A DNA stretch of 64,000 nucleotides from Persicaria tinctoria (lineage: Eukaryota; Streptophyta; Magnoliopsida; Caryophyllales; Polygonaceae). Position numbers and translations under genes: made by a program. Shown piece after piece: positions 1-64,000 of the stretch. The notes under the pieces were generated by a model, which saw only the letters and a list, made by a program, of their open reading frames with translations, had not been told where the DNA came from and did not search any database. Each line of letters starts with the position of its first letter. Positions within the stretch are counted from its first letter, which is position 1. Where the stretch lies: NCBI GenBank assembly GCA_037127255.1, contig JBANSL010000013.1:16946688-17010687 (forward strand), in the 5' to 3' direction.

Positions 1-100
1 AACCGGTCTAATTAGGTTCATATGATGTAATTTTAACCCTCTTTATAACTCACGATAATACAAGATACTGATCTAGCTACTTCTTTTCTTTAACTATATA

Positions 101-286
101 CACTGTTCTAAAAATCGCGCCTAGACGCCGCCTGGGCACCGCCTAGGCGCTAGGCGACCCCCCTCCGCCTAGAGCTAAACGATCGCTTAAGCACGCCTAG
201 GCGTTCGCCTTGATCGCATGGGCGCCGCCTAGGCGCTAGGCGACCCCTTACCGCCTATAATCCGCCTAGCGCTTTTTAGAACACTG
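101..286. mobile_element. hAT-type MITE with GCCTAGGCG-rich interior
   Basis: The element starts CACTGTTCTAAAAA and ends with the inverted counterpart TTTTTAGAACACTG, a 14-bp terminal inverted repeat with one mismatch. It is flanked by a perfect 8-bp duplication ACTATATA at 93-100 and 287-294. An 8-bp target duplication with CA..TG ends is the hallmark of the hAT superfamily. The 186-bp body has no coding capacity and consists of GC-rich, partly palindromic copies of CGCCTAGGCG and GGCGCTAGGCGACCC, so it could fold strongly. It is non-autonomous. Confidence 0.8.
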
Positions 287-392
287 ACTATATAAAAGGA
301 AGAGTTAATCCATGAATAGTCACTTAATTGCCCATGATTTTAAACTTAATTACAAAAATGTCATTCTTCCTTGTTCAAAATTATTTTCTTTC

Positions 393-470
393 TGTTATAA
401 CACTAGCTAGTTATTATCTTGTGATGTTTCACCTCTCCATAACCCACATGGTGGAAAACCAAAGGTCTCA
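393..470 (+). repeat. Truncated 5' LTR of the outer Copia
   Basis: This segment matches the first ~78 bases of the LTR at 10269 with only a few differences (for example CACTAGCTAG versus CACTAGATAG, and ACATGGTGG versus ACATGATGG). After 470 the two sequences are unrelated. Bases 471-749 hold no gene I can recognise. Confidence 0.75.
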
Positions 471-749
471 TAGCCACCAAGCTTTGTGTCCGTTTTAAAC
501 ATAAGTTTTGATCGTATCTCGTTACTTAATCGATCTACACCAAATCTCCATTCCTTCTTATCCTCGACACAATGGTCTTCTATTTTGATCAAATTCAAAT
601 TGGTCCTTAATTTGTTGATCAAATCCATATATGTTGATATGCTGCATGCCTACAAGATTTCAATTGTTGTTTATTTTGTTTCGCTGATTGCCCTTCCTGT
701 GGATTTCAATTGTGTTCTACAAGATTAAATTTATTGATTTAGCATAATT

Positions 750-917
750 TGTTGAGATATTATATTTTATGTAATTAGATTTGATCTTATCCTTGTAAAG
801 CAAGTAGCATATCTTTGTAAGTTAGGATAGAATTAACCTAGTTTACCCTAGTTTTGTGTATATATCCTGATCAATTAATCAATGGAAAGCAAGCTTTGCC
901 TCCTACACTTTTCTACA
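750..917 (+). repeat. 5' LTR of nested Copia
   Basis: It begins TGTTGAGATA and ends TTCTACA, the usual TG...CA borders. The 3' copy at 5216-5382 is the same apart from one missing A and one T/G difference. An LTR under 200 bp is short for Copia. Confidence 0.92.
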
Positions 918-930
918 TGGTATCAGGCTT
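918..930 (+). promoter_or_regulatory. Primer-binding site (tRNA-iMet type)
   Basis: TGGTATCAGGCTT directly abuts the 5' LTR. Most plant Copia elements use a site starting TGGTATCAGA complementary to the 3' end of initiator Met tRNA; this one departs from it after TGGTATCAG. Confidence 0.75.
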
Positions 931-982
931 ACCGATCCTTCTAAAACACTAAACCCTACCGCCGCCCTCCTACCAATTCCCC

Positions 983-2257
983 ATGGCCGCCACTCCTCCC
1001 GCTACGCTTACCCCTGCTTCGCCCTACTACCTTCATCCTTCCGATCACCCTGGCCTTGCTATCTGCCCTGTGATCTTGCGTGGTGAGAACTTCCCTGAAT
1101 GGAAGATCGCCATGCTCAACGCTTTCTCCGGCAAGTTCAAAGACGGCTTCCTTGATGGCACCATCAAGGCACCTGATGCCGCCTCTACCGATGCGCCTTA
1201 CTGGAAGCGCGTCAACTCCATGCTCATCGGCTGGATCGCTCAATCTATCGAGCCTTCCCTCCGGTCTAGCATCACCTATTTCGCTACTGCCAAGGAGCTT
1301 TGGGACGATCTTGATCAACGCTTTTCTGTCGGAAACGGTCCCCGGATCCTTCACATTCGTTCTGAGATCGCTCGTTGTCGTCAGGACGGTCAATCGATTG
1401 CTGCCTACTTTGGTCGCCTCAAGAAGTTATGGGGCGAACTCATCACCTACACAGGCTCTACTACCTGCACTTGCGGCAACGCCGCTAAGGAGCATGAGGT
1501 TGAGCGAGCCCATCAATTTCTGATGGGGCTCAACGATGCCACTTATGCAACCATCCGGTCTACCATTGTGGCCCAGGACCCGCTCCCGCCGCTCAACCGC
1601 ATCTACTCGATGGCCGTTCAGGAGGAACGACTCCAGAACATCGCCAAGGATAGGGACACTCGCTCGGACTCTATAGCTATGGCCGCTCGTTCTCAGTCTC
1701 GCCCTTCCTCAGGTAAGACGGACAAAAGCGGCCTCCTGTGCACCCATTGTGGCCGATTCGGTCACGATGTGACGTCCTGCTTCAAGGTCATTGGATTTCC
1801 GGACTGGTGGAACCACGACAAAGGCGTCGCTGATCCTGCTACAGGTGCCCCTCCCCCTGCTCCCGGACGTGGCCGTGGCACTCCAACCCCGTCCCCTCCG
1901 CCTGCTCCGCCGTCCAAATCCCTTACCCGCGGCTCCGCTATGCACGCTGTCATGGCCAACTCGGGTTCCTCCTCGACCTCGCAGCCCTTGACGACCACTG
2001 ATCGCAACGCCTTCGGCGCTCTGGTCTCGGATGCCGATTGGACTCTTCTCTTTGAGAAATTCAAGGACTTCCATGCTAAGTCCTCTTCCGATCGTATGTC
2101 AGGTATAATTTCTACACCTTGGATCCTCGACTCAGGTGCCTCATTTCACATGACAGGTGACGTCGGCCTTCTCCATGGCCTTGCCATATCAGACTTCTCA
2201 ATGCTTCAGTTTCGACGGCAACGCAGGCTGGCAGCCTTTGCCTCTGTCCTGGCATAA
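983..2257 (+). pseudogene. Copia gag and start of protease (nested Copia)
   Basis: The frame opens at an ATG 53 bases after the primer-binding site. The first ~230 residues are a Copia Gag (UBN2/retrotran_gag type, with the run YFGRLKKLWGEL typical of the family). Around residue 250 is a CCHC zinc knuckle of the form CTHCGRFGHDVTSC. After a Pro-rich linker comes the aspartic protease start, WILDSGASFHMTG, with the catalytic DSGA motif. The frame then loses homology about 30 residues later and stops at 2257, so protease is cut short by a deletion or frameshift. In an intact element this frame would continue into integrase. Confidence 0.9.
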
Positions 2258-2268
2258 CCCTCTCTCAT

Positions 2269-3296
2269 GTGCTATTGGTTCCGAGGCTTGATTGTCATCT
2301 ACTCTCATCTGCTTGCTTTTCTGCTGAGTTATCTTGCCTCATCATCTCCTCTGACAAGCTTTTTGTGATACAGGACCGCACTTCGAGGACACTGATTGGA
2401 GCGGGTGAAGTCCGAGATAGGGTGTCCTGGCTGCGATGGCTTACTCCGCCTCCATCTCCTCCCCATGATCGCTCCTGCCACACTACAGTCATCGACTCAT
2501 CCACCTTATGGCATCAACGCCTTGGGCATCCCTCCCGTCACTTGGTTCAGTCATTCCCAAGCATTTCCAATTCCAAACTTGTTCCCAATAAAAGCGATCC
2601 TTGTGACATTTGTTATAAGGCCAAACAAACTCGCCTTTCATTTCCTATTAGTACTACTAGGGCTACTATTTGTTTCGATTTAGTTCATTGTGACATTTGG
2701 GGTCCTTATCGTATCCCTTCCACTTGTGGTTCTTCTTATTTCCTCACTTTATTAGATGACTATTCTCGCAGTACTTGGGTTTACCTCATGTCTCATAAAT
2801 CTGAAGTTGCATCTTTAATTCACAAGTTTTGCTTCATGGTTCAAACACAATTCCATCGATCTATCAAATGCTTTCGCAGTGACAATGGTGCTGAATTCAT
2901 CGCTCTTAAGTCATCTTGCGTCAGCACTCCCCAACAGAATGGTCGTGTAGAGCGCAAACACCGTCATATCCTTAACGTCTCTCGTGCTCTCATGTTCCAA
3001 GCCTCTTTACCACAAAAATTTTAGGGTGAGTGCGTTCTCACCGCTTGCTACCTCATAAATCGCACCCCAACCTCGCTTCTTCATGGCAAAACTCCATATG
3101 AACTCCTCTTTCACAAACCTCCTACCTTTTCTCACCTATGAGTCTTCGGCTGCCTTTGTTACGCCACTCAAATCCCTTGCAATACCGATAAATTCGCTCC
3201 TCGCAGTCGTCGGTGTGTGTTCTTGGGTTACCCCTTCGGTCAAAAAGCGTGGAGTCTCTATGATCTAGACACCAATGTCTTCTTCACATCTAGGGA
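2269..3296 (+). pseudogene. Copia GAG-pre-integrase and integrase (nested Copia)
   Basis: The translated frame contains the integrase zinc-binding region (LWHQRLGHPSRH, then CDICYKAKQT) and the core Asp residues in VHCDIWGPY and RSDNGAEF, followed by TPQQNGRVERKHR with the catalytic Glu. Between the second Asp and the Glu the spacing is shorter than usual, implying an internal deletion of roughly 15-20 codons. The frame is stopped by TAG at 3022-3024, where relatives have Trp in FWGE, so TGG to TAG is the likely change. Decayed integrase C-terminal sequence (VFLGYPFGQKAWSLYDL) continues in another frame from 3217. Confidence 0.88.
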
Positions 3297-5208
3297 TGTC
3301 TCCTTTCATGAAACCGGCTTCCCCTATATGCTGCCATCTCCACCCTCCGCCACTCCTGTCGGACCATCCCCGTCTCATCCCTCGCCCCTCTGCTACGACG
3401 AGGACACACCAGCCCCTTCATCCCCCACCACCGACAGGGGGAATCCTCCACCACCCCCTCCCCTGCCCCCTCGACGCAGCGGCCATCAACCCCAACCAAA
3501 CACACGTCTTCGCGACTATGTGTGTTCTGCCGCTCGACATAGCCACCCTATCTCGCCGGATCCCTCCTCGATCTCGTCTTCAGGTACTTTGTATCCCTTA
3601 GCTAATTATGTGAGGTATGATAACTTGTCCCAGGCACATCGTCACTTTCTCGCAGCTGTCAGCTCTACCCCCGAGCCCATGTCCTTTCATGAGGCCGTTC
3701 AGCATCAGCATTGGCGGGATGCAATGCGTCTTGAAATCGACGCTCTTCATCGCAATGGGACTTAGGAGGTTGTCGACTTACCTTCTGGAAAGACTCCTAT
3801 CGGCTGCAAGTGGGTCTTTCGGATCAAGTATAAGGCGGACGGGGGCATCGAGCGCTACAAAGCTCGCTTGGTTGTTCTTGGCAATCGGCAAGTTGAAGGC
3901 ACTGACTACTTTGAAACCTTTGCTCCGGTTGCTAAAATGGTCTCTGTCAAGGTATTTCTAGCAGTGGCTGCCATTAGAGATTGGGAACTCCATCAAATGG
4001 ATGTCCATAACGCCTTTCTCCACGACGATTTACATGAGGAAGTCTATATGACCATGCCTCCTGGGTTCTCTATTCCGGGCTCGCCAAAGGTATGTCATCT
4101 CCGAAAATCCCTTTATGGCCTTCGTCAGGCTCCTCGCAATTGGTTTTTCAAGCTTGCATCCGCTTTGAAGCACTTCCAGTTTGTTCAGTCATATGCCGAC
4201 TGCTCCCTCTTTTCATTCTCTCGCTCCGGGGTGGTCATTCACGTCCTTGTCTATGTCGACGACCTTATTATTGCCGGAAATGACTCGTCCTCGATAGCTC
4301 GCTTCAAGGCCTTTATGCACTCCCAGTTCCACATGAAAGATCTTGGCCAGCTTCGTTACTTCCTTGGTCTTGAGATCACTCAGACTCCCTCCGACATCTT
4401 TCTTTCACAGCGCAAGTACGCCCTTGATATTTTGACAGAAACAGGTTTGTTGGCTGCTAAACCGGCATTGTTTCCTATTGAAAAAAACCATAAGCTAGCC
4501 CTGGACACCAGTCCTTTGTTCGACCAGCCGGAGCAGTACCGTCGATTGGTTGGGCGCCTGATCTACATCACCATAACGAGACCTGAGCTCAGCTACTCCA
4601 TGCATATCTTAGCCCAGTTCATGGCGTCTCCAACCGATAACCAGTGGCAGGTAGCTCTCCGTGTGGTTCGCTATTTGAAGAGCAGCCCCGGCCAGGGTAT
4701 TTTTTTGTCTCGCTCTAGTGATCTCCGGCTCAATGCTTATTGCGACTCAGATTATGCTACCTGCCCTCTCACTCGTCGTTCGTTAACTGGCTTCTTCATC
4801 ATGCTCGGTGAGTCCCCGATCTCCTGGAAGACGAAGAAGCAATCTATTGTGTCTCGGTCCTCTGCCGAGGCTGAATATCGCGCCATGGCTGCTACCACTT
4901 ATGAACTTGTGTGGCTCAAGTCATTTCTTGCGTCACTCGGGTTCCATCATCACCAACCCATGCGCCTCTGGTGTGTCAATCAAGCTGCTTTGCACATTGC
5001 CTCCAATCCGGTCTTCCACGAACGCACCAAACACATTGAGGTTGATTGTCATCTGATTCGGGATCATGTTCAGGCCGGAACTATCATTACTGCTCACATT
5101 CGGTCATCACTTCAGCTGGCCGATATACTTACCAAGGCTCTCGGACATGCCCAGTTTCACACACTCCTTCGCAAGTTGGGCATTCGGAATCTTCACGCTC
5201 CAACTTGA
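3217..5208 (+). pseudogene. Copia reverse transcriptase and RNase H (nested Copia)
   Basis: One frame runs from the integrase tail through a Pro-rich linker and is broken only by TAG at 3763-3765, where Trp is expected before EVVDLP. Reverse transcriptase follows with GCKWVFRIKYKADG, QMDVHNAFLHDDL, SLYGLRQAPRNW and the catalytic YVDD. RNase H follows with AYCDSDYA and SSAEAEYRA, but the third acidic site, normally CDNQAA, reads CVNQAA (codon GTC at 4975-4977), which should abolish RNase H activity. The frame ends just before the polypurine tract. Confidence 0.9.
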
Positions 5209-5215
5209 GGGGGAA

Positions 5216-5382
5216 TGTTGAGATATTATATTTTATGTAATTAGTTTGATCTTATCCTTGTAAAGCAAGTAGCATATCTTTGTAAGTTAGGATAGAATTA
5301 ACCGAGTTTACCCTAGTTTTGTGTATATATCCTGATCAATTAATCAATGGAAAGCAAGCTTTGCCTCCTACACTTTTCTACA
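5216..5382 (+). repeat. 3' LTR of nested Copia
   Basis: It is preceded by the purine tract TTGAGGGGGAA and followed by TAATT, the second copy of the target duplication. See the 5' LTR for the two differences. Confidence 0.92.
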
Positions 5383-5387
5383 TAATT

Positions 5388-6025
5388 AGTCTTGTGTAGA
5401 TTATGATGTGCGTTGATTGACAACCGCCGCTACCGTGCGTCGAGTTGCTCGCCAATGCCCTGTAGAAATTCAATGAGAACGTTCACCGAGATGGAGCCTT
5501 AGCCCACGGATCGGTTCTTCTCCGGCGACCTCGGCCACGGATCGACTATTCTACAATTTCTTTTTATAGTCAATTACTTATATCCCTAGTTGATTAATTG
5601 GCTGATTTTTTGTTTGTTTTAAGGCGAATCAATCTGTCGTTGATTGTTTTTACAAAATTGACAACGCCGATCCATATTCGATCGAATAGCGCTCCAAGTT
5701 CGATCCGTTTGATTTGTCGGATCCATTTATATCGAGCGATGATGGATTATCCGATCAGAATCAGGATGCTGGAGGTGGCTGCGAGGTGGGATCACCTATC
5801 TTGCTCGAATCCACGAGACGCGCCCGCAAAGAGGAAGAAAGGTAACAGTTCGCCGTCGCCGATCTATAAATCGCAACGAAGAAGAAAGGTAACAACAGAT
5901 TTTGAATTAATTATGAAATTGGTCCGTAATTTTTTTAAATCGCAGATTTTCCCATACCTTTTATATAATTACATAGAACGGCTTAAAACTTTCAGGGTTG
6001 CATATTTTGCCCCTGTGAAGTATTC
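5388..6025. other. Outer-Copia interior, no recognisable gene
   Basis: This stretch resumes the sequence interrupted by the nested Copia. It contains open frames (for example 5598-6050 on the plus strand) but no residue pattern I recognise. It leads directly into the hairpin array. Confidence 0.4.
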
Positions 6026-9000
6026 ACACATCGCCGAAGATGATGTGTAAACATAAATTATATCAACCCCCGAAGTGGTTGAATTAATTGAACAAATTTC
6101 AATTCCTGAAGTGGTTGAATCAATTGAACATATTTCAATCCCCGAAGTGGTTGAATCGAAGTTGTAATATCCCCTGAAGCGGATAAGGTAATCTCAATCC
6201 CTGAAGTAATTGAATCAATCAAAGTTGTATCCCCTGAAGCGGATAAAGTAATTTAATCTCAATTCCGGAAGCGATTGGATCAATCAGTCGTATCCCCTGA
6301 AGTGGATGTTATTTTATTATATCCCTGAAGTGATAACCGATCGAATTTCATCCCTGAAGTGATGAATTATTTATTTATTTTATTTATCTTATTTTTGTGT
6401 TTATTTTAATTATTTTTCATCTCCCGAAGTAGATGAATTATCTCCTGAAGTGATAAAATTTATATATCTCCTGAACAAAATCATCTCCCGAAGTAGATGA
6501 ACGAACATTATCTCCCGAAGTAGATATAAAATTGTTAAATTTGCATATCATCCCAAAAGTGGTAGTTTATCTCCTGAAGTAGATAAAGTAAACACAATTT
6601 ATGTATCAAATCTCTTGAAGAAGATGAGATTCTTATTTATCTCCTGAAGAAGATAAAATATTTTAGCTTATATATCACGATGAAACTTATCTCCTGTAGT
6701 AGATGGTTTTGATCTCTAACGGTCTCCGGAAGTAGACAACATTGGATTTATGGGGATGTTTACTTTCTTGTCACCAGAAGTTGACAATATGCTAATTTTA
6801 TTTCATTTATTTATGGTTTTATAGTTTTATTACCTATATCAACTAATTTTTTTATGATCATCTCTAGAAAGAAATAAACTCACCCTCTGAAGAGGATGAA
6901 CATATTATGCTCATAAACCGTTCCTGCAGTAACGATAATAATCTTCTGAAGAGATATGAAAAGGAAATTCATAAAATGTCTCACTATCTCATCAATACAT
7001 ATTTGTCCCTGAAGTGACAATATTCATTTTTTGAGCTAAATTGATGATAAGTTTGTATAATCTCCGAAAGATGAATTAAAATCATACCCTGAAGTGTATG
7101 AGCTTTATTTTAAAGTTGCACATATAATCCATGAAGCGATGTGTAAGTAAAGATATATATATAACCCTTGAAGTGGTTGTATACAAGTTGTCTTCTCCCT
7201 GAAGTGAGTAATAATCAAACGTACCATTTCTTGAAGAATATGGTCAATGTTTATATGACAACTTACTATATTTTTTAATTGCAACTTATAATCTTTTGGA
7301 GTATATGATCGAAATATATATAATAGAGACTAATTGTCACTCGAAGATGACAAATGAATCATTTTATGAATAAAATCATTTCTAGAAGAAAATGATAAAT
7401 TGACAAGTTTTCTCATGGTTCCACCTGAAGTGGACAAATACAAATTTCTGAAGTGGACAAGTTTGGCAAATGAACATTTGGGAAAAAGGTTTACCACAAT
7501 CCTGTAGATTGTGAAGTTTTTCGACACCAACCTAAGAGCCTGAAGACTCTACTAGTGGATTTTTATTAAACTCCAGAAGAGTGAATGATTCTTATAAACT
7601 GTAGAAGAGTATATCATTCTTATAAACTCCGGAAGAGTATATGATCATAATCTTATCATTTGTACTCTTGAAGAAGTACATGGAATATGGGTTATTCGGA
7701 ATTATTTTTTCATGGTCATAGCAACCACAAAGCACGATCTAGTGAACAAGGCCACTTCCTGACAACCCTAAGCATAGCATGAAGCATGCCCCTCTCCAGT
7801 AGAGTGTACAAAAGAGGTCAAGTTTAAGCGCGCAACCGATGTTATTGTTGTGGCTTATAACTAGGTCGTTGTTATACGGTTAATTATAAAATGTCTTGAA
7901 GAACATTATAAAATACTCATACCTGAAGTATGACACCAACAAAAGTTCTGACAATACTCATTGAATGGCATCTAAATTAAATAATGGATCACCATATACA
8001 AAGTTCAATGGATTAATATTATGGTTTTTATAAGTGTCAAACAATTTTGAAAACCTGAAGTTTTCTCAAACAATATTGAATGGAAAAACCAAGATGAATA
8101 CCATATAGCTCCAAAAGAGCATTGATCTTGTTACCTGAAGTAACAATGACATATACATATGAATTGATATGGTATTGAACACCAATATCTCATATGACTA
8201 GCCAGAAGCAAGTCTTAGAGAAATGAGAATGTATATATATATATATATATATATGGTTTATTTGACACTAATTTATCCCATTGAAACTTATCACTAACAA
8301 GAATTTAGTTAATGATAAAATATTTTTTTCTTTGTGGCATCCGGTCACTCATGTGAATCGATGATGTGCGGGGTCATTGAAATTCACATAGACACCCACT
8401 AAGAGGGACTAAAAGACCCTAGGACCTGAAGATCCTCAATAAGGGTGACCGAACATATATGGTCTATCATCTTGGCAAAATCAACAATAAGACCATCTAT
8501 ATTGAGAGTAAATGCAAAGTTTCTAATGTCTCTTGATTGGGTACAATGAGACACCTACGGAACACTACCATATAGACCAGTGTAATTCCAATATTATAGA
8601 TGTCTTAGCACTTTGGTCATATGAAACTAAGGTAGAGAATGTTATCAAACACATCGTTGAGCATACGGTAGCTCACGGCGACCCAGAAGAGTCGTTGGTC
8701 AAATGGACCCATGCATGTTTGCATTTCGAATTTGACATAATAACATCTCCCTAATTATCTCCAGAGGAGAGCATGCCATTCAAAGGTCTTGAATGAGCAA
8801 CACATGTTCTGAGACGTACCTCCTCCAAATGAACTACAATGAGACCACAAAGAAGTTGAAAGATACATGGGGTTTGAGTCCCTATTGATATCAAATACCT
8901 TGAGATTTATAATGGTGATAAAATGCTCGGTATTTAGGGGGAGAGGAAATGAGACTAAATAGTAAGAAAGAGATTGCACGGAAGCAACTCCTCTATCATT

Positions 9001-9845
9001 TGATATCCGCGGATAAATACAAGTGAACTAGAAGTTCAATAAATGAAATGATTATAAAGTTTTAGCAAATATTCCATTGAAAGCATTTACTAAAGGCCAA
9101 GAAAGTGATAAAGTCACATATACTAGCTCATTTGAAAGTTCTAGAAGTAACTCCAACTCAATGAATATCAAGTGATTCTCAAGTACACCAGAAGTGTTGG
9201 AGATCACTAGGCTCTTGGTATACGATTCCCCGGAAGTGGAATGAGCCTATGAGAATATGATGATCATCAAATAAATAATGGATGTCGACATCGAAATCAT
9301 AGTAAAAGAGCTAGAAAGAAGCAAGTCATGCAAAGCTGGATTCTTTAAGCATGATGTCATTGGACCTGTAGTTCCAACATTGAAAAGTGCAACATCAATT
9401 GGTTTTAAGTGGGTGTTTATACAAAATAAAATATAAAGCCAAGTTGATTGCACAAAAACTTATCAAAGGTTATATGGAGAATGTATTCACCAGAAGTGAA
9501 TATAATTTTGGATCTAAATATAAATGATGGACATGTTACTTGCATACGCATATAAATGTAAATGATCGATTGAAGATGCCTGAAGCATTAATGTTAAAGC
9601 CCCGTCACATACAATTTGATTGAAGATCCTTATAAGAGTACCAGAAGTACCTATAATTGTAAAAATGGTGACATTGCGTTAGGTCCCGAAGTACCATACA
9701 ATGTTGTACTCTTTTCCTTGATCTTGGTTTTTATCCCATTGGGTTTTTCCAAGGTAAGGTTTTTAACGAGACAACTTATGCACCATTTAATACAATAGAT
9801 CCCCTTGATCAAATGATGAAGTGCACGTTAGGTCCTGAAGTACCT
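6026..9845. repeat. Array of hairpins with conserved CCTGAAG(T) loop and covarying arms
   Basis: At least 40 short palindromes are scattered here. The loop is CCTGAAG, CCTGAAGT or a close variant (CCCGAAGT, CCAGAAG, CTAGAAG, CTTGAAGA). Arms are 4-7 bp and differ from unit to unit but pair within each unit. Examples: 6347-6366 TTCATC/GATGAA; 6566-6587 TTTATCT/AGATAAA; 6768-6787 TTGTCA/TGACAA; 7495-7513 CACAAT/ATTGTG; 7661-7680 TGTACT/AGTACA; 7917-7933 TCATA/TATGA; 8049-8065 GAAAA/TTTTC; 8128-8146 TTGTTA/TAACAA; 9360-9377 TTGGA/TCCAA; 9484-9502 TATTCA/TGAATA. Spacing is irregular. The array is densest at 6026-7700 and continues through the decayed pol region. I do not know a described repeat of this kind. 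Confidence 0.85.
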
Positions 9846-9860
9846 TATGATTGTGCATTG
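7740..9860 (+). pseudogene. Decayed gag-pol of the outer Copia
   Basis: Short pieces in shifting frames match a Copia polyprotein in order: a CYCCG knuckle-like trace near 7840; integrase-to-RT linker RYMGFESL and IKYLE..NGD near 8860-8930; an RT start resembling GFKWVF and KAKLIAQK near 9400-9460; KMPEA then KPRHIQFD near 9570-9620, matching the family's KMPEA...KPR...SLYG segment; and LGPEVPY near 9680, matching LGPEVPYLSAIGALMYLA. Stops and frameshifts are everywhere. Hairpin units are interspersed through it. Confidence 0.6.
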
Positions 9861-10235
9861 AAAGCAGCTCAACACCAAGACATATAAATCAAGCGAGTCG
9901 AGGTCAATTGTAATATATGAAGACATTTCGACTTGTACACTTCAAAGAAAATTATCAGACTCAACCATGAAGCTCATGAAGTCAGAATTATCAAGAAATT
10001 CGATGATCTTATCGGAATGAGAAAGCTGCAAGAAGAATGTTGAATTCAGGGGAAGAATATACGCATTGCACTCTTTTTCCCTTCGATCAGGTTTTGTCCC
10101 ACTGGGCTTTCCTGACAAGGTTTTTTAACGAGACAGTATGATCAACGCGTATTAAACAACATATGTACTCCTTTTCTCTTAGTCCTAGTTTTTGTCCCAT
10201 TTGGGTTTTTCTAGGCGAGGTTTTTAACGAGACAA
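9706..10235 (+). repeat. Three copies of a Copia 3'-untranslated motif
   Basis: Copies at about 9706-9776, 10068-10136 and 10163-10235 share the order TTTTGTCCCA-TTGGGTTTT-CCT/CTAGGCAAGG-TTTTTAACGAGACA. A similar direct repeat upstream of the 3' LTR is common in one group of plant Copia elements. The last copy ends about 34 bases before the 3' LTR. Confidence 0.65.
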
Positions 10236-10268
10236 TTTGTAATGTTAGAGGTGCACATCAAGGGGGAG

Positions 10269-10496
10269 TGTTATAACACTAGATAGTTATTATCTTGTGA
10301 TGTTTCACCTCTCCATAACCCCCACATGATGGAAAACCAAAGGTCTCAAATTTATGGCTTATCCTTTGTAACTCTCTCCATGTATGCCTATATAAGGCTT
10401 TGTACTTCTTCTTTGAGGAACACAACAATACAATAGAGATCTATTCTCTTCTCTATGCCTCCTCTCTACACTCTTATTCTAACACATATTATAACA
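10269..10496 (+). repeat. 3' LTR of the outer Copia
   Basis: The LTR starts TGTTATAACA just after a purine tract (CAAGGGGGAG) and ends TATAACA before CTTTC. It has a TATA-like TATATAAGGC near 10390. Length is 228 bp. Confidence 0.8.
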
Positions 10497-10501
10497 CTTT
10501 C

Positions 10502-10766
10502 TCTTTTTAAAATTATTTTTTTTCTCTTTTTTTTGGTGTCATTATCCCAAAATTTAAAATAATTATATAATGTAATTATAAAAATAAATTATGCATTATT
10601 AAAAATAATTTCCTTTTTCTTTTTTTTGGGTGTTTTTGTTAATTATTAGTGTTTTTGTAACTTTATCATAAAATTCATAATCAGTACAAAATCTATCCTT
10701 GTTTTTATCTAAATGAGTTAGGAAACTATGCGCTCTTCTCGATTATTTTTAAAATGAGAGTGTTGT
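10502..10766. other. AT-rich spacer
   Basis: I see no gene or repeat of note here. Confidence 0.4.
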
Positions 10767-10909
10767 TAAATACACCGCAAATCCTTTCTTTAATTGCACG
10801 TTCATTTTAACGTGCAAGACTTTTTAATTAATTAGCACTTTTTTCCAATTAATTAACTCACCTCAACCTTGCACGTTGAAAATGACGTGCAAGATTTGTG
10901 GTGTATTTA
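10767..10909. mobile_element. MITE with TACACCGCAAATC ends and GCACGT palindromes
   Basis: The ends are TAAATACACCGCAAATC and its inverted counterpart with one mismatch. Inside each end is a palindrome TTGCACGT-N8-ACGTGCAA (10794-10817 and 10869-10892). A second member of the family lies at 14488-14586. The terminal string ACACCGC also opens the large MULE at 46923, and both carry end-proximal palindromes, so a Mutator affiliation is possible. I could not define the target duplication. Confidence 0.6.
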
Positions 10910-11893
10910 TCCGGACCGTAAAATTATTGGGCTATAACTTTCTAGCTATAGATCATAGGTACTAGAATTTTTTTTAAACTATCAAACTAATTTTTAATAG
11001 TTAGGCATTTATAACTTTATATTTTTATTTAACTATATAAGTTTGATTAAGTGTTTGACTAAGTGTTTAACTATATCAAACTATCAGACACTGTAGTCTC
11101 CACTATTTTGCATGAAATGGAATGAATCTGCTCGTTTGATCTGAAGGGAAAAAAAAAGTGTTTTAAGTCTACAATATTCAGCTATAGTGACTAAGTGTAA
11201 CCATATATTTTACAAGAGCTACAAAATAAGTAGTAACGATAATTATTGTAACCTTATATTTAGGTAGAGTAATAAAATATCATTTATGGTCATAAAAAAT
11301 CTCTTTATATTTTTTGTCGATAACAAACCTCATGTTGTTGTAGTGATAGAACAGTACATTGCGACTTGCGAAAGAGGAAAAAATACAAATTGTAAATAGA
11401 ATATTGTGAATAGAAGGATGTATACCCTAACAAAATATTAAATTTATTTATAATATGAAAGGTTATATATATATATAACTCTTTATTTCATAAATGGTGC
11501 ATCTTTGCGGTAAAATTTTCAAATTAGTTAAATTAGAATAATTTAAGGAGAAGATATTGTGTGTTGAAATTGATATCGTTTAAATGACAACTAGTAACAT
11601 GCCCGTGCCAATGTCGCTTTTAAAAAAAATCATATATTTCATAGATATCCCGATAATAGTAGATAGAAGAAGTGTGATAAAGAGCTGGATTGAAACAAAC
11701 AACAAAGTAATAACAAATTTCAATTGGGTAGCTTCTGTTGCAAAATTGTAAAGTAGATTAAGCTTCAACTTCTCAATTGTCAATCAATGTTAATGACCAA
11801 ACTGTCATAGTAAGATTGCATTTCATTTAATTATCTTCAACCTATTTATTTTTAAAATTAAATAATATTGAAACAAATAAACATGGTATTCAA
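10910..11893. other. AT-rich spacer with no supported gene
   Basis: Low-complexity AT sequence. A string CTAGTAACATGCCCGTGC at about 11587-11604 resembles an inverted Helitron 3' end (CTAG plus a GC-rich stem), but the hairpin is imperfect and no 5' end was found. Confidence 0.3.
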
Positions 11894-12806
11894 TAGGGTT
11901 GTGTATATTTCGGTTTGGACCGGAAAACCGACCGGAGCCGGACCGGTATAACCGAACCGAAACCGGATTGAATTCATCCGGTCCGATTTTCGGTTTTCAA
12001 TATTTTAAAATTACGGTTCCGGTTAAAACCGGCGGTTTTCGGTTTCAACCGAAAGAAACCGGAATCATATAACCTTAATCATAATTATCGTGTAAACACT
12101 ACATTAAATTAGTTTTTTTTCAATTTAAAGAAGACAAGATACATCATCTACAACTTTTATTTTTTTAACGATGACAAAAATTTCATGACCTTGCATTTGA
12201 AAGAGTTTACATATTTTACCTATTTTATTAATTTCTCCAGTAACTTTTACAAGTTAATTGTATTATATTTCCAGTAACTTTTACAAGTTAATTGTATTAT
12301 ATTTTTAATGTATAACTTGTAATTAGTATTCGGTACCCGCGCGTTTGCGCGTTTTGTTAATAAATTATAATTTATTATGTTAATTTGTTTGAAATATTTT
12401 TTATTAAATTTTATGCTTGAAATATATCAATTAATAATTTTATATATTTGATCTAACTTATTTGACCAAATTTGTCCAAAATTATTCGAAAATATATCAA
12501 ACTCGATCAGATGATAATAACATGTAATATATTTAACATTATTTTCACCTTAATGGAGAGAAACTAAGTCAAAATGTAGGTGGTTAGAAATCTTTAAAGA
12601 TAACTGGATAGATTTTTTTATATTTTCACTTGTGTTATTTTTTAGTATAAACACGAGTGTTTTTCGTAGTATATTTGATCTCTTTTTATATATTTTTTTA
12701 GATCAAATAAAATTATTTTATCTCTTTTTATATATTTTTTAGATGAAATAAAATTATTATCCATGTATGAAATATCGTCCTTGAAAAAATTGATGAGAAA
12801 GAAATT

Positions 12807-12859
<53 letters not shown>

Positions 12860-14056
12860 ATCTTTTTATACATATTTTTATACATCTTTTTATACATATG
12901 CATGTACGGAGTATATTTACATATTGGATAGATTTATAAATATAAGTGAGATCGTTAAATAAGATAACAAAATATAGCATGTACATAGTAATATATAATA
13001 GTAATATATAATGATGGCTTTTGAGCAATAAAATAATTCTTTTGTAAAATTTTATCATATAAATTTAACACGTATTATAAATATTTTGTGAAATTGTATT
13101 AATTGTCACCTTTACTCGTGCAAAATGTTCACCATGATTATAAGTTGTTCACCAAAATGTTCACCTTTACACATTATTATATAATATCTTTCAAAATAAT
13201 AAAATTTGGAACACGTATTGAAGATAATGAATTGAATCTATATATTAAGTAATTAAAGTAATGAGTTTTGTAATTATATTGTGTTGTAAAATTGTAGTGG
13301 GTAGAAGATAGATTTTTTTTAAAATAAAATTGATAGCCTTTGTCAATTAAAATAATTGAGAACGAATGGAACCATGGCTTCAAATCCTTCAATCATCAAA
13401 TCCTGATGTACAATTCAAAAAGGGAAAAGTTAATACTTTAATCAAAACCGAATCAATTACATTAATTAAAATAAGGTGTAATTAATATAAGGGATTACCT
13501 CTTCATCTAAGAGAACAAATCTGCATATGATGAATAAAGCTATTTTAATTAAGGACCTTATTTTAGAATATAAAACTATTGCATACACGTAGTAGGATAT
13601 ACATATGATGAATATAGTCAAAACTATACCTCTTGAAGCGGTGAATCTTGATTTGCAACTATTGAAAGTTGTTGAACCGGCTAATGATATCGAAGGTTTC
13701 GTGTTTGGTGATGACTCGTAGATTAGACTATATATAGGAAATACACTATTTTATCTTAAACCATTAATTAATTGTCTATTCAATACAAAATCTTATGAGT
13801 TATATATATCTACACAAATATATTCAATTTCATCTAAAAAGGATAAATTTTCCAACTATGTAAGATATAAGGTTGAATATTTATACAAATATATTCAATT
13901 TTATCTAAAGAATTAATTTTTTACCTAATTAAAATATAAGGTTGAATATTTATAAAATATATTTAATTTCATCTAAAAAGATAGAATATTTGACAAAGAT
14001 TTAATTTGACAAATATATTCAAATTACTATGAGATGAATTGGAAAAATATAATCTC

Positions 14057-14337
14057 GCCCCCCGGGGCATAGCTCATTGGTTGAAAAGTCACCCTACGCT
14101 GGGCCTAGAAGCTTCGGGTGGGAGGTTCGATTCCCAGGAGGAGCATTACTTGTTTCTCTTGTGGAGTGGGCCTCCTGGAGCCAAAGGGTATAAAGGGGGG
14201 TGGTTGGACCATTAGTGAGGCACATCCCGCGGTTTACCTCCCCAAGTCGATGAGGGGCCAGAGACTTGGGGTCCAGAACTAGTCTAAGTGTAAGCTTGGA
14301 ATACCTGGATATAAATAAATAAATAAATAAATAAAAA
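14057..14337 (+). mobile_element. tRNA-derived SINE
   Basis: A perfect 16-bp duplication (14041-14056 and 14338-14353) flanks the element. Its head has a pol III A box TAGCTCATTGG at 14070-14080 and B box GGTTCGATTCC at 14124-14134, spaced as in a tRNA gene. The tail is (TAAA)n. Total length is 281 bp. Because the tRNA-like head does not close into an acceptor stem and is followed by unrelated body sequence, this is a SINE, not a tRNA gene. It would be transcribed by RNA polymerase III and moved by LINE proteins. Confidence 0.92.
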
Positions 14338-14487
14338 GGAAAAATATAATCTCCAACGTACCGACATGCAAGTCAACTTGCTTTCAAGTATAGGTTTATG
14401 AACAACCTACCTATATTAGGCTATTAGGACTTGGATCGGTTTATTTTTATATATTATTATATTTGATTAGTTAGATTATTAAATTGG

Positions 14488-14586
14488 ATACACCGCAAAT
14501 CATGCACGTCCTTAAAGACGTGCATGATTAAAAGGCTTGCACGTCCTTAAGGACGTGCAATATTAATCTTGTGATTTGTGGTGTAT
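14488..14586. mobile_element. MITE, second copy of the TACACCGCAAATC family
   Basis: Ends are ATACACCGCAAATCA and the inverse with one mismatch. It contains ATGCACGT-N8-ACGTGCAT (14502-14525) and TTGCACGT-N8-ACGTGCAA (14537-14560). Loops differ from those in the copy at 10767 while arms are kept. Confidence 0.6.
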
Positions 14587-15545
14587 ATAGTAACACCCAT
14601 TATTTATATATATTTGCTTATTAAATTGGGTTAGTTTATAACTATACGTCTACTAACTCTATCACAACATCTCTTATCAATTTAATTTAATTAAAATATT
14701 TTATCCTCTTAGTATATATCTAGTTAATTTTTTCATCAAATTTTGAAACATACGCAGAAATTTGTAACAAATTAGATTTGAGGTTGAAGATCAAATTAAC
14801 AATTAGGGTGTATCTAGTTAAGGTATATTGAATAGATTATTTGATCCAAAAAATAAGTTTTTTACCCAACTATATTGGTTTATTAATTGATGTGGCCAGA
14901 AATATAATACCACTTTAATCCAGAAAATGCCACGCAAGCGAAAATAATCCCGTTTAATCCAGAAAATTCCGTGGCAGCGAGGTCGCTCCAGCGGTCTCTG
15001 TTTTAGTATTTTATATAGATATATAGACAAACGACATACAAAAAAATTAAAATTTAATTAATTAGTTTAAACATTCATGCATGTGAGTGCAGTAATTTAA
15101 TATACCGGTTCGGTTCCGGTTTTAACCGAATTACCCGGACCGGTTCGGTTGAAAACCGGAAATATTCCGGATTGGTTTTCGGTTTGCACTTTCCCTATAT
15201 TCCGGTTCCGGGCCGGTTCCGGTCCGGTTTGAACCGGTGAACACCCCTAGTATTCAACAGAGATAGTAGCTTGTGCAAACTACATAACGAAATTTTAAGA
15301 AAGTTCTATTCATATGTGCTCCACAACATTTCCAGCTCAAGTTGCAGCATCCATGAACTAATCAAAGTTCTCCGACTTTCGCAACACAATCTCAATATGT
15401 CAAACATAATGTAATTCAATCCAATGAAAAGGGAGAATCAATCTTTGAAGGTTCACACTTGATTATTTTTTAAGAACATAACAAAATTAAGCATCAGAAT
15501 CAGGTGTGAGAATGAGAAGGTAGAAAGAAAAGAATCTAACTCTTC

Positions 15546-17994
15546 TCAAATGCCAGTCCATTGTTTTTCAGGATCTCTGATATTGTCACAACAGTAACAA
15601 ATAGAACATGGATTTCTAAAATTACATATTATTGATATGCATATTGCTGAACTCACAAAGTAGAAAATCACAGGTTTATGAAATAACAATTTCCTAAATT
15701 GCATAGCTTTGAAATTGCAAATTTATGAAATTACAGATTATAAACATAAATTTACATATTTTAAAACTTAATTGACAGAATTTAAATCTAAAATTAAAGA
15801 TTTTTAAAATTGATCATTGTGAAATTACAGATTTTTGTAATTACAAATTTCTGAAATCTGTATAGTTTCTGAAATCTGTAAGTTTTATTATATGTAATTT
15901 CAGAAATAAAATATGTATATTTCTAAAATATGTAATTTGTGAACTCTATAAGTTTTAAAATTGAAATACAATATGAAATTATAGATTTTTAAACTTGATT
16001 CTTGTGAAATTACAGATTTCTGAAATTATAGATTTCAGAATACATATTTTATAAATTACATTTGAATGAAACTTGATCCTTATGAAATTGCAGAGTTATG
16101 AAATTACAGATTGTAAAACTTAATACTCATGAAATTACATATTTCTGTAATAACATATTTCTGAAATTACAAATTTCTGAAATTACAGATTTAGAAATAC
16201 CAGTTTTATGACATTCCATATTGATGAGAGTACATAGTTTAAAACCGTATGTACATGTTGAAAACATAAGTTACAGAAATTAAATCTGAAATTACAGATT
16301 TTAAAACTTGATCCTTACGAAATTCCAGATTTATGTAATTATAGAGTTATGAAATTACATATTTCAGAAATTACAGATTTTAGGAATTACATTTGTATGA
16401 AACTTGATCCCCATGAAATTACAGAGTTATGATATTACATATTTTAAACCTTGATCCTAATGAAATTACATATTTCCTCAATATATAGATTTTAGATATT
16501 ACAGTTGTATGACATTACATATTCTGAGATTACATACTTTAAAAATTAATTTACATATTTTAAAACTTAAGTTACAGAATTTACATATTTTAAAACACAA
16601 GTTTCATACATGATTAAATGTGAAGGACACCTACTCACATGTTGTAAGAAAATTAAGTTGGCCATCCTAGGGTAAAATAACATAGGGTAAAATAAGATTT
16701 GAACATCAAAAGAAATTCATTTGGTCACTAACCTAAAAAACAGTGCTCCGGTAGCTATGAAGAAAGTGCTCCTGATGATATCCTTAGAAGTTGCACCATC
16801 AACAGTAGAAACGCCTACATAACCTTTTACTGTGCCTGATATTAACAAAATGAGAATAGAGAAATATGAAAGAGAGTCTATCAATCTCTGAAGGTTACAA
16901 TTTTGCTTAGAGAGAACAAAAAAAAGAGGGCTGGAAGTGCACAAATGCATCATTTAGGGACGCAATTTCTGATTTTAGGCAGCGCTTATTAATTCTTATA
17001 GGGCAGGGCTCCTGGATTGCACAACAACCAGCAAGGTTTGAACCAGGGCTGAATACGTCACTCATTTGATTAAATACGTAATATTTTTTCTCCTGAGGAA
17101 ATGGTGCAAGATGTATGTAATAAATATATTTTTTCTCCTGTTATACTTCTTCATCTTTATTGCAATGCCTTGGTCTTTCTTGCGTTTTTTTTAAGAACTT
17201 ATTCTTTCAGTATTTCCCGCAATCATGAAAAAATAAGTGCTTCCAACACGAAATCTAAAATGGTTTCTACCTTTGAGAAACTACTTGAAGGAATCTGTGG
17301 AAGGCACTCCTTCGGAGCCTTTATGTAAATAGCCAAATCTTCTTTGCAGCTGCACAGTGAGTGCAAATATTAGCAGATCGAGATGAAAAGAAATCACAAT
17401 AAGCACATTAAAATACTCATAACCTATACTATCTAATTAAAGGCTGGAGGGCAAATGTGATCGTTCTATATGGAAGCTAGGGAATTTCATGGAGAAGATA
17501 GTAATTAGGAGCCATGAATGACCACAAAAGTCTTTTTACTTTATTTTTTATTTGCTGAAGGGAACTCTCTCAAGGCAAATGTATCATGCAGATTTGTTAG
17601 TTCTAACATAGTTTTTACACACATACTGCCTAGTGCCTAGCAATTATGTCCAACATGTCAGAATTGTCCTCAAGTGATTCATGTACTAATTCTCATCAGA
17701 AAGGTATAGACTGGGTCTTATCTCAATTTGTTCTAGGGTGTAGACTTTAGAATATTGAAAAAACGTATACTGCCTCCGTTTCTCAATTTGTGCAGGATCC
17801 AACTCCTATCAAAAGGGAAAATGCTAAAATTACTAATTGCAACATGTAACGATGGGTTCAAAAGGGGTATTTACCTGGAAGCTGACGACTGCGCGTTGTT
17901 GCCACCGTCGTCGTTGTTCGGATTGGGCTGTTCAGAGAGCGGTGTGCTGCAATTGAAGGCCGAAATCGATAGAAATCGTAGGAAAAATAATTAG
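15546..17994 (-). CDS. Possible small gene of unknown function (minus strand)
   Basis: Three segments have plausible splice borders and a continuous frame: one ending at 17875 (donor GTAAAT), one at 16835-16733 (bounded by AG and GT) and one at 15576-15546 ending in TGA. Read together they give an Arg/Thr/Ser-rich leader (RPSIAAHRSLNSPIRTT...) that would suit an organelle transit peptide, then GTVKGYVGVSTVDGATSKD and IIRSTFFIATGALFFR, a possible membrane segment. I do not recognise the family. The start codon is uncertain, and a minus-strand frame further upstream (18442-18200) may be an untranslated or additional exon. It could be a captured fragment. Confidence 0.25.
15590..16610. repeat. 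Degenerate tandem array of GAAATTACAGATTT
   Basis: About 1 kb is built from variants of GAAATTACAGATTTCTG, with phrases such as TGAAACTTGATCC recurring. Many units read nearly the same on both strands. It lies between putative exons of the minus-strand gene above and looks like intronic or intergenic minisatellite. Confidence 0.7.
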
Positions 17995-18499
17995 GAAAGA
18001 GGAAATGAAACCTTATGGTAATCGAATTCGGTTGGAATCGATAGAAATAGTTGGAAAAAAATTCGGCCAGTTATTGATAGCCAAATTGAAGGAGGTAGAG
18101 AGTACCTAGTTGATGTCGCGAGATGCCAAATTCGTCGTGGTTTATGGCATGATACAGGCACTGTACATCTTATTCTTCATGGATGTTCAGACAAAACCCT
18201 TATACGAATTGAAGGCCAACCATAGCAAAATTGAAGGCCGGAATCCATAGAAAACGTTGGGAAACAGATGCGAGCCTCCAAATCGGCTTGAAAGCATCTC
18301 GGACAGTCGACGGAATCGGCATGGGAAAACGTTTTTTTTTGTTATTGATTAGAGATGCGATGGAGGAGATGAAGAGGAGCAATAGGTAGATGTTAACCCT
18401 AGCGAAACAAAAGGGGAAATAACGGAGCGGAAGAAATTGCATACTCCGTGCGTAATGTGATTGGAGGAAAGAGCTAGAAAAAAGGTGGTGGTGACACCT

Positions 18500-20153
18500 C
18501 AGCTTTTATGCTTTTGAATTAAGTTTATATACTAACGCACGAGATTTGTAAAGTATATTACATTTTATAGAAGATATTACCATAACTTATTTATATTATT
18601 TATTAGATGTATTATACTATTATAATAATATGAAAATGACATAGCTATTTATTATTTTGTTGTTATCTACCTTGTTAATATATTCTTATTAGTTTTTTTT
18701 GTGATAAGTAAATTTAAAGATGCGAGAATATGAGACAAATTTGTAGATATTTCCTATACAATATTTAATTAATAATATTAATAACAAAATATAAAAATAG
18801 TGTATTGTAAGGCATAAGAATTTCCTATTTTTATGAGTTTTTACGTCTGCAATAGCTGACTATTAAGTTAGGATAGATATGAACCTGTGCAGCGATTATA
18901 AACCGTCTAAATCCCTTTTTAGTGGATAGATTTGTAATCTTTTGGTTAGAAATGAGATAAACATTGATGAATTTATTTAGGTTTTTTATGTTGGTTGTAT
19001 ACACTATTGAATTCCGGATGAGAGGATTGCCCCACGACCGGTGGAAGAGGAAGGAGGAGAAGTGAGTTCTCTGTTATATTTGATTCTGATTATATATAGA
19101 GTACTGTTGCCAGTTAGGTTAGGGTGAATGAGAGTAAAACGGTAAAGCAAATCTCTGCAGATCTAAAATTAATAGCGGATAGAACTTAAAAAATAAAGTA
19201 ATATCGATTGGTTTTAATAATTTAAAAAATCTCTGCATATCTGAAATTAGGATAAATGTGTAATTTTTTGGTTAAATAAAAGAGATAAGCATTGTTTAAT
19301 TGGTTAATTGAAGTAATAACGGATGGAAATTAAAAAAAAACAGTAACATAATGGTTTGTAATTGGTTAAAAATCCATGCAGATCTGAAAATTTTAATTAT
19401 TTTAACAAAAAGTAACAGAATGTTTTGTAATTGGTTTAAAAATCTCTGCAGATCTGTAAAGTTTAATTATTTTAATTAAAACGGTTTAAACTAAATTTAA
19501 AAAATCTCTGCAGATATGAAATTAGGATAAATGTGAAATCTTTGGGTTAGATAAAAGAGATAAACATTGGTTAATTGGGTAATTAAAGTAATAACAGATG
19601 AAACTTTAAAAAAAAAGTAACAGAAATGAAATAGCTACTGGAAATGCTTATATTATATCGTTTTAATATTATTTAACTCATTATTGAGGTTTGAGTTAGT
19701 GTTCTCTAAATCAAACAGCTATTGGAAATGCAAAAGAAATCAATTAACGAACTCTATGACCAATGAACTTAGAAAATAGATCTCATCATTCATCAAACAA
19801 GTTAGATTTAATCATCTATTAAAAAAATTCTAAAAAAATGTTACATTTTATAGCAATTAGAGTAAATTTGGAGCGGGACTTGGTCATAAACTTAAAAAGA
19901 TTTATTGGATCAAAGATTTGGATACCATGTAAATTAAAAACAAATATAAAATAGGGATGTGAAGCAAATCAAACAGTTAAATAAGGCTCGAAATCAAATC
20001 TCTGCAGATCTGAAATTTGTATTTTTTTTTATTTACGGTTGAATTTATGCAAGATAAATATCTGAATTTGTGATTATTTTTTATTTAGGGTGTTTTATTT
20101 AGTGTTTTATGTACAATAACTAATTTTGTTAGATGAAGCGTTGTGTCCTTCAG
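18500..20153. other. AT-rich region with recurring TCTCTGCAGATCTGAAATT
   Basis: The motif recurs at about 19152, 19230, 19440, 19504 and 19999, with longer shared stretches between 19230-19330 and 19500-19620, so parts are old tandem duplicates. A possible exon ending in GTGAGT lies near 19061. If the split exon at 20154 belongs to a plus-strand gene, this would be its intron. Confidence 0.45.
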
Positions 20154-20291
20154 ATTTTGAGATCCATGGGATGTTCCTCGATGATGAAATCAATGGAAAG
20201 GAGCGGACACTATGAATGGGAGGATCATCGCACACCATTAGCCAAATGGCATGGAAAGGAAGCATATAAAGTTATCACCTTAGGTGACTGT

Positions 20292-21481
20292 TGTTAGGTT
20301 TAAAGGTAATGTTGTTTTAATAGGCTGAAGGTAAATTCGGTTCTTGTAGATCCTTTCGGATAATCAAGACAATTTGAGTAGACCCAAAAAGGGCAATCTC
20401 ATGGGTAGACCTCGAAAGGTAATCCCGAGGGAGTAGGCCAAAAAGGCAATCTCCACCGAATTCTTTTAGGCGACAAAACTAAGTATTTAAGCCCTTTAGA
20501 AAAGATATATAAAATGGCTTGGATAATGGCAAACGAGTCACTCAAATAAATCGAGTTTTCCTTCAACGTTTATTGCCCCTATATGCCAAAGGGTTGCACT
20601 ACAATAACGTTGTGGGATAAAACGTTTCCTATACAATAAAAGGGTGGCATCCCATTTCATTATTGCATATATACATACCTTGTTTGTGTTTTAAGTGTTT
20701 GTTCTTCCGATTGAGAGAGATATCGAAAAAACTCATACCTTTCCAAGTGGATGGCAAAAGCCTTTTATAGGCAAAATGGGGTGGAAGTTTTTGGGTGGTT
20801 ATGGGTAGTTATTGGTGGTTATGGGTAGTTATGGTGGTTGGGCGGTTACCCCCCAATAACTACCCCCAACCGTCGGCCCAATAAGGCCCAATAAGAACCA
20901 GCCCAATTAAGGACAAGCTAGCATGACGGAGCTAGCATGGTGGAGCTAGGTCACTCATAAAATATAAAATGTGCATGACATTTATACGAAGCTGGGTGTA
21001 GCTATCATGCAGCTAAAATGACTAAGCTAAAGCTTCAATGAAGCTAAAACCCTAATCAAGCTCAAAATTAGAGCTAAGTCATTTTTGGAGTTCCGAAGCT
21101 CGGCTAGCTCTCAAATTTTGCACCAAGACTTTAGAGCTTAATATCTTCCTTTACAAATCATGAGACGGTGATTTAACTTACTATAAGTGAACAAAACTCG
21201 ATCATAACCATATTAGATCGAATACCGAACATATCCCTATTGCTCACTTTTATGGAAAACATCCAAAGAAGCTCAAGACCGATTTTCTCAATGTTGATAT
21301 CATTGCATGGGTCTTTCCTCATGATTTCCTTTCCCCTTAAAATCTTAGAATTACTTAGGGCCGATCACATGGGTCGTGCCTCCCGCACACCCTAAGCCCG
21401 AGTGATGCTCTTAGTAATTCTCACACTTAACATTTATGATTTCAGACAAATGGATTGATGACTTTTCACAAATCACCAACA
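20292..21481 (-). repeat. 3' LTR of the minus-strand Copia
   Basis: It has TG...CA borders and an internal GTGGTTATGGGTAGTTATTG tandem motif that is one 10-bp unit shorter than in the other LTR. Confidence 0.92.
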
Positions 21482-22005
21482 TTCCTCCCCCATTTGAGCA
21501 ATGTCATAAATCCTTGAACAATTTACAAACTCTTTGTATAGACATAAATATCCATTGGATTTGAATTTATATCTTGTAAAAATTACAATCATGTACTAAA
21601 GAATCGTGGTGTTCTAAGACTTAAACCACATCAACTTGTCTAAGCACACGTAATAAAAATTACAACATGAGTTACATAATGTATATACACTAAACTTTGA
21701 CGTTTTGAGGCTTTACGTCCCTTATCCTTCACATATGCTTCGAGACGAGTCATCCTTGAACTCTCTTGGAAGAAGCCTTGCACTTCCACATATGCTTAGT
21801 TGAATTTCTAATTTGCACTTACAAAATGCATTTTCCAAAATTCATTAAGAAACTATGTTTCAACTTTTCTTTTCCTGTAGACTAGAGCAGATTACCTTGA
21901 TGGGTTGTTGATTGCTCCAAAACTCTACGTCCTTGGCCTACCACATTGAATTCTACCCTACACCTTTCGGTAAGGGGGAATTGGGCGTCCAAGTCATAGG
22001 TTCAT

Positions 22006-22527
22006 TTAGGATTTTAACCCCATCCCTCGAGATGCTTTGTACACAAACTCTTTTGCCAAACTCTTGGTTAAGTGATCGGCAAGATTGTTGTGTGTTCGCA
22101 CAAAGACAACCGATATGACTCCATGTGTGATTAGTTCTCGGATGGAACTATGCCTCACACCTAGATGTCGTGACTTCCCGTTATATACTTGGCTATAGGC
22201 CTTTGCCAAAGTACTTTGGCTATCACAAAAGATAGCAATAGGGGATATTGATTTTGGCCACAAAGGTATCTCATGTATAAGATTCCTAAGCCATTCCGCT
22301 TCCTTGCCGGCCGCGGCAAGTGCAACAAACTCCGACTCCATCGTCGAGGTTGTTATGCATGATTGCTTCTTAGATGCCCAAGAAATCGCACCACCACCTA
22401 ATAGGAATACCCAACCACTCGTTGAAGAGTGATCTTCCATATTGGTGATCCAGCTTGCATCGGTGTATCCTTCCAAAGTGGAGGGAGAACCCACATATGC
22501 AATTCCATAGGTCATTGTCCCTTTCAA
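22006..22527 (-). pseudogene. Copia RNase H (minus-strand Copia)
   Basis: The frame contains GYTDASWITN, the SSTSGWVFLLGGGAISW segment, STMESEFVALAAAGKEAEWL and FCDSQSTLAKA, that is the Asp, Glu and Asp expected of a Copia RNase H, then ends normally with a short tail. It is separated from the reverse transcriptase frame by a stop and a small gap near 22530-22554, at the position of the conserved RYLKGT segment. Confidence 0.88.
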
Positions 22528-22554
22528 GTACCTAAGTACTCTTCTAAGGGCCTT

Positions 22555-23790
22555 CTAATGACTTGAGCTTGGTCGACTTGTATATCGACTTAACTTACCC
22601 ACGGCAAATGCTATGTCGGGGCGAGTACTTGTCATGGCATACATTAGACATCCTATTACTTGAGAATACTCAAGTTGTGAGATTGGTTCTCCTAAGTTAG
22701 GGAGAAGTTTCTCACTTGGATTCATAGGTGTACTAACCGGGGTGGATTTATCACATTGGAAACGTTTTACCACCTTTTCAATGTAATGGGATTGTGTTAG
22801 GGTTAAACCCTTTCCTTCCCGCTTGATCTTAATTCCCAAGATCACATCAGCTTCTCCTAGATCCTTCATGGAGAACTTAGTAGACAAGAACTCCTTAGTT
22901 TTGTCCACTTCTATTTGGTTTGTGCCAAATATAAGCATGTCATTTACATATAGACATATTATAACTCCTTGACCGGAATTATTAAACTTACTATATACAC
23001 ACTTATCAGCTTGATTGATTTTGAAGCCATCACCTAAAATCACTTCATCAAACTTTTGATGCCACTGTTTTGGCGCTTGTTTAAGTCCATAGAGGGACTT
23101 GATCAATCGACACACTTTGTGTTCTTGACCTTTTACTATGAAGTCTTCGGGTTGCTTCATGTAAACCTCTTCATCCAAATCTCCATTGAGGAATGCCGTT
23201 TTTACGTCAATTTGATGGATGACAAGACCATGAATGCTTGCTAAGGCAATTGAAAGTTTTATAGTGGTGATTCTAGCCACGGGAGCATAGGTGTCGAAAT
23301 AATCGACTCCTTCTCTTTGTTTAAAACCTTGGATTACCAATCGGGCTTTAAATTTGTCAATGGACCCATCGGCTTTCATCTTCCTTTTGAAGATCCATTT
23401 ACAACCTAGAGGTTTGCACCCGTTTGGAAGGTCTGACAACTCCCAAGTGTTGTTGCCAACAATAGAGTCCATCTCATCTTGGATTGCTTCTTTCCAAAAT
23501 GCGACATCTTGAGAACTCATTGCCTCGCTGAAGGTCTTAGGATCCTCATCCATATGTAGATATGAGATGATTTGACCTTCTTTATTCCTAGAACCCTCCA
23601 TCAAGAAGACTTGAAATATTGGTTCAGGATACGTATGTCCCACTAAGAGTGCGGAGTGCACTCGTTGTCGCTTGGGTGTGTGGGACGTCAAAGTAGGAGC
23701 TTCGGCCTCATCATCGCTCGCATGTGTCGAGTGCATGTTTTCACCATCGCTATCGTCGCTAGTGTCTTCCCCAGGTACGCCCATGGCCAT
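22555..23790 (-). pseudogene. Copia reverse transcriptase (minus-strand Copia)
   Basis: The frame carries GCKWIFKRKMKADGSI, QIDVKTAFLNGDLDEEVYM, SLYGLKQAPKQW and the LYVNDMLIFG segment. The last should be YVDD: the first catalytic Asp is replaced by Asn (codon AAT, 22942-22944). A Gly to Asp change also occurs in the usual PEGF motif (here PEDF). Both are single G to A changes in the coding strand, as expected from deamination of methylated cytosines on the opposite strand. The product would be inactive. Confidence 0.9.
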
Positions 23791-24246
23791 GCGCTTTAGC
23801 GCCCTTGGCCCTGTAGCTGGGGAGTCTTTGTCGAGCAGTGGCTTTGGGTCAGCGACATCGATGCTTGGTGCTTACAGCAAGCTAGCGCGCGTCATAGACC
23901 TAGTGACCCTAGGTCCAAGTACAGGCGTCGGCTCCTCGGTTTCCATTGGATCTGATGATGGGTCGACATCCTCTTGGTCTATCTCCCTAGGCCTAGGGCT
24001 CGATGTGAACCTAGTCTCATCGAATATGGCATCACGTGATTCTATCACGGTGTTAACCGAGATAGCGTGATTTGATTCTATGACGAAGAACCTATAGGCC
24101 TTAGAGTTATGTGCATATCCAATGAATATGCACTCAATACCTCTATCTCCTAAGGTTTTATGTTTAGGGTTCGTTAGTCTAACAACCGCATGACAACCCC
24201 ATATACGAAGATAATGGAGATTTGGTTTTCTTTTAAACCAAAGCTC
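23791..24246 (-). pseudogene. Decayed integrase C-terminus and linker (minus-strand Copia)
   Basis: Translated fragments in changing frames include an ECIFIGYAHNSKAYRFFV-like stretch (about 24060-24140), typical of the region just after the integrase core. A stop at 24247 and GC-rich linker sequence separate it from the reverse transcriptase. Confidence 0.6.
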
Positions 24247-24942
24247 TTATGGTGATTGACGATTTCTCTTGCTTGGCACCCTATTTAAGATATAGTTGGT
24301 TGTTAGCATCGCCTCACCCCAAAACGAGTTCTTTAACCCGGAGTATGACAACATGGCATCAACCATGTCCTTAAGAACATGATTCTTTCGCTCCGCCACC
24401 CCATTTTGTTGTGGGGTACATGGAGCCGTCGTCTCATGAATTATGCCACAAGACTCGAAATACTCCACATCCATGTATTCACCACCACGATTGGTTCGTA
24501 GCCTTTTAATTTTATTTCCCGTTTGCAATTCAACTTCGGTCTTGTATGCTTTAAACCTATCTAGTGCCTCACTCTTCGAGTGAACTAAATAGACATAGCA
24601 AAACCTTGTTACATCATCGATGAACGTTATGTAGTAACGTTTTTGACCCAATGATGGCGTTGTATGTAGGTCCCCTAGGTCCGAATGGACTAGGCCTAGG
24701 ACCCCTTCCTCTCTTTTAATTGCCTTAAAAAGAAGCCTTGTTATTTTTGTTAACAAGCAAGTTTTACACTTTTCATTTGTTGGTTCGAATGCGGGAATTA
24801 TATTTTCCTTAGCAATATCTAACATACGCTTCATATGCACATGTCCCAACCTTGCATGCCAAAGATCATATAAAGAATCATTAGACACGACCATGTAATC
24901 AAATAATACTTTATTATTATTGATAATATTGAGTAGGAACAT
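24247..24942 (-). pseudogene. Copia GAG-pre-integrase and integrase (minus-strand Copia)
   Basis: LWHARLGHVHMKRM and CKTCLLTKITR form the zinc-binding part. The core follows with VHSDLGDLHTTP (first Asp) and RLRTNRGGEYMD, where the second catalytic Asp is Asn (AAT at 24490-24492). TPQQNGVAERKN carries the Glu. The frame stops at 24247. Confidence 0.9.
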
Positions 24943-24981
24943 ATTGTTTTTATAATGGCCGAAGCCTACAAATACTCCTGC

Positions 24982-26169
24982 CTAACTTATTACTAATCGA
25001 TCGGCTTCGAAAACCAATCGATAACCTAACTTGTTAAGCACACCACCACTTACAACATTTTTGCGGATGGCGGGTGCATACAATACATTATGTAATACAA
25101 GTTCCTTCCCACTAGTAAAGTTGAGATGTACGTCCCCTTTACCTAGGACTGGGGTTGTTGACTCGTTTCCCATGTAAAGCACTAAACCGTCCTCTACATC
25201 CTTCATGTGCTTGAACCATTTCCTTTCCATGTACACGTGGGTGGTGGCACCCGAGTCGAGCCACCAAAGGAGTTTTTCATCCTTCATAACAAGACATTGA
25301 TCAATGTTAGATACAAAGAATAATGACTCATTTGTAACTAAAGACACCGAAGTGCCCTTACCTTGCCCGGGGCTTGTGCCCGAGCCCGACGCCGGTGTCA
25401 TGACACCTTTGTCCTTTGACCCCTTGGACCTGCAGTCCCTCTTCATGTGGCCTGCCTTTCCACACTTCCAACAAGTTCCCTTGGCCTTAGCCTTCTTGTT
25501 AGATTCTTGCTTATTGCTGTTTCCTGATTTGGGGCGCTTGGAGCCCTTAGCGCCCACGGTGCGTTTGCCGTTGCCCGCCTCCATTGTGTTTATTGAGTGG
25601 GCTGATTTGTCTTCGCCTTTCTTTCCCTTGTCATTTGCCTTGAATTCCTCCTCTATACGTAGATGGGAACCCAATTGGACAAGGTCCATGTCCTCCTTCG
25701 AATGCTTCAAGAGATGTTTCACCTCCTTCCACGAGTGAGGTAACTTATCGATTATGGATGAAACGGCGAAGTACTTGGCTTCGAGTGCTTCCCACAAAAT
25801 CCGAGATGTCTCATGATTTTGATACACATCGAATAGAGAGTCGGCCATGCCATTGAGGATGTGCCCACGACAAATGTAGTCGTCGTTCTCCCACTTCCCA
25901 ACACGCCTATGTTGAAGCATTATAGCCTCCCTTTCGGCGATTTGAGCCTCGGTCTCTCCGTCGACTTTTTCCGGAATCGAAGGTGGCTCTTCGGGACATG
26001 GCGTTGAGAGCACGTACGCCACCTTAAATGAAGTAAGCATGAAGTGCATCTTCTTTTTCCATCGACGAAAGTCTTGCCCTTCAAACTTCTCGAGTTTCGC
26101 GAATTTGGATGCTATCTCCGCCATCGGTAACTCCTTCGTTTTTGCCATTCCAACCTTGTTCCAAAACAA
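24982..26169 (-). pseudogene. Copia gag and protease (minus-strand Copia)
   Basis: The first ~200 residues are a Copia Gag (FRRWKKKMHFML, then YVLSTPCPEEP). A jump from EALEAKYF straight to AVSSIIDKLPHSW shows an internal deletion of about 50 residues compared with relatives. A CCHC knuckle, CWKCGKAGHMKRDC, follows a Lys-rich stretch. The protease motif WWLDSGATTHV is present. The frame ends at 24982 just before integrase. Confidence 0.9.
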
Positions 26170-26187
26170 TAAATAAACGTTGAAGAT

Positions 26188-27387
26188 TGTTAGGTTTAAA
26201 GGTAATGTTGTTTTGATAGGTTGAAGGTAAATTCGGTTCTTGTAGATCCTTTCGGATAATCAAGACAATCTGAGTAGACCCAAAAAGGGCAATCTCATGG
26301 GTAGACCTCGAAAGGTAATCCCGAGGGAGTAGGCCAAAAAGGCAATCTCCACCGAATTCTTTTAGGCGACAAAACTAAGTGTTTAAGCCCTTTAGAAAAG
26401 ATATATAAAATGGCTTGGATAATGGCAAACGAGTCACTCAAATAAATTGAGTTTTCCTTCAACGTTTATTGCCCCTATATGCCAAAGGGTTGCACTACAA
26501 TAACGTTGTGGGATAAAACGTTTCCTATACAATAAAAGGGTGGCATCCCATTTCATTATTGCATATATACATACCTTGTTTGTGTTTTAAGTGTTTGATC
26601 TTCCGATTGAGAGAGATATCGGAAAAACTCATGCCTTTCCAAGTGGATGGCAAAGGCCTTTTATAGGCAAAATGGGGTGGAAGTTTTTGGGTGGTTATGG
26701 GTAGTTATTGGTAGTTATTGGTGGTTATGGGTAGTTATGGTGGTTGGGCGGTTACCCCCCAATAACTACCCCCAACCGCTGGCCCAATAAGGCCCAATAA
26801 GAACCAGCCCAATTAAGGACAAGCTAGCACGACGGAGCTAGCATGGTGGAGCTAGGTCACTCATAAAATATAAAATGTGCATGACATTTATACGAAGCTG
26901 GGTGTAGCTACCATGCAGCTAAAATGACTAAGTTAAAGCTTCAATGAAGCTAAAACCCTAATCAAGCTCAAAATTAGAGCTAGGTCATTTTTGGAGTTCC
27001 GAAGCTCGGATAGCTCTCAAATTTTGCACCAAGACTTTAAAGCTTAATATCTTCCTTTACAAATCATGAGACGGTGATTTAACTTACTATAAGTGAACAA
27101 AACTCGATCATAACCATATTAGATCGAATACCGAACATATCCCTATTGCTCACTTTTATGGAAAACATCCAAACAAGCTCAAGACCGATTTTCTCAATGT
27201 TGATATCATTGCATGGGTCTTTCCTCATGATTTTCTTTCCCCTTAAAATCTTAGAATTACTTAGGGCCGATCACATGGGTCGTGCCTCCCGCACACCCTA
27301 AGCCCGAGTGATGCTCTTAGTAATTCTCACACTTAACATTTATGATTTCAGACAAATAGATTGATGACTTTTCACAAATCACCAACA
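26188..27387 (-). repeat. 5' LTR of the minus-strand Copia
   Basis: This is the partner of 20292-21481. It ends at ACCAACA and is followed by ACTGT, the target duplication. Confidence 0.92.
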
Positions 27388-27488
27388 ACTGTCACGATAA
27401 CCAAGAGGTTGTCATTGACTGCCCACACGCTCAGAAAATGTTCATGGACTGCATACACGCCCAGGAAAGGTTGAAGGAGAACCAGTGA

Positions 27489-28307
27489 GAGATTTCAAAT
27501 TTGTATTTTTAGTGTTTGTAGTGTGCAACAGGAAATTTGTGAAATTAGAAGTGTCATGTGAATATTTTGTGGATGTAAATGCATTTCAGGTGCATTGATG
27601 GCGTTTCAAATTGGATAGAATGAAAATGTGAGAGCGGGAAGCCATTGTTATAGTTGATCATTCATTCACTTTTAGTATCGATCATGATCAATTGGATTCA
27701 GGTGCAATGTGGAGATGAAGCTTTGCAACAAAAAAAAACTGTAAACATTATAAATAAATAAAAACTGTAAACGTTATAAATAAAAGAAGAGTTTTAAACA
27801 ATTGTAGAAGCAATTGGGGATTTATCCTAAATTTTGATTTTTAAACAATTGGAGAAGCAATTGGAGATTTATCCTAAAATTTGATTTTTAAACAATTGGA
27901 GAAGTAATTGGGGATTTATCCTAAATTTCTAACTTTAAATGTATGGCCGCCACGTGTCCCATTTTGCAAGTGTTTTAGTATTATATTAGATATTAGATAT
28001 AGATACAGATTGGTTTAATTAGAATAATGTAAGAAGGAGATATTATGTGTTAAATTGGTTCAGTTATAATTATTTAAATCAAAATATTCATATGACTAAA
28101 CTATTTCTATCATAATATATAAAATTAAATTCACTATATTCATTCAATACCAAGGAAAATGTAGCTAAATGTCCTCTCCATTCAGTCATGAGTCATGACT
28201 CATGAGTCCGCCGATGCGCGTCGGGACGGTGTAGTTCACCCATGTCTCTCTGAGCAATCCTCTTCCTTGTGATAACGGAAGAAAACGCTCCCCTTCGGGA
28301 GTTCTAA
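27489..28307. other. Spacer after the split exon
   Basis: AT-rich 3'-flanking sequence. A phrase AACAATTGGAGAAGCAATTGG repeats three times at about 27798-27910. No gene is supported. Confidence 0.4.
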
Positions 28308-28628
28308 GGGGTTGTTTGGTAACGATATCTAGATATCAAGATATCGATATCGATATCGGTTGATATCTCGATATCAAGATATCGGTATCAAGATATTGAT
28401 ATCGGGTGATATCGATATCAAGTGATACCTCCCAAAAATGAGTATATCAATATAGGCCAAATTTGATATCTAGATATCAACTGATATCGATATCTGACTA
28501 TTACCAAACACTAGATATCGATATCAGTTAAAGTGATATCGATATCTAGCCCTACCAAACACTAGATATCAGATATCGGGGGCTGATATCCGATATCTGA
28601 TATCTAGATATCAATACCAAAGGACTCC
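28308..28628. mobile_element. Tourist-like MITE built of GATATC palindromes
   Basis: Ends are GGGGTTGTTTGGTA and the inverse of GGAGTCCTTTGGTA, followed on both sides by GATATCTAGATATC. It is flanked by TAA (28305-28307 and 28629-28631), the usual PIF/Harbinger target duplication. Nearly the whole 321-bp body is GATATC/GATATCGATATC repeats. Confidence 0.75.
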
Positions 28629-28699
28629 TAAATCTCCTTCGGGAGTTCCAAATCTCCTCCAGGAGTTTTAATCTATCCCTAATCTAAGCATAAATTCAT

Positions 28700-29778
28700 C
28701 AAATCCTTCCCAAATCAAGCAAAATTGTTGAAATCAGTTCTCAGACCAAGTTCATGCCCTCCAGCGGTCTTTGATGGTGCTGAGTTTCTGGCGGTGGTGG
28801 AGTCGGTGGTGGCTCGGTCATCGCCCTCTTCCCTGCGGCTCGTTCCATCTGTCTTCCGCCCCAAACACTATTCTTTCCCCGGCCGGGTGTGGTCTGGTTG
28901 GAGTCGATTGGTTCCCAATCCTCTCCTTCTTCCACCTTCGCTCCGTCTCGGTCCATCCTTCTCGAATTGGCTGTCGACCGCCTCCGTTGGCCGCGTTCTG
29001 TCGCCCTCCTCGGTGCTCTCTGGTTCTCCGGCCGTTTTCCAGTCGCCCTCTTCCCCTCATCGCCTGAGCGGGTTCTTCGAACGGGTTTCTATTGGCCCTC
29101 CCCCTTACGTTTCTCCGTGTCCTTACCCCCCACCCGCACATACGCCTATTCACCCTCCTCGGTCTTTGTTTTCCCGTTCTGGGTGTTGAGAATCTAGCCC
29201 ATCCAGTGCCCCCTCGGTTTTCCGGGTTCCCATTTCGTGGCCCTGGTTCTTCTTCCGGTTGTTGTCATGATCTCAGTTTTCCCTTAGGGCTTCATCTCTT
29301 CTGGTCGCCGCTTGCGGGGTCGTTGGCCCTTGCCGCTTCGCCGCCCTGCTCTCTCTTGGTTCGCTCGGTGGCTGCAATGCCGGATTTCTTTATCCCTAGC
29401 CATGGTGTTGCAACTGCTTCTTGTCGGCTTTCGTGGTTTCCTGGCCCTTGAGGCTCCTGTTGCCCGATTTGCCGGGCTTGAGTCGTGTTCCTTGGGCTCT
29501 AAGGCCTCTTCCTTTGGGCCCAAGGATGGCCCATCCGAATAAGGTTTAAATACCAGTAAATAAAAATATAGATAAATAAATCCCGGTAGGGCTGCATTTA
29601 GGGTTTTTGGTGTGTTTCGATTCAGGTGGTGTGCTGCTCTGCGTTTTGTGGGACCGGTCTTTCTTCTTCGGTTGATGGAGTTCTGGCTGTTTGGAGTCGG
29701 GACATATGACGGTTTCCGTCTGCCGACTTGTCGGCCTTCGAGGTTCAAGTTTATCTGGTCTCGAATTTTTTCCTAATA

Positions 29779-29812
<34 letters not shown>

Positions 29813-29830
29813 TTATATTATAATTAAATT
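28700..29830 (+). repeat. GC-rich retro-like tract ending in a (TA)n tail
   Basis: A C/T-rich, high-GC region with overlapping open frames but no codon signature or recognisable domain. Its right end (CTCGAATTTTTTCCTAATAATA then a TA run) resembles the right end of 36040-36996, so both may be copies of one retroposon family or LINE leader. I do not call any of the frames as genes. Confidence 0.35.
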
Positions 29831-31189
29831 GAATTGTTTAAATTTGGGAAACATTTTTTTTTCTTTCAAATTTGCCCTTTTTAAAAATATATTTACCACC
29901 CCAACATCTCAATTTTAAACTATTACCTACTAACCCACCAACCCATTTTTACATATTGGAGCCCAGTTTTAAAACTCAGTATATCACCCAAAAAATAAGC
30001 TCATTTAGTTATGTTCTCGGATCTTTGATTTGTCGTATCAATCTCTTTTTAATTAAATTACAAAGTTGTCCCTTTCATTTTATCTACTAAATACCATTAA
30101 AAAATATAAGCCTTTTATATTAAATTTTACTACTACTATATTAAATAAAATAAATTATTAAATTTTTACCTACTCGCTGTTTTTTAACACAAGTCTTTTA
30201 TATTTCCCAACTTCATTTCTTATCCCGAATAACATAGAAAATCTGTATTAAAAATACTAGCAAAAGTTAGCTTGTGTGCGAAGCACACATAACCAACTAG
30301 TTCTGATATAAAAATGCAAGTTATAATGTATATGGTTTATATTTTTATTTTTGTACATAAGTAACCGAGGTTTACCTTCAATCTCGACTCAAAAGTTTAA
30401 GTTATTATGTAACTTCTGTATCTTTGGTTTTCAGTCATATTTCATTGCTCGCTCGGTTACATTGTATCTTTTGAACTGTTTTTTTATGATACGAGTGTAC
30501 ATTTCAATCTCAGACTATCTCAAACTTTACTTACATGGGATATACAGGACTATGTTAGTGTTGTGTTTCATCCTTTTTTTTATATATAAGGAAATAAATT
30601 CGATTCTCTAGACAAGCCTAGAGAAAACGAGAGCTCGGACAAGTTAGAAGATGGACTAATCATCATGTACAACAAGAAATAAATGACAGAAGCAAATGAA
30701 AGAAATGAATAACAAGAAGTAAATGACGGAAAAGAAAATGCAGAAATAAAGTACAAGCCATGCTACACTGAAAACTACAAGCTAGCAGAACCAAAACCAA
30801 TCAGTCAAATGATAGACGCTCACAGAGAACTCTGGGGCTCACTAGCGGACAGCTCAACTTGTACTCCAAAAAGAATCAACAAGTGTCATCGCACTTCCAC
30901 AACGTCTAAAAGCTTGGCAAACCAGTTCCCGTTCACATGGAACCTGTATCACAACAAGCAAGGCAAAGTACACCAACCCGTAGACCAAATCTCAACCCAA
31001 ACCATTGCCGAAACAATTCTCCAAGCACATCTTACACCCTCAAGGACGATAACAAGATCGTATAGGCTATCACAAGGATAAACCAAAATAGAGGAAACGA
31101 ATAAGACGGGCAGAAATAAATAAACAACAATAATAAGCAGGGTTAAGAGGAGAGAAAATGGCTAGAGAACGAACCATAAGGCTCACGGG
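29831..31189. other. AT-rich spacer, possible Helitron end near 30299
   Basis: No gene is supported. GTGTGCGAAGCACAC forms a perfect stem at about 30272-30286, followed 8 bases later by CTAG and then T, the arrangement of a Helitron 3' terminus. No 5' TC end or Rep/helicase was seen. The stretch 30600-31080 is less AT-rich but not recognisable. Confidence 0.3.
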
Positions 31190-31990
31190 TCATTTGATTT
31201 TTTTTTTCAAAGAAACAAAAAAGCTAGCAAGTGTAGCAGGAACGCTTCGGCACTAGCAGGGCGACTGAAAGAGGTGATAAACCGCTTACACCAAGACGAC
31301 TCGGAGAGGCGGTAGAACCGGGGAAGGAGCGGTAAAGCTCTCGAGAGAGACGGCGGAGCAGCTAGCAAGGGCGCCACCAAGGGCTGGCGGCGGCGGATCA
31401 GAAGCTAATGAAAGGAACGGGGGGCGGCACATATCGGACTCGGAGGAGCCAGAGAGCAAACGGGCGATCAGATAAGATCGATGAGGAGGTGTTGGCCCGG
31501 ACAGAGGAGGTCGGGCACGGGTGGGTTGGCTCGAGGTTTGGCAGAGAAGACGATGAAGGTGGGCGGTGATGCTTGCGGTGGCGGCGGAAACCAAAGGATC
31601 GATTTTAGTTTTAGCCTGAACAGAGTAGGTCGGTGGTTGTTGAGCTCGCAGTGTGGGTGGGCGGCGGCAAGAGGCTTGGTATAGGAAGGAAGTTGGTGGT
31701 CGTGGCTGCGGCTAATCGGGGCAACAATCGGAGGAGAAGGTGAGGTCGAGAGGCGGTGGCAAACCCGGGCAACAATCAAGGGCTAGGCTGCGATTGACGG
31801 TATGAGGTTTAGGACAAACCAAGACGGTGGTGTCTTGTCGTCGAGAGCAAGAAGAAGGGCGTAAGAAGAGGCCCATGCCACGATGATGGTTGCGGTACCC
31901 CGGTGAAAACAGCGACCAAGGGTGGGTGTGTGGCGGCGGCCCGAGAGCAAAACGCTCTCTGGGTTTTTAGTTCCCCCCTTTCTTGTTTTG
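31190..31990 (-). repeat. GC-rich retro-like tract (minus orientation)
   Basis: A G-rich plus strand (C/T-rich on the minus strand) with overlapping open frames and a T-run at its left end (31198-31206), the composition seen at 28700 and 36040 in the opposite orientation. No protein domain is recognisable. Confidence 0.3.
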
Positions 31991-32100
31991 GATGTGTGAC
32001 ATTCTTATTTTCATACATATTCGACAAAAAAAAAAGAGAAAGAAAGGCAAGAAAATCTTTTGATAATGCACGTCACTCTCACATGTAATGTACGTACAAA

Positions 32101-34085
32101 TCAAATAACGATTGAAAAATATCTTGGTGGTCTTATTATCAACGACAGAGTAAATAGACAGACTTTCGAGGAAATCATCTGTAAATAAAAAGAGCAGCTT
32201 AGTAAATGGCGTGCGAATGCCCTATCACAGCAGGTTCGTTTTGTCCTTATCGGAACAAACCTGGCCTCAAAACCCTTATATACAATGCAAAGTTTCATGC
32301 TCCCCAGCACAATCCATAAAGAACTAGGTCAAATAAATCGATCTTTCTTCTGAAATAAAGATCTCCAATACCGGCCTCTAATAAGCTGGGATAAAATATG
32401 TAGACCAAAAGGTAAGGGAGGTTTAGGTATCTGAAAATCCAAGGATATGAATGAGGTACTCCAAATGAAACTCCATTGGAAAATTCTTGCAGAACCAGAG
32501 AATATATGGGTAAAATTAATTCAGTAAAAGTACTTGAAAACAACACATATATTAAATTACAAGAACAGTGGGGGTGCGTCTTGGCAATGGTCGAAACTAA
32601 CTCCTCTTATTGAAAAATTTAAAACTGGTCTTATCTGGTCGGTGGACAATGGTAAATCTATTAAATTCTGGACCGATAACTAGCTCACAACTTCGTCAAT
32701 AATCAAAAGGGAGGAGTGTCCTGCCATTCGAGATGAAAACGAAACAGTAAGCGACTATATATTAGGAGAAAAATGGTGGGAGGGAAAATTATATAACACA
32801 GTCCCATAAAGTATAACAAGAGAAATATTGGATATACCCCTTCCTAAAAGTACTTTTGATGACAGACTTTACTGGTGGCCAGATAGGGAGGGGTGATTTA
32901 CAACAGCTAGCACCTACAAACTAATCACTAAAAATAACAGCCAGAATGAGTAAAATAACTTATGGACTTGGAAGATTGACACAACACCAAAAATTAAGAA
33001 CTTCATATGGAAACTAGGACAGAAGGGTATTCCAACGGATACCCGTCTATCCCCAAAATGGGTCTCAGTACCGACAACTTATGTATTATGTAACAATGCT
33101 ATTGAAGATGAAACACATCTTTTTCCGGAATGCCAGTTTTCTAGGTCCCATCTTCCATTGGCCTTAGGTACAAACCAGGCTATAATCAACTTAATTGCAA
33201 ATTCGAGAGATTTCTCTCCTGTCTTGTCATCAATTGGAAGCACGCTTACAAAATCTGAAAAGGAGAAACTAGCGGTAACCTGATGGACTCTATGGTACAT
33301 TAAAAATCAAATAATCTTCAGCAATGAACCCATTTCGAATCGGGAATCGGTTAAACACATACATCATCGCAACACACTTCGAAACTTGGAAGAAAACCTT
33401 CATGCATGGAAATGAGGATGATATCAATGTACTCGACAGGATAATACTACCACTAGCACACACAATCAAGACTACGACAAAAGGCTGCTAAGTGAAAAAA
33501 ACCACCTATTGGTACATTTAAATTACATTTCGATAGATCTACACTTGATAACAACGACAACTCCATTGGCTACATCATTCGTGATTGGGAAGGTAGAACG
33601 ATCCACATTGGCTATGACAGAATTGACAACCAAACCCCGCTGAAAGCGGAGGCCTTAACATTAAAACATGGAATAATCCAAACTCTTGCGTTGGGTATAA
33701 AGAAGTTATAAATTGAAGGGGACCCCCTTATAATCATAAATCATTTAAAAACGAATTCTAGATGTCCATGGGAAATTGAACTAATGATGTTCGATATCAA
33801 AACATTGTTGTTGAGTGTGAAAGAAGTCTTCTTCTCTCACGTGTCCCGAAATGGCAACAGAGTGGCTGATAAAGTTGTACACCTTTGCCGCTCTGTCAGG
33901 GACTTCGACATTTATATTGATACATGTCTTCAAGACCTCATCCGTAAGGATGCTATCAGATATGATTATTTCACCCGAATTATTACCTTATACGGAGTAA
34001 AAATAATGTGAGTAATACCTATAGGTCCACGGTTCGAATCCCAGAATGACCGCTCTTTATTTACCAATACAAGTACTTACAAAAA
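32101..34085 (+). mobile_element. 5'-truncated L1-type LINE
   Basis: Only the part downstream of the reverse transcriptase core remains. It begins KYLGGLIINDRV, continues through a zf-RVT zinc-binding domain (KIKNFIWKLGQKGIPTDTRL, then VLCNNAIEDETHLFPECQFSR) and ends with a plant-type RNase H (YIIRDWEGRTIHIGY, KAEALTLKHGI, RNGNRVADKVVHL). Several stops and frameshifts interrupt it. It has an A-run tail and an imperfect 14-bp flanking duplication (32087-32100 and 34086-34099, 12 of 14 identical). 5' truncation with a tail is the usual product of target-primed reverse transcription. Confidence 0.88.
34026..34060 (+). other. tRNA-like B box in the LINE tail
   Basis: GGTTCGAATCC near 34033 fits a pol III B box. 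It lies in the 3' end of the LINE just before the A-run. It may be a tRNA-derived 3' tail shared with a SINE; no A box was found at proper spacing. Confidence 0.4.
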
Positions 34086-34099
34086 AATGTACACACAAA

Positions 34100-34379
34100 G
34101 GGTGTGTTTGGATTCCATTGCATTTTCATTATAATGCAATTATTTTACCTCGTTTTATGTGTCCGTTTGGTTGTAAAAATAAAAATCTCGTAAAAACCGA
34201 GATAAAACCGTAATTTAACCAAATAATCACATAAATCGAGATAAAATAATTGCATTTTAATTAATATATCGTGGAATCCAAAAATATCATAATTTAAACG
34301 CCTTAAAAATTTTGTTAACCAAACACCGCCTTATTATTTTGCATTATAATGATAATGCATTTGGAATCCAAACACACCC
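34100..34379. mobile_element. Tourist-like MITE
   Basis: The ends GGGTGTGTTTGGATTCCA are perfect inverted repeats and similarity continues for ~45 bases. The flanking triplet is AAA on both sides (34097-34099 and 34380-34382). The 280-bp body is AT-rich and non-coding. It sits exactly next to the LINE's flanking duplication. Confidence 0.8.
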
Positions 34380-34384
34380 AAATA

Positions 34385-34575
34385 CTCCGTAATTTATAAA
34401 GTCGGCTCACAGTCTCATACTCTCTCAGTAAAAAAATACTGAGTATGCATTTAGCAACGTACGGTGTGAATGAAAAACATAACGGCAAACAAACTCTCAT
34501 AATTGACCAATAATGGCAACAAACGAGATTGTCATTCACTCCATGTTTGAAGAGTCAAAAAGAAGAACAAAAGCT
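34385..34575. repeat. Old duplicated segment (partner at 46505-46690)
   Basis: Phrases such as GCATTTAGC, CATAATTGACC and GATAATG-CAAACAAA then GAGATTGTC occur in the same order at 46505-46690. Each copy lies upstream of one of the two paralogous receptor kinase genes, so this is probably part of the tandem duplication unit. Confidence 0.5.
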
Positions 34576-35801
34576 AAAAAGGGAAGAAGAAAAAAATAGA
34601 GAAATTTAGGTAAATACGGAGTACTGTATAAATTTTTATTTTGTTTATCCCATCATTTTTTTCTCATAAAATCAAGAATTATACCGGACTTTAGCAATGA
34701 TTTGTAAACAGGTTGAATTTAAAAAAAAATATTGTGTTATAGGTATTTTACTTTAATACTTCTTAAGGAGATTTTTTAAAAAAAATATTGAAAAACACTA
34801 AAATTGTGATTTTGTAAAATGTAAATCACGAAGAATTACTTTTAAAACAATATTAAAAGAAAATGTTAAGTGTATAATTTAAACATAAATGTGAATTTTT
34901 TTAATGAAATAGTTTATAGAAACAAAAAATATAGAGAGAATTTTCAATGAAATATTTGATAGAAACAATAAATATAGAAATAAATAAAAAAGAATGAATG
35001 ATATAGTAAAACAAATAAAAAGTAAAGGAGTTGGGATTTGAACCTAGACCTTTTGATTTTCATTCTCCTTCCCTCATTTCTTTACCACTTGTGCTATACA
35101 ACACTTTTATTTCAAATATCATTTAAAGATATTATATTACCTTAAAAATACTAAATATATACAAATTTTTATTTTTTTTGTATTTTTTTCCTCCGGGGGG
35201 TGCTCGAGCACCCTGGCTCCGCCCATGTTGACAATCATGTATATTGTAATGACAAGGTAGTGGATCTTGTTGCTCATATTCGGTTGACTTTAGACAACTC
35301 AAATTGAAGAACTCCGAGATCGACAATTTCGTCCGAAAGAATGTCCTTAGATTGTGGTACAATCGAGGTTGATCACATCCAAAATTTCGCATTGTATTAA
35401 CAAAAAATGTATATTGTAATAACAAATCAATTTGCTTTTCTAATTCTCATTTCATTGTCGCGCTCATTGCAACAAAAATAATTTGATGTCACTCTTCCAT
35501 ATATACACGATCTATATATTATCGTATTTATATAATATCATAATAATCACAATAAATAATGGGTTAATTATACAAACATTGGTGTTACATTTCCAAAACT
35601 TCTAAATGGGAAATGTCGGTGTATTTTATTTTCCCAATTTAGAGAAGTTGTTAGTGATCACGCATTCACGCCCTCTAAAACTAAATGATTTTTCAAAAAC
35701 CGCGGAATAGGAAAGATGTTGGACCATTTTCAATAGTATTTCCAAAATGGAAAAATAAAATACATAAGGTAATTAATACTATAATAAAATACAGTATAAT
35801 A
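34576..35801. other. AT-rich spacer with an antisense tRNA-like retroposon
   Basis: Between about 35018 and 35228 the minus strand reads GGGCGGAGCCAGGGTGCTCG, then further on TAGCACAAGTGG (A-box-like) and GGTTCAAATCC (B box). This looks like a SINE-related or other retroposon fragment in antisense. The rest is AT-rich with no gene. Confidence 0.4.
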
Positions 35802-36034
35802 CTCCATCTGTGTTAAAATAAAGGTCGTTTGACTTTTGTACACGTTTTTTAAGGAGTAAAAACTCTATAAAATATTTTTTTTTTAATTAATTTATTTTTC
35901 TAAATTGATACTCCTACTTATTACTAATTTATCAATTTATATATAAAAAATTGATTGTAAAAATAATATTATTTTATAGTGTTTTAAAAAAAAAACATGC
36001 ACAAAAGCCAAACGAAATTTATTTTGAAACGACG
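35802..36034. mobile_element. Degenerate Stowaway-like MITE
   Basis: It starts CTCCATCTGTGTTAAAATAA after TA. Near its right end it carries an approximate inverse (CACAAAAGCCAAACG versus CGTTTGACTTTTGTACACG inverted). The outermost right bases are too decayed to fix the end. Confidence 0.5.
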
Positions 36035-36039
36035 TACAT

Positions 36040-36996
36040 AAAAAGACGCGGGTAGCACGTCGTCTCCCATATCCCCTATCTATATTGTCCTCGATCGCTC
36101 CCTCCCTCACCGTCCCTGGTGTTGGTCGCGTCAACCGGTGTCGGCTCTTCCGATGGTCTCGCCGCCGACCACCTATTGCGGCTGGATTTCGGTCGGAGGT
36201 GTTAATCCCTTGGCCCTTGTCGCCTGATTGACATCTTGGATGCACTCCTTTCGGGCCCAAGTTGGGTCCTTCGAGCCAAGTTTGCGGAAATCTTTATTAA
36301 AAAAAAATTGTTCGAAAGGGCCTTATTTAAATCCCAAAAGGGTTTGAAAAAATCTCCAAAAGGATGTGATAAAATTCCCAAAAGGACTTGATAAAATCTC
36401 GAGAGGGTTGGTTCAAAATCTCGAAAGGGTCTGCGAAATGATTTATTAATTTATATATTAGTAGTTTAAATAATTCCTTCCTGGACTTTTAGTTTGGTCC
36501 GGAAGTTTGCACACATTTTTCGTCGGATATTTAGTTCGTCCCTGTTTGGCCTGTATTCGCTCCTTCTTTTGGCGTTGGGTTACTGCTTTGGCATGAGTGC
36601 GATTAGTTCCGAGTTAGGTTGCAGTATCAGGCTTCCTATATGATCGAGAGGATCGTGGTTGTGTTCGTGGTCTTCGAAGATCTCTCATCTAGGTGGGGAC
36701 AACATCGATGATCCACACTTCCTCATGTTTCGCTCTTTCCGGTGGTGGGTAACTGTTCTCCGCCTGTGAGAGTCACCACACTCTCCCGTATTCTCGGCAT
36801 TCGTGGCTCGCCTTGGATCTCCCTCGACTCCTCTGCCGACTGACGACTTATATGGATTCTTAGGGTTGTTCCTTTCATCTGTGTTATTTTGTGTGTCTAT
36901 TATGTTGTATGTTGACGGTTAGTCCGTCTGTTGATTCACCGGGCTCTCGAGTTTTAGGCATGTTTAACTCGAATTTTTACCTAATAATAATAAAAA
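36040..36996 (+). repeat. GC-rich retro-like tract ending in (TAA)n
   Basis: C/T-rich sequence with no supported coding frame. Its right end, CTCGAATTTTTACCTAATAATA followed by an A-rich tail, matches the right end of 28700-29830. A short run of AAAAGGGTTTGAAAAAATC-type repeats occurs at about 36310-36430. Confidence 0.35.
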
Positions 36997-38040
36997 GGGA
37001 AATTCCGTCTGGTGCCCTTGTGGTTTATGCTATTCCGGTTGGTAACCCAAAGTTTTTATTTTTCCGTTTGGTGCCCCTAAGCTTTTGAAAAAGTTCGCCC
37101 CGTGCCCTAAACTGAGTTGCCATCTTAACTCCGTTAAACAAGGGTGATTTCAAGCAATTCATCATCTTCCTCTTCAAATTCAAAGGATTCTACGGTGAAC
37201 CCTTGGAAGCCATGGCCACCGCCAAGCTCGGCTTCGACAGCGGAAGGCCAAAGCCAGGATTTTTTACACTGACATGGGATAAGGAGAGTTCATTTCTTGG
37301 CCATTCATCCTCTTCTTCTTCAAATCTAAACCAAACACTCATCCTCTTCCTTAATTGGTTTGGGGCTTTGCCTCGGATTCGGATCATCGTCACGCGGGGG
37401 GTCGAATTCGCTTCTCTCCGTCGTGCTTTTGGTGGCCTTTTGGCCTTGTTGGCCTTCCACTACCGGAGCCGAGCTTGGCGGCAGCCATGGCTTCCAACAT
37501 CAATAGCTATCGCGTCTCGACATCTTTTCCAACATCTCCCTCGACGACCAAATCGCCATCGACCTCACGATACCACCCCGACCCTGTGGCATAGCCATCC
37601 ATGGCCGCCGCCCCTAGCTGCCTTCCTTCTCCTCCGTGATTGTTCGGTGAAAACCCTAACCCTATAAATTGATTTGGTTTTTTTTTTTAGAAATTTGGGG
37701 TTTTGCTCTCTTCGTTTCGAATCAATGGAGTGAACGAGATCTCTAAATCAAACACTCATCTTATATATTAGCCTTATGGCTTTGTTGGCCTTACGATACC
37801 ATAGCCGGGCTTGGCGGCGGCCATGGCTTCCAAGGTTTCACTATAGCAGTAGTGTAGCAGCCCTTTGGAAGTTCAATAATTCCTTGAAATCACCATTATT
37901 TAACGGAGTTAAGATGGCAACTCAGTTTAGGGCACGAGACGAACTTTTTCAAAAGTTCAGGGGCACCAAACGGAAAAATAAAAACTTTGGGACACTAACC
38001 GGAATAACATAAACCACAAGGGCACCAAACGGAATTTCCC
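36997..38040. mobile_element. Pack-MULE-like element
   Basis: The first ~165 bases and the last ~165 bases are inverted copies of each other at roughly 90% identity, both starting GGGAAATTCCG. A perfect 9-bp duplication TAATAAAAA lies at 36988-36996 and 38041-38049. Long inverted repeats with a 9-bp duplication define a Mutator-like element. The interior is GC-richer than the ends and contains duplicated phrases with CTTGGCGGC and GCCATGGCTTCCAA (about 37466-37498 and 37812-37832), plus a frame reading NISLDDQIAIDLTIPPRPC. That suggests captured gene fragments. No transposase is present. Confidence 0.85.
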
Positions 38041-38398
38041 TAATAAAAAAAAGGCGGGGGAGCAAGGTAGAGAGCGATATTAGATAACCAGGCGAAGATG
38101 TTCAAACACCCTTCTAGATGATCCGAGATTCCCAAGTCCCTTTACCAAGCTCTCATGGCGACTCCCGGTCAGCCTGCACTGCAGCAGTGTTGACAGTCCC
38201 CACCCTCCGGACTCCTGTCAACCTCAACTACGCTTTCCCAACAATCCTAAGGCCCATCCACATGCATTCATTCCAAATTTCAAAGGAAAACAAAGTATAA
38301 AATGGAATCATCTGCGTTTCCATGTCGACTGAGTTGCATTTTCTTTGTTTTCCTCCCTCTACCTTGTTTCACTACCGGATTCGCTATTTCCGGTAGGG

Positions 38399-41300
38399 AT
38401 GGGCCGGAGTACTTCAGCTTCTCCCGCTTGCGATTGTATGTGTCGCTTTGTGTTCCTCTTCCTATCGGCGCTATGCTTCACTTCCGTTGTCCGAGCACAG
38501 CAGCTCACTCACCCCAATGAAGGTAAATTCCCTCATTGATTTCGGTTAATCACTGTTTTAGGGCTTCAGAATCAATTTCAGGCAGTGATTCGTATGCATT
38601 TGGTTTACTACATCTTTCGAACCTGTAGTCAAGGCACTTCGGGCTATTAAATGGAGTTTAAATGATCCATTGAAGAAATTGAGCGACTGGAATGGTGGAG
38701 ACCCGTGCAATTCCAACTGGACTGGTGTTTTTTGTTACAATCACACACTTGATGATGGCCACTTCCACCTCTGGAAATTGTAAGTCATTATTACAGATGT
38801 TAATAGAACTAGAAAAGTCCTTAACCCGAGTTAAAGTCATGTGCTATCTCAAACATGGTATCTTGATTAAGAATAGCACTTCAATTCGCATCCATGATCT
38901 TCACTACAGATATAATGTTGTATTGCCTTTCTTCCTCTCTGTAGGCAGCTGATGAACATGAATCTCTCGGGAACGTTGTCACCTGACCTTGGCAAACTAT
39001 CTCATTTGAAAATATTGTATGCCAGATCACTTTCCCATTAAATTCGTGTTGTCTCTTTTATAAGGGTTTAAAGTATGCATTTAGACATCGTTCATTCGGT
39101 CATCTTCCTTGTTCGTTTTTTTTCCCTGTGTTGTATAGGAACTTTATGTGGAACAACATAGGAGGGAGTTTACCAGAGGAGATTGGCAACCTCAAAAATC
39201 TTGTGTTCCTGTAAGTTTCTAATATCCACCGTCTGGTTTCGATTTTACTATACAGCAACCTACTATAGTCCATTAATGCATGAATTCCTTTGCAAAACAA
39301 TTCTCCTTGCACTGGATTTTGGTTCACGATGTTGTTCTTCATTGTATTATGAATCATAATTTATGATACTTCAACACGCTTTAGTTCATAACTGGTTATT
39401 ATAACCTTTTGTACTACATTGCTGAAAAGCATTCCTTTCATTTGTTTTTGTTTTTGTTTTTGTTGTTCTTTTCACACTGTTTATTCGACGTCTTTGCTTC
39501 TTTGTTTCTCGAAATTTCTCTGTACATTAATGGTTTTCTGATGTCGTTATCTTTTTTTTCCCCTTTCAGGTTCTTGTGTGGAAACCAATTGACAGGACCC
39601 TTGCCAGATGAGCTTGGGAATCTAACACAACTGATGAGAATGCATATTGACCTAAACAACATATCAGGACCACTACCCAAATCATTTGCAAACTTGAACA
39701 AATTAGAGCACTTGTAAGGGCATTATTGTCCCTCCGTGAACTCACATGGTTTCTTAATGTTGTTGTTTCACCGGTGACTCTTCTCTTCCTTTTCAGTCAT
39801 CTTAACAACAATTCTATTAGTGGTGAAATCCCTCGTGAGCTGTGTAGATTACCAAGCCTCCTTCACTTGTAAGCTGGCTACTGGGTTTCCATCTCTGTTT
39901 TTTATAGTTCAGACTTCAGAATTCGGGAGTCATATATGCATGACATGCGAGTTCAGTTCCACTTGCCGTATTAACTATGATTATATTCCACTGCAGCGTT
40001 CTTGACAATAATAACTTGTCAGGATCCCTTCCTGCAGAGATGTCTGAGATGCCAAAGTTGCTACTCCTGTATGTTCCTTCCTTCCTACTCAAATGAATAT
40101 ATTTTGTTTAATTCATTATTTGGTTGAAGAGATAAATTTTCTTTTCCATTCTGTATAATTCCTGTCGAATGAGTACCGTAATGTGGTTGTCAATTTGTCA
40201 TGACTACTGGATTTTTAGCTTTAAAAAAAATCCTGGAATTTTAAAATTTAAACGCATGTAATTTTTTAATCAGTTAGACAGTATTTAGATCTCATATGTG
40301 GAAAAATAACAAATAACGAATAATTATTCTATCTCATTACCATGAAACTTGAGGTTACTCTGAATGAATATGAGAGCTTCTATATGTGGGATGCTACATA
40401 ATGTATCCTGTTATAATTTCTAATATCTTGGATATGTAATCATTTCCATCCTGTTATACTATTTCTATTTTTTCTTCTTTTATTCTTACTTGCAGTCAGT
40501 TGGATAACAACAATTTCAATGGGAGTGAGATTCCTACAAATTATGGGAACATGACTACTTTGGTGAAGATGTATGTGTTTATCGCTTACTTTAATTCAAA
40601 TAGGCTCTCTGGAGCCATATAGTGGGCTATGCAAGTTGGTGATTGCAAAATCATTATGTTTTGCCACATCAGTCTTTGCTCCTTACCATTTTCCTTTAAT
40701 ATGAATGAGAATTTGGAACATGAAAAGCAATAGTGTGAGAGCCAAACTTTGCTCCTTGTCAAGAAATTATATGCACCTCTGCTTGTGAATCTTCTTCCAT
40801 TTTCCTACCTAACATTTCATCTTCATCAATCATCGGGAGTCTTAGGAACTGCGGCTTGCAAGGACAAGTTCCTGATCTCAGCAGGATAGCCAACCTTTCT
40901 TATATGTAAGTCCATGGTTGTTAGTGCTTCGGCCGCTTACAACATACCTTAGGAGAACCAAGATAACTTCCTCATGTTCACCTTTTATTAGCTTGACATC
41001 TTTGGGTTGCTTTTATCATTCAGTTGTAATGACATAGTGCTTTGGCCTCTTACAACATATCCTTCGCTCTTGCAGTTCATTTTTTTTCCTGTGTAATACT
41101 AACAGTTTCTTCTTTACACTCGCATTACCAGAGACCTTAGTCTAAACCAGCTCAATGGACCTATACCTTCAGAGAAACTAGCTGATAATATGACTACAAT
41201 GTAAGATTTTGTCCCCAGCCTTTTGTTTATATCTTCAACTAACATTTCACTGTGTTCTTATGTGGTCTTTTCCTATTTGCAGCATTTTGTCACACAATAA

Positions 41301-44300
41301 GCTTAATGGGATTATTCCTGCAAAATTTTCAAGGCTTCCCCGTCTTCAGAAACTGTAAGCACATGTAGACAGTGTTGTATGCCTATCCAGTAAAAAAAAA
41401 TTCATCTTTGTTGGTGTAACTTTGTTAAAAATTTCAGTTATCACACTGACTATTCTTCTCTGTGCTCTAGGGCACTTGATGATAACTTGTTGAGTGGTTC
41501 TGTTCCATCTTCTCTGTGGCAAAGCAGAAGCTTCAATGCTCTTAAAAAGCTTACTTTGTAAGGAAATTATAGCTTACTCCATTGAGCACATTCATGCTAG
41601 ATAGCAAACTCCTAAACAATGTACTATCTATTTTTTAATTGCTGCAGGGATTTTCGGAAGAATAACCTGATACAAATTGTTGGCAGTTCTAGTGTACCGG
41701 CAAATGTTAGTCTAATGTATAGCTCTTAACTTTATTACATTTCCATGTATATGAGTTAAAATTGTACTATTGTACAATGTTATTTCTTCATCCTTACATA
41801 AACTTTCCCATCACTAGGCTTGAAGGGAATCTCTTATGCTCAAACGAAACCATCGCTGAACTATACTGTGGATCTCTGACTCTAGATAATGTTACCCAAG
41901 ATACGAGGCTGGGAAATCATGCATCTGTTTGTTCTTCTATCAGCTGTCCACCCCTGTATGAATGTGCCCCTGCAGCTTTAGTGTCATCTTGCTACTGCGC
42001 TGCACCATTAATCATTAACTACCGGCTAGAAAGTCCTGGATTTTCAGATTTCCTACCATATCAGAGTAGCTTTGAGAACTCCCTGGCCTCTGGTCTTAGT
42101 TTGAACGCAGACCAACTGATTACTAGCTCCATTGTTTGGCAAGAAGGTCCTCGGTTGAAAATGGTCTTAAAGGTTTTTCCTGCTTATGAGAATGTTAGCA
42201 ACAACCACAGCTTCAATATGAGCGAGGCTCAACGCATTTGGAGCATGTTTACTGAATGGATGTTTCCACGTGATGATACATTTGGACCTTATGAACCACT
42301 TGATATCTGTTTTTTGGACTCTTGCAAGGCAGGTACGTAAACAATTCTACTTCTTTTACTATTCTAACTGCATGTGAATCAAGCCTCATTTTGATATTAC
42401 ACAATGTGCCTCATTCCTATCACTAGCGTGCACTAAATTCCCACTAATTCTCAATGCTTTCTTTTTCTTTTGCAGAACCTCCCCAATCCACATCAGTGTA
42501 TGGCTTAACCAAGGGGGCATTCGCTGGCATAATAGTGGGAGCCATAACTGTTGCAGTTGTATTATCAGCAATTGTATCGTATCTCATTATGAAAAGGCAA
42601 TTGAAAAAGAAAAATGGTACCTCAAAAAGAATTAAATGTGAGTCCTCCATACACTGGATTTGCTTGTCTGGGAGCTAAAGATTTTAAAAATCTGTGATTT
42701 GCTGAAGATTTTAGTAAATGCCCATGCCCCTTGTACATCAAAACATAGAATTAGGTTTATGTTTACTGGTGGAATTAAATCCCCAAATATTGCTGTATGA
42801 ATATGTTTTTCCTGTGTTGCTAAGGAGTCTTATAAAGTGTCTAATGATCATTTTTATCTGCAGCATCCAGGATCCCTATAGAAGTTGAGGGTGTGAGAAG
42901 GTTCACCTACGAGGAGATGGCGCTTGCTACTAGCCAATTTTCCAGCACTGTCAAAATTGGACAAGGAGGATATGGAAAGGTCTATAAAGGTGCTCTTGCT
43001 GATGGTGCTCTAGTGGCCATAAAACGCGCCCAAGAGGGTTCACTACAGGGTATTAGGGAGTTCTGCACAGAAATAAAAATACTGTCTAGGTTGCATCACA
43101 AGCACCTTGTCTCACTTGTTGGATATTGTGATGACAAAGATGAGCAGGTATATATTGTGACTTCTGACACTCGACTGAAATAAGGATTACCTCTTTAACA
43201 TGGATTTTCTCATCTTCCTAAAGACAAAAGCTTCTGTGCAAATTCCAGCTTCTGCAAGACCAGTAGTATGAATTTTTCCTGGCTTAAACTAAAAAATTTC
43301 AATGGAAAATAAGCACAAACCTTTGGATTGCTTCAAATGCTTTTGAGTAATCAGAATATTCTCCTCGTAGTTGTGATCTAGACACATTTGATTGTAAATA
43401 GTCGGCTTCCAGACTCCATTTCCAGGGTTATTTTCCTTGATGGATGAGGAAATCAGGAAACTGTTAATCGATAGTAATTATGTTATATTTCAGAAGTCAA
43501 TATACATTGTTTGCCTCAATTTGGTCATCTTTGGCTACTGCAGATGCTGGTTTATGAATTCATGCCAAATGGAACGTTAAGGCATCACCTTTCTGGTATG
43601 CATAAATGTATAATGTTTATTATAATTATGGATCTTATTTACTTTGAATTTGACTTTGATAACTTCTTTCTGCCTTTGTTTTCTCTTTCTTCTCTCCTAA
43701 CTATTAGTAAAAAAATACCGAGATGATAGTTTTTTCTATGAAAGAGGTTATCAATCTTTAGTGATACAACACAAAAAAGGAAAAATTCCCCAATACCATT
43801 ATCTTTAAAGAGGGCTACATAAGTGATGTATGATCCTGGATTTGTTGCCACCCTCTGCCTGTATGGTACATGTTTCTCTTGGCTAGGTTCGCAAGATTTG
43901 TGTTTTTGCTACCTAATTTTCCTGTTCTGTGAACTTCTTGTATAACAGCTAACTCGAAACAACCTCTAAGCTTTGCTACAAGGTTGAGAATAGCCCTTGG
44001 ATCGGCACGTGGAATTGTCTACCTGCATACTGAAGCCAACCCTCCAATATTCGACCGAGATGTTAAGGCTACCAACATCTTGTTAGACTCTAAATTTACA
44101 GCAAAGGTTGCAGATTTTGGCTTGTCACGACTAGCACCAGAGCCCGGTATTGATGGGATTGTGCCTACCCATGTGTCTACCGTGGTTAAAGGAACTCCGG
44201 TATGTTTTGAAGTTTCAACAATGCAGTAGTTGATGATCTTGAGATTGCAAGAACTAATGATCAAACTTTTGTACTTTTTTGTTGCAGGGTTACATTGATC

Positions 44301-44864
44301 CTCAGTATTATTTAACCGGTAAGTTCACAGACAAGAGCGACGCTTATAGCCTTGGTGTAGTCTTTCTTGAACTTTTAACAGGCATGCAACCGATTTCGTG
44401 TGGGAGGAACATTGTCGGGGAGGTACCCCTCACCTTCTTCTAAATTGAATACTATTGATCGATCACTTCCCCGTACCCATTCTCAACACTGTTTGCATTG
44501 CATTTTACTGCATCAGGTCAACACTGCATACGAATCTGGAAACATTCTCTCTGTTGTTGATGAAAGGATGGGAGCTTATCCTGACATGTGTGTGGAAAGA
44601 TTTGCAACCTTGGCTCTTAGATGTTGCGAGGGAGAGGCCGCTGCAAGGCCTATGATGGCAGAGGTGGTTCAAGAACTTGAAACCATAGTGCACATGACAG
44701 TGGGACCCAACTCTAGTTCAACGATAGAGTCGTCATACAGCAATCCAGATAAGGGATACTCAGCATCTTCATCATCCTCCTTGTTGAAGAATCCTTGTGT
44801 GTCTTTGGATCTATCTGGCAGTTACCTGGATAGTGAAACATTGTCTGAAGTTTCCTCTCGATGA
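38399..44864 (+). CDS. LRR receptor-like kinase, subfamily VIII-1 (At1g06840-like)
   Basis: Twenty exons can be joined in phase into a 963-residue protein, the normal size for the family. The start at 38399 gives a signal peptide ([20 protein letters not shown]). The N-terminal cap ends in [12 protein letters not shown]; about ten LRRs follow, most on separate 72-bp exons. A large exon (41818-42332) holds the Cys-rich juxtamembrane region. The membrane span is encoded near 42520-42590 (residues ~570-592). The kinase has [22 protein letters not shown] and [13 protein letters not shown]. The catalytic HRD is DRD (GAC at 44053-44055), a one-base change from CAC. Relatives sense extracellular or cell-wall cues at the plasma membrane; the ligand here is unknown. 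Activity may be reduced. It is a tandem paralogue of the gene at 61676. Confidence 0.93.
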
Positions 44865-46922
44865 ATGGACAAATTGTAAGGACATTTCTCCGAAGGTGAG
44901 GCCGTGAGGTCAGTAGGCTTACATTATTGTTGTGTTAATTACTAGGTTTGCTAGAGCAACTATACATGATTGAACCTATCCAGACGGTGCATCGTCTGCT
45001 ACGAACTGTAATTTATGTAGGTCTGTGCAGTTTGTGTGTTCATTGAGTGATGACTTATCGTAGCTCCTTCACTTGGACTATCATATATGATAGCTCTCAC
45101 ACATGGAAATATGGAATGCTTAAAGCAAATGCCTTTCTTTTGATTCAGTGCAATACCTTTAGCTAAAAAAATATACTGTATGTATCTTTGTGTGGGAAAA
45201 ACAACAAGGCAAACAAACAGAAGTATTTATTTGTTTCTTGGGGATTAATTTTGCAAATGCTGCACAAATTGATTGATTGATTGATTTCTTGTATGTATGT
45301 GTTTGTTGTTTACCCTTGCAAATAATGCATTGCTTAGTTGCATTATTCCTGGTCTCCTATTATTAGTACTATTGTGGAGATTCTGATGCTTCATTAGAAC
45401 CTCCATAGTCCATACGTTCCTTGATTTTCATTATCTTCATCTTGCATTCTATCTTGCAGGGTCGGATAAGACGACTGCTGAAAAGGAAGCCAGAGGCCAG
45501 CCGCGAACATCGCAGCCATGGGCCCTTGTATATGATCAGTGCTCGTTGAGGCCTCGAAAATATCAAGCATCACAACTGTACAAGTGCCTATAGCTGGGGT
45601 AACAACTAAAAAACGACAACTAACTAGAGGGCCTTTATGTCAGGAATATGAATCCCTCACTTATTGTAATATCTAAGGGCCTAGCCTACGTCTAACAAGC
45701 TTTAAAAAAAGTATGAATTCTATTGAGTGATTTATTGATTAGCTTAACAACCTCTATATATTGTTAGATCATACGATGAGCGAAGCGAGTGCACAATAAG
45801 AATGTGTAGGTGAGACCGCAGGATTGTAATCCATCATGTAACAGCATTAATGAGCTGCTCCAACTCAGCTCGTTCTGTATAGAACAGAACTTTTCCTCGA
45901 TTTCCTCCTCCATGTAGCTTAAGCTCTCTTTGTTGTTCTTCCATGGAGACCTATGGCTACAGTCAGTAGTTCAGAGTTTGACATATATGGTCATGCAAGA
46001 GAGTTAATTGAATATGATGTAACGAGAATGATGATAATAGCGAAGAAAGATACAAAGATTTACGTGGTTCGATAACAATGTGTTACTTACGTCTATAGGT
46101 AGAGAACCAGTTTTCTATTAGAGGGAGCAAAAGCAGATTGGGGGACTGAAAACCCAAAACAGATAGGCGATAGACCCATTTACAATAAACATTTCATACT
46201 ACAAAGGTGGGGTGGCGCTACATCCATAACCCTCGCTAGGAACACGTTGCTTCCTGGATCCTCGACGGTCAGCGAGACTACCGTTGGAGGGCAGAACCCT
46301 CCGAACTCCCGATGCGTCGTCGGTCAACAATAATAAGAGAGAGACTTTGACATCGTGGATGTGATTATATTTCCATTGCACGAGATCAAAAGATTAACAA
46401 GGGCTATATATTTTGATCCCTCAGATTTTTATTTCTAAACACATATATTGGACCAAATAAAAAAAGGTAAAGTGTAGATAAGTACTCCTTTAGGCAGACG
46501 TCATTGTCACGGGGTAACCCACACATTCCATAATTCATAGAGTCACCGGCCTCTCAGTCAATATTTGTGCATTTAGCTACTTTCTTTGTGATTGAAATAT
46601 GGCTGACAAAAAAACATTCATAATTGACCGATAATGACAAACAAATTAAATGAGATTGTCCTTTACACTAATCTACAAGTTTGGAAAAGTAAATGAACAG
46701 AAATTATAAGAAAAATGATTTATAGTCGTCTATCTTACAATAGTAGAGTATCAATACTCATGGGGTAATTTCATCTCTCACTCTCTTCGTAATATTTTGA
46801 CATCTTATTTTTCACTAACTCTACCCCATCCTTTAAGAATTTCAATTTTTAATCCACACTCATAAGTTTACCTTATTACTATTTTTTAAACTTTATTTAT
46901 ACCCCACTATATATTTTTAACC
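44865..46922. other. Downstream region of the kinase gene, no supported gene
   Basis: The first few hundred bases are probably 3'-untranslated. Around 46040-46330 is a retro-like phrase (GATTTACGTGGTTCGATAA). 46505-46690 is the partner of 34385-34575. The last ~180 bases before 46923, with their continuation after 59776, may be another MITE that the MULE entered, but its ends are unclear. Confidence 0.4.
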
Positions 46923-47000
46923 GGAAACGATATATACACCGCTAATTTTTACTATTTCCACCACTAATCACCGCATAGGTATGCGGTGATTTAATGACGG
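46923..47000 (+). repeat. Left terminal inverted repeat of the MULE
   Basis: It starts GGAAACGATATATACACCG. The right terminus read inward starts GGGGTATGATATGTACACCG. The next 18 bases are identical, then the two diverge by small changes up to and through the first palindrome. Confidence 0.88.
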
Positions 47001-47172
47001 TCAACGCAAATACCGCATGTATATGCGGTATGTAACCGCATGTATATGCGGTGAGTACCCCGTTCCGTTTCAACCCCACCGCATACCCATGCGGTAATAT
47101 CGGATAACCGGATTTACGGGCAACAATTCGGTTGAGCCGAAGGGACCGATAGACACCGCTTGGGTATGCGGT
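46970..47172. promoter_or_regulatory. Palindrome cluster, left end of MULE (5 sites)
   Basis: Sites of the form ACCGCAT-N4-ATGCGGT at 46970-46987, 47012-47029, 47035-47052, 47078-47095 and 47155-47172 (the last with ACCGCTT). Spacers are AGGT, GTAT, GTAT, ACCC and GGGT. These lie in the subterminal region past the 3' end of the transposase-OTU gene and have no promoter beside them, so they may serve transposase binding or chromatin control. Confidence 0.85.
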
Positions 47173-47536
47173 ATACTATGACACTACGAATTAATCGTAT
47201 AATCCAGGCACATCTGCGGTGTTATATCCTTCTACAGTTGAATTAACTTGTAATATGTTATATCCTTCTACAGTTGAATTAACTTGTAATAATGTCGTGA
47301 TCTGAAAAAACTCATTTGTTGAATTTAAAACGAAAGTGCGATAAATATCCTCGATGACGAGTTGAATTCAAAAGAAATATGATATTGCACCAACATTGAT
47401 TAAAACGAAAGTGCGATAAATATCCTCCATGACGAAAATATGAAGTTCGAAAAATAATTTGTGAAATGGAATAGACAAAGATACAACCTAATTGAACAAA
47501 CGAAGTTCGAAAAATGACACCAGAAAGTGGAAAGTG

Positions 47537-48818
47537 CTAATACGATAGGGGACGGCCACCATCACGACGACGGTAAGCTCTATATCGTGCTATCCTCGCT
47601 GCAAACTGCTCTTCCCAACCGTCGACCGTGCGATGGTGATGCCGTGTCCATGTGACGTAGACTGGAGGAAGAGGTGAACCAGGAAACAACCAAATCTGTG
47701 AATACAAGGTGAATATTGACATCAGAAAAGATAAACAAAACATTAACAAATTAATGAATATGAAATATGAAACGTACCGGAACGAAATGGTTGTTGTTGC
47801 CGACTAAAGCTATTCCATCTAGCTCCTCATAGGCCGGTACTGACGGGCCACCGGTGGCGTATAGAGGTAGGCACAACATAGGCATCATCTGTGACAAAAT
47901 CACCAAAGGACGCTGGTGAAGCGTGGCAAACACCTCGCCCATGATCGGAATCTCCATCCAATACGTAGCATCATGACACGTGCCGAAATAGTTGACCCTC
48001 ATGATGAGCTCATGTAAGGCCGGATAGTAATGGTACCGATCTGAATGCACCTGCAGCTCAACGGCCAGCTCTCGTCGAACTCGAGGCCATGCGTCTTGTC
48101 CCAAGTTCAGCAGACAAGCAAAAGACCTATACCCACAGTGACCATCACCTGCAACATTTGTGACGGCTCGTATGAAAGTAATCATGAATTCGTCGATGTT
48201 GTCAGTGCCCCAATTGAATTCTACTCGAGGTAGATTATGTGGTGGAAGCGTCGTAGGTGCTGGTGTTGGAGTGTCGCCTACAATCTGCGAAGGTGGCTCC
48301 GACGCTGATCGACCTCGTCCACGTCCCCTTCCACGACCCCGTCCTCGTCCTCTGCCTACTTCTCGGCCCCTAGGAGGGTCGTCGATGGCAACGTCGTTGG
48401 ACCCAGTGGCCTCCTTAGTACCTTCCACGGCATCTGTTTCGTTTGATGTCGGTTGACCCCGACCTCGGCCTCGCCCTCGTGCGGATCCAGTGGTCGCCTG
48501 TCTATCTGCCCGACGTTGAGCCCGAGCACGCTCACGTTCCCAGGGTAGAGGGTTCGTCTGACAGGGGTGGCGAGTCCTCGGTCTCCCGAGCGGTCTACGG
48601 TCCTCCGGGTCAGGGGTGGTCAATGGTGTATGGGAGGGACGATCCTCGTCGTTGAATGCCGACGCGATTCTCCAACGAGTATCCTCGTCCATAGCTCCGC
48701 TCTGGAACAAACTGATCATGCGCGACATGTCCACATCAGCTCAGCTGAGGGGAGTGTTATCCTGGACGTTGTCAACATGAGGCCTCTTGAAATCCAATTG
48801 CTTCCAAAAAATGTGTAT
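47537..48818 (-). pseudogene. OTU-protease part of the transposase fusion
   Basis: This continues the transposase frame after the TAG at 48819. It is crossed by TGA at 48741-48743 and then stays open. A Gly-Arg-rich linker (RGRGRGRG repeats) precedes an OTU domain with the nucleophile motif GDGHCGYRSFACLL and the catalytic His in NNNHFVP. A GT-AG intron at 47777-47696 joins HFVP to a basic tail (IWLFPGSPLPP...). OTU proteases remove ubiquitin; a transposon copy might protect the transposase or act on chromatin ubiquitin, which is inference. If translated separately it could start at ATG 48728 and would be complete from there on. Confidence 0.85.
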
Positions 48819-50969
48819 CTAGGATGGTCTGATGGGTATCTGCGTGTCTCGACAAGCTTGCATGTCATGTGTGCATGGAAGACCGTAGACGTCCCTCCAG
48901 TATGCATCTCTGCATGGTTGCGACGGTGGCTCGGCTTCCATCTTTGTGTAGATTTCGAACAACAGGTTGAAACATTCCTTCGACACAATATTCCGAATTC
49001 GATCGAAAATCCATAGGTCGTGGGAGTCTGTAGGCCAGGTGTTGTTCGCTCTCCCCAATGTATTCTTCACCTCCCATATTTGATCCGCCATTATCAGATC
49101 GATTGTGTTTATCACGTGAGTGAAATCACCGACTGCAGAGTTTAAGGTCTTTTTCAACACAGAATGAGCAGCCTCAACCCTAAAAGATAAGTGAGACTCG
49201 TAGGGGAAGATCGTTATATGTAAACAAATAACGTGTATAATGAATTTTATAATGAAAATGTAGGCGCACCTGTTCGTCGTGGTCGTACCAAAATGCTGGA
49301 TTGCGTCTGTCCATGCACGAACTATCTGCTCCGAGTAATCTTGAAACCATGTCGCCTCCAAATACGGCATAAGCCCTTCGATATGCCCCCACTCTGCATG
49401 CATACCCCTCCTTCTAGCGGTGAAAGTTTCAACCGATCTAGATTGGAATAGGCCAACACATGCGTTCTTGAAACGCCTAGCAACATCAAGATTCTTTGAC
49501 TTCTGGAAAGCAGCTTATTCGCATCGTCAGAGGACGTGCACTGTGCACAACATATGCCTGACATTGGGAAGAACTTCTCGTAGCGCCGCAATCAACCCCA
49601 ACTCTCGATCAGTGACAACAACGTTAGGAAGATTACCTCGCATGAGGTAAACGAGCTGCCTCAACGCCCAAATGTATGTATCTGTGTTCTCGTGTGACAT
49701 GAAGCAGAACCCGATGACGAAGTTCTTCTTTGTGCAAGTAAATCCAACGAACTCACACAAAGGGATCCCGTACCTGCATTTATGGTGAAATATTTGAGTT
49801 CGCAGACCCTGTTGGAAAGGGGTAAAAGAATAAGTGTATATAGAAACTTACGCATTCGTCCGGTATGTACTATCGACGAGGACGACGTATGGAAACATGG
49901 CTAGAAGATGGCGAGCGTCTGTATGGACGATGAATAGATCTTGAAGCCTGTTGGGATTGTTAGGGGATCTCCTCGTACAGTAGTAGTAACCCTTATCTCG
50001 CAAAATGCGGAGTGCTTCCTGGGAGACTGTTCGATCTCCTCTCGCTTCAGCTTTAAACTTTGCTCTCGCATTGTACACCTGGCGTCGCGATGTGAAGTTC
50101 AACTTCTTTCGTGTGTCAGCTGTCATCTTCAATGTAGCTAAAATCGGTTTTGGTGGGGTACCAGCGACGGTAAGGGCCAACGTAGTGTCTCTTTCATCTG
50201 TATCCATTCGTCCGACGTACGGGTGACCGTCCAATGCACCGGGGAGTAGATGATTGTGCTTGCCATGAATAACGTCTAGGCCCCATTCGCCCCGTTTGAA
50301 CTCCACGCCAGACAATGCAAACGGACACCCCTCTATCTTCGAAACAGCTCTGCGCGTGTTCCCGCTTGCATCATCTCCGGCTACTCGCGGTCTCTTACGG
50401 GGAGTGTACTGGCCGTACTTCTCACATGCGAGCAATAGACTTCCACGCCTTGTAGGAGTGCTCCCCCAAGAACGCTTGATTGTCAAAACCATATTAAGCT
50501 TTAATGCTGTGCCACGACAGTGTTGTAGGAGATCGTCGCGATTGGTCCACGTCTGGGATGTAGCAAAATCGGGAGTGTAATCGCGGTACTCCTGGTTACG
50601 GGCCTGATCGTCCTGACCGTCTTCCGGCATCGGATCAGCCTGCTCCTCTAGTGGTAGCTGTCAGCATGCAAACAGTACATATATATTACGTGACCCATTC
50701 ATGGTTTCCGTCTGCTCTATTTAAGAACCTAATTTATTCCCCTACATTTACAAACCGGTACCTATATCTTGGTTTCCATTCCATATGATTCCACTACCTA
50801 TATTCTGGTTATTCCACTACCTATATTCTACCAACAACGACATTTCAAATGATAAACATTAATCACATACCGGAAGACGAGGGGGTGGTGAGTTATCGGC
50901 CATTGACGTAGTTGGAGGTGCTTCCTCGCCTTGACTTGAAGGCCGTCGATTGGTGTCGTCGTTAACCAT
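48819..50969 (-). pseudogene. MULE transposase (N-terminal part of transposase-OTU fusion)
   Basis: The gene starts at ATG 50969 (MVNDDTNRRP). GT-AG introns at 50870-50658, 49851-49774 and 49269-49180 keep the frame. Domains in order: a FAR1/WRKY-GCM1-type zinc finger (EGCPFAL ... HNHLL), the MULE DDE core with VVLVDSTYRTNAYG, VVVTDRELGLIAAL, HMLCTVHV and VEAAHSVLK, and a SWIM finger ending GLPCTHDMQ. In-frame TGA (49527-49529), TAA (49515-49517) and TAG (48819-48821) interrupt it. Each is one C-to-T step from CGA, CAA or CAG. The TATA box is at 51047-51038 on the minus strand, next to the palindrome cluster at 51051-51215. Confidence 0.9.
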
Positions 50970-51050
50970 TTTCGGAAATGACTGTAGATGAGGTGTGCGG
51001 GGATTGGATGCATTCCTACGGAGAGCGGTGTCGACTTCTTATAAAGTAAC

Positions 51051-51215
51051 ACCGAATAGGTATGCGGTGGTTCCAGATGACCGTTGGTGTCGACTGATTT
51101 GAATTTGTGGGCCCACCGCATAGGTATGCGGTGTACCGCCGCATAGGTATACGGTACACTGTACACTACCGCATAGGTATACGGTTAAACGCTGGATACC
51201 GCATGGGTATCCGGT
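51051..51215. promoter_or_regulatory. Bidirectional promoter with 5 palindromes (transposase / hairpin RNA)
   Basis: Sites at 51051-51068, 51115-51132, 51138-51155, 51168-51185 and 51198-51215. The cluster lies between a minus-strand TATA (51047-51038, 70 bases from the transposase ATG) and a plus-strand TATA (CTATATATA at 51222-51230). The outermost palindromes are only 6-7 bases from each TATA box. Confidence 0.85.
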
Positions 51216-51282
51216 ATGCATCTATATATACAGCCATGGTCGGTTCGTGACATTTGCCGTGGCGGAAAGGCGATGATAATAT

Positions 51283-51351
51283 GTGCGAAATAGTCAGGGT
51301 CAAAGATTTGTGTCTTCAGATCGAAATCTTTCACCCTTGACTATTTTGCAC
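51283..51351 (+). ncRNA. Pre-miRNA-like hairpin 1
   Basis: Arms 51283-51309 and 51324-51351 pair along ~27 bases with one G-U pair, one mismatch and one bulged base; the 14-base loop is GTGTCTTCAGATCG. The stem length suits a plant miRNA duplex. The 3' flank CGGGTTATATCGCTTCG is shared with hairpin 2, but the stem is not. It lies ~55 bases after a plus-strand TATA box. Confidence 0.65.
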
Positions 51352-51432
51352 GGGTTATATCGCTTCGTCTCATACATTAAATAAAATCCGTGAGTATGCC
51401 TTTTCCATTGCTCAATAGTGATGATTGCTTAG

Positions 51433-51495
51433 GCAACATGCCACGGCCGGCGATTTGTGTCTTTGGATTGAAATCGCCGGCCGCTGGCATGTTGC
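51433..51495 (+). ncRNA. Pre-miRNA-like hairpin 2
   Basis: Arms 51433-51456 and 51471-51495 pair perfectly except for one bulged G. The loop GTGTCTTTGGATTG is the loop of hairpin 1 with three changes. The flanks (GATGAT upstream, TCGGGTTATATCGCTTCG downstream) are also those of hairpin 1, yet the outer ~20 bp of stem are unrelated in sequence and much richer in GC. Confidence 0.7.
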
Positions 51496-51554
51496 TCGGG
51501 TTATATCGCTTCGATATAGTGTTATGTAGATTCTATCTAAAAAAAAGCAGTAGG

Positions 51555-51632
51555 TATCCGCAGGATAATGTGAAAGACGTTGTGATAGTATATATGTACG
51601 CCCATAACGTCTTTAACATTATCCTGTGGATG
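51555..51632 (+). ncRNA. Pre-miRNA-like hairpin 3
   Basis: Arms 51555-51581 and 51606-51632 pair over ~27 bases with one internal mismatch and a few wobble pairs or mismatches near the base. The 24-base loop is unrelated to that of hairpins 1 and 2. Confidence 0.6.
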
Positions 51633-51921
51633 ACTGTTGCTCATCCAACCAATGCTTCGGAAACGTACCGGTACGCGTACAACGTCATCTTCGGCCGTCA
51701 TCGTAGTGGGCGTCTAAATTACATCTGTCGAGGGAGAATGAACCTCTTACAAGAGGACGAAGCTGGGAACTTCCGTCGGAACTCCCGACGGACTTTCTCA
51801 TCTTCGCACTCTTATAAAAGGCTTGCTCTCCTCCGTCCGACGGAATTTGGACGACCAACTCCGATGGCGGAAGAAGACCACGATGTCCCCGTGCCGGTAC
51901 GTTTCCGGTTTTTTTTTCCAT

Positions 51922-52012
51922 ACCGCATGTCCATGCGGTATGGAATACCGTTTGTTTATGCGGTGCTATACCGCATGTCCATGCGGTATAGCATACCGTT
52001 TGTGTATGCGGT
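51922..52012. promoter_or_regulatory. Palindrome cluster upstream of the B3 gene (4 sites)
   Basis: Sites 51922-51939, 51947-51964, 51970-51987 and 51995-52012, alternating ACCGCAT and ACCGTTT left arms. The TATA box CTATAAAT follows at 52047 and the B3 ATG at 52083. Confidence 0.85.
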
Positions 52013-52082
52013 ATGATTGTCGCATATAACGCGACATGATTTCCCGCTATAAATTACCCCCGTGCGATGTCGTGATTACAAC

Positions 52083-52516
52083 ATGGCGGCTAGTAACACA
52101 CCAAGACCTTTCTTCTCAGTCTCAGGGAGCGGCCCGAGGGACTTTTTCTGGTGGGTAGAAGACGTCTCGCTGACACAAATATTGGTAAGCCCTATTCTGT
52201 CGTCTGACATATAATTCACAATGGTCCGTACTCACTAAGTACATCTTGAAAATTGCAGCCTCTGCCTTCCAACTTTGAAGAAGAATACGGGCTGGCCGGC
52301 GTCGAAAGAATAACGCTGACTAATTGGGTAGGGAGGAGAGGCACCAACATCCGGGTTGAGCGCAACAGATCCGGGGCACTCTGGCTCTCCCAAGGATGGA
52401 ATAATTTTGCGTTATCCCGTGGCGTACGCGTAGGCGCGGGGTTGATGTTTAGCTACTTAGGCAACTCTCGGTTTCGGGTAGTCGTAGTGCCGCCGAAGAA
52501 TGTTTCACCATCCTAG
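52083..52516 (+). CDS. Small B3-domain protein
   Basis: Two exons, 52083-52184 and 52259-52516, join in phase (GTAAGC donor, TTGCAG acceptor) into 119 residues. The second exon is a plain B3 DNA-binding fold: PLPSNFEEEYGL, then VERITLTNWVGRRGTNIRV, ALWLSQGWNNFALSRGVRVG and LMFSYLGNSRFRVVVV. B3 domains are plant DNA-binding modules that recognise short asymmetric sites through the major groove. This protein has almost nothing else, so it would act as a bare DNA-binding protein in the nucleus. It is the first gene downstream of the hairpins, with its own TATA box and palindromes. The frame is intact. Its target is unknown; the element's palindromes are a reasonable guess. Confidence 0.8.
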
Positions 52517-52810
52517 GAATAGAACAACAATGATTTCCTTTGATGTGTGACATGACGACGACGCGGCAAAACTTTATAACTGAGTTATTTTTGCTGTAAT
52601 CTTATATCATTAATTAATATGAAAAATGAGGCACTCTATCCGTTTTCATGTAACGGGTTATTTCCTGAAATAACCAAAATTCATACCATAAAATGATGTC
52701 GCCGTGCTGGTACGTTGCTCCATGTCTTCGTTTAGAGTCCCTAATCCACGTGCTGGGACAGGACGCTGTTGTCATGTAACGGTTGTGTAACCATGAGGTG
52801 TGGCTGTATC

Positions 52811-52880
52811 ACCGCATGGATATACGGTATAAAACCACCGCATGGGTATACGGTATAAAAACACCGCATGGGTATGTGGT
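52811..52880. promoter_or_regulatory. Palindrome cluster upstream of Cys-rich gene 1 (3 sites)
   Basis: Sites 52811-52828, 52837-52854 and 52863-52880. CTATAAAAGG follows at 52895-52904, 15 bases from the last site. Confidence 0.85.
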
Positions 52881-52938
52881 AGTGGTGAAGGAAACTATAA
52901 AAGGGGTTGGTTGATGCTTTCAGTAAACCATAACCACT

Positions 52939-53427
52939 ATGGCAACTACCAAAGTGTATGAAGCGGAGACAAGATCGGGCAGCAGGTTTAGACTTACAGT
53001 CGAAACTTTTCGTACGCCACCTGACGATATATTGTGCAACTGTCAGCACAGAAGCTCAACAGGATGGCCGTGCTGCCTTTGCCAAGTTGTATGCGAAAAA
53101 CGCGATACAACAAGAGTTTCCGATTCGGTTGACCTAGAGTGCGTTCAAGGAGTGACTTACGAGGATGTCCGCATGACAAGGCCGTACTCGTATAGGGATA
53201 ACCCTGCAGCATATTATATTCACGTGACGGAGGCAATTACGGAGCTTGTTAGCGACTTCTTCTCCAATTTGGGATTGGGCAGTGCAGCGCAGGTGGCAAG
53301 ATACACAGTGGAAAAAGTCGTGCGGCGTGCAAACACCAAGCTTTCAAAGTACGCATTTCACCGAATACAGATTCACATTTTGCCGAGCAATGTAGAAGAG
53401 TCAGTTGGTAGTTGTTATGTACCATAG
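52939..53427 (+). CDS. Cys-rich MULE cargo protein 1 (unknown family)
   Basis: A single-exon, intact 162-residue frame starting ~35 bases after its TATA box. Around residue 32 is ILCNCQHRSSTGWPCCLCQ, which resembles a SWIM zinc finger (C-x-C ... G-x-P-C) with the final His missing. A middle part (VDLECVQG, then AAYYIHVTEAITELVSDFF) and a C-terminal strand YAFHRIQIHI follow, ending EESVGSC. The two genes to its right are paralogues with the same order of motifs. No known family comes to mind. Because MULE transposases end in a SWIM finger, derivation from one is possible. The three copies suggest a dosage or specificity role in the element's life. Confidence 0.75.
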   Translation: MATTKVYEAETRSGSRFRLTVETFRTPPDDILCNCQHRSSTGWPCCLCQVVCEKRDTTRVSDSVDLECVQGVTYEDVRMTRPYSYRDNPAAYYIHVTEAITELVSDFFSNLGLGSAAQVARYTVEKVVRRANTKLSKYAFHRIQIHILPSNVEESVGSCYVP

Positions 53428-53593
53428 GTAAAATGTTGTCGGTTTGTAATTTTTGTGTATCATTTATGGTGAATTTATCCGGTTCCGATTTAAACAATTA
53501 ATTATATTTCGCTGATAAATCAGTTGCATTACACATGCGGTGATACATTGACTATTAAACGGATCTACCGAACAACTACCTACTGCATCAATT

Positions 53594-54112
53594 CTACTGC
53601 GGAATATGTGGTATACATTGCAAAGGGTCCCACCACAGTAGAGGATCTGGTGTACAACTACCTATTGACTCCTCGAGTAGACACCGGCTAATGTGGATCT
53701 CAATGCGGTTGAATGCGTACTTCTTCACTTTGTCGTTCGCTGGACGGACTGCGTTGTCGACAGTGAACCTTGCAATTTGAAGCGCGCACTCTAGCCTGAC
53801 ATCGCTGAATAGGTCGCTGATTGCGCATTTGATTGTCTCAACCGCCTCGCCGTAGTATGACTCAGGGTCGTCAATGTGCAATTGGTGACCTTTCAGACAC
53901 GCCAATTCAACCGGCTCCGAGAATGCGTACCTATCGCCTTCAACGCCTTTGTAGCATACAACATGAAAAAGACAGCACGGAAACGATTGGCACCACCGCT
54001 TGTGCTGACAATTGCACAAATAATCCTCGTATGGCCTCGAGAACTTTTCGTGTATAATTTTGTATGACACACCCATATTTGACTCACCTTCAAACTCAGC
54101 TACTCTAACCAT
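53594..54112 (-). CDS. Cys-rich MULE cargo protein 2 (paralogue)
   Basis: A 172-residue frame, start chosen at ATG 54112 because it aligns with the start of protein 1 and lies ~45 bases after a minus-strand TATA (54167-54157). Motifs match protein 1: YLCNCQHKRWCQSFPCCLFH, VELACLKG, ESYYGEAVETIKCAISDLF, FTVDNAVRPANDKVKKYAFN and RIEIHI, then EESIGSC. The C-terminus is ~18 residues longer. It is transcribed convergently with protein 1 and divergently from protein 3. The frame is intact. Confidence 0.72.
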   Translation of the reverse strand: MVRVAEFEGESNMGVSYKIIHEKFSRPYEDYLCNCQHKRWCQSFPCCLFHVVCYKGVEGDRYAFSEPVELACLKGHQLHIDDPESYYGEAVETIKCAISDLFSDVRLECALQIARFTVDNAVRPANDKVKKYAFNRIEIHISRCLLEESIGSCTPDPLLWWDPLQCIPHIPQ

Positions 54113-54189
54113 GATTTGATTGTTGTGAACTACATGAAAAAGAGGCGGTTTATCGCACTTTATAGCCAATGTGGGACAACTACATACAT

Positions 54190-54310
54190 ACCGCATGCCC
54201 TTGCGGTAAACATATACCACAAGGGCATGCGGTATGTGTTCACTGCAAGGGTATGCGGTATACAATACCGCGTGGCCCTGCGATATATAAACACCGCATG
54301 GGCATGCGGT
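54190..54310. promoter_or_regulatory. Bidirectional promoter with 5 palindromes (Cys-rich genes 2 and 3)
   Basis: Sites 54190-54207, 54216-54233, 54242-54259, 54267-54284 and 54293-54310, with the middle three partly degenerate. They lie between the minus-strand TATA (54167-54157) and the plus-strand TATA (54317-54324). Confidence 0.85.
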
Positions 54311-54383
54311 GGTGGCCTATAAATCGTTGTGTGTCCAGCCCAGGTGCGACGGGACCCCCCACGGCTGTCCAGCTAATCACAAA

Positions 54384-54827
54384 ATGGTAAACACTTTAGA
54401 CACATACCGGCGAACGGCGGGCTATCTTGAGTACAATGTTACATTAATTCGTTGCACGGAGCCACGGTGGCCGGAGGAATGCAACTGCAGGCATCCAGCA
54501 TACATTCCGGGATATTCGTGCGTAATCCTACAGTGTCAATTCGAGACAGACACTGACATAGCATATCCGATCGAGTTTTCTTGTGCGCATTGTTATGACG
54601 ACAGAGGATTTCCCGAATCGTATTACTTAGATGTAGAGGCGCGTATTGCGAATCACATTAGGAGATATTGTCGTTACGATGTTTACATGTTCGGGGCTAA
54701 TGGCCTATGCGATCATGTTATCCGAAAGCTGCGATCATTCAACGCAGGTGAAAGGCATTACGCGTTCAACCAAATGAATATTGTCATTTCCATTAATGAG
54801 AGGTCATCAGACGAAGGTAGTGATTAG
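54384..54827 (+). CDS. Cys-rich MULE cargo protein 3 (diverged paralogue)
   Basis: A 147-residue intact frame starting 60 bases after its TATA box. It keeps the pattern of the other two at lower similarity: EECNCRHPAYIPGYSCVIL, IEFSCAHC, FPESYYLDVEARIANHI and RHYAFNQMNIVISI. It has two extra Cys in the middle (CAHCYDDRG). It is the most diverged of the three and lacks the EESxGSC ending. Confidence 0.7.
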   Translation: MVNTLDTYRRTAGYLEYNVTLIRCTEPRWPEECNCRHPAYIPGYSCVILQCQFETDTDIAYPIEFSCAHCYDDRGFPESYYLDVEARIANHIRRYCRYDVYMFGANGLCDHVIRKLRSFNAGERHYAFNQMNIVISINERSSDEGSD

Positions 54828-55186
54828 ACATGCATTACCAAGTATGTAGTGTGATGTGTATCTGTTGTATTTTCATTCCTAAGAAGTTCAACCGTTTAAT
54901 GAAATTCTGTAGCCAATCCCGATCGGTGATTTATATCATATATTATTTCAAACGTGGCAATGAAAATAGAAAATATGTTCAAATAGGAAACACATGACAC
55001 AAATAGTGCACGAACCAACTTATTATTCAAACAACATTGTTACAACTAGACGACAAACAAACTACTACACAACCAACAATAACAACAACTTCATCACACT
55101 GCCACAAACAAACGACTACACAACCAACAATAAGAACAACTGACACATACGAACGACTACACAGAAGTCTGATAAACACATACATC

Positions 55187-55375
55187 CTAGATCTCGTCGG
55201 CATGCTTGTTGTTTATGTGCCTCCTAAGATGACCGTGCTGCAGGTTGTTGGTCACAGTGTAGCGATGGCCGCAGTGACGGCACGTTGCAGTAAAAGCGAT
55301 GCCTCCAAGCGCCTCCTTTTTGTAGTGTTTGGTGAACTTGTCTTCTCGTGGAATTGGTCTTGGTTCGGACGACAT
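55187..55375 (-). CDS. Single BED-like zinc-finger microprotein
   Basis: A 62-residue intact frame with one finger, CRHCGHRYTVTNNLQHGHLR followed by RHINNKH (C-x2-C ... H-x(n)-H), preceded by SKYYKKEA-like basic residues (KFTKHYKKEALGG). This is the spacing of BED-type fingers found in hAT transposases and plant regulators. With nothing but a finger, it would bind DNA or compete with a larger protein. It is convergent with Cys-rich gene 3 and divergent from the coiled-coil gene, sharing a palindrome-rich promoter. Confidence 0.7.
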   Translation of the reverse strand: MSSEPRPIPREDKFTKHYKKEALGGIAFTATCRHCGHRYTVTNNLQHGHLRRHINNKHADEI

Positions 55376-55452
55376 TCTCGGCGGTGAAGTGTGTTTCCGG
55401 CGGTGGGGTGTTTCCGGCGGAGGTTTACGTCCACTTTTATAGACTAGTAGCT

Positions 55453-55551
55453 ACCGCAAGCCCATGCGGTATATTGCACCGCATGTACATGCGGTGCGGT
55501 CGTACATACCGCATGGACTTGCGGTATGACACCACCGCATGGGCATGCGGT
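55453..55551. promoter_or_regulatory. Bidirectional promoter with 4 palindromes (BED / coiled-coil genes)
   Basis: Sites 55453-55470, 55478-55495, 55508-55525 and 55534-55551. A minus-strand TATA lies at 55444-55435 and a plus-strand CTATATATAT at 55561-55570, each about 10 bases from the nearest site. Confidence 0.88.
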
Positions 55552-55606
55552 GTCCACAACCTATATATATTGCCCGGAGTCTCTACCCAAGGTACCACAC
55601 ATCAAC

Positions 55607-55879
55607 ATGTCTGACACCAGCGGGGAAAGCTCAACCAACGACATAATACGTCAAGGCACGATGGAGGAGTTTGAGGCGGTTCTCTACACTGGTAGTCCAC
55701 GGTCAAAGACGGTGGAGGCGATGATAAAGAGACTACGTGAAGAAAATCGGTCGCTGCTGGTCGAAAACCAACAAGCCCGTTGGCGGATTTATATCCTGGA
55801 AAGTCAAGTTGCAGTTCTAGAAGATGAAAAAAAGGCTCTTGTAATGAAGCTAGGTGAAGCTACTGTGCATAACACTTGA
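55607..55879 (+). CDS. Small coiled-coil protein
   Basis: A 90-residue intact frame beginning MSDTSGESSTND. From about residue 35 the sequence is a heptad-like helix (VEAMIKRLREENRSLLVENQ, then LESQVAVLEDEKKALVMKL) with Leu/Ile/Val at alternating 3-4 spacing, as in leucine zippers, but without a basic DNA-binding region. It probably dimerises with itself or another element protein. It starts 37 bases after its TATA box. No family assignment. Confidence 0.65.
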   Translation: MSDTSGESSTNDIIRQGTMEEFEAVLYTGSPRSKTVEAMIKRLREENRSLLVENQQARWRIYILESQVAVLEDEKKALVMKLGEATVHNT

Positions 55880-56174
55880 CTGTATTAGGGCCGTTTGTAG
55901 TAGGTTGCTTTAAATTTATAAACTTCGTTTCGAATCATGATATTGAAAGATGTGTACGGACGTACTATTCAAATTTGAAAACGATCTGCAACGGTAACAA
56001 ACCATCAAATCCACACCAACACACAAATTACGTAATCCGAAATCGAATCATCAACTACTCCACAAAAACCAATCCAAACTACTGCACAAAAAAGAATCCA
56101 ACCTACCAACTACTACACAAAAAGTCATCTACCCGCAAACAGAACAACCACATACATCATCCCAGATGGCACCG

Positions 56175-59132
56175 TCACTGTGGGGGAGGACCCCAAAATT
56201 GCTCGTAGATACGAGCCAGGTGTGCAGCTGTCAACTCAACTCCAAGGTCCTTGAGTCGCCAAATCTCCAACCCAGCCGCATTATAGCGCTGCTGGGTTGG
56301 CGACGGCGGCGGTGGCGGGGGTGGCGACGCCGGGGGTGGCGGCGGTGGGATGATGGGCTGGTGTCGAGGAGTGTCAGGAAGTAGGTATGGATGACTATGG
56401 CGGTGAAACCACTCCAGATAGTCATCGGCCACGCCATATGGGTACTCTTCAGAGGTCCGTGGCAACTCCTCCAGGGGGAAAAGATGATCGAACCTGTGCG
56501 CCCAGTGGTTGTCAGCTGGGTGGAACGACGCCTTCTTCTTGCACTTGGCGGACTTCGGTCTGAGCACTACGGTAGGTCTGATTGGATCAGCGGGAATGTG
56601 CTGAACCCATACAAACTGTCGCAGCACACGGTCCGGCATATACGGCTCCTCCTCGAACAACCACCGAATGCTCGGTGCCCCTATATCTCGAAAGACGCAG
56701 ATCTCCATCAAAATCCAAGTGTCTACCAAATGGCATGAAATCGATCTGCAATGGAATAGAAATTGTTATTATGACTAAAATCTAGTTTATAGTATGACAA
56801 ATGTGAGTGCGGATATGAATTGTGTTCGTACCTCGTCGACAGTCATCTCATCCAGCCTCCGCCGCAGAACATCCAGTCGCTCGATGCGAGGCCTATCATC
56901 CCGGGTGACCGTAGTGGAAAATGGCGTCGCCCCCAGGACGTACCTCACCCCGTGTCGCGGATCCCGGGCAAGCCTCCGATCGAGCGTCATGCCGGGCTTG
57001 AACACCGGAAAATGCAGCCATATCCACACCTACAAGGGAACAATACTATCAGCAACATAGTCATTATAACTTAGTTACAAAACTTATAAAATAAATAATC
57101 ACAGAACGAATGACTTACCTCCAATAGTTTTGTACAACCGTCCATGTCTTTGGCCAACTCCCGGGTCGCCTCGCCCAATCCCCGATACAAGCACGCCAAG
57201 ACCCTTGCAGCTAGAGAAAGATGCGACACCTGCGCTGCATCCATAAACCTACGAATCACCTCCGGACGCAATCTTCCGCCCGACTTATCGATGAACAAGG
57301 TCGCAGTCGCAATCATCCCCATCAGAACACCCAAGATGCACTCCATATCATGCTCAAGTGGGGCCCCATCTAGAACCCGCTGTCGCATCGGTGCTATCTT
57401 CTGAAGGAGGAGCTGAACAGTAGGGCCTCCATGGGCCCATGCGCTCGTCCGCTCGTTCTGAGTCAAGCCGTAATACTCCACAACTGTGTCCCTCGAGGTG
57501 CCCATGTCATCCAAGTGAATACACTCTTCTCCGTCCAAACCAAGGCCAAGTATGAAGACCACATCGTGCAGTGTGATGGTGATCTCTCCCCATGCGAAGT
57601 GAAAACTGTTCGTCTCGGGGTGCCAGTGCTCAACAAACGCACCGATCAGAGTGTGATCCACATGATCCCACTCGAAATCTCTCAGGTCCCAAAACCCAGT
57701 CTCACGCACTGCGGGAAACCAGGACTCCCGTCCATCAACCTTCAACAACGCCTCTACCCGGCCCAGCGACTGCCCTCGTCTCTACACACGCACACCCCTA
57801 CGCAAGGCTTCGTCCTCCCGTCGCCAAACAGCCTGTGCAATGTGGGTCTCGTAGTCTCTCAGAAGGGAAACGGTATGTGCCCCCCCCGGCATTCGGGCAG
57901 AACAGCCCGAATGACCCCTGTCCTGCTAGGCTCGCCATGCTGCCTATCACCTCCTGCACTACTCCCCTCACCATGCTGCCCAGCACCACCTGCCCTACTG
58001 CACTCACCACGCTGTCTCCGCCTCCTCTGCACTACACGGACATGGTAACTGTCATGATGAGCCTGCAACTGCTCTACCACTATCTCAGCTCCAGTCTGCA
58101 CATGCTCATCCGTCTGCCGTGCTCGGTCCCCTCGTAGGTACTCCTCCACCATCTCAATACCCTGGTCGCCTTGACCAGACTCTCCGGTCGACTGCACCAC
58201 TGGGTCATCCGTGTGGTCAGACATCAAGACCAGCTCAATCTGCACCAGACTCTGATATGTCTCTATAGACGACTGGGACGTGGGCCCCAAACCGTCACTC
58301 TGGTCAACACGTGACTGAGAAGATGGCCCAATATCAACTCCTACAGTCTCAATATCCCTCTGCGGAGGATCCACTACATCTTCCACCGTCTGGCCCTCCC
58401 TGACCGCAGCCTCGGTATCATCATCTATCGCGTCGCTATCCGTCTCCATAGGAACTGATACATCCTCCAACGTCTGCCTCTCCCTAATGGCAGCTCTCCT
58501 AGCAGATTGCAACACTACCCTCTCTCCCAAATTTCTCGATAACACAGACTGTGTAAATTAAAATATATTTATCAAAATCCTATCGCTCAATTACAAAACT
58601 ATATCGTATGACTGTCTAAATGTGGCAAGATTTTCGTAAGTATATTAATGATATCATCTTAATACTAACAATTCATAAGAAAACATAAATATATACTTAC
58701 TCGATTTCAATTTCCCTCACCTAGTATTTGTCAGAATCCTATGGCTCGAATACGATACTATATCGTATGACTGACTAAATGTTGCAAGATTTTCCATAGG
58801 TTTATAAATGATTTCAGCGTAATACTATCAATTCGTAAGAAAGCAGAAATATATACTTATTCGATATCAATTTCCCTACACCTAGTAACAATTTTAACAT
58901 ACCGTAGGCTGAGTGTGTGTCTCCAGCTGTGGCGGTACATCTGTCGTCCTCCGCCTCTGTATAGTGGGTTCCGGCTACATTATATATAACATTGAAATGT
59001 TAACACTATTTCCTTCAAATTAAAAAATATAGCAAATTGATTTTTATAAACATTAAATGTTACCTGTAACGGATGTCTCCGAAAAGGACCGACATCATCA
59101 GCCGTGGCTTTTCCACGATTGTCTTTCACCAT
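56175..59132 (-). pseudogene. Plant mobile domain (PMD) protein gene, frameshifted
   Basis: Exons inferred from splice borders: 59132-59064, 58974-58903, 58548-57119, 57029-56832 and 56745-56175. The N-terminal ~230 residues are acidic and Gln/Ser-rich. The PMD core follows, with HPETNSFHFAWGEITITLHD and VVFILGLGLDG, then MPDRVLRQFVWVQHIP and YLEWFHRHSHPY, and a Pro-rich tail. PMD proteins include MAIN and MAIL1 of Arabidopsis, which act in gene silencing, and many transposon-borne copies. A run of eight C at 57880-57887, a break near 57750 and one after the last acceptor shift the frame. The promoter has a minus-strand TATA at 59304-59296 and palindromes beyond it. Confidence 0.78.
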
Positions 59133-59327
59133 CTCAGAACTCGGGTACAAAGTGGTGGTAGATATAGGGACGGGGAATGGACGGAACTAAAAGTCGGGCT
59201 CGGAAAGCAAGGAATCGGAAGAGATTCGAGTAGGGCTCGGAAAGAAAGGAATCGGAGAAGATTCGGTGTGTCGGACAACTGGGCCCCCTAACGCCTATTT
59301 ATAATGGGCCCCCAACGGTTAAAAATT

Positions 59328-59717
59328 ATCGCATCTCCATGCGGTCTTTTTTTACCGTTGCCACACAACGGTAAAAAACATACCGCATCTCCTTGCGGTA
59401 TTGTTTTTACCGTCGCAACAACGGTAAAAAAAATTACCGCATGGAGATGTGGTATGTTTTTTACCCAAATTTTCCATATTTTAAAATTATACCGCATGGG
59501 TATGCGGTATAAGTTTTAAATATTTTAAAATTCCACCGCATGGGTATGCGGTATTTTCGGATAACTTCGACCCAACCGGATTATCGCGTTACGGACTCCG
59601 TTTCAACCTAACCCACCGCACGTACTTGCAGTGTTTTTACACGGTCAACGGACATACCGCATGTACATGCGGTATGTCGGGTTAAATTTTGATTAAGCCA
59701 CCGCATAGGTATGCGGT
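59328..59717. promoter_or_regulatory. Palindrome cluster at PMD promoter and right MULE end (8 sites)
   Basis: Sites 59328-59345, 59382-59399, 59436-59453, 59491-59508, 59535-59552, 59615-59632, 59656-59673 and 59700-59717. The last belongs to the terminal inverted repeat. Between the first ones are also TTACCGTTG...CAACGGTAA palindromes. The nearest site is ~24 bases from the PMD TATA. Confidence 0.85.
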
Positions 59718-59766
59718 GGATTTGCGGTGTAAATAGTAAAAATTAGCGGTGTACATATCATACCCC
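59690..59766 (-). repeat. Right terminal inverted repeat of the MULE
   Basis: Read inward it begins GGGGTATGATATGTACACCG and matches the left end as described there. The duplication ATTTTTAACC follows at 59767. Confidence 0.88.
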
Positions 59767-60953
59767 ATTTTTAACCAATCAAAACTTATTTCACTTAATT
59801 AAAAAATATAATCCACTTTTATAATTATTTTTAAAATAAAAAAAGAGATGGGAGAAGGAGTGGGTTTACCCCTTCCTGCTAGGTTTGCCTCTTTCCCTTC
59901 CACTAGTGGTTGATAAAAACCCATTGATGCTCTGTACTATAATGTAGAATAAAACAGAAGCTCCCAAATGATTTTAAAAAAAAATAATGAACGCACGCCT
60001 CTTGGAAAATTAATTGGCTGAAAAACTAGAATTTTTTTTCAAAATATTTACTAAAATAAGTATTTACAAGTTCAAAATATTTATAAAAATATTTATTTTT
60101 TTTAACAGTTTTGTTAAAGAAATACCGGTTAAAATCGCATTTCTTGTGTAAATTACAAATTTAAACCTAACACCAGGAGGATATTACTTTTTTTATATAT
60201 ATAAACCGTATTTTATACCTATTTTAGGATTTTATTTTAGTTTTTTATTTCTAAAAAACATATTGTAAAACGTGACAATATTTAAAAAACAACATGTAAT
60301 TAATACAGTAATAAATATAAGAGCAAGTTCATTCACACATTACGAAAATGGTCCAAGTATACAATCTTTTCATTAAAAAATTAACATCTTTATTTTTATG
60401 TGATAAGAATGTTTTTTTTACGTAATATATTCCAAATTTTCAATAGATATTTGATTGAGTATTAGGTAGAGATTTAACCAAGAGAATGAAATGGTATACA
60501 AATATATTTAAAAGTAATGAAGAATAAAATAATTTAAAACTCTTTTTTGTTCTTAAAAGAACTATAATTTTTTTTAAAAAAAATTAGAAAATATAAAATT
60601 AGAAAAAAAAGGTTTGATTACTTTTCATATAAAAAAAGGTTTGATTACTTTAAATATATTAATTAACAATAAACAACATGTAAATTAAATATTTGTGTAA
60701 ATTAAATTATATTTAACATGCTCACTAAAATAGCACCACTCGTTTACACTAGATGTTTACGTATATAACCGGAAAATATATTTACTTATTTAGTGCAATT
60801 TGGCGCAAAAAATAATATTTCATAGTCATACTTATCAAAAATATTAACAGATAAATATGTAGTATTTGATAGGTGCTATTTTATTTATATTTATATTTAG
60901 ATTATTTTTTGGTGGAGATAATTGTTTATATTTATATCTATTACTCCCTCTGT
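59767..60953. other. AT-rich spacer
   Basis: Low-complexity AT sequence without a supported gene. The first ~180 bases may be the second half of a MITE that the MULE split. Confidence 0.35.
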
Positions 60954-61177
60954 TAATTAAAACTTGTCGCTTACTATTCACGCACGTTTTTTTAGAATAA
61001 CAAAAACTATATAAAATATTTTTTTTTAACATTTGTTTTTATAAATTCGTACTTAATAGTAATAAGTATGAAATTATTTTAAAAAATTATTTAAAAAGTT
61101 GATATTTTATATAGTTTTTAACACCTAAAAAAGCGTGCGTGAATAGTAAAACGTCAAGTTTTAATTAACGGAGAGAG
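60954..61177. mobile_element. Stowaway MITE
   Basis: It starts CTCCCTCTGTTAATTAAAAC and ends with the inverse of CTCTCTCCGTTAATTAAAAC; similarity of the ends continues for ~45 bases. TA flanks both sides (60952-60953 and 61178-61179). Size 224 bp, AT-rich, non-coding. This is the Tc1/mariner MITE pattern. Confidence 0.88.
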
Positions 61178-61675
61178 TATATTACATGAGATTTAATTAA
61201 TGATAGATTAGAAAAAAAAAATTATTTATATATAAGATGGTCGAACTAATTTTATTGAGTTGTTTAAGGAGATGTCGCAGATACACTGCTTGTTTTCTAT
61301 AATTTGTATAGTCATGTTCGTTGAAAGTCAATTTGTTTCTGATATAGTTGCTAACTTGCGAGAGTCGATTTTTGTGTTTTGTTTAAACGGGTAAAAATAT
61401 TAATTTTTTTTTATTTCCCCTGTAGATAAATTTTACAAAAGGGATCCCCCACACTTGTTAGTGTATGTACAGTTGTCCCTCCAGTCAACCTCAAGTCCTC
61501 AACAACGGTTTCCCGGTCAGACTAATTTCATTTGAAATTTCAAAGGAAAACAGTACAGTCTATAAAAGTATAAAATGGAATCATCTGCTCGCTGTTCCAT
61601 GTCGACCGAGTTGCATTATCTTTGTTTTCCTCCCTCTACCTTGTTTCGCTCTCGGATTCGCTGTTTCCGGTGGGG

Positions 61676-64000
61676 ATGGGGCGGAGCACTTCACCTCCTC
61701 CCGCTTGCGATTGTATGTGCGGCTTTGTGTTCCTCTTCCTCTCCCTCTCGGCGCTTTGCTTCACTTCCACTGCCCGAAAGCAGCTCACTCACCCCGAAGA
61801 AGGTAAATTCCCTAATTGCTTTTGATCAATTGGTTAATTCCGCACATATATCGCTTCGGAATCAATTCAAACAGTAATTCGGATGCGTTTGGTTAAGCGC
61901 ATGTTTGACATTGAGTTGATTTTGGTACCAAATTTCTGTTTCGAGCCTGTAGTCAATGCACTTAGGGCTGTTAAACGGAGTTTAATTGATCCGATGAAGA
62001 ACTTGAGCAATTGGCATAAGGGAGATCCGTGCAATTCCAATTGGATTGGTGTTTTTTGTGACAAGCAAAAGCAACCACTTGAGGATAGCTACTTGCACCT
62101 CGTGAAACTGTAAGTCATTGCAGTTAATCTCATTTCTGTGAAAATCATGACTGCAGTTGCTCAACTGTAATAGAACTCTAACCCTAACCTTAAAGTAACT
62201 TGATGTCTCAAACATCATATCTTGATTAAGAATATATATAGCACTTCAATTTGCATCCATGATCTTTATTCCAGAAATAGTGGCGTATTTATTGCCTTTC
62301 TTGTTTCTTCCTCTCTGTAGGGAACTGATGAACATGAATCTCTCAGGAAAGTTATCACCATACCTTGGCAACTTCTCTCATTTGAAAATATTGTATGCCA
62401 ATCACTTTCCCACTTTTTATGCATCCGTTTTATCCAGTTCGCATTATCTTTTTTATTCGGATTTACAGTGTGCATTTAGACGTCGTTCATTTGCTCATCT
62501 TCCTTCCCTCTTTTTTTTTTCCTGTGTTGAATAGGAACTTTATGTGGAACAAAATAGGAGGGAGTATACCAGAGGAGATTGGCAACCTTAAAAATCTTCA
62601 ATTCCTGTAAGTTTCTAATATCCACCGTCTGGTTTTGATTTTGCTATTCTGGAACTTTGTATAGTCCTTTAATTCATGAATTCCTTTGCAAACAAATTCA
62701 CCCTGCACTGGATTTTGCTTCATGGTGTTATTCGTAATTGTATTAAGATAATTCACGTCCTCTAGTTCATAAATGGCTATGGCGATGGGTTATGTTCACG
62801 ATCTTCATATATTTTGTACATTGATACCTTTTGTCCTCTGTAGTCTACTTATTTCTGAAAAGCATCATTCCTTTATTTTGATTTTGTTTTTGGTATCATC
62901 TTTTTTGCCTTTCAGGTTCTTGTGTGGAAACCATTTGACTGGACCATTGCCAGAGACGCTTGGCAATCTACCACAACTGACAAGATTGCATGTTGATGGA
63001 AACAACATATCAGGATCGCTACCTAAATCATTTGCAAACTTGAACAATTTATCGCACCTGTAAGGGCATTGTCGGCCCTCCCTTGAGCTCACATGGTTTC
63101 TTTTTGTTATTTTTGCATCAGTGACTCCTCTCTTCCTTTTCAGGCATCTTAACAACAATTCTATAAGCGGTGAAATCCCTCGTGAGCTGTCTAGATTACC
63201 AAGCCTCCTTCACTTGTAAGTTGGCTACTGGGTTCACACTTCTGGAGTCATATCTAATATTCATGCTGTCATGCAATTTCAGTTCCATTCTCCATATTAA
63301 CAATGATTACAATCTGCTGCAGTGCTCTTGACAATAATAACTTGTCAGGTTCCCTTCCGACAGAGTTTTCCGAGATGCCAAACTTGACACTCCTGTATGT
63401 TCTTTCCTTCCGATTCAAGTGAATATATTTTGTTTAATTCATTTCTTGAAGAGAAAATTTTCCTTTTCCATTCGGTGTAATCGGTAATCCCTGTTGAACG
63501 AGCACCATGTGGTTGTTATGACTACGAGATTTTAAGCTCTTTTTCAAACATTTTATTCTGGAACTATATTCTTTGAAGCCCTGTAATTGTTTGTTCAGTT
63601 GGAAATGATAAAGATCTCATATGTGGAAAAATAACCAATAATGAATGATAATTATTATATCATGTGATAATATTATCCATGGAAAATGTCCATCAAACTA
63701 GCTTGAGGTTACTGTGAATATGAGAGGTTTCATGTGTGGCATGCTGATTCTACATGATGTATCCTATTGTAATTTCTAATATCTTGGGTGATCTTTTCCT
63801 TCCTGTCATAACATTTCAATTTTTTCTTCATTTACTATTTTCCTCAGTCAGCTGGATAACAACAATTTCAACGGGAGTGAGATTCCTTCGAGTTATGGGA
63901 ACATGGCTACTTTGGTGAAGCTGTATGTGTTTATTTCTTAATCTAATTCAAATAGGCTCCATGGTGCCATAAATGGGTTATGCAAGTTAATGATTGTGAA
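61676..64000 (+). CDS. LRR receptor-like kinase, second tandem copy (partial)
   Basis: Eight exons fall inside the window (61676-61802, 61953-62109, 62321-62392, 62535-62606, 62916-63059, 63144-63215, 63323-63394, 63848-63922), each matching the first gene in position and phase. They encode a signal peptide ([19 protein letters not shown]), the cap ending [12 protein letters not shown] and the first LRRs ([20 protein letters not shown] onward). All frames are open. Membrane span and kinase lie beyond 64000, so intactness is unknown. The upstream region also resembles that of the first gene. Confidence 0.9.

Follow-up and report, generated by a model that had tools for sequence, protein, structure and literature searches.

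The question raised by this locus is how a transposon that carries many genes might hold them under common control, and whether a short palindrome repeated at its ends and beside its TATA boxes could be the site through which such control is exerted. The window analyzed was the whole stretch of 64,000 nt from Persicaria tinctoria (GCA_037127255.1, contig JBANSL010000013.1, positions 16,946,688-17,010,687, forward strand), in which the element was delimited as follows.

46923-59766, no strand: whole Mutator-like element (MULE), 12,844 bp, from terminal inverted repeats (TIRs), target duplication and MULE domain
46913-46922, no strand: left target site duplication, 10 bp, exact direct repeat with 59767-59776
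59767-59776, no strand: right target site duplication, 10 bp, exact copy of 46913-46922
46923-46969, plus strand: outer part of left TIR, from TIR alignment
59718-59766, minus strand: outer part of right TIR, from TIR alignment and border duplication

The element and its genes

MULE target site duplications are about 8-11 bp in length, and an exact 10-bp repeat, ATTTTTAACC, was present at both borders of the element. An alternative exact border repeat of 8 bp, ATACCCCA (46899/59760), fits less well. A MULE-type DDE transposase domain was matched (Pfam PF10551, E 6.9e-24, 84.6 bits against a cut-off of 27.6), and with this domain, the target duplication and the TIRs the element belongs to the MULE superfamily. 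The TIRs pair over 41 nt (46929-46969 with 59719-59759, 90% complementary), with a poor match between the element ends over the outermost 6-7 bp, and are short in comparison with the 100-500 bp cited for MULE TIRs in the available text of PMC3310237. The initial annotation had bounded the element at 46970-59717, too narrowly, as it reaches 47 and 49 bp past the outermost palindromes. Nine units were predicted within it.

47537-50969, minus strand: transposase gene, several exons, 3' end uncertain; FAR1-like zinc finger and MULE domain
51255-51650, plus strand: three hairpins of miRNA-precursor type, after a TATA box at 51223, from folding z-scores
52083-52184 and 52259-52516 (exons), plus strand: B3-domain protein, 119 aa, Pfam B3
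52939-53427, plus strand: Cys-rich protein 1 (Cys1), 162 aa, reading frame
53594-54112, minus strand: Cys-rich protein 2 (Cys2), 172 aa, paralogue of Cys1, 44% identical
54384-54827, plus strand: Cys-rich protein 3 (Cys3), 147 aa, reading frame
55187-55375, minus strand: small C2H2/BED-like zinc finger protein, 62 aa, all Pfam matches under cut-off
55607-55879, plus strand: small protein, 90 aa, coiled-coil by eye, reading frame
56175-59132, minus strand: plant mobile domain (PMD) gene, several exons, Pfam PMD

The transposase frame of the analyzed copy is interrupted by two in-frame stops between 49510 and 49532, and this copy may therefore be unable to produce transposase. Its C-terminus appeared SWIM-like and also OTU-like, the latter label being given by eye since the exon matched neither a solved structure nor Pfam; profiles of the transposase exon and of the Cys-rich proteins found no credible solved structure. 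Pfam matches were obtained for the B3 protein (E 1.3e-07, 31.9 bits, cut-off 30.1) and for the PMD gene at 57074-57781 (E 1.4e-29, 103.8 bits, cut-off 34.9), with 24.8 bits for PMD at 56175-56708. The closest solved chain to the B3 protein was At1g16640 (E 0.0033), and none of 8 candidates was a relative at E 0.001. Cys2 has a relative, P0001, which is 86% identical and begins at the same Met. Protein relatives of the element also include P0002 (97% identical) and P0003-P0005 (39-48%). The three hairpins gave folding z-scores of -7.7, -7.7 and -12.8 on the plus strand and -7.7, -8.0 and -7.7 on the minus strand, with the lower folding energy on the plus strand in each case. Within the window the first 21 nt of their arms matched only themselves and their partner arms at up to 5 mismatches, and all 20 of the Rfam matches listed were under the gathering score, none reaching it.

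The palindromic site and its placement

About 34 copies of ACCGCAT-N4-ATGCGGT had been annotated, and this observation of a repeated palindrome was confirmed. At up to 3 mismatches the window contains 35 matches, 14 of them exact, of which 34 were kept as sites; a match at 53168, with 3 mismatches and within the Cys1 reading frame, was set aside as chance. All 35 lie within the element and none in the remainder of the 64-kb window, and 100 dinucleotide shuffles gave a mean of 1.33 (sd 1.16, maximum 5). The spacer was constantly 4 nt as described: 27 arm pairs with at most 1 mismatch were found at this length, and at most one pair at any other spacer from 0 to 20 (one at 9, one at 15). When no motif was specified, ACCGCAT was the sole 7-mer in the window, (TA)n apart, to have more than 2 exact N4 inverted pairs, with 14 compared to 2 for the runner-up. 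The spacer sequence had been called free, which did not hold. The outer spacer base was a purine in 65 of 68 half-sites, the second spacer base was other than A in 67 of 68 and the base just outside the arm was a pyrimidine in 65 of 68, giving a full site of 20 bp, YACCGCATRN-NYATGCGGTR. The 34 sites fall into seven clusters (5, 5, 4, 3, 5, 4 and 8 sites), as had been noted; within arrays, neighboring sites are commonly 25-26 bp apart.

46970-47172: cluster 1, 5 palindromes, left end
51051-51215: cluster 2, 5 palindromes, between transposase and hairpin-RNA promoters
51922-52012: cluster 3, 4 palindromes, upstream of B3
52811-52880: cluster 4, 3 palindromes, upstream of Cys1
54190-54310: cluster 5, 5 palindromes, between Cys2 and Cys3 promoters
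55453-55551: cluster 6, 4 palindromes, between zinc-finger and coiled-coil promoters
59328-59717: cluster 7, 8 palindromes, PMD promoter and right end

The described placement at both ends and just upstream of the TATA boxes was borne out. The outermost palindromes lie 47 and 49 bp inside the element termini. In all eight predicted coding units the nearest site lies 55-195 bp upstream of the ATG (55-81 bp in seven) and a TATA box that begins 7-35 bp from the site is located between the two, these ATGs being predictions taken 3' of the TATA box; under longest-ORF starts, two of the units, Cys2 (at 54196) and the coiled-coil protein (at 55526), would start within their clusters. The hairpin-RNA unit has the same layout, with its TATA box beginning 7 bp from a site. 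Of the nine predicted units, seven coding units and the hairpin unit begin at internal clusters 2-6 and the PMD gene begins beside the right-end cluster. Cluster 1 serves no recognized promoter. When the seven clusters were placed at random, at most six of the eight coding units were served, with seven or eight in none of 200,000 trials. Past the stop codons of the coding units the next site is 294-3448 bp away, and the convergent gaps at 54828-55186 and 55880-56174 contain no sites, as annotated. The third gap, 53428-53593, had been credited with decayed half-sites only; it contains one exact half-site, at 53535.

The two strands of the element together contain 49 TATA[AT]A strings, of which 15 follow a site at no more than 60 bp downstream, and the boxes that we name promoters were selected for a reading frame or hairpin behind them. 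A TATA-like box at 51813 precedes an ATG and has no nearby site, the closest upstream being 597 bp distant; the statement that every promoter is marked thus holds for recognized units only. No other exact 11-mer was shared by at least three promoter regions.

Function of the site and the protein that may read it

In five arrays of at least three close sites, which cover 20 of the 34 sites, core identity was 87.3% (379/434) and linker identity 44.7% (51/114), a difference which implies selection on the arms. With position and number, this conservation within arrays gives good support to the annotated element-wide regulatory site in a multigene MULE. The deviating core positions were one-sided in 28 of 28 cases, and such single deviations favor a dimeric protein over a folded hairpin. 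A structural role, in which the 7-bp arms and 4-nt loop fold as cruciforms or RNA hairpins, would suit the loop length of 4 throughout and the flanks, in which palindromic symmetry exceeds that of permuted flanks (53 vs 31.5 for contiguous extension, p 0.00045 within clusters). Since no deviating arm position was compensated on the opposite arm (0/28), we disfavor folding as the function of the palindrome and consider it highly improbable.

The palindrome is probably bound by a dimeric DNA-binding protein that the element itself encodes, and as such a putative site it would unite the element as one regulon. One element protein would bind the site arrays beside each TATA box and switch all units jointly, either by activating them or by warding off host silencing, and the terminal copies would serve end recognition by that binder or by the transposase itself. 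The likeliest candidate is the transposase. Its FAR1 (WRKY-GCM1-like) zinc finger would contact the site, and recognition of the ends would thereby be coupled with transcription; the B3 protein comes next. FAR1 was matched at E up to 1 in all five aligned sequences (the window exon and four relatives), with C, C, H and H conserved in the region among them. The match of the window's own transposase is weak (E 0.009, 17.1 bits) and the best among the relatives (E 6e-06, 27.3 bits) is just under the cut-off of 28.1; PF03101 is a precomputed annotation in two of the four relatives. YATGC in the half-site is similar to the B3 RY core, CATGC. The half-site ATGCGGT also resembles the GCM octamer ATGCGGGT given in the available text of PMC8859918. 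The GCM and RY likenesses are short, and other motifs would equally have been noticed had they fitted. The TATA-like box at 51813 far from any site, the surplus symmetry of the flanks and the stops in the transposase frame of this copy also count against the proposed regulon.

The same sites may instead be transposase-binding or synapsis sites that spread inward, the internal copies being duplicated terminal modules that mainly recruit or titrate transposase with gene control as a by-product. The outermost sites at 47 and 49 bp from the ends fit this origin, as do three ACCGC/GCGGT pentamers that lie in the tips of the TIRs but not in a palindrome, although 21 more occur elsewhere in the element outside the sites. 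There is also precedent, as in MuDR the TIRs carry promoters as well as MURA sites, and internal TIRs are described for some MULEs (PMC3310237, available text). However, the site apart, no exact 11-mer is common to an internal and a terminal cluster, and the internal clusters keep a tight spacing to TATA boxes that recognition of the ends would not by itself require, so that we regard this origin as doubtful. A host regulator site, for instance for a host B3 protein, that was adopted by the element for timing of expression would account for the closeness of sites to TATA boxes and for the overlap of the half-site with the RY core. No site at up to 3 mismatches was found in the rest of the window, although 64 kb is too small to judge host promoters, and a 20-bp palindrome in 34 copies better suits a private factor; a host factor is therefore unlikely.

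A dedicated element protein other than the transposase (B3, Cys-rich or zinc finger) might bind the sites and clear them of DNA methylation and silent chromatin, in the way that VANC21 and VANC6 act on the VANDALs that encode them (PMC5735166; PMC10398659, available text). VANC targets are likewise a short motif in tandem arrays in the non-coding DNA of multigene MULEs (PMC5735166). The CpG observed/expected ratio of the element, 1.06, compared to 0.78 for window positions 1-46900, 0.44 for the left flank and 0.74 for the right flank, is as expected of young or little-methylated DNA, but it is confounded by coding content and element age and drops to 0.86 in the element's own PMD gene. DUF1985/DUF287 (VANC) had no match in the scanned ORFs and exons, a scan which left the transposase and PMD first exons and any unpredicted exon outside. 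The VANC21 motif YAGTATTAY was not enriched (1 in the element, simulated mean 0.47, equaled or exceeded in 187 of 500 simulations) and the VANC6 motif AGTTGTMC was marginal (3, mean 0.87, 25 of 500). VANC21 motifs also occur in introns according to the available text of PMC5735166, whereas the palindromes here are only at promoters and ends. Such an anti-silencing protein is a possibility we take seriously without expecting it to prevail; as sites are also present at the two ends of the element, binding by the transposase is no less likely a role.

Comparison with other elements and significance

The element resembles the VANDALs in being a multigene MULE with a short tandem motif in its own non-coding DNA, which for VANDALs is read by an element protein and here is presumed to be (PMC5735166; PMC10398659, available text). 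The VANDAL motifs there are YAGTATTAY and AGTTGT[CA]C, in contrast to a 20-bp palindrome confined to ends and TATA-proximal positions. A VANC-like logic is possible, while membership of the element among VANDALs is unsupported. MuDR/Mutator of maize is likewise a MULE with TIRs in which end binding and promoter control are joined, as proposed here, but its two genes are driven from the TIRs (PMC3310237, available text), whereas here there are nine units, eight at internal clusters, all with the same short site. Genes driven from within both TIRs were not found, and no unit begins beside the left end.

The VANDALs are not known to have long TIRs. En/Spm TnpA and the Ac transposase are element proteins that bind clustered short subterminal motifs near both ends, and TnpA activates and demethylates its own promoter. 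The clustered motifs near both ends are shared with the present element, but those sites are subterminal rather than at internal promoters and belong to superfamilies other than MULE. DRM2 is a target of miR820. Rice CACTA elements that carry miR820 (PMC3459959, available text) are also transposons bearing a miRNA-type hairpin, in contrast to the three consecutive hairpins under a palindrome cluster in this element.

When R and Y were specified in the spacer, exact copies of the site were found in 33 stretches of IMG/VR, one site in each, and paired sites in none. Paired sites in seven stretches of bacterial genomes, from three Phycisphaerales MAGs, lie within a larger inverted repeat and were rejected as a coincidence unrelated to plants. 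ATGCGGT or ACCGCAT occurs in 5,344 papers, and of the 30 listed none has a title on transposons. Word searches of open-access papers likewise showed none on such a site, judged by the titles and abstract openings listed, which does not prove that none has been published.

Only for a few elements, among them the VANDALs, is there detailed knowledge of how a transposon keeps its many genes active in the face of host silencing. If our reading is true, a palindrome serving both the recognition of the ends and the control of all genes would be a second solution of different construction, and the site would give a sequence signature for finding similar elements. The predicted binders form a short list within reach of gel shifts, and three hairpins under shared control make coordinated counter-defense testable with ordinary small-RNA data. 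More tentatively, we suggest that this MULE might be a self-contained regulon in which a single palindromic operator of 20 bp, recognized by a protein of the element itself, marks the ends and some nine TATA boxes, with transposase, accessory proteins and three miRNA-type hairpins switched together. Such an element would be closer to the regulon of a DNA virus or phage than to a transposon, and its three hairpins may be aimed at host silencing genes.

Occurrence and form of the palindrome

The window contained 35 matches to ACCGCAT-N4-ATGCGGT when as many as three mismatches were allowed; 14 were exact and 13 had a single mismatch. Shuffled controls gave a mean of 1.33 and a maximum of 5. All 35 lay within the Mutator-like element (MULE) at 46923-59766 and none in the remainder of the window. 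The match at 53168, which has three mismatches and falls within a reading frame, was taken as chance, and later statistics used the other 34 sites. A motif-free scan of the window returned ACCGCAT as the sole non-microsatellite 7-mer with more than two exact N4 inverted pairs (14). The 4-base spacer was also confirmed as fixed: no other length from 0 to 20 gave more than eight pairs within the element, and almost all of those had two or three mismatches. The pattern is real and far beyond chance.

The spacer sequence had been described as free, which proved incorrect. Across 68 half-sites the arm consensus was Y-ACCGCAT-R-B, where the base preceding the arm was Y in 65, the first spacer base was R in 65 and the second was A in just one; because of these preferences the site is a 20-bp palindrome, YACCGCATRN-NYATGCGGTR. 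Neighbouring sites in the five internal clusters (clusters 2-6) were 23-30 bp apart in 15 of 16 pairs (25 or 26 bp in 10) and 64 bp apart in one. Steps in the left-end cluster were 42, 23, 43 and 77 bp, and in the right-end cluster 41-55 bp with one of 80. The paired motif was also seen in seven contigs of three Phycisphaerales MAGs, where it forms part of a longer inverted repeat and the arms are flanked by AGC/GCT, apparently a bacterial repeat family unrelated to the element.

Borders and content of the element

On both sides of 46923-59766 lies the same 10-bp sequence, ATTTTTAACC, as an exact direct repeat, and the ends share an inverted repeat of 41 nt (90% complementary) outside which the outermost 6 and 7 bp match poorly. 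An alternative border, an exact 8-bp repeat at 46899 and 59760, fits less well. The palindromes nearest the two ends are 47 and 49 bp away from them. The following features were identified:

FAR1-like/MULE transposase, by Pfam or alignment; MULE domain (Pfam, E 6.9e-24)
B3 protein, by Pfam or alignment
52939-54827, three related Cys-rich proteins, by alignment; identity to Cys2 44% (Cys1) and 25% (Cys3)
C2H2/BED-like protein, every Pfam match being under cut-off
90-aa protein (coiled-coil by eye), among the coding content of the element
PMD gene, Pfam 103.8 bits against a cut-off of 34.9
51255-51650 (+), three strong tandem hairpins

Two in-frame stops lie close together in the transposase frame at 49510-49532 (-), just past the MULE domain, so the present copy may be defective and is probably not autonomous. 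A protein relative of the transposase (P0002) is 97% identical to exon 49848-50630 (260 aa), which shows that another copy exists. By eye, the C-terminal transposase exon at 47751-48728 (-) carries an OTU-like stretch, GDGHCGYRS...NNNHFVPV, after an RG-rich tract, with no match to this exon in Pfam or PDB. The Cys-rich proteins contain a CNCxH motif, followed by PCC in two of them, which looks SWIM-finger-like by eye; no Pfam family scored above cut-off.

Hairpin z-scores were -7.7, -7.7 and -12.8 on the plus strand and -7.7, -8.0 and -7.7 on the minus strand. Folding energy was lower on the plus strand for all three, with a clear plus preference by z-score only in the third, and comparison with known RNA families gave no match at gathering score. 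The first two hairpins have a common loop and basal sequence and different arms, like one precursor scaffold bearing different guides, and the unit is a candidate for transposon-encoded miRNAs under a palindrome cluster.

The CpG observed/expected ratio was 1.06 for the element and 0.86 for its PMD gene, compared to 0.78 for window 1-46900, 0.84 and 0.79 for two Copia-like regions, and 0.44 and 0.74 for the left and right flanks. These values fit a young element or one escaping methylation, which the ratio cannot separate.

Sites and promoters

Gene starts were taken as predicted ATGs 3' of a TATA box. In the eight predicted coding units the distance from the ATG to the closest site upstream was 55, 58, 70, 73, 77, 77, 81 and 195 bp, with a TATA box between the two in every case, starting 7-35 bp from the site; 3' of the stop codon the nearest site was 294-3448 bp distant. 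Cys2 and the coiled-coil unit have a longer frame opening within the cluster; the start Met of a protein relative of Cys2 (P0001) coincides with the predicted Cys2 Met. In 200,000 random placements of the seven clusters along the element, the number of units with a cluster no more than 200 bp upstream never rose to seven or eight; six of eight was the highest score, obtained in 12 trials. TATA[AT]A strings number 49 on both strands of the element, 15 of them downstream of a site and no more than 60 bp away from it, and so are no promoter marker by themselves.

For the hairpin unit, the box is TATATA at 51223, with the cluster 7 bp away. The initial annotation had placed sites at every promoter, and this held for the hairpin and all eight coding units but not for a TATA-like box at 51813, whose nearest upstream site is 597 bp away and which precedes an ATG at 51864 with a frame passing through cluster 3. 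We think this is a relic, yet it stands as an exception. A 53-nt inverted repeat (51658-51710/51855-51907, 79% complementary) surrounds this box and ATG, and part of it recurs by eye near 52695, upstream of cluster 4. At 46936 (-) the tip of the left terminal inverted repeat has a TATATA that points outward into flanking DNA; the outermost palindrome is 33 bp away, and an outward promoter there is conceivable.

Function of the site and comparison with known systems

Five arrays of at least three close sites (20 of 34 sites, from a single element copy) were compared internally. The 14 core positions were 87.3% identical between sites of an array (379/434), spacers 69.4% (86/124) and linkers 44.7% by the better of two anchorings (51/114), the last value being rough as linker lengths differ. 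The arrays are probably products of tandem duplication in which the arms were retained and the linkers were free to change. This points to selection on the arms, as judged within one copy, and is a partial substitute for comparison across relatives. Deviations from consensus were one-armed at all 28 deviating core positions, whereas a hairpin would preserve pairs, so the palindrome is a candidate protein site rather than a structure. Counting against this, the flanks show excess symmetry, with 121 matches over 8 positions outside the arms vs 103.3 (p 0.006) and a contiguous palindromic extension of 53 vs 31.5 (p 0.00045), the permutations being within clusters in both cases. The excess comes mainly from sites 51922, 51970, 59656, 46970 and 59491, and may record the origin of new sites. 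The palindromic flanks lengthen the perfect arms at these five sites to as many as 13 bases.

The palindrome is best explained as a regulatory site that serves the whole element and is read by one of its own proteins; in our judgement this is likely, the binder being putative. Such a protein might switch the units on, repress them, shield them from silencing or mark the ends. The presence of sites at both ends suggests the transposase; FAR1 fingers are grouped with WRKY-GCM1 zinc fingers. The B3 protein is a further lead, as half-site YATGC has a short, post hoc resemblance to CATGC, the RY core recognised by several B3 proteins. The Cys-rich and zinc-finger proteins could bind the site or assist. 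In the passages of PMC4350883 on the WRKY-GCM1 grouping, WRKY, GCM1, FLYWCH, MULE and BED are named together, citing Babu et al. 2006, FAR1 is unmentioned, and it is doubted that classical WRKYs form one family with the others. For the transposase lead, half-site ATGCGGT was compared with the optimal GCM sequence, ATGCGGGT (PMC8859918), a resemblance likewise short and post hoc.

MuDR has two genes driven from its terminal inverted repeats, where MURA also binds (PMC3310237); in the present element, by contrast, copies of one short site accompany eight internal transcription units. VANC proteins are described as binding or affecting YAGTATTAY or AGTTGT[CA]C, repeated in VANDAL non-coding DNA, introns included, and as reducing methylation across their own VANDAL (PMC5735166; PMC10398659); the string 'palindrom' is absent from the main text of PMC5735166. 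Since YAGTATTAY occurs once in the element and is not enriched (187 of 500 simulations with as many), AGTTGTMC occurs three times with marginal enrichment (25 of 500), and no DUF1985 or DUF287 was found in the scanned ORFs and exons, VANDAL membership is not supported, and what the element and VANC may have in common is a regulatory logic.
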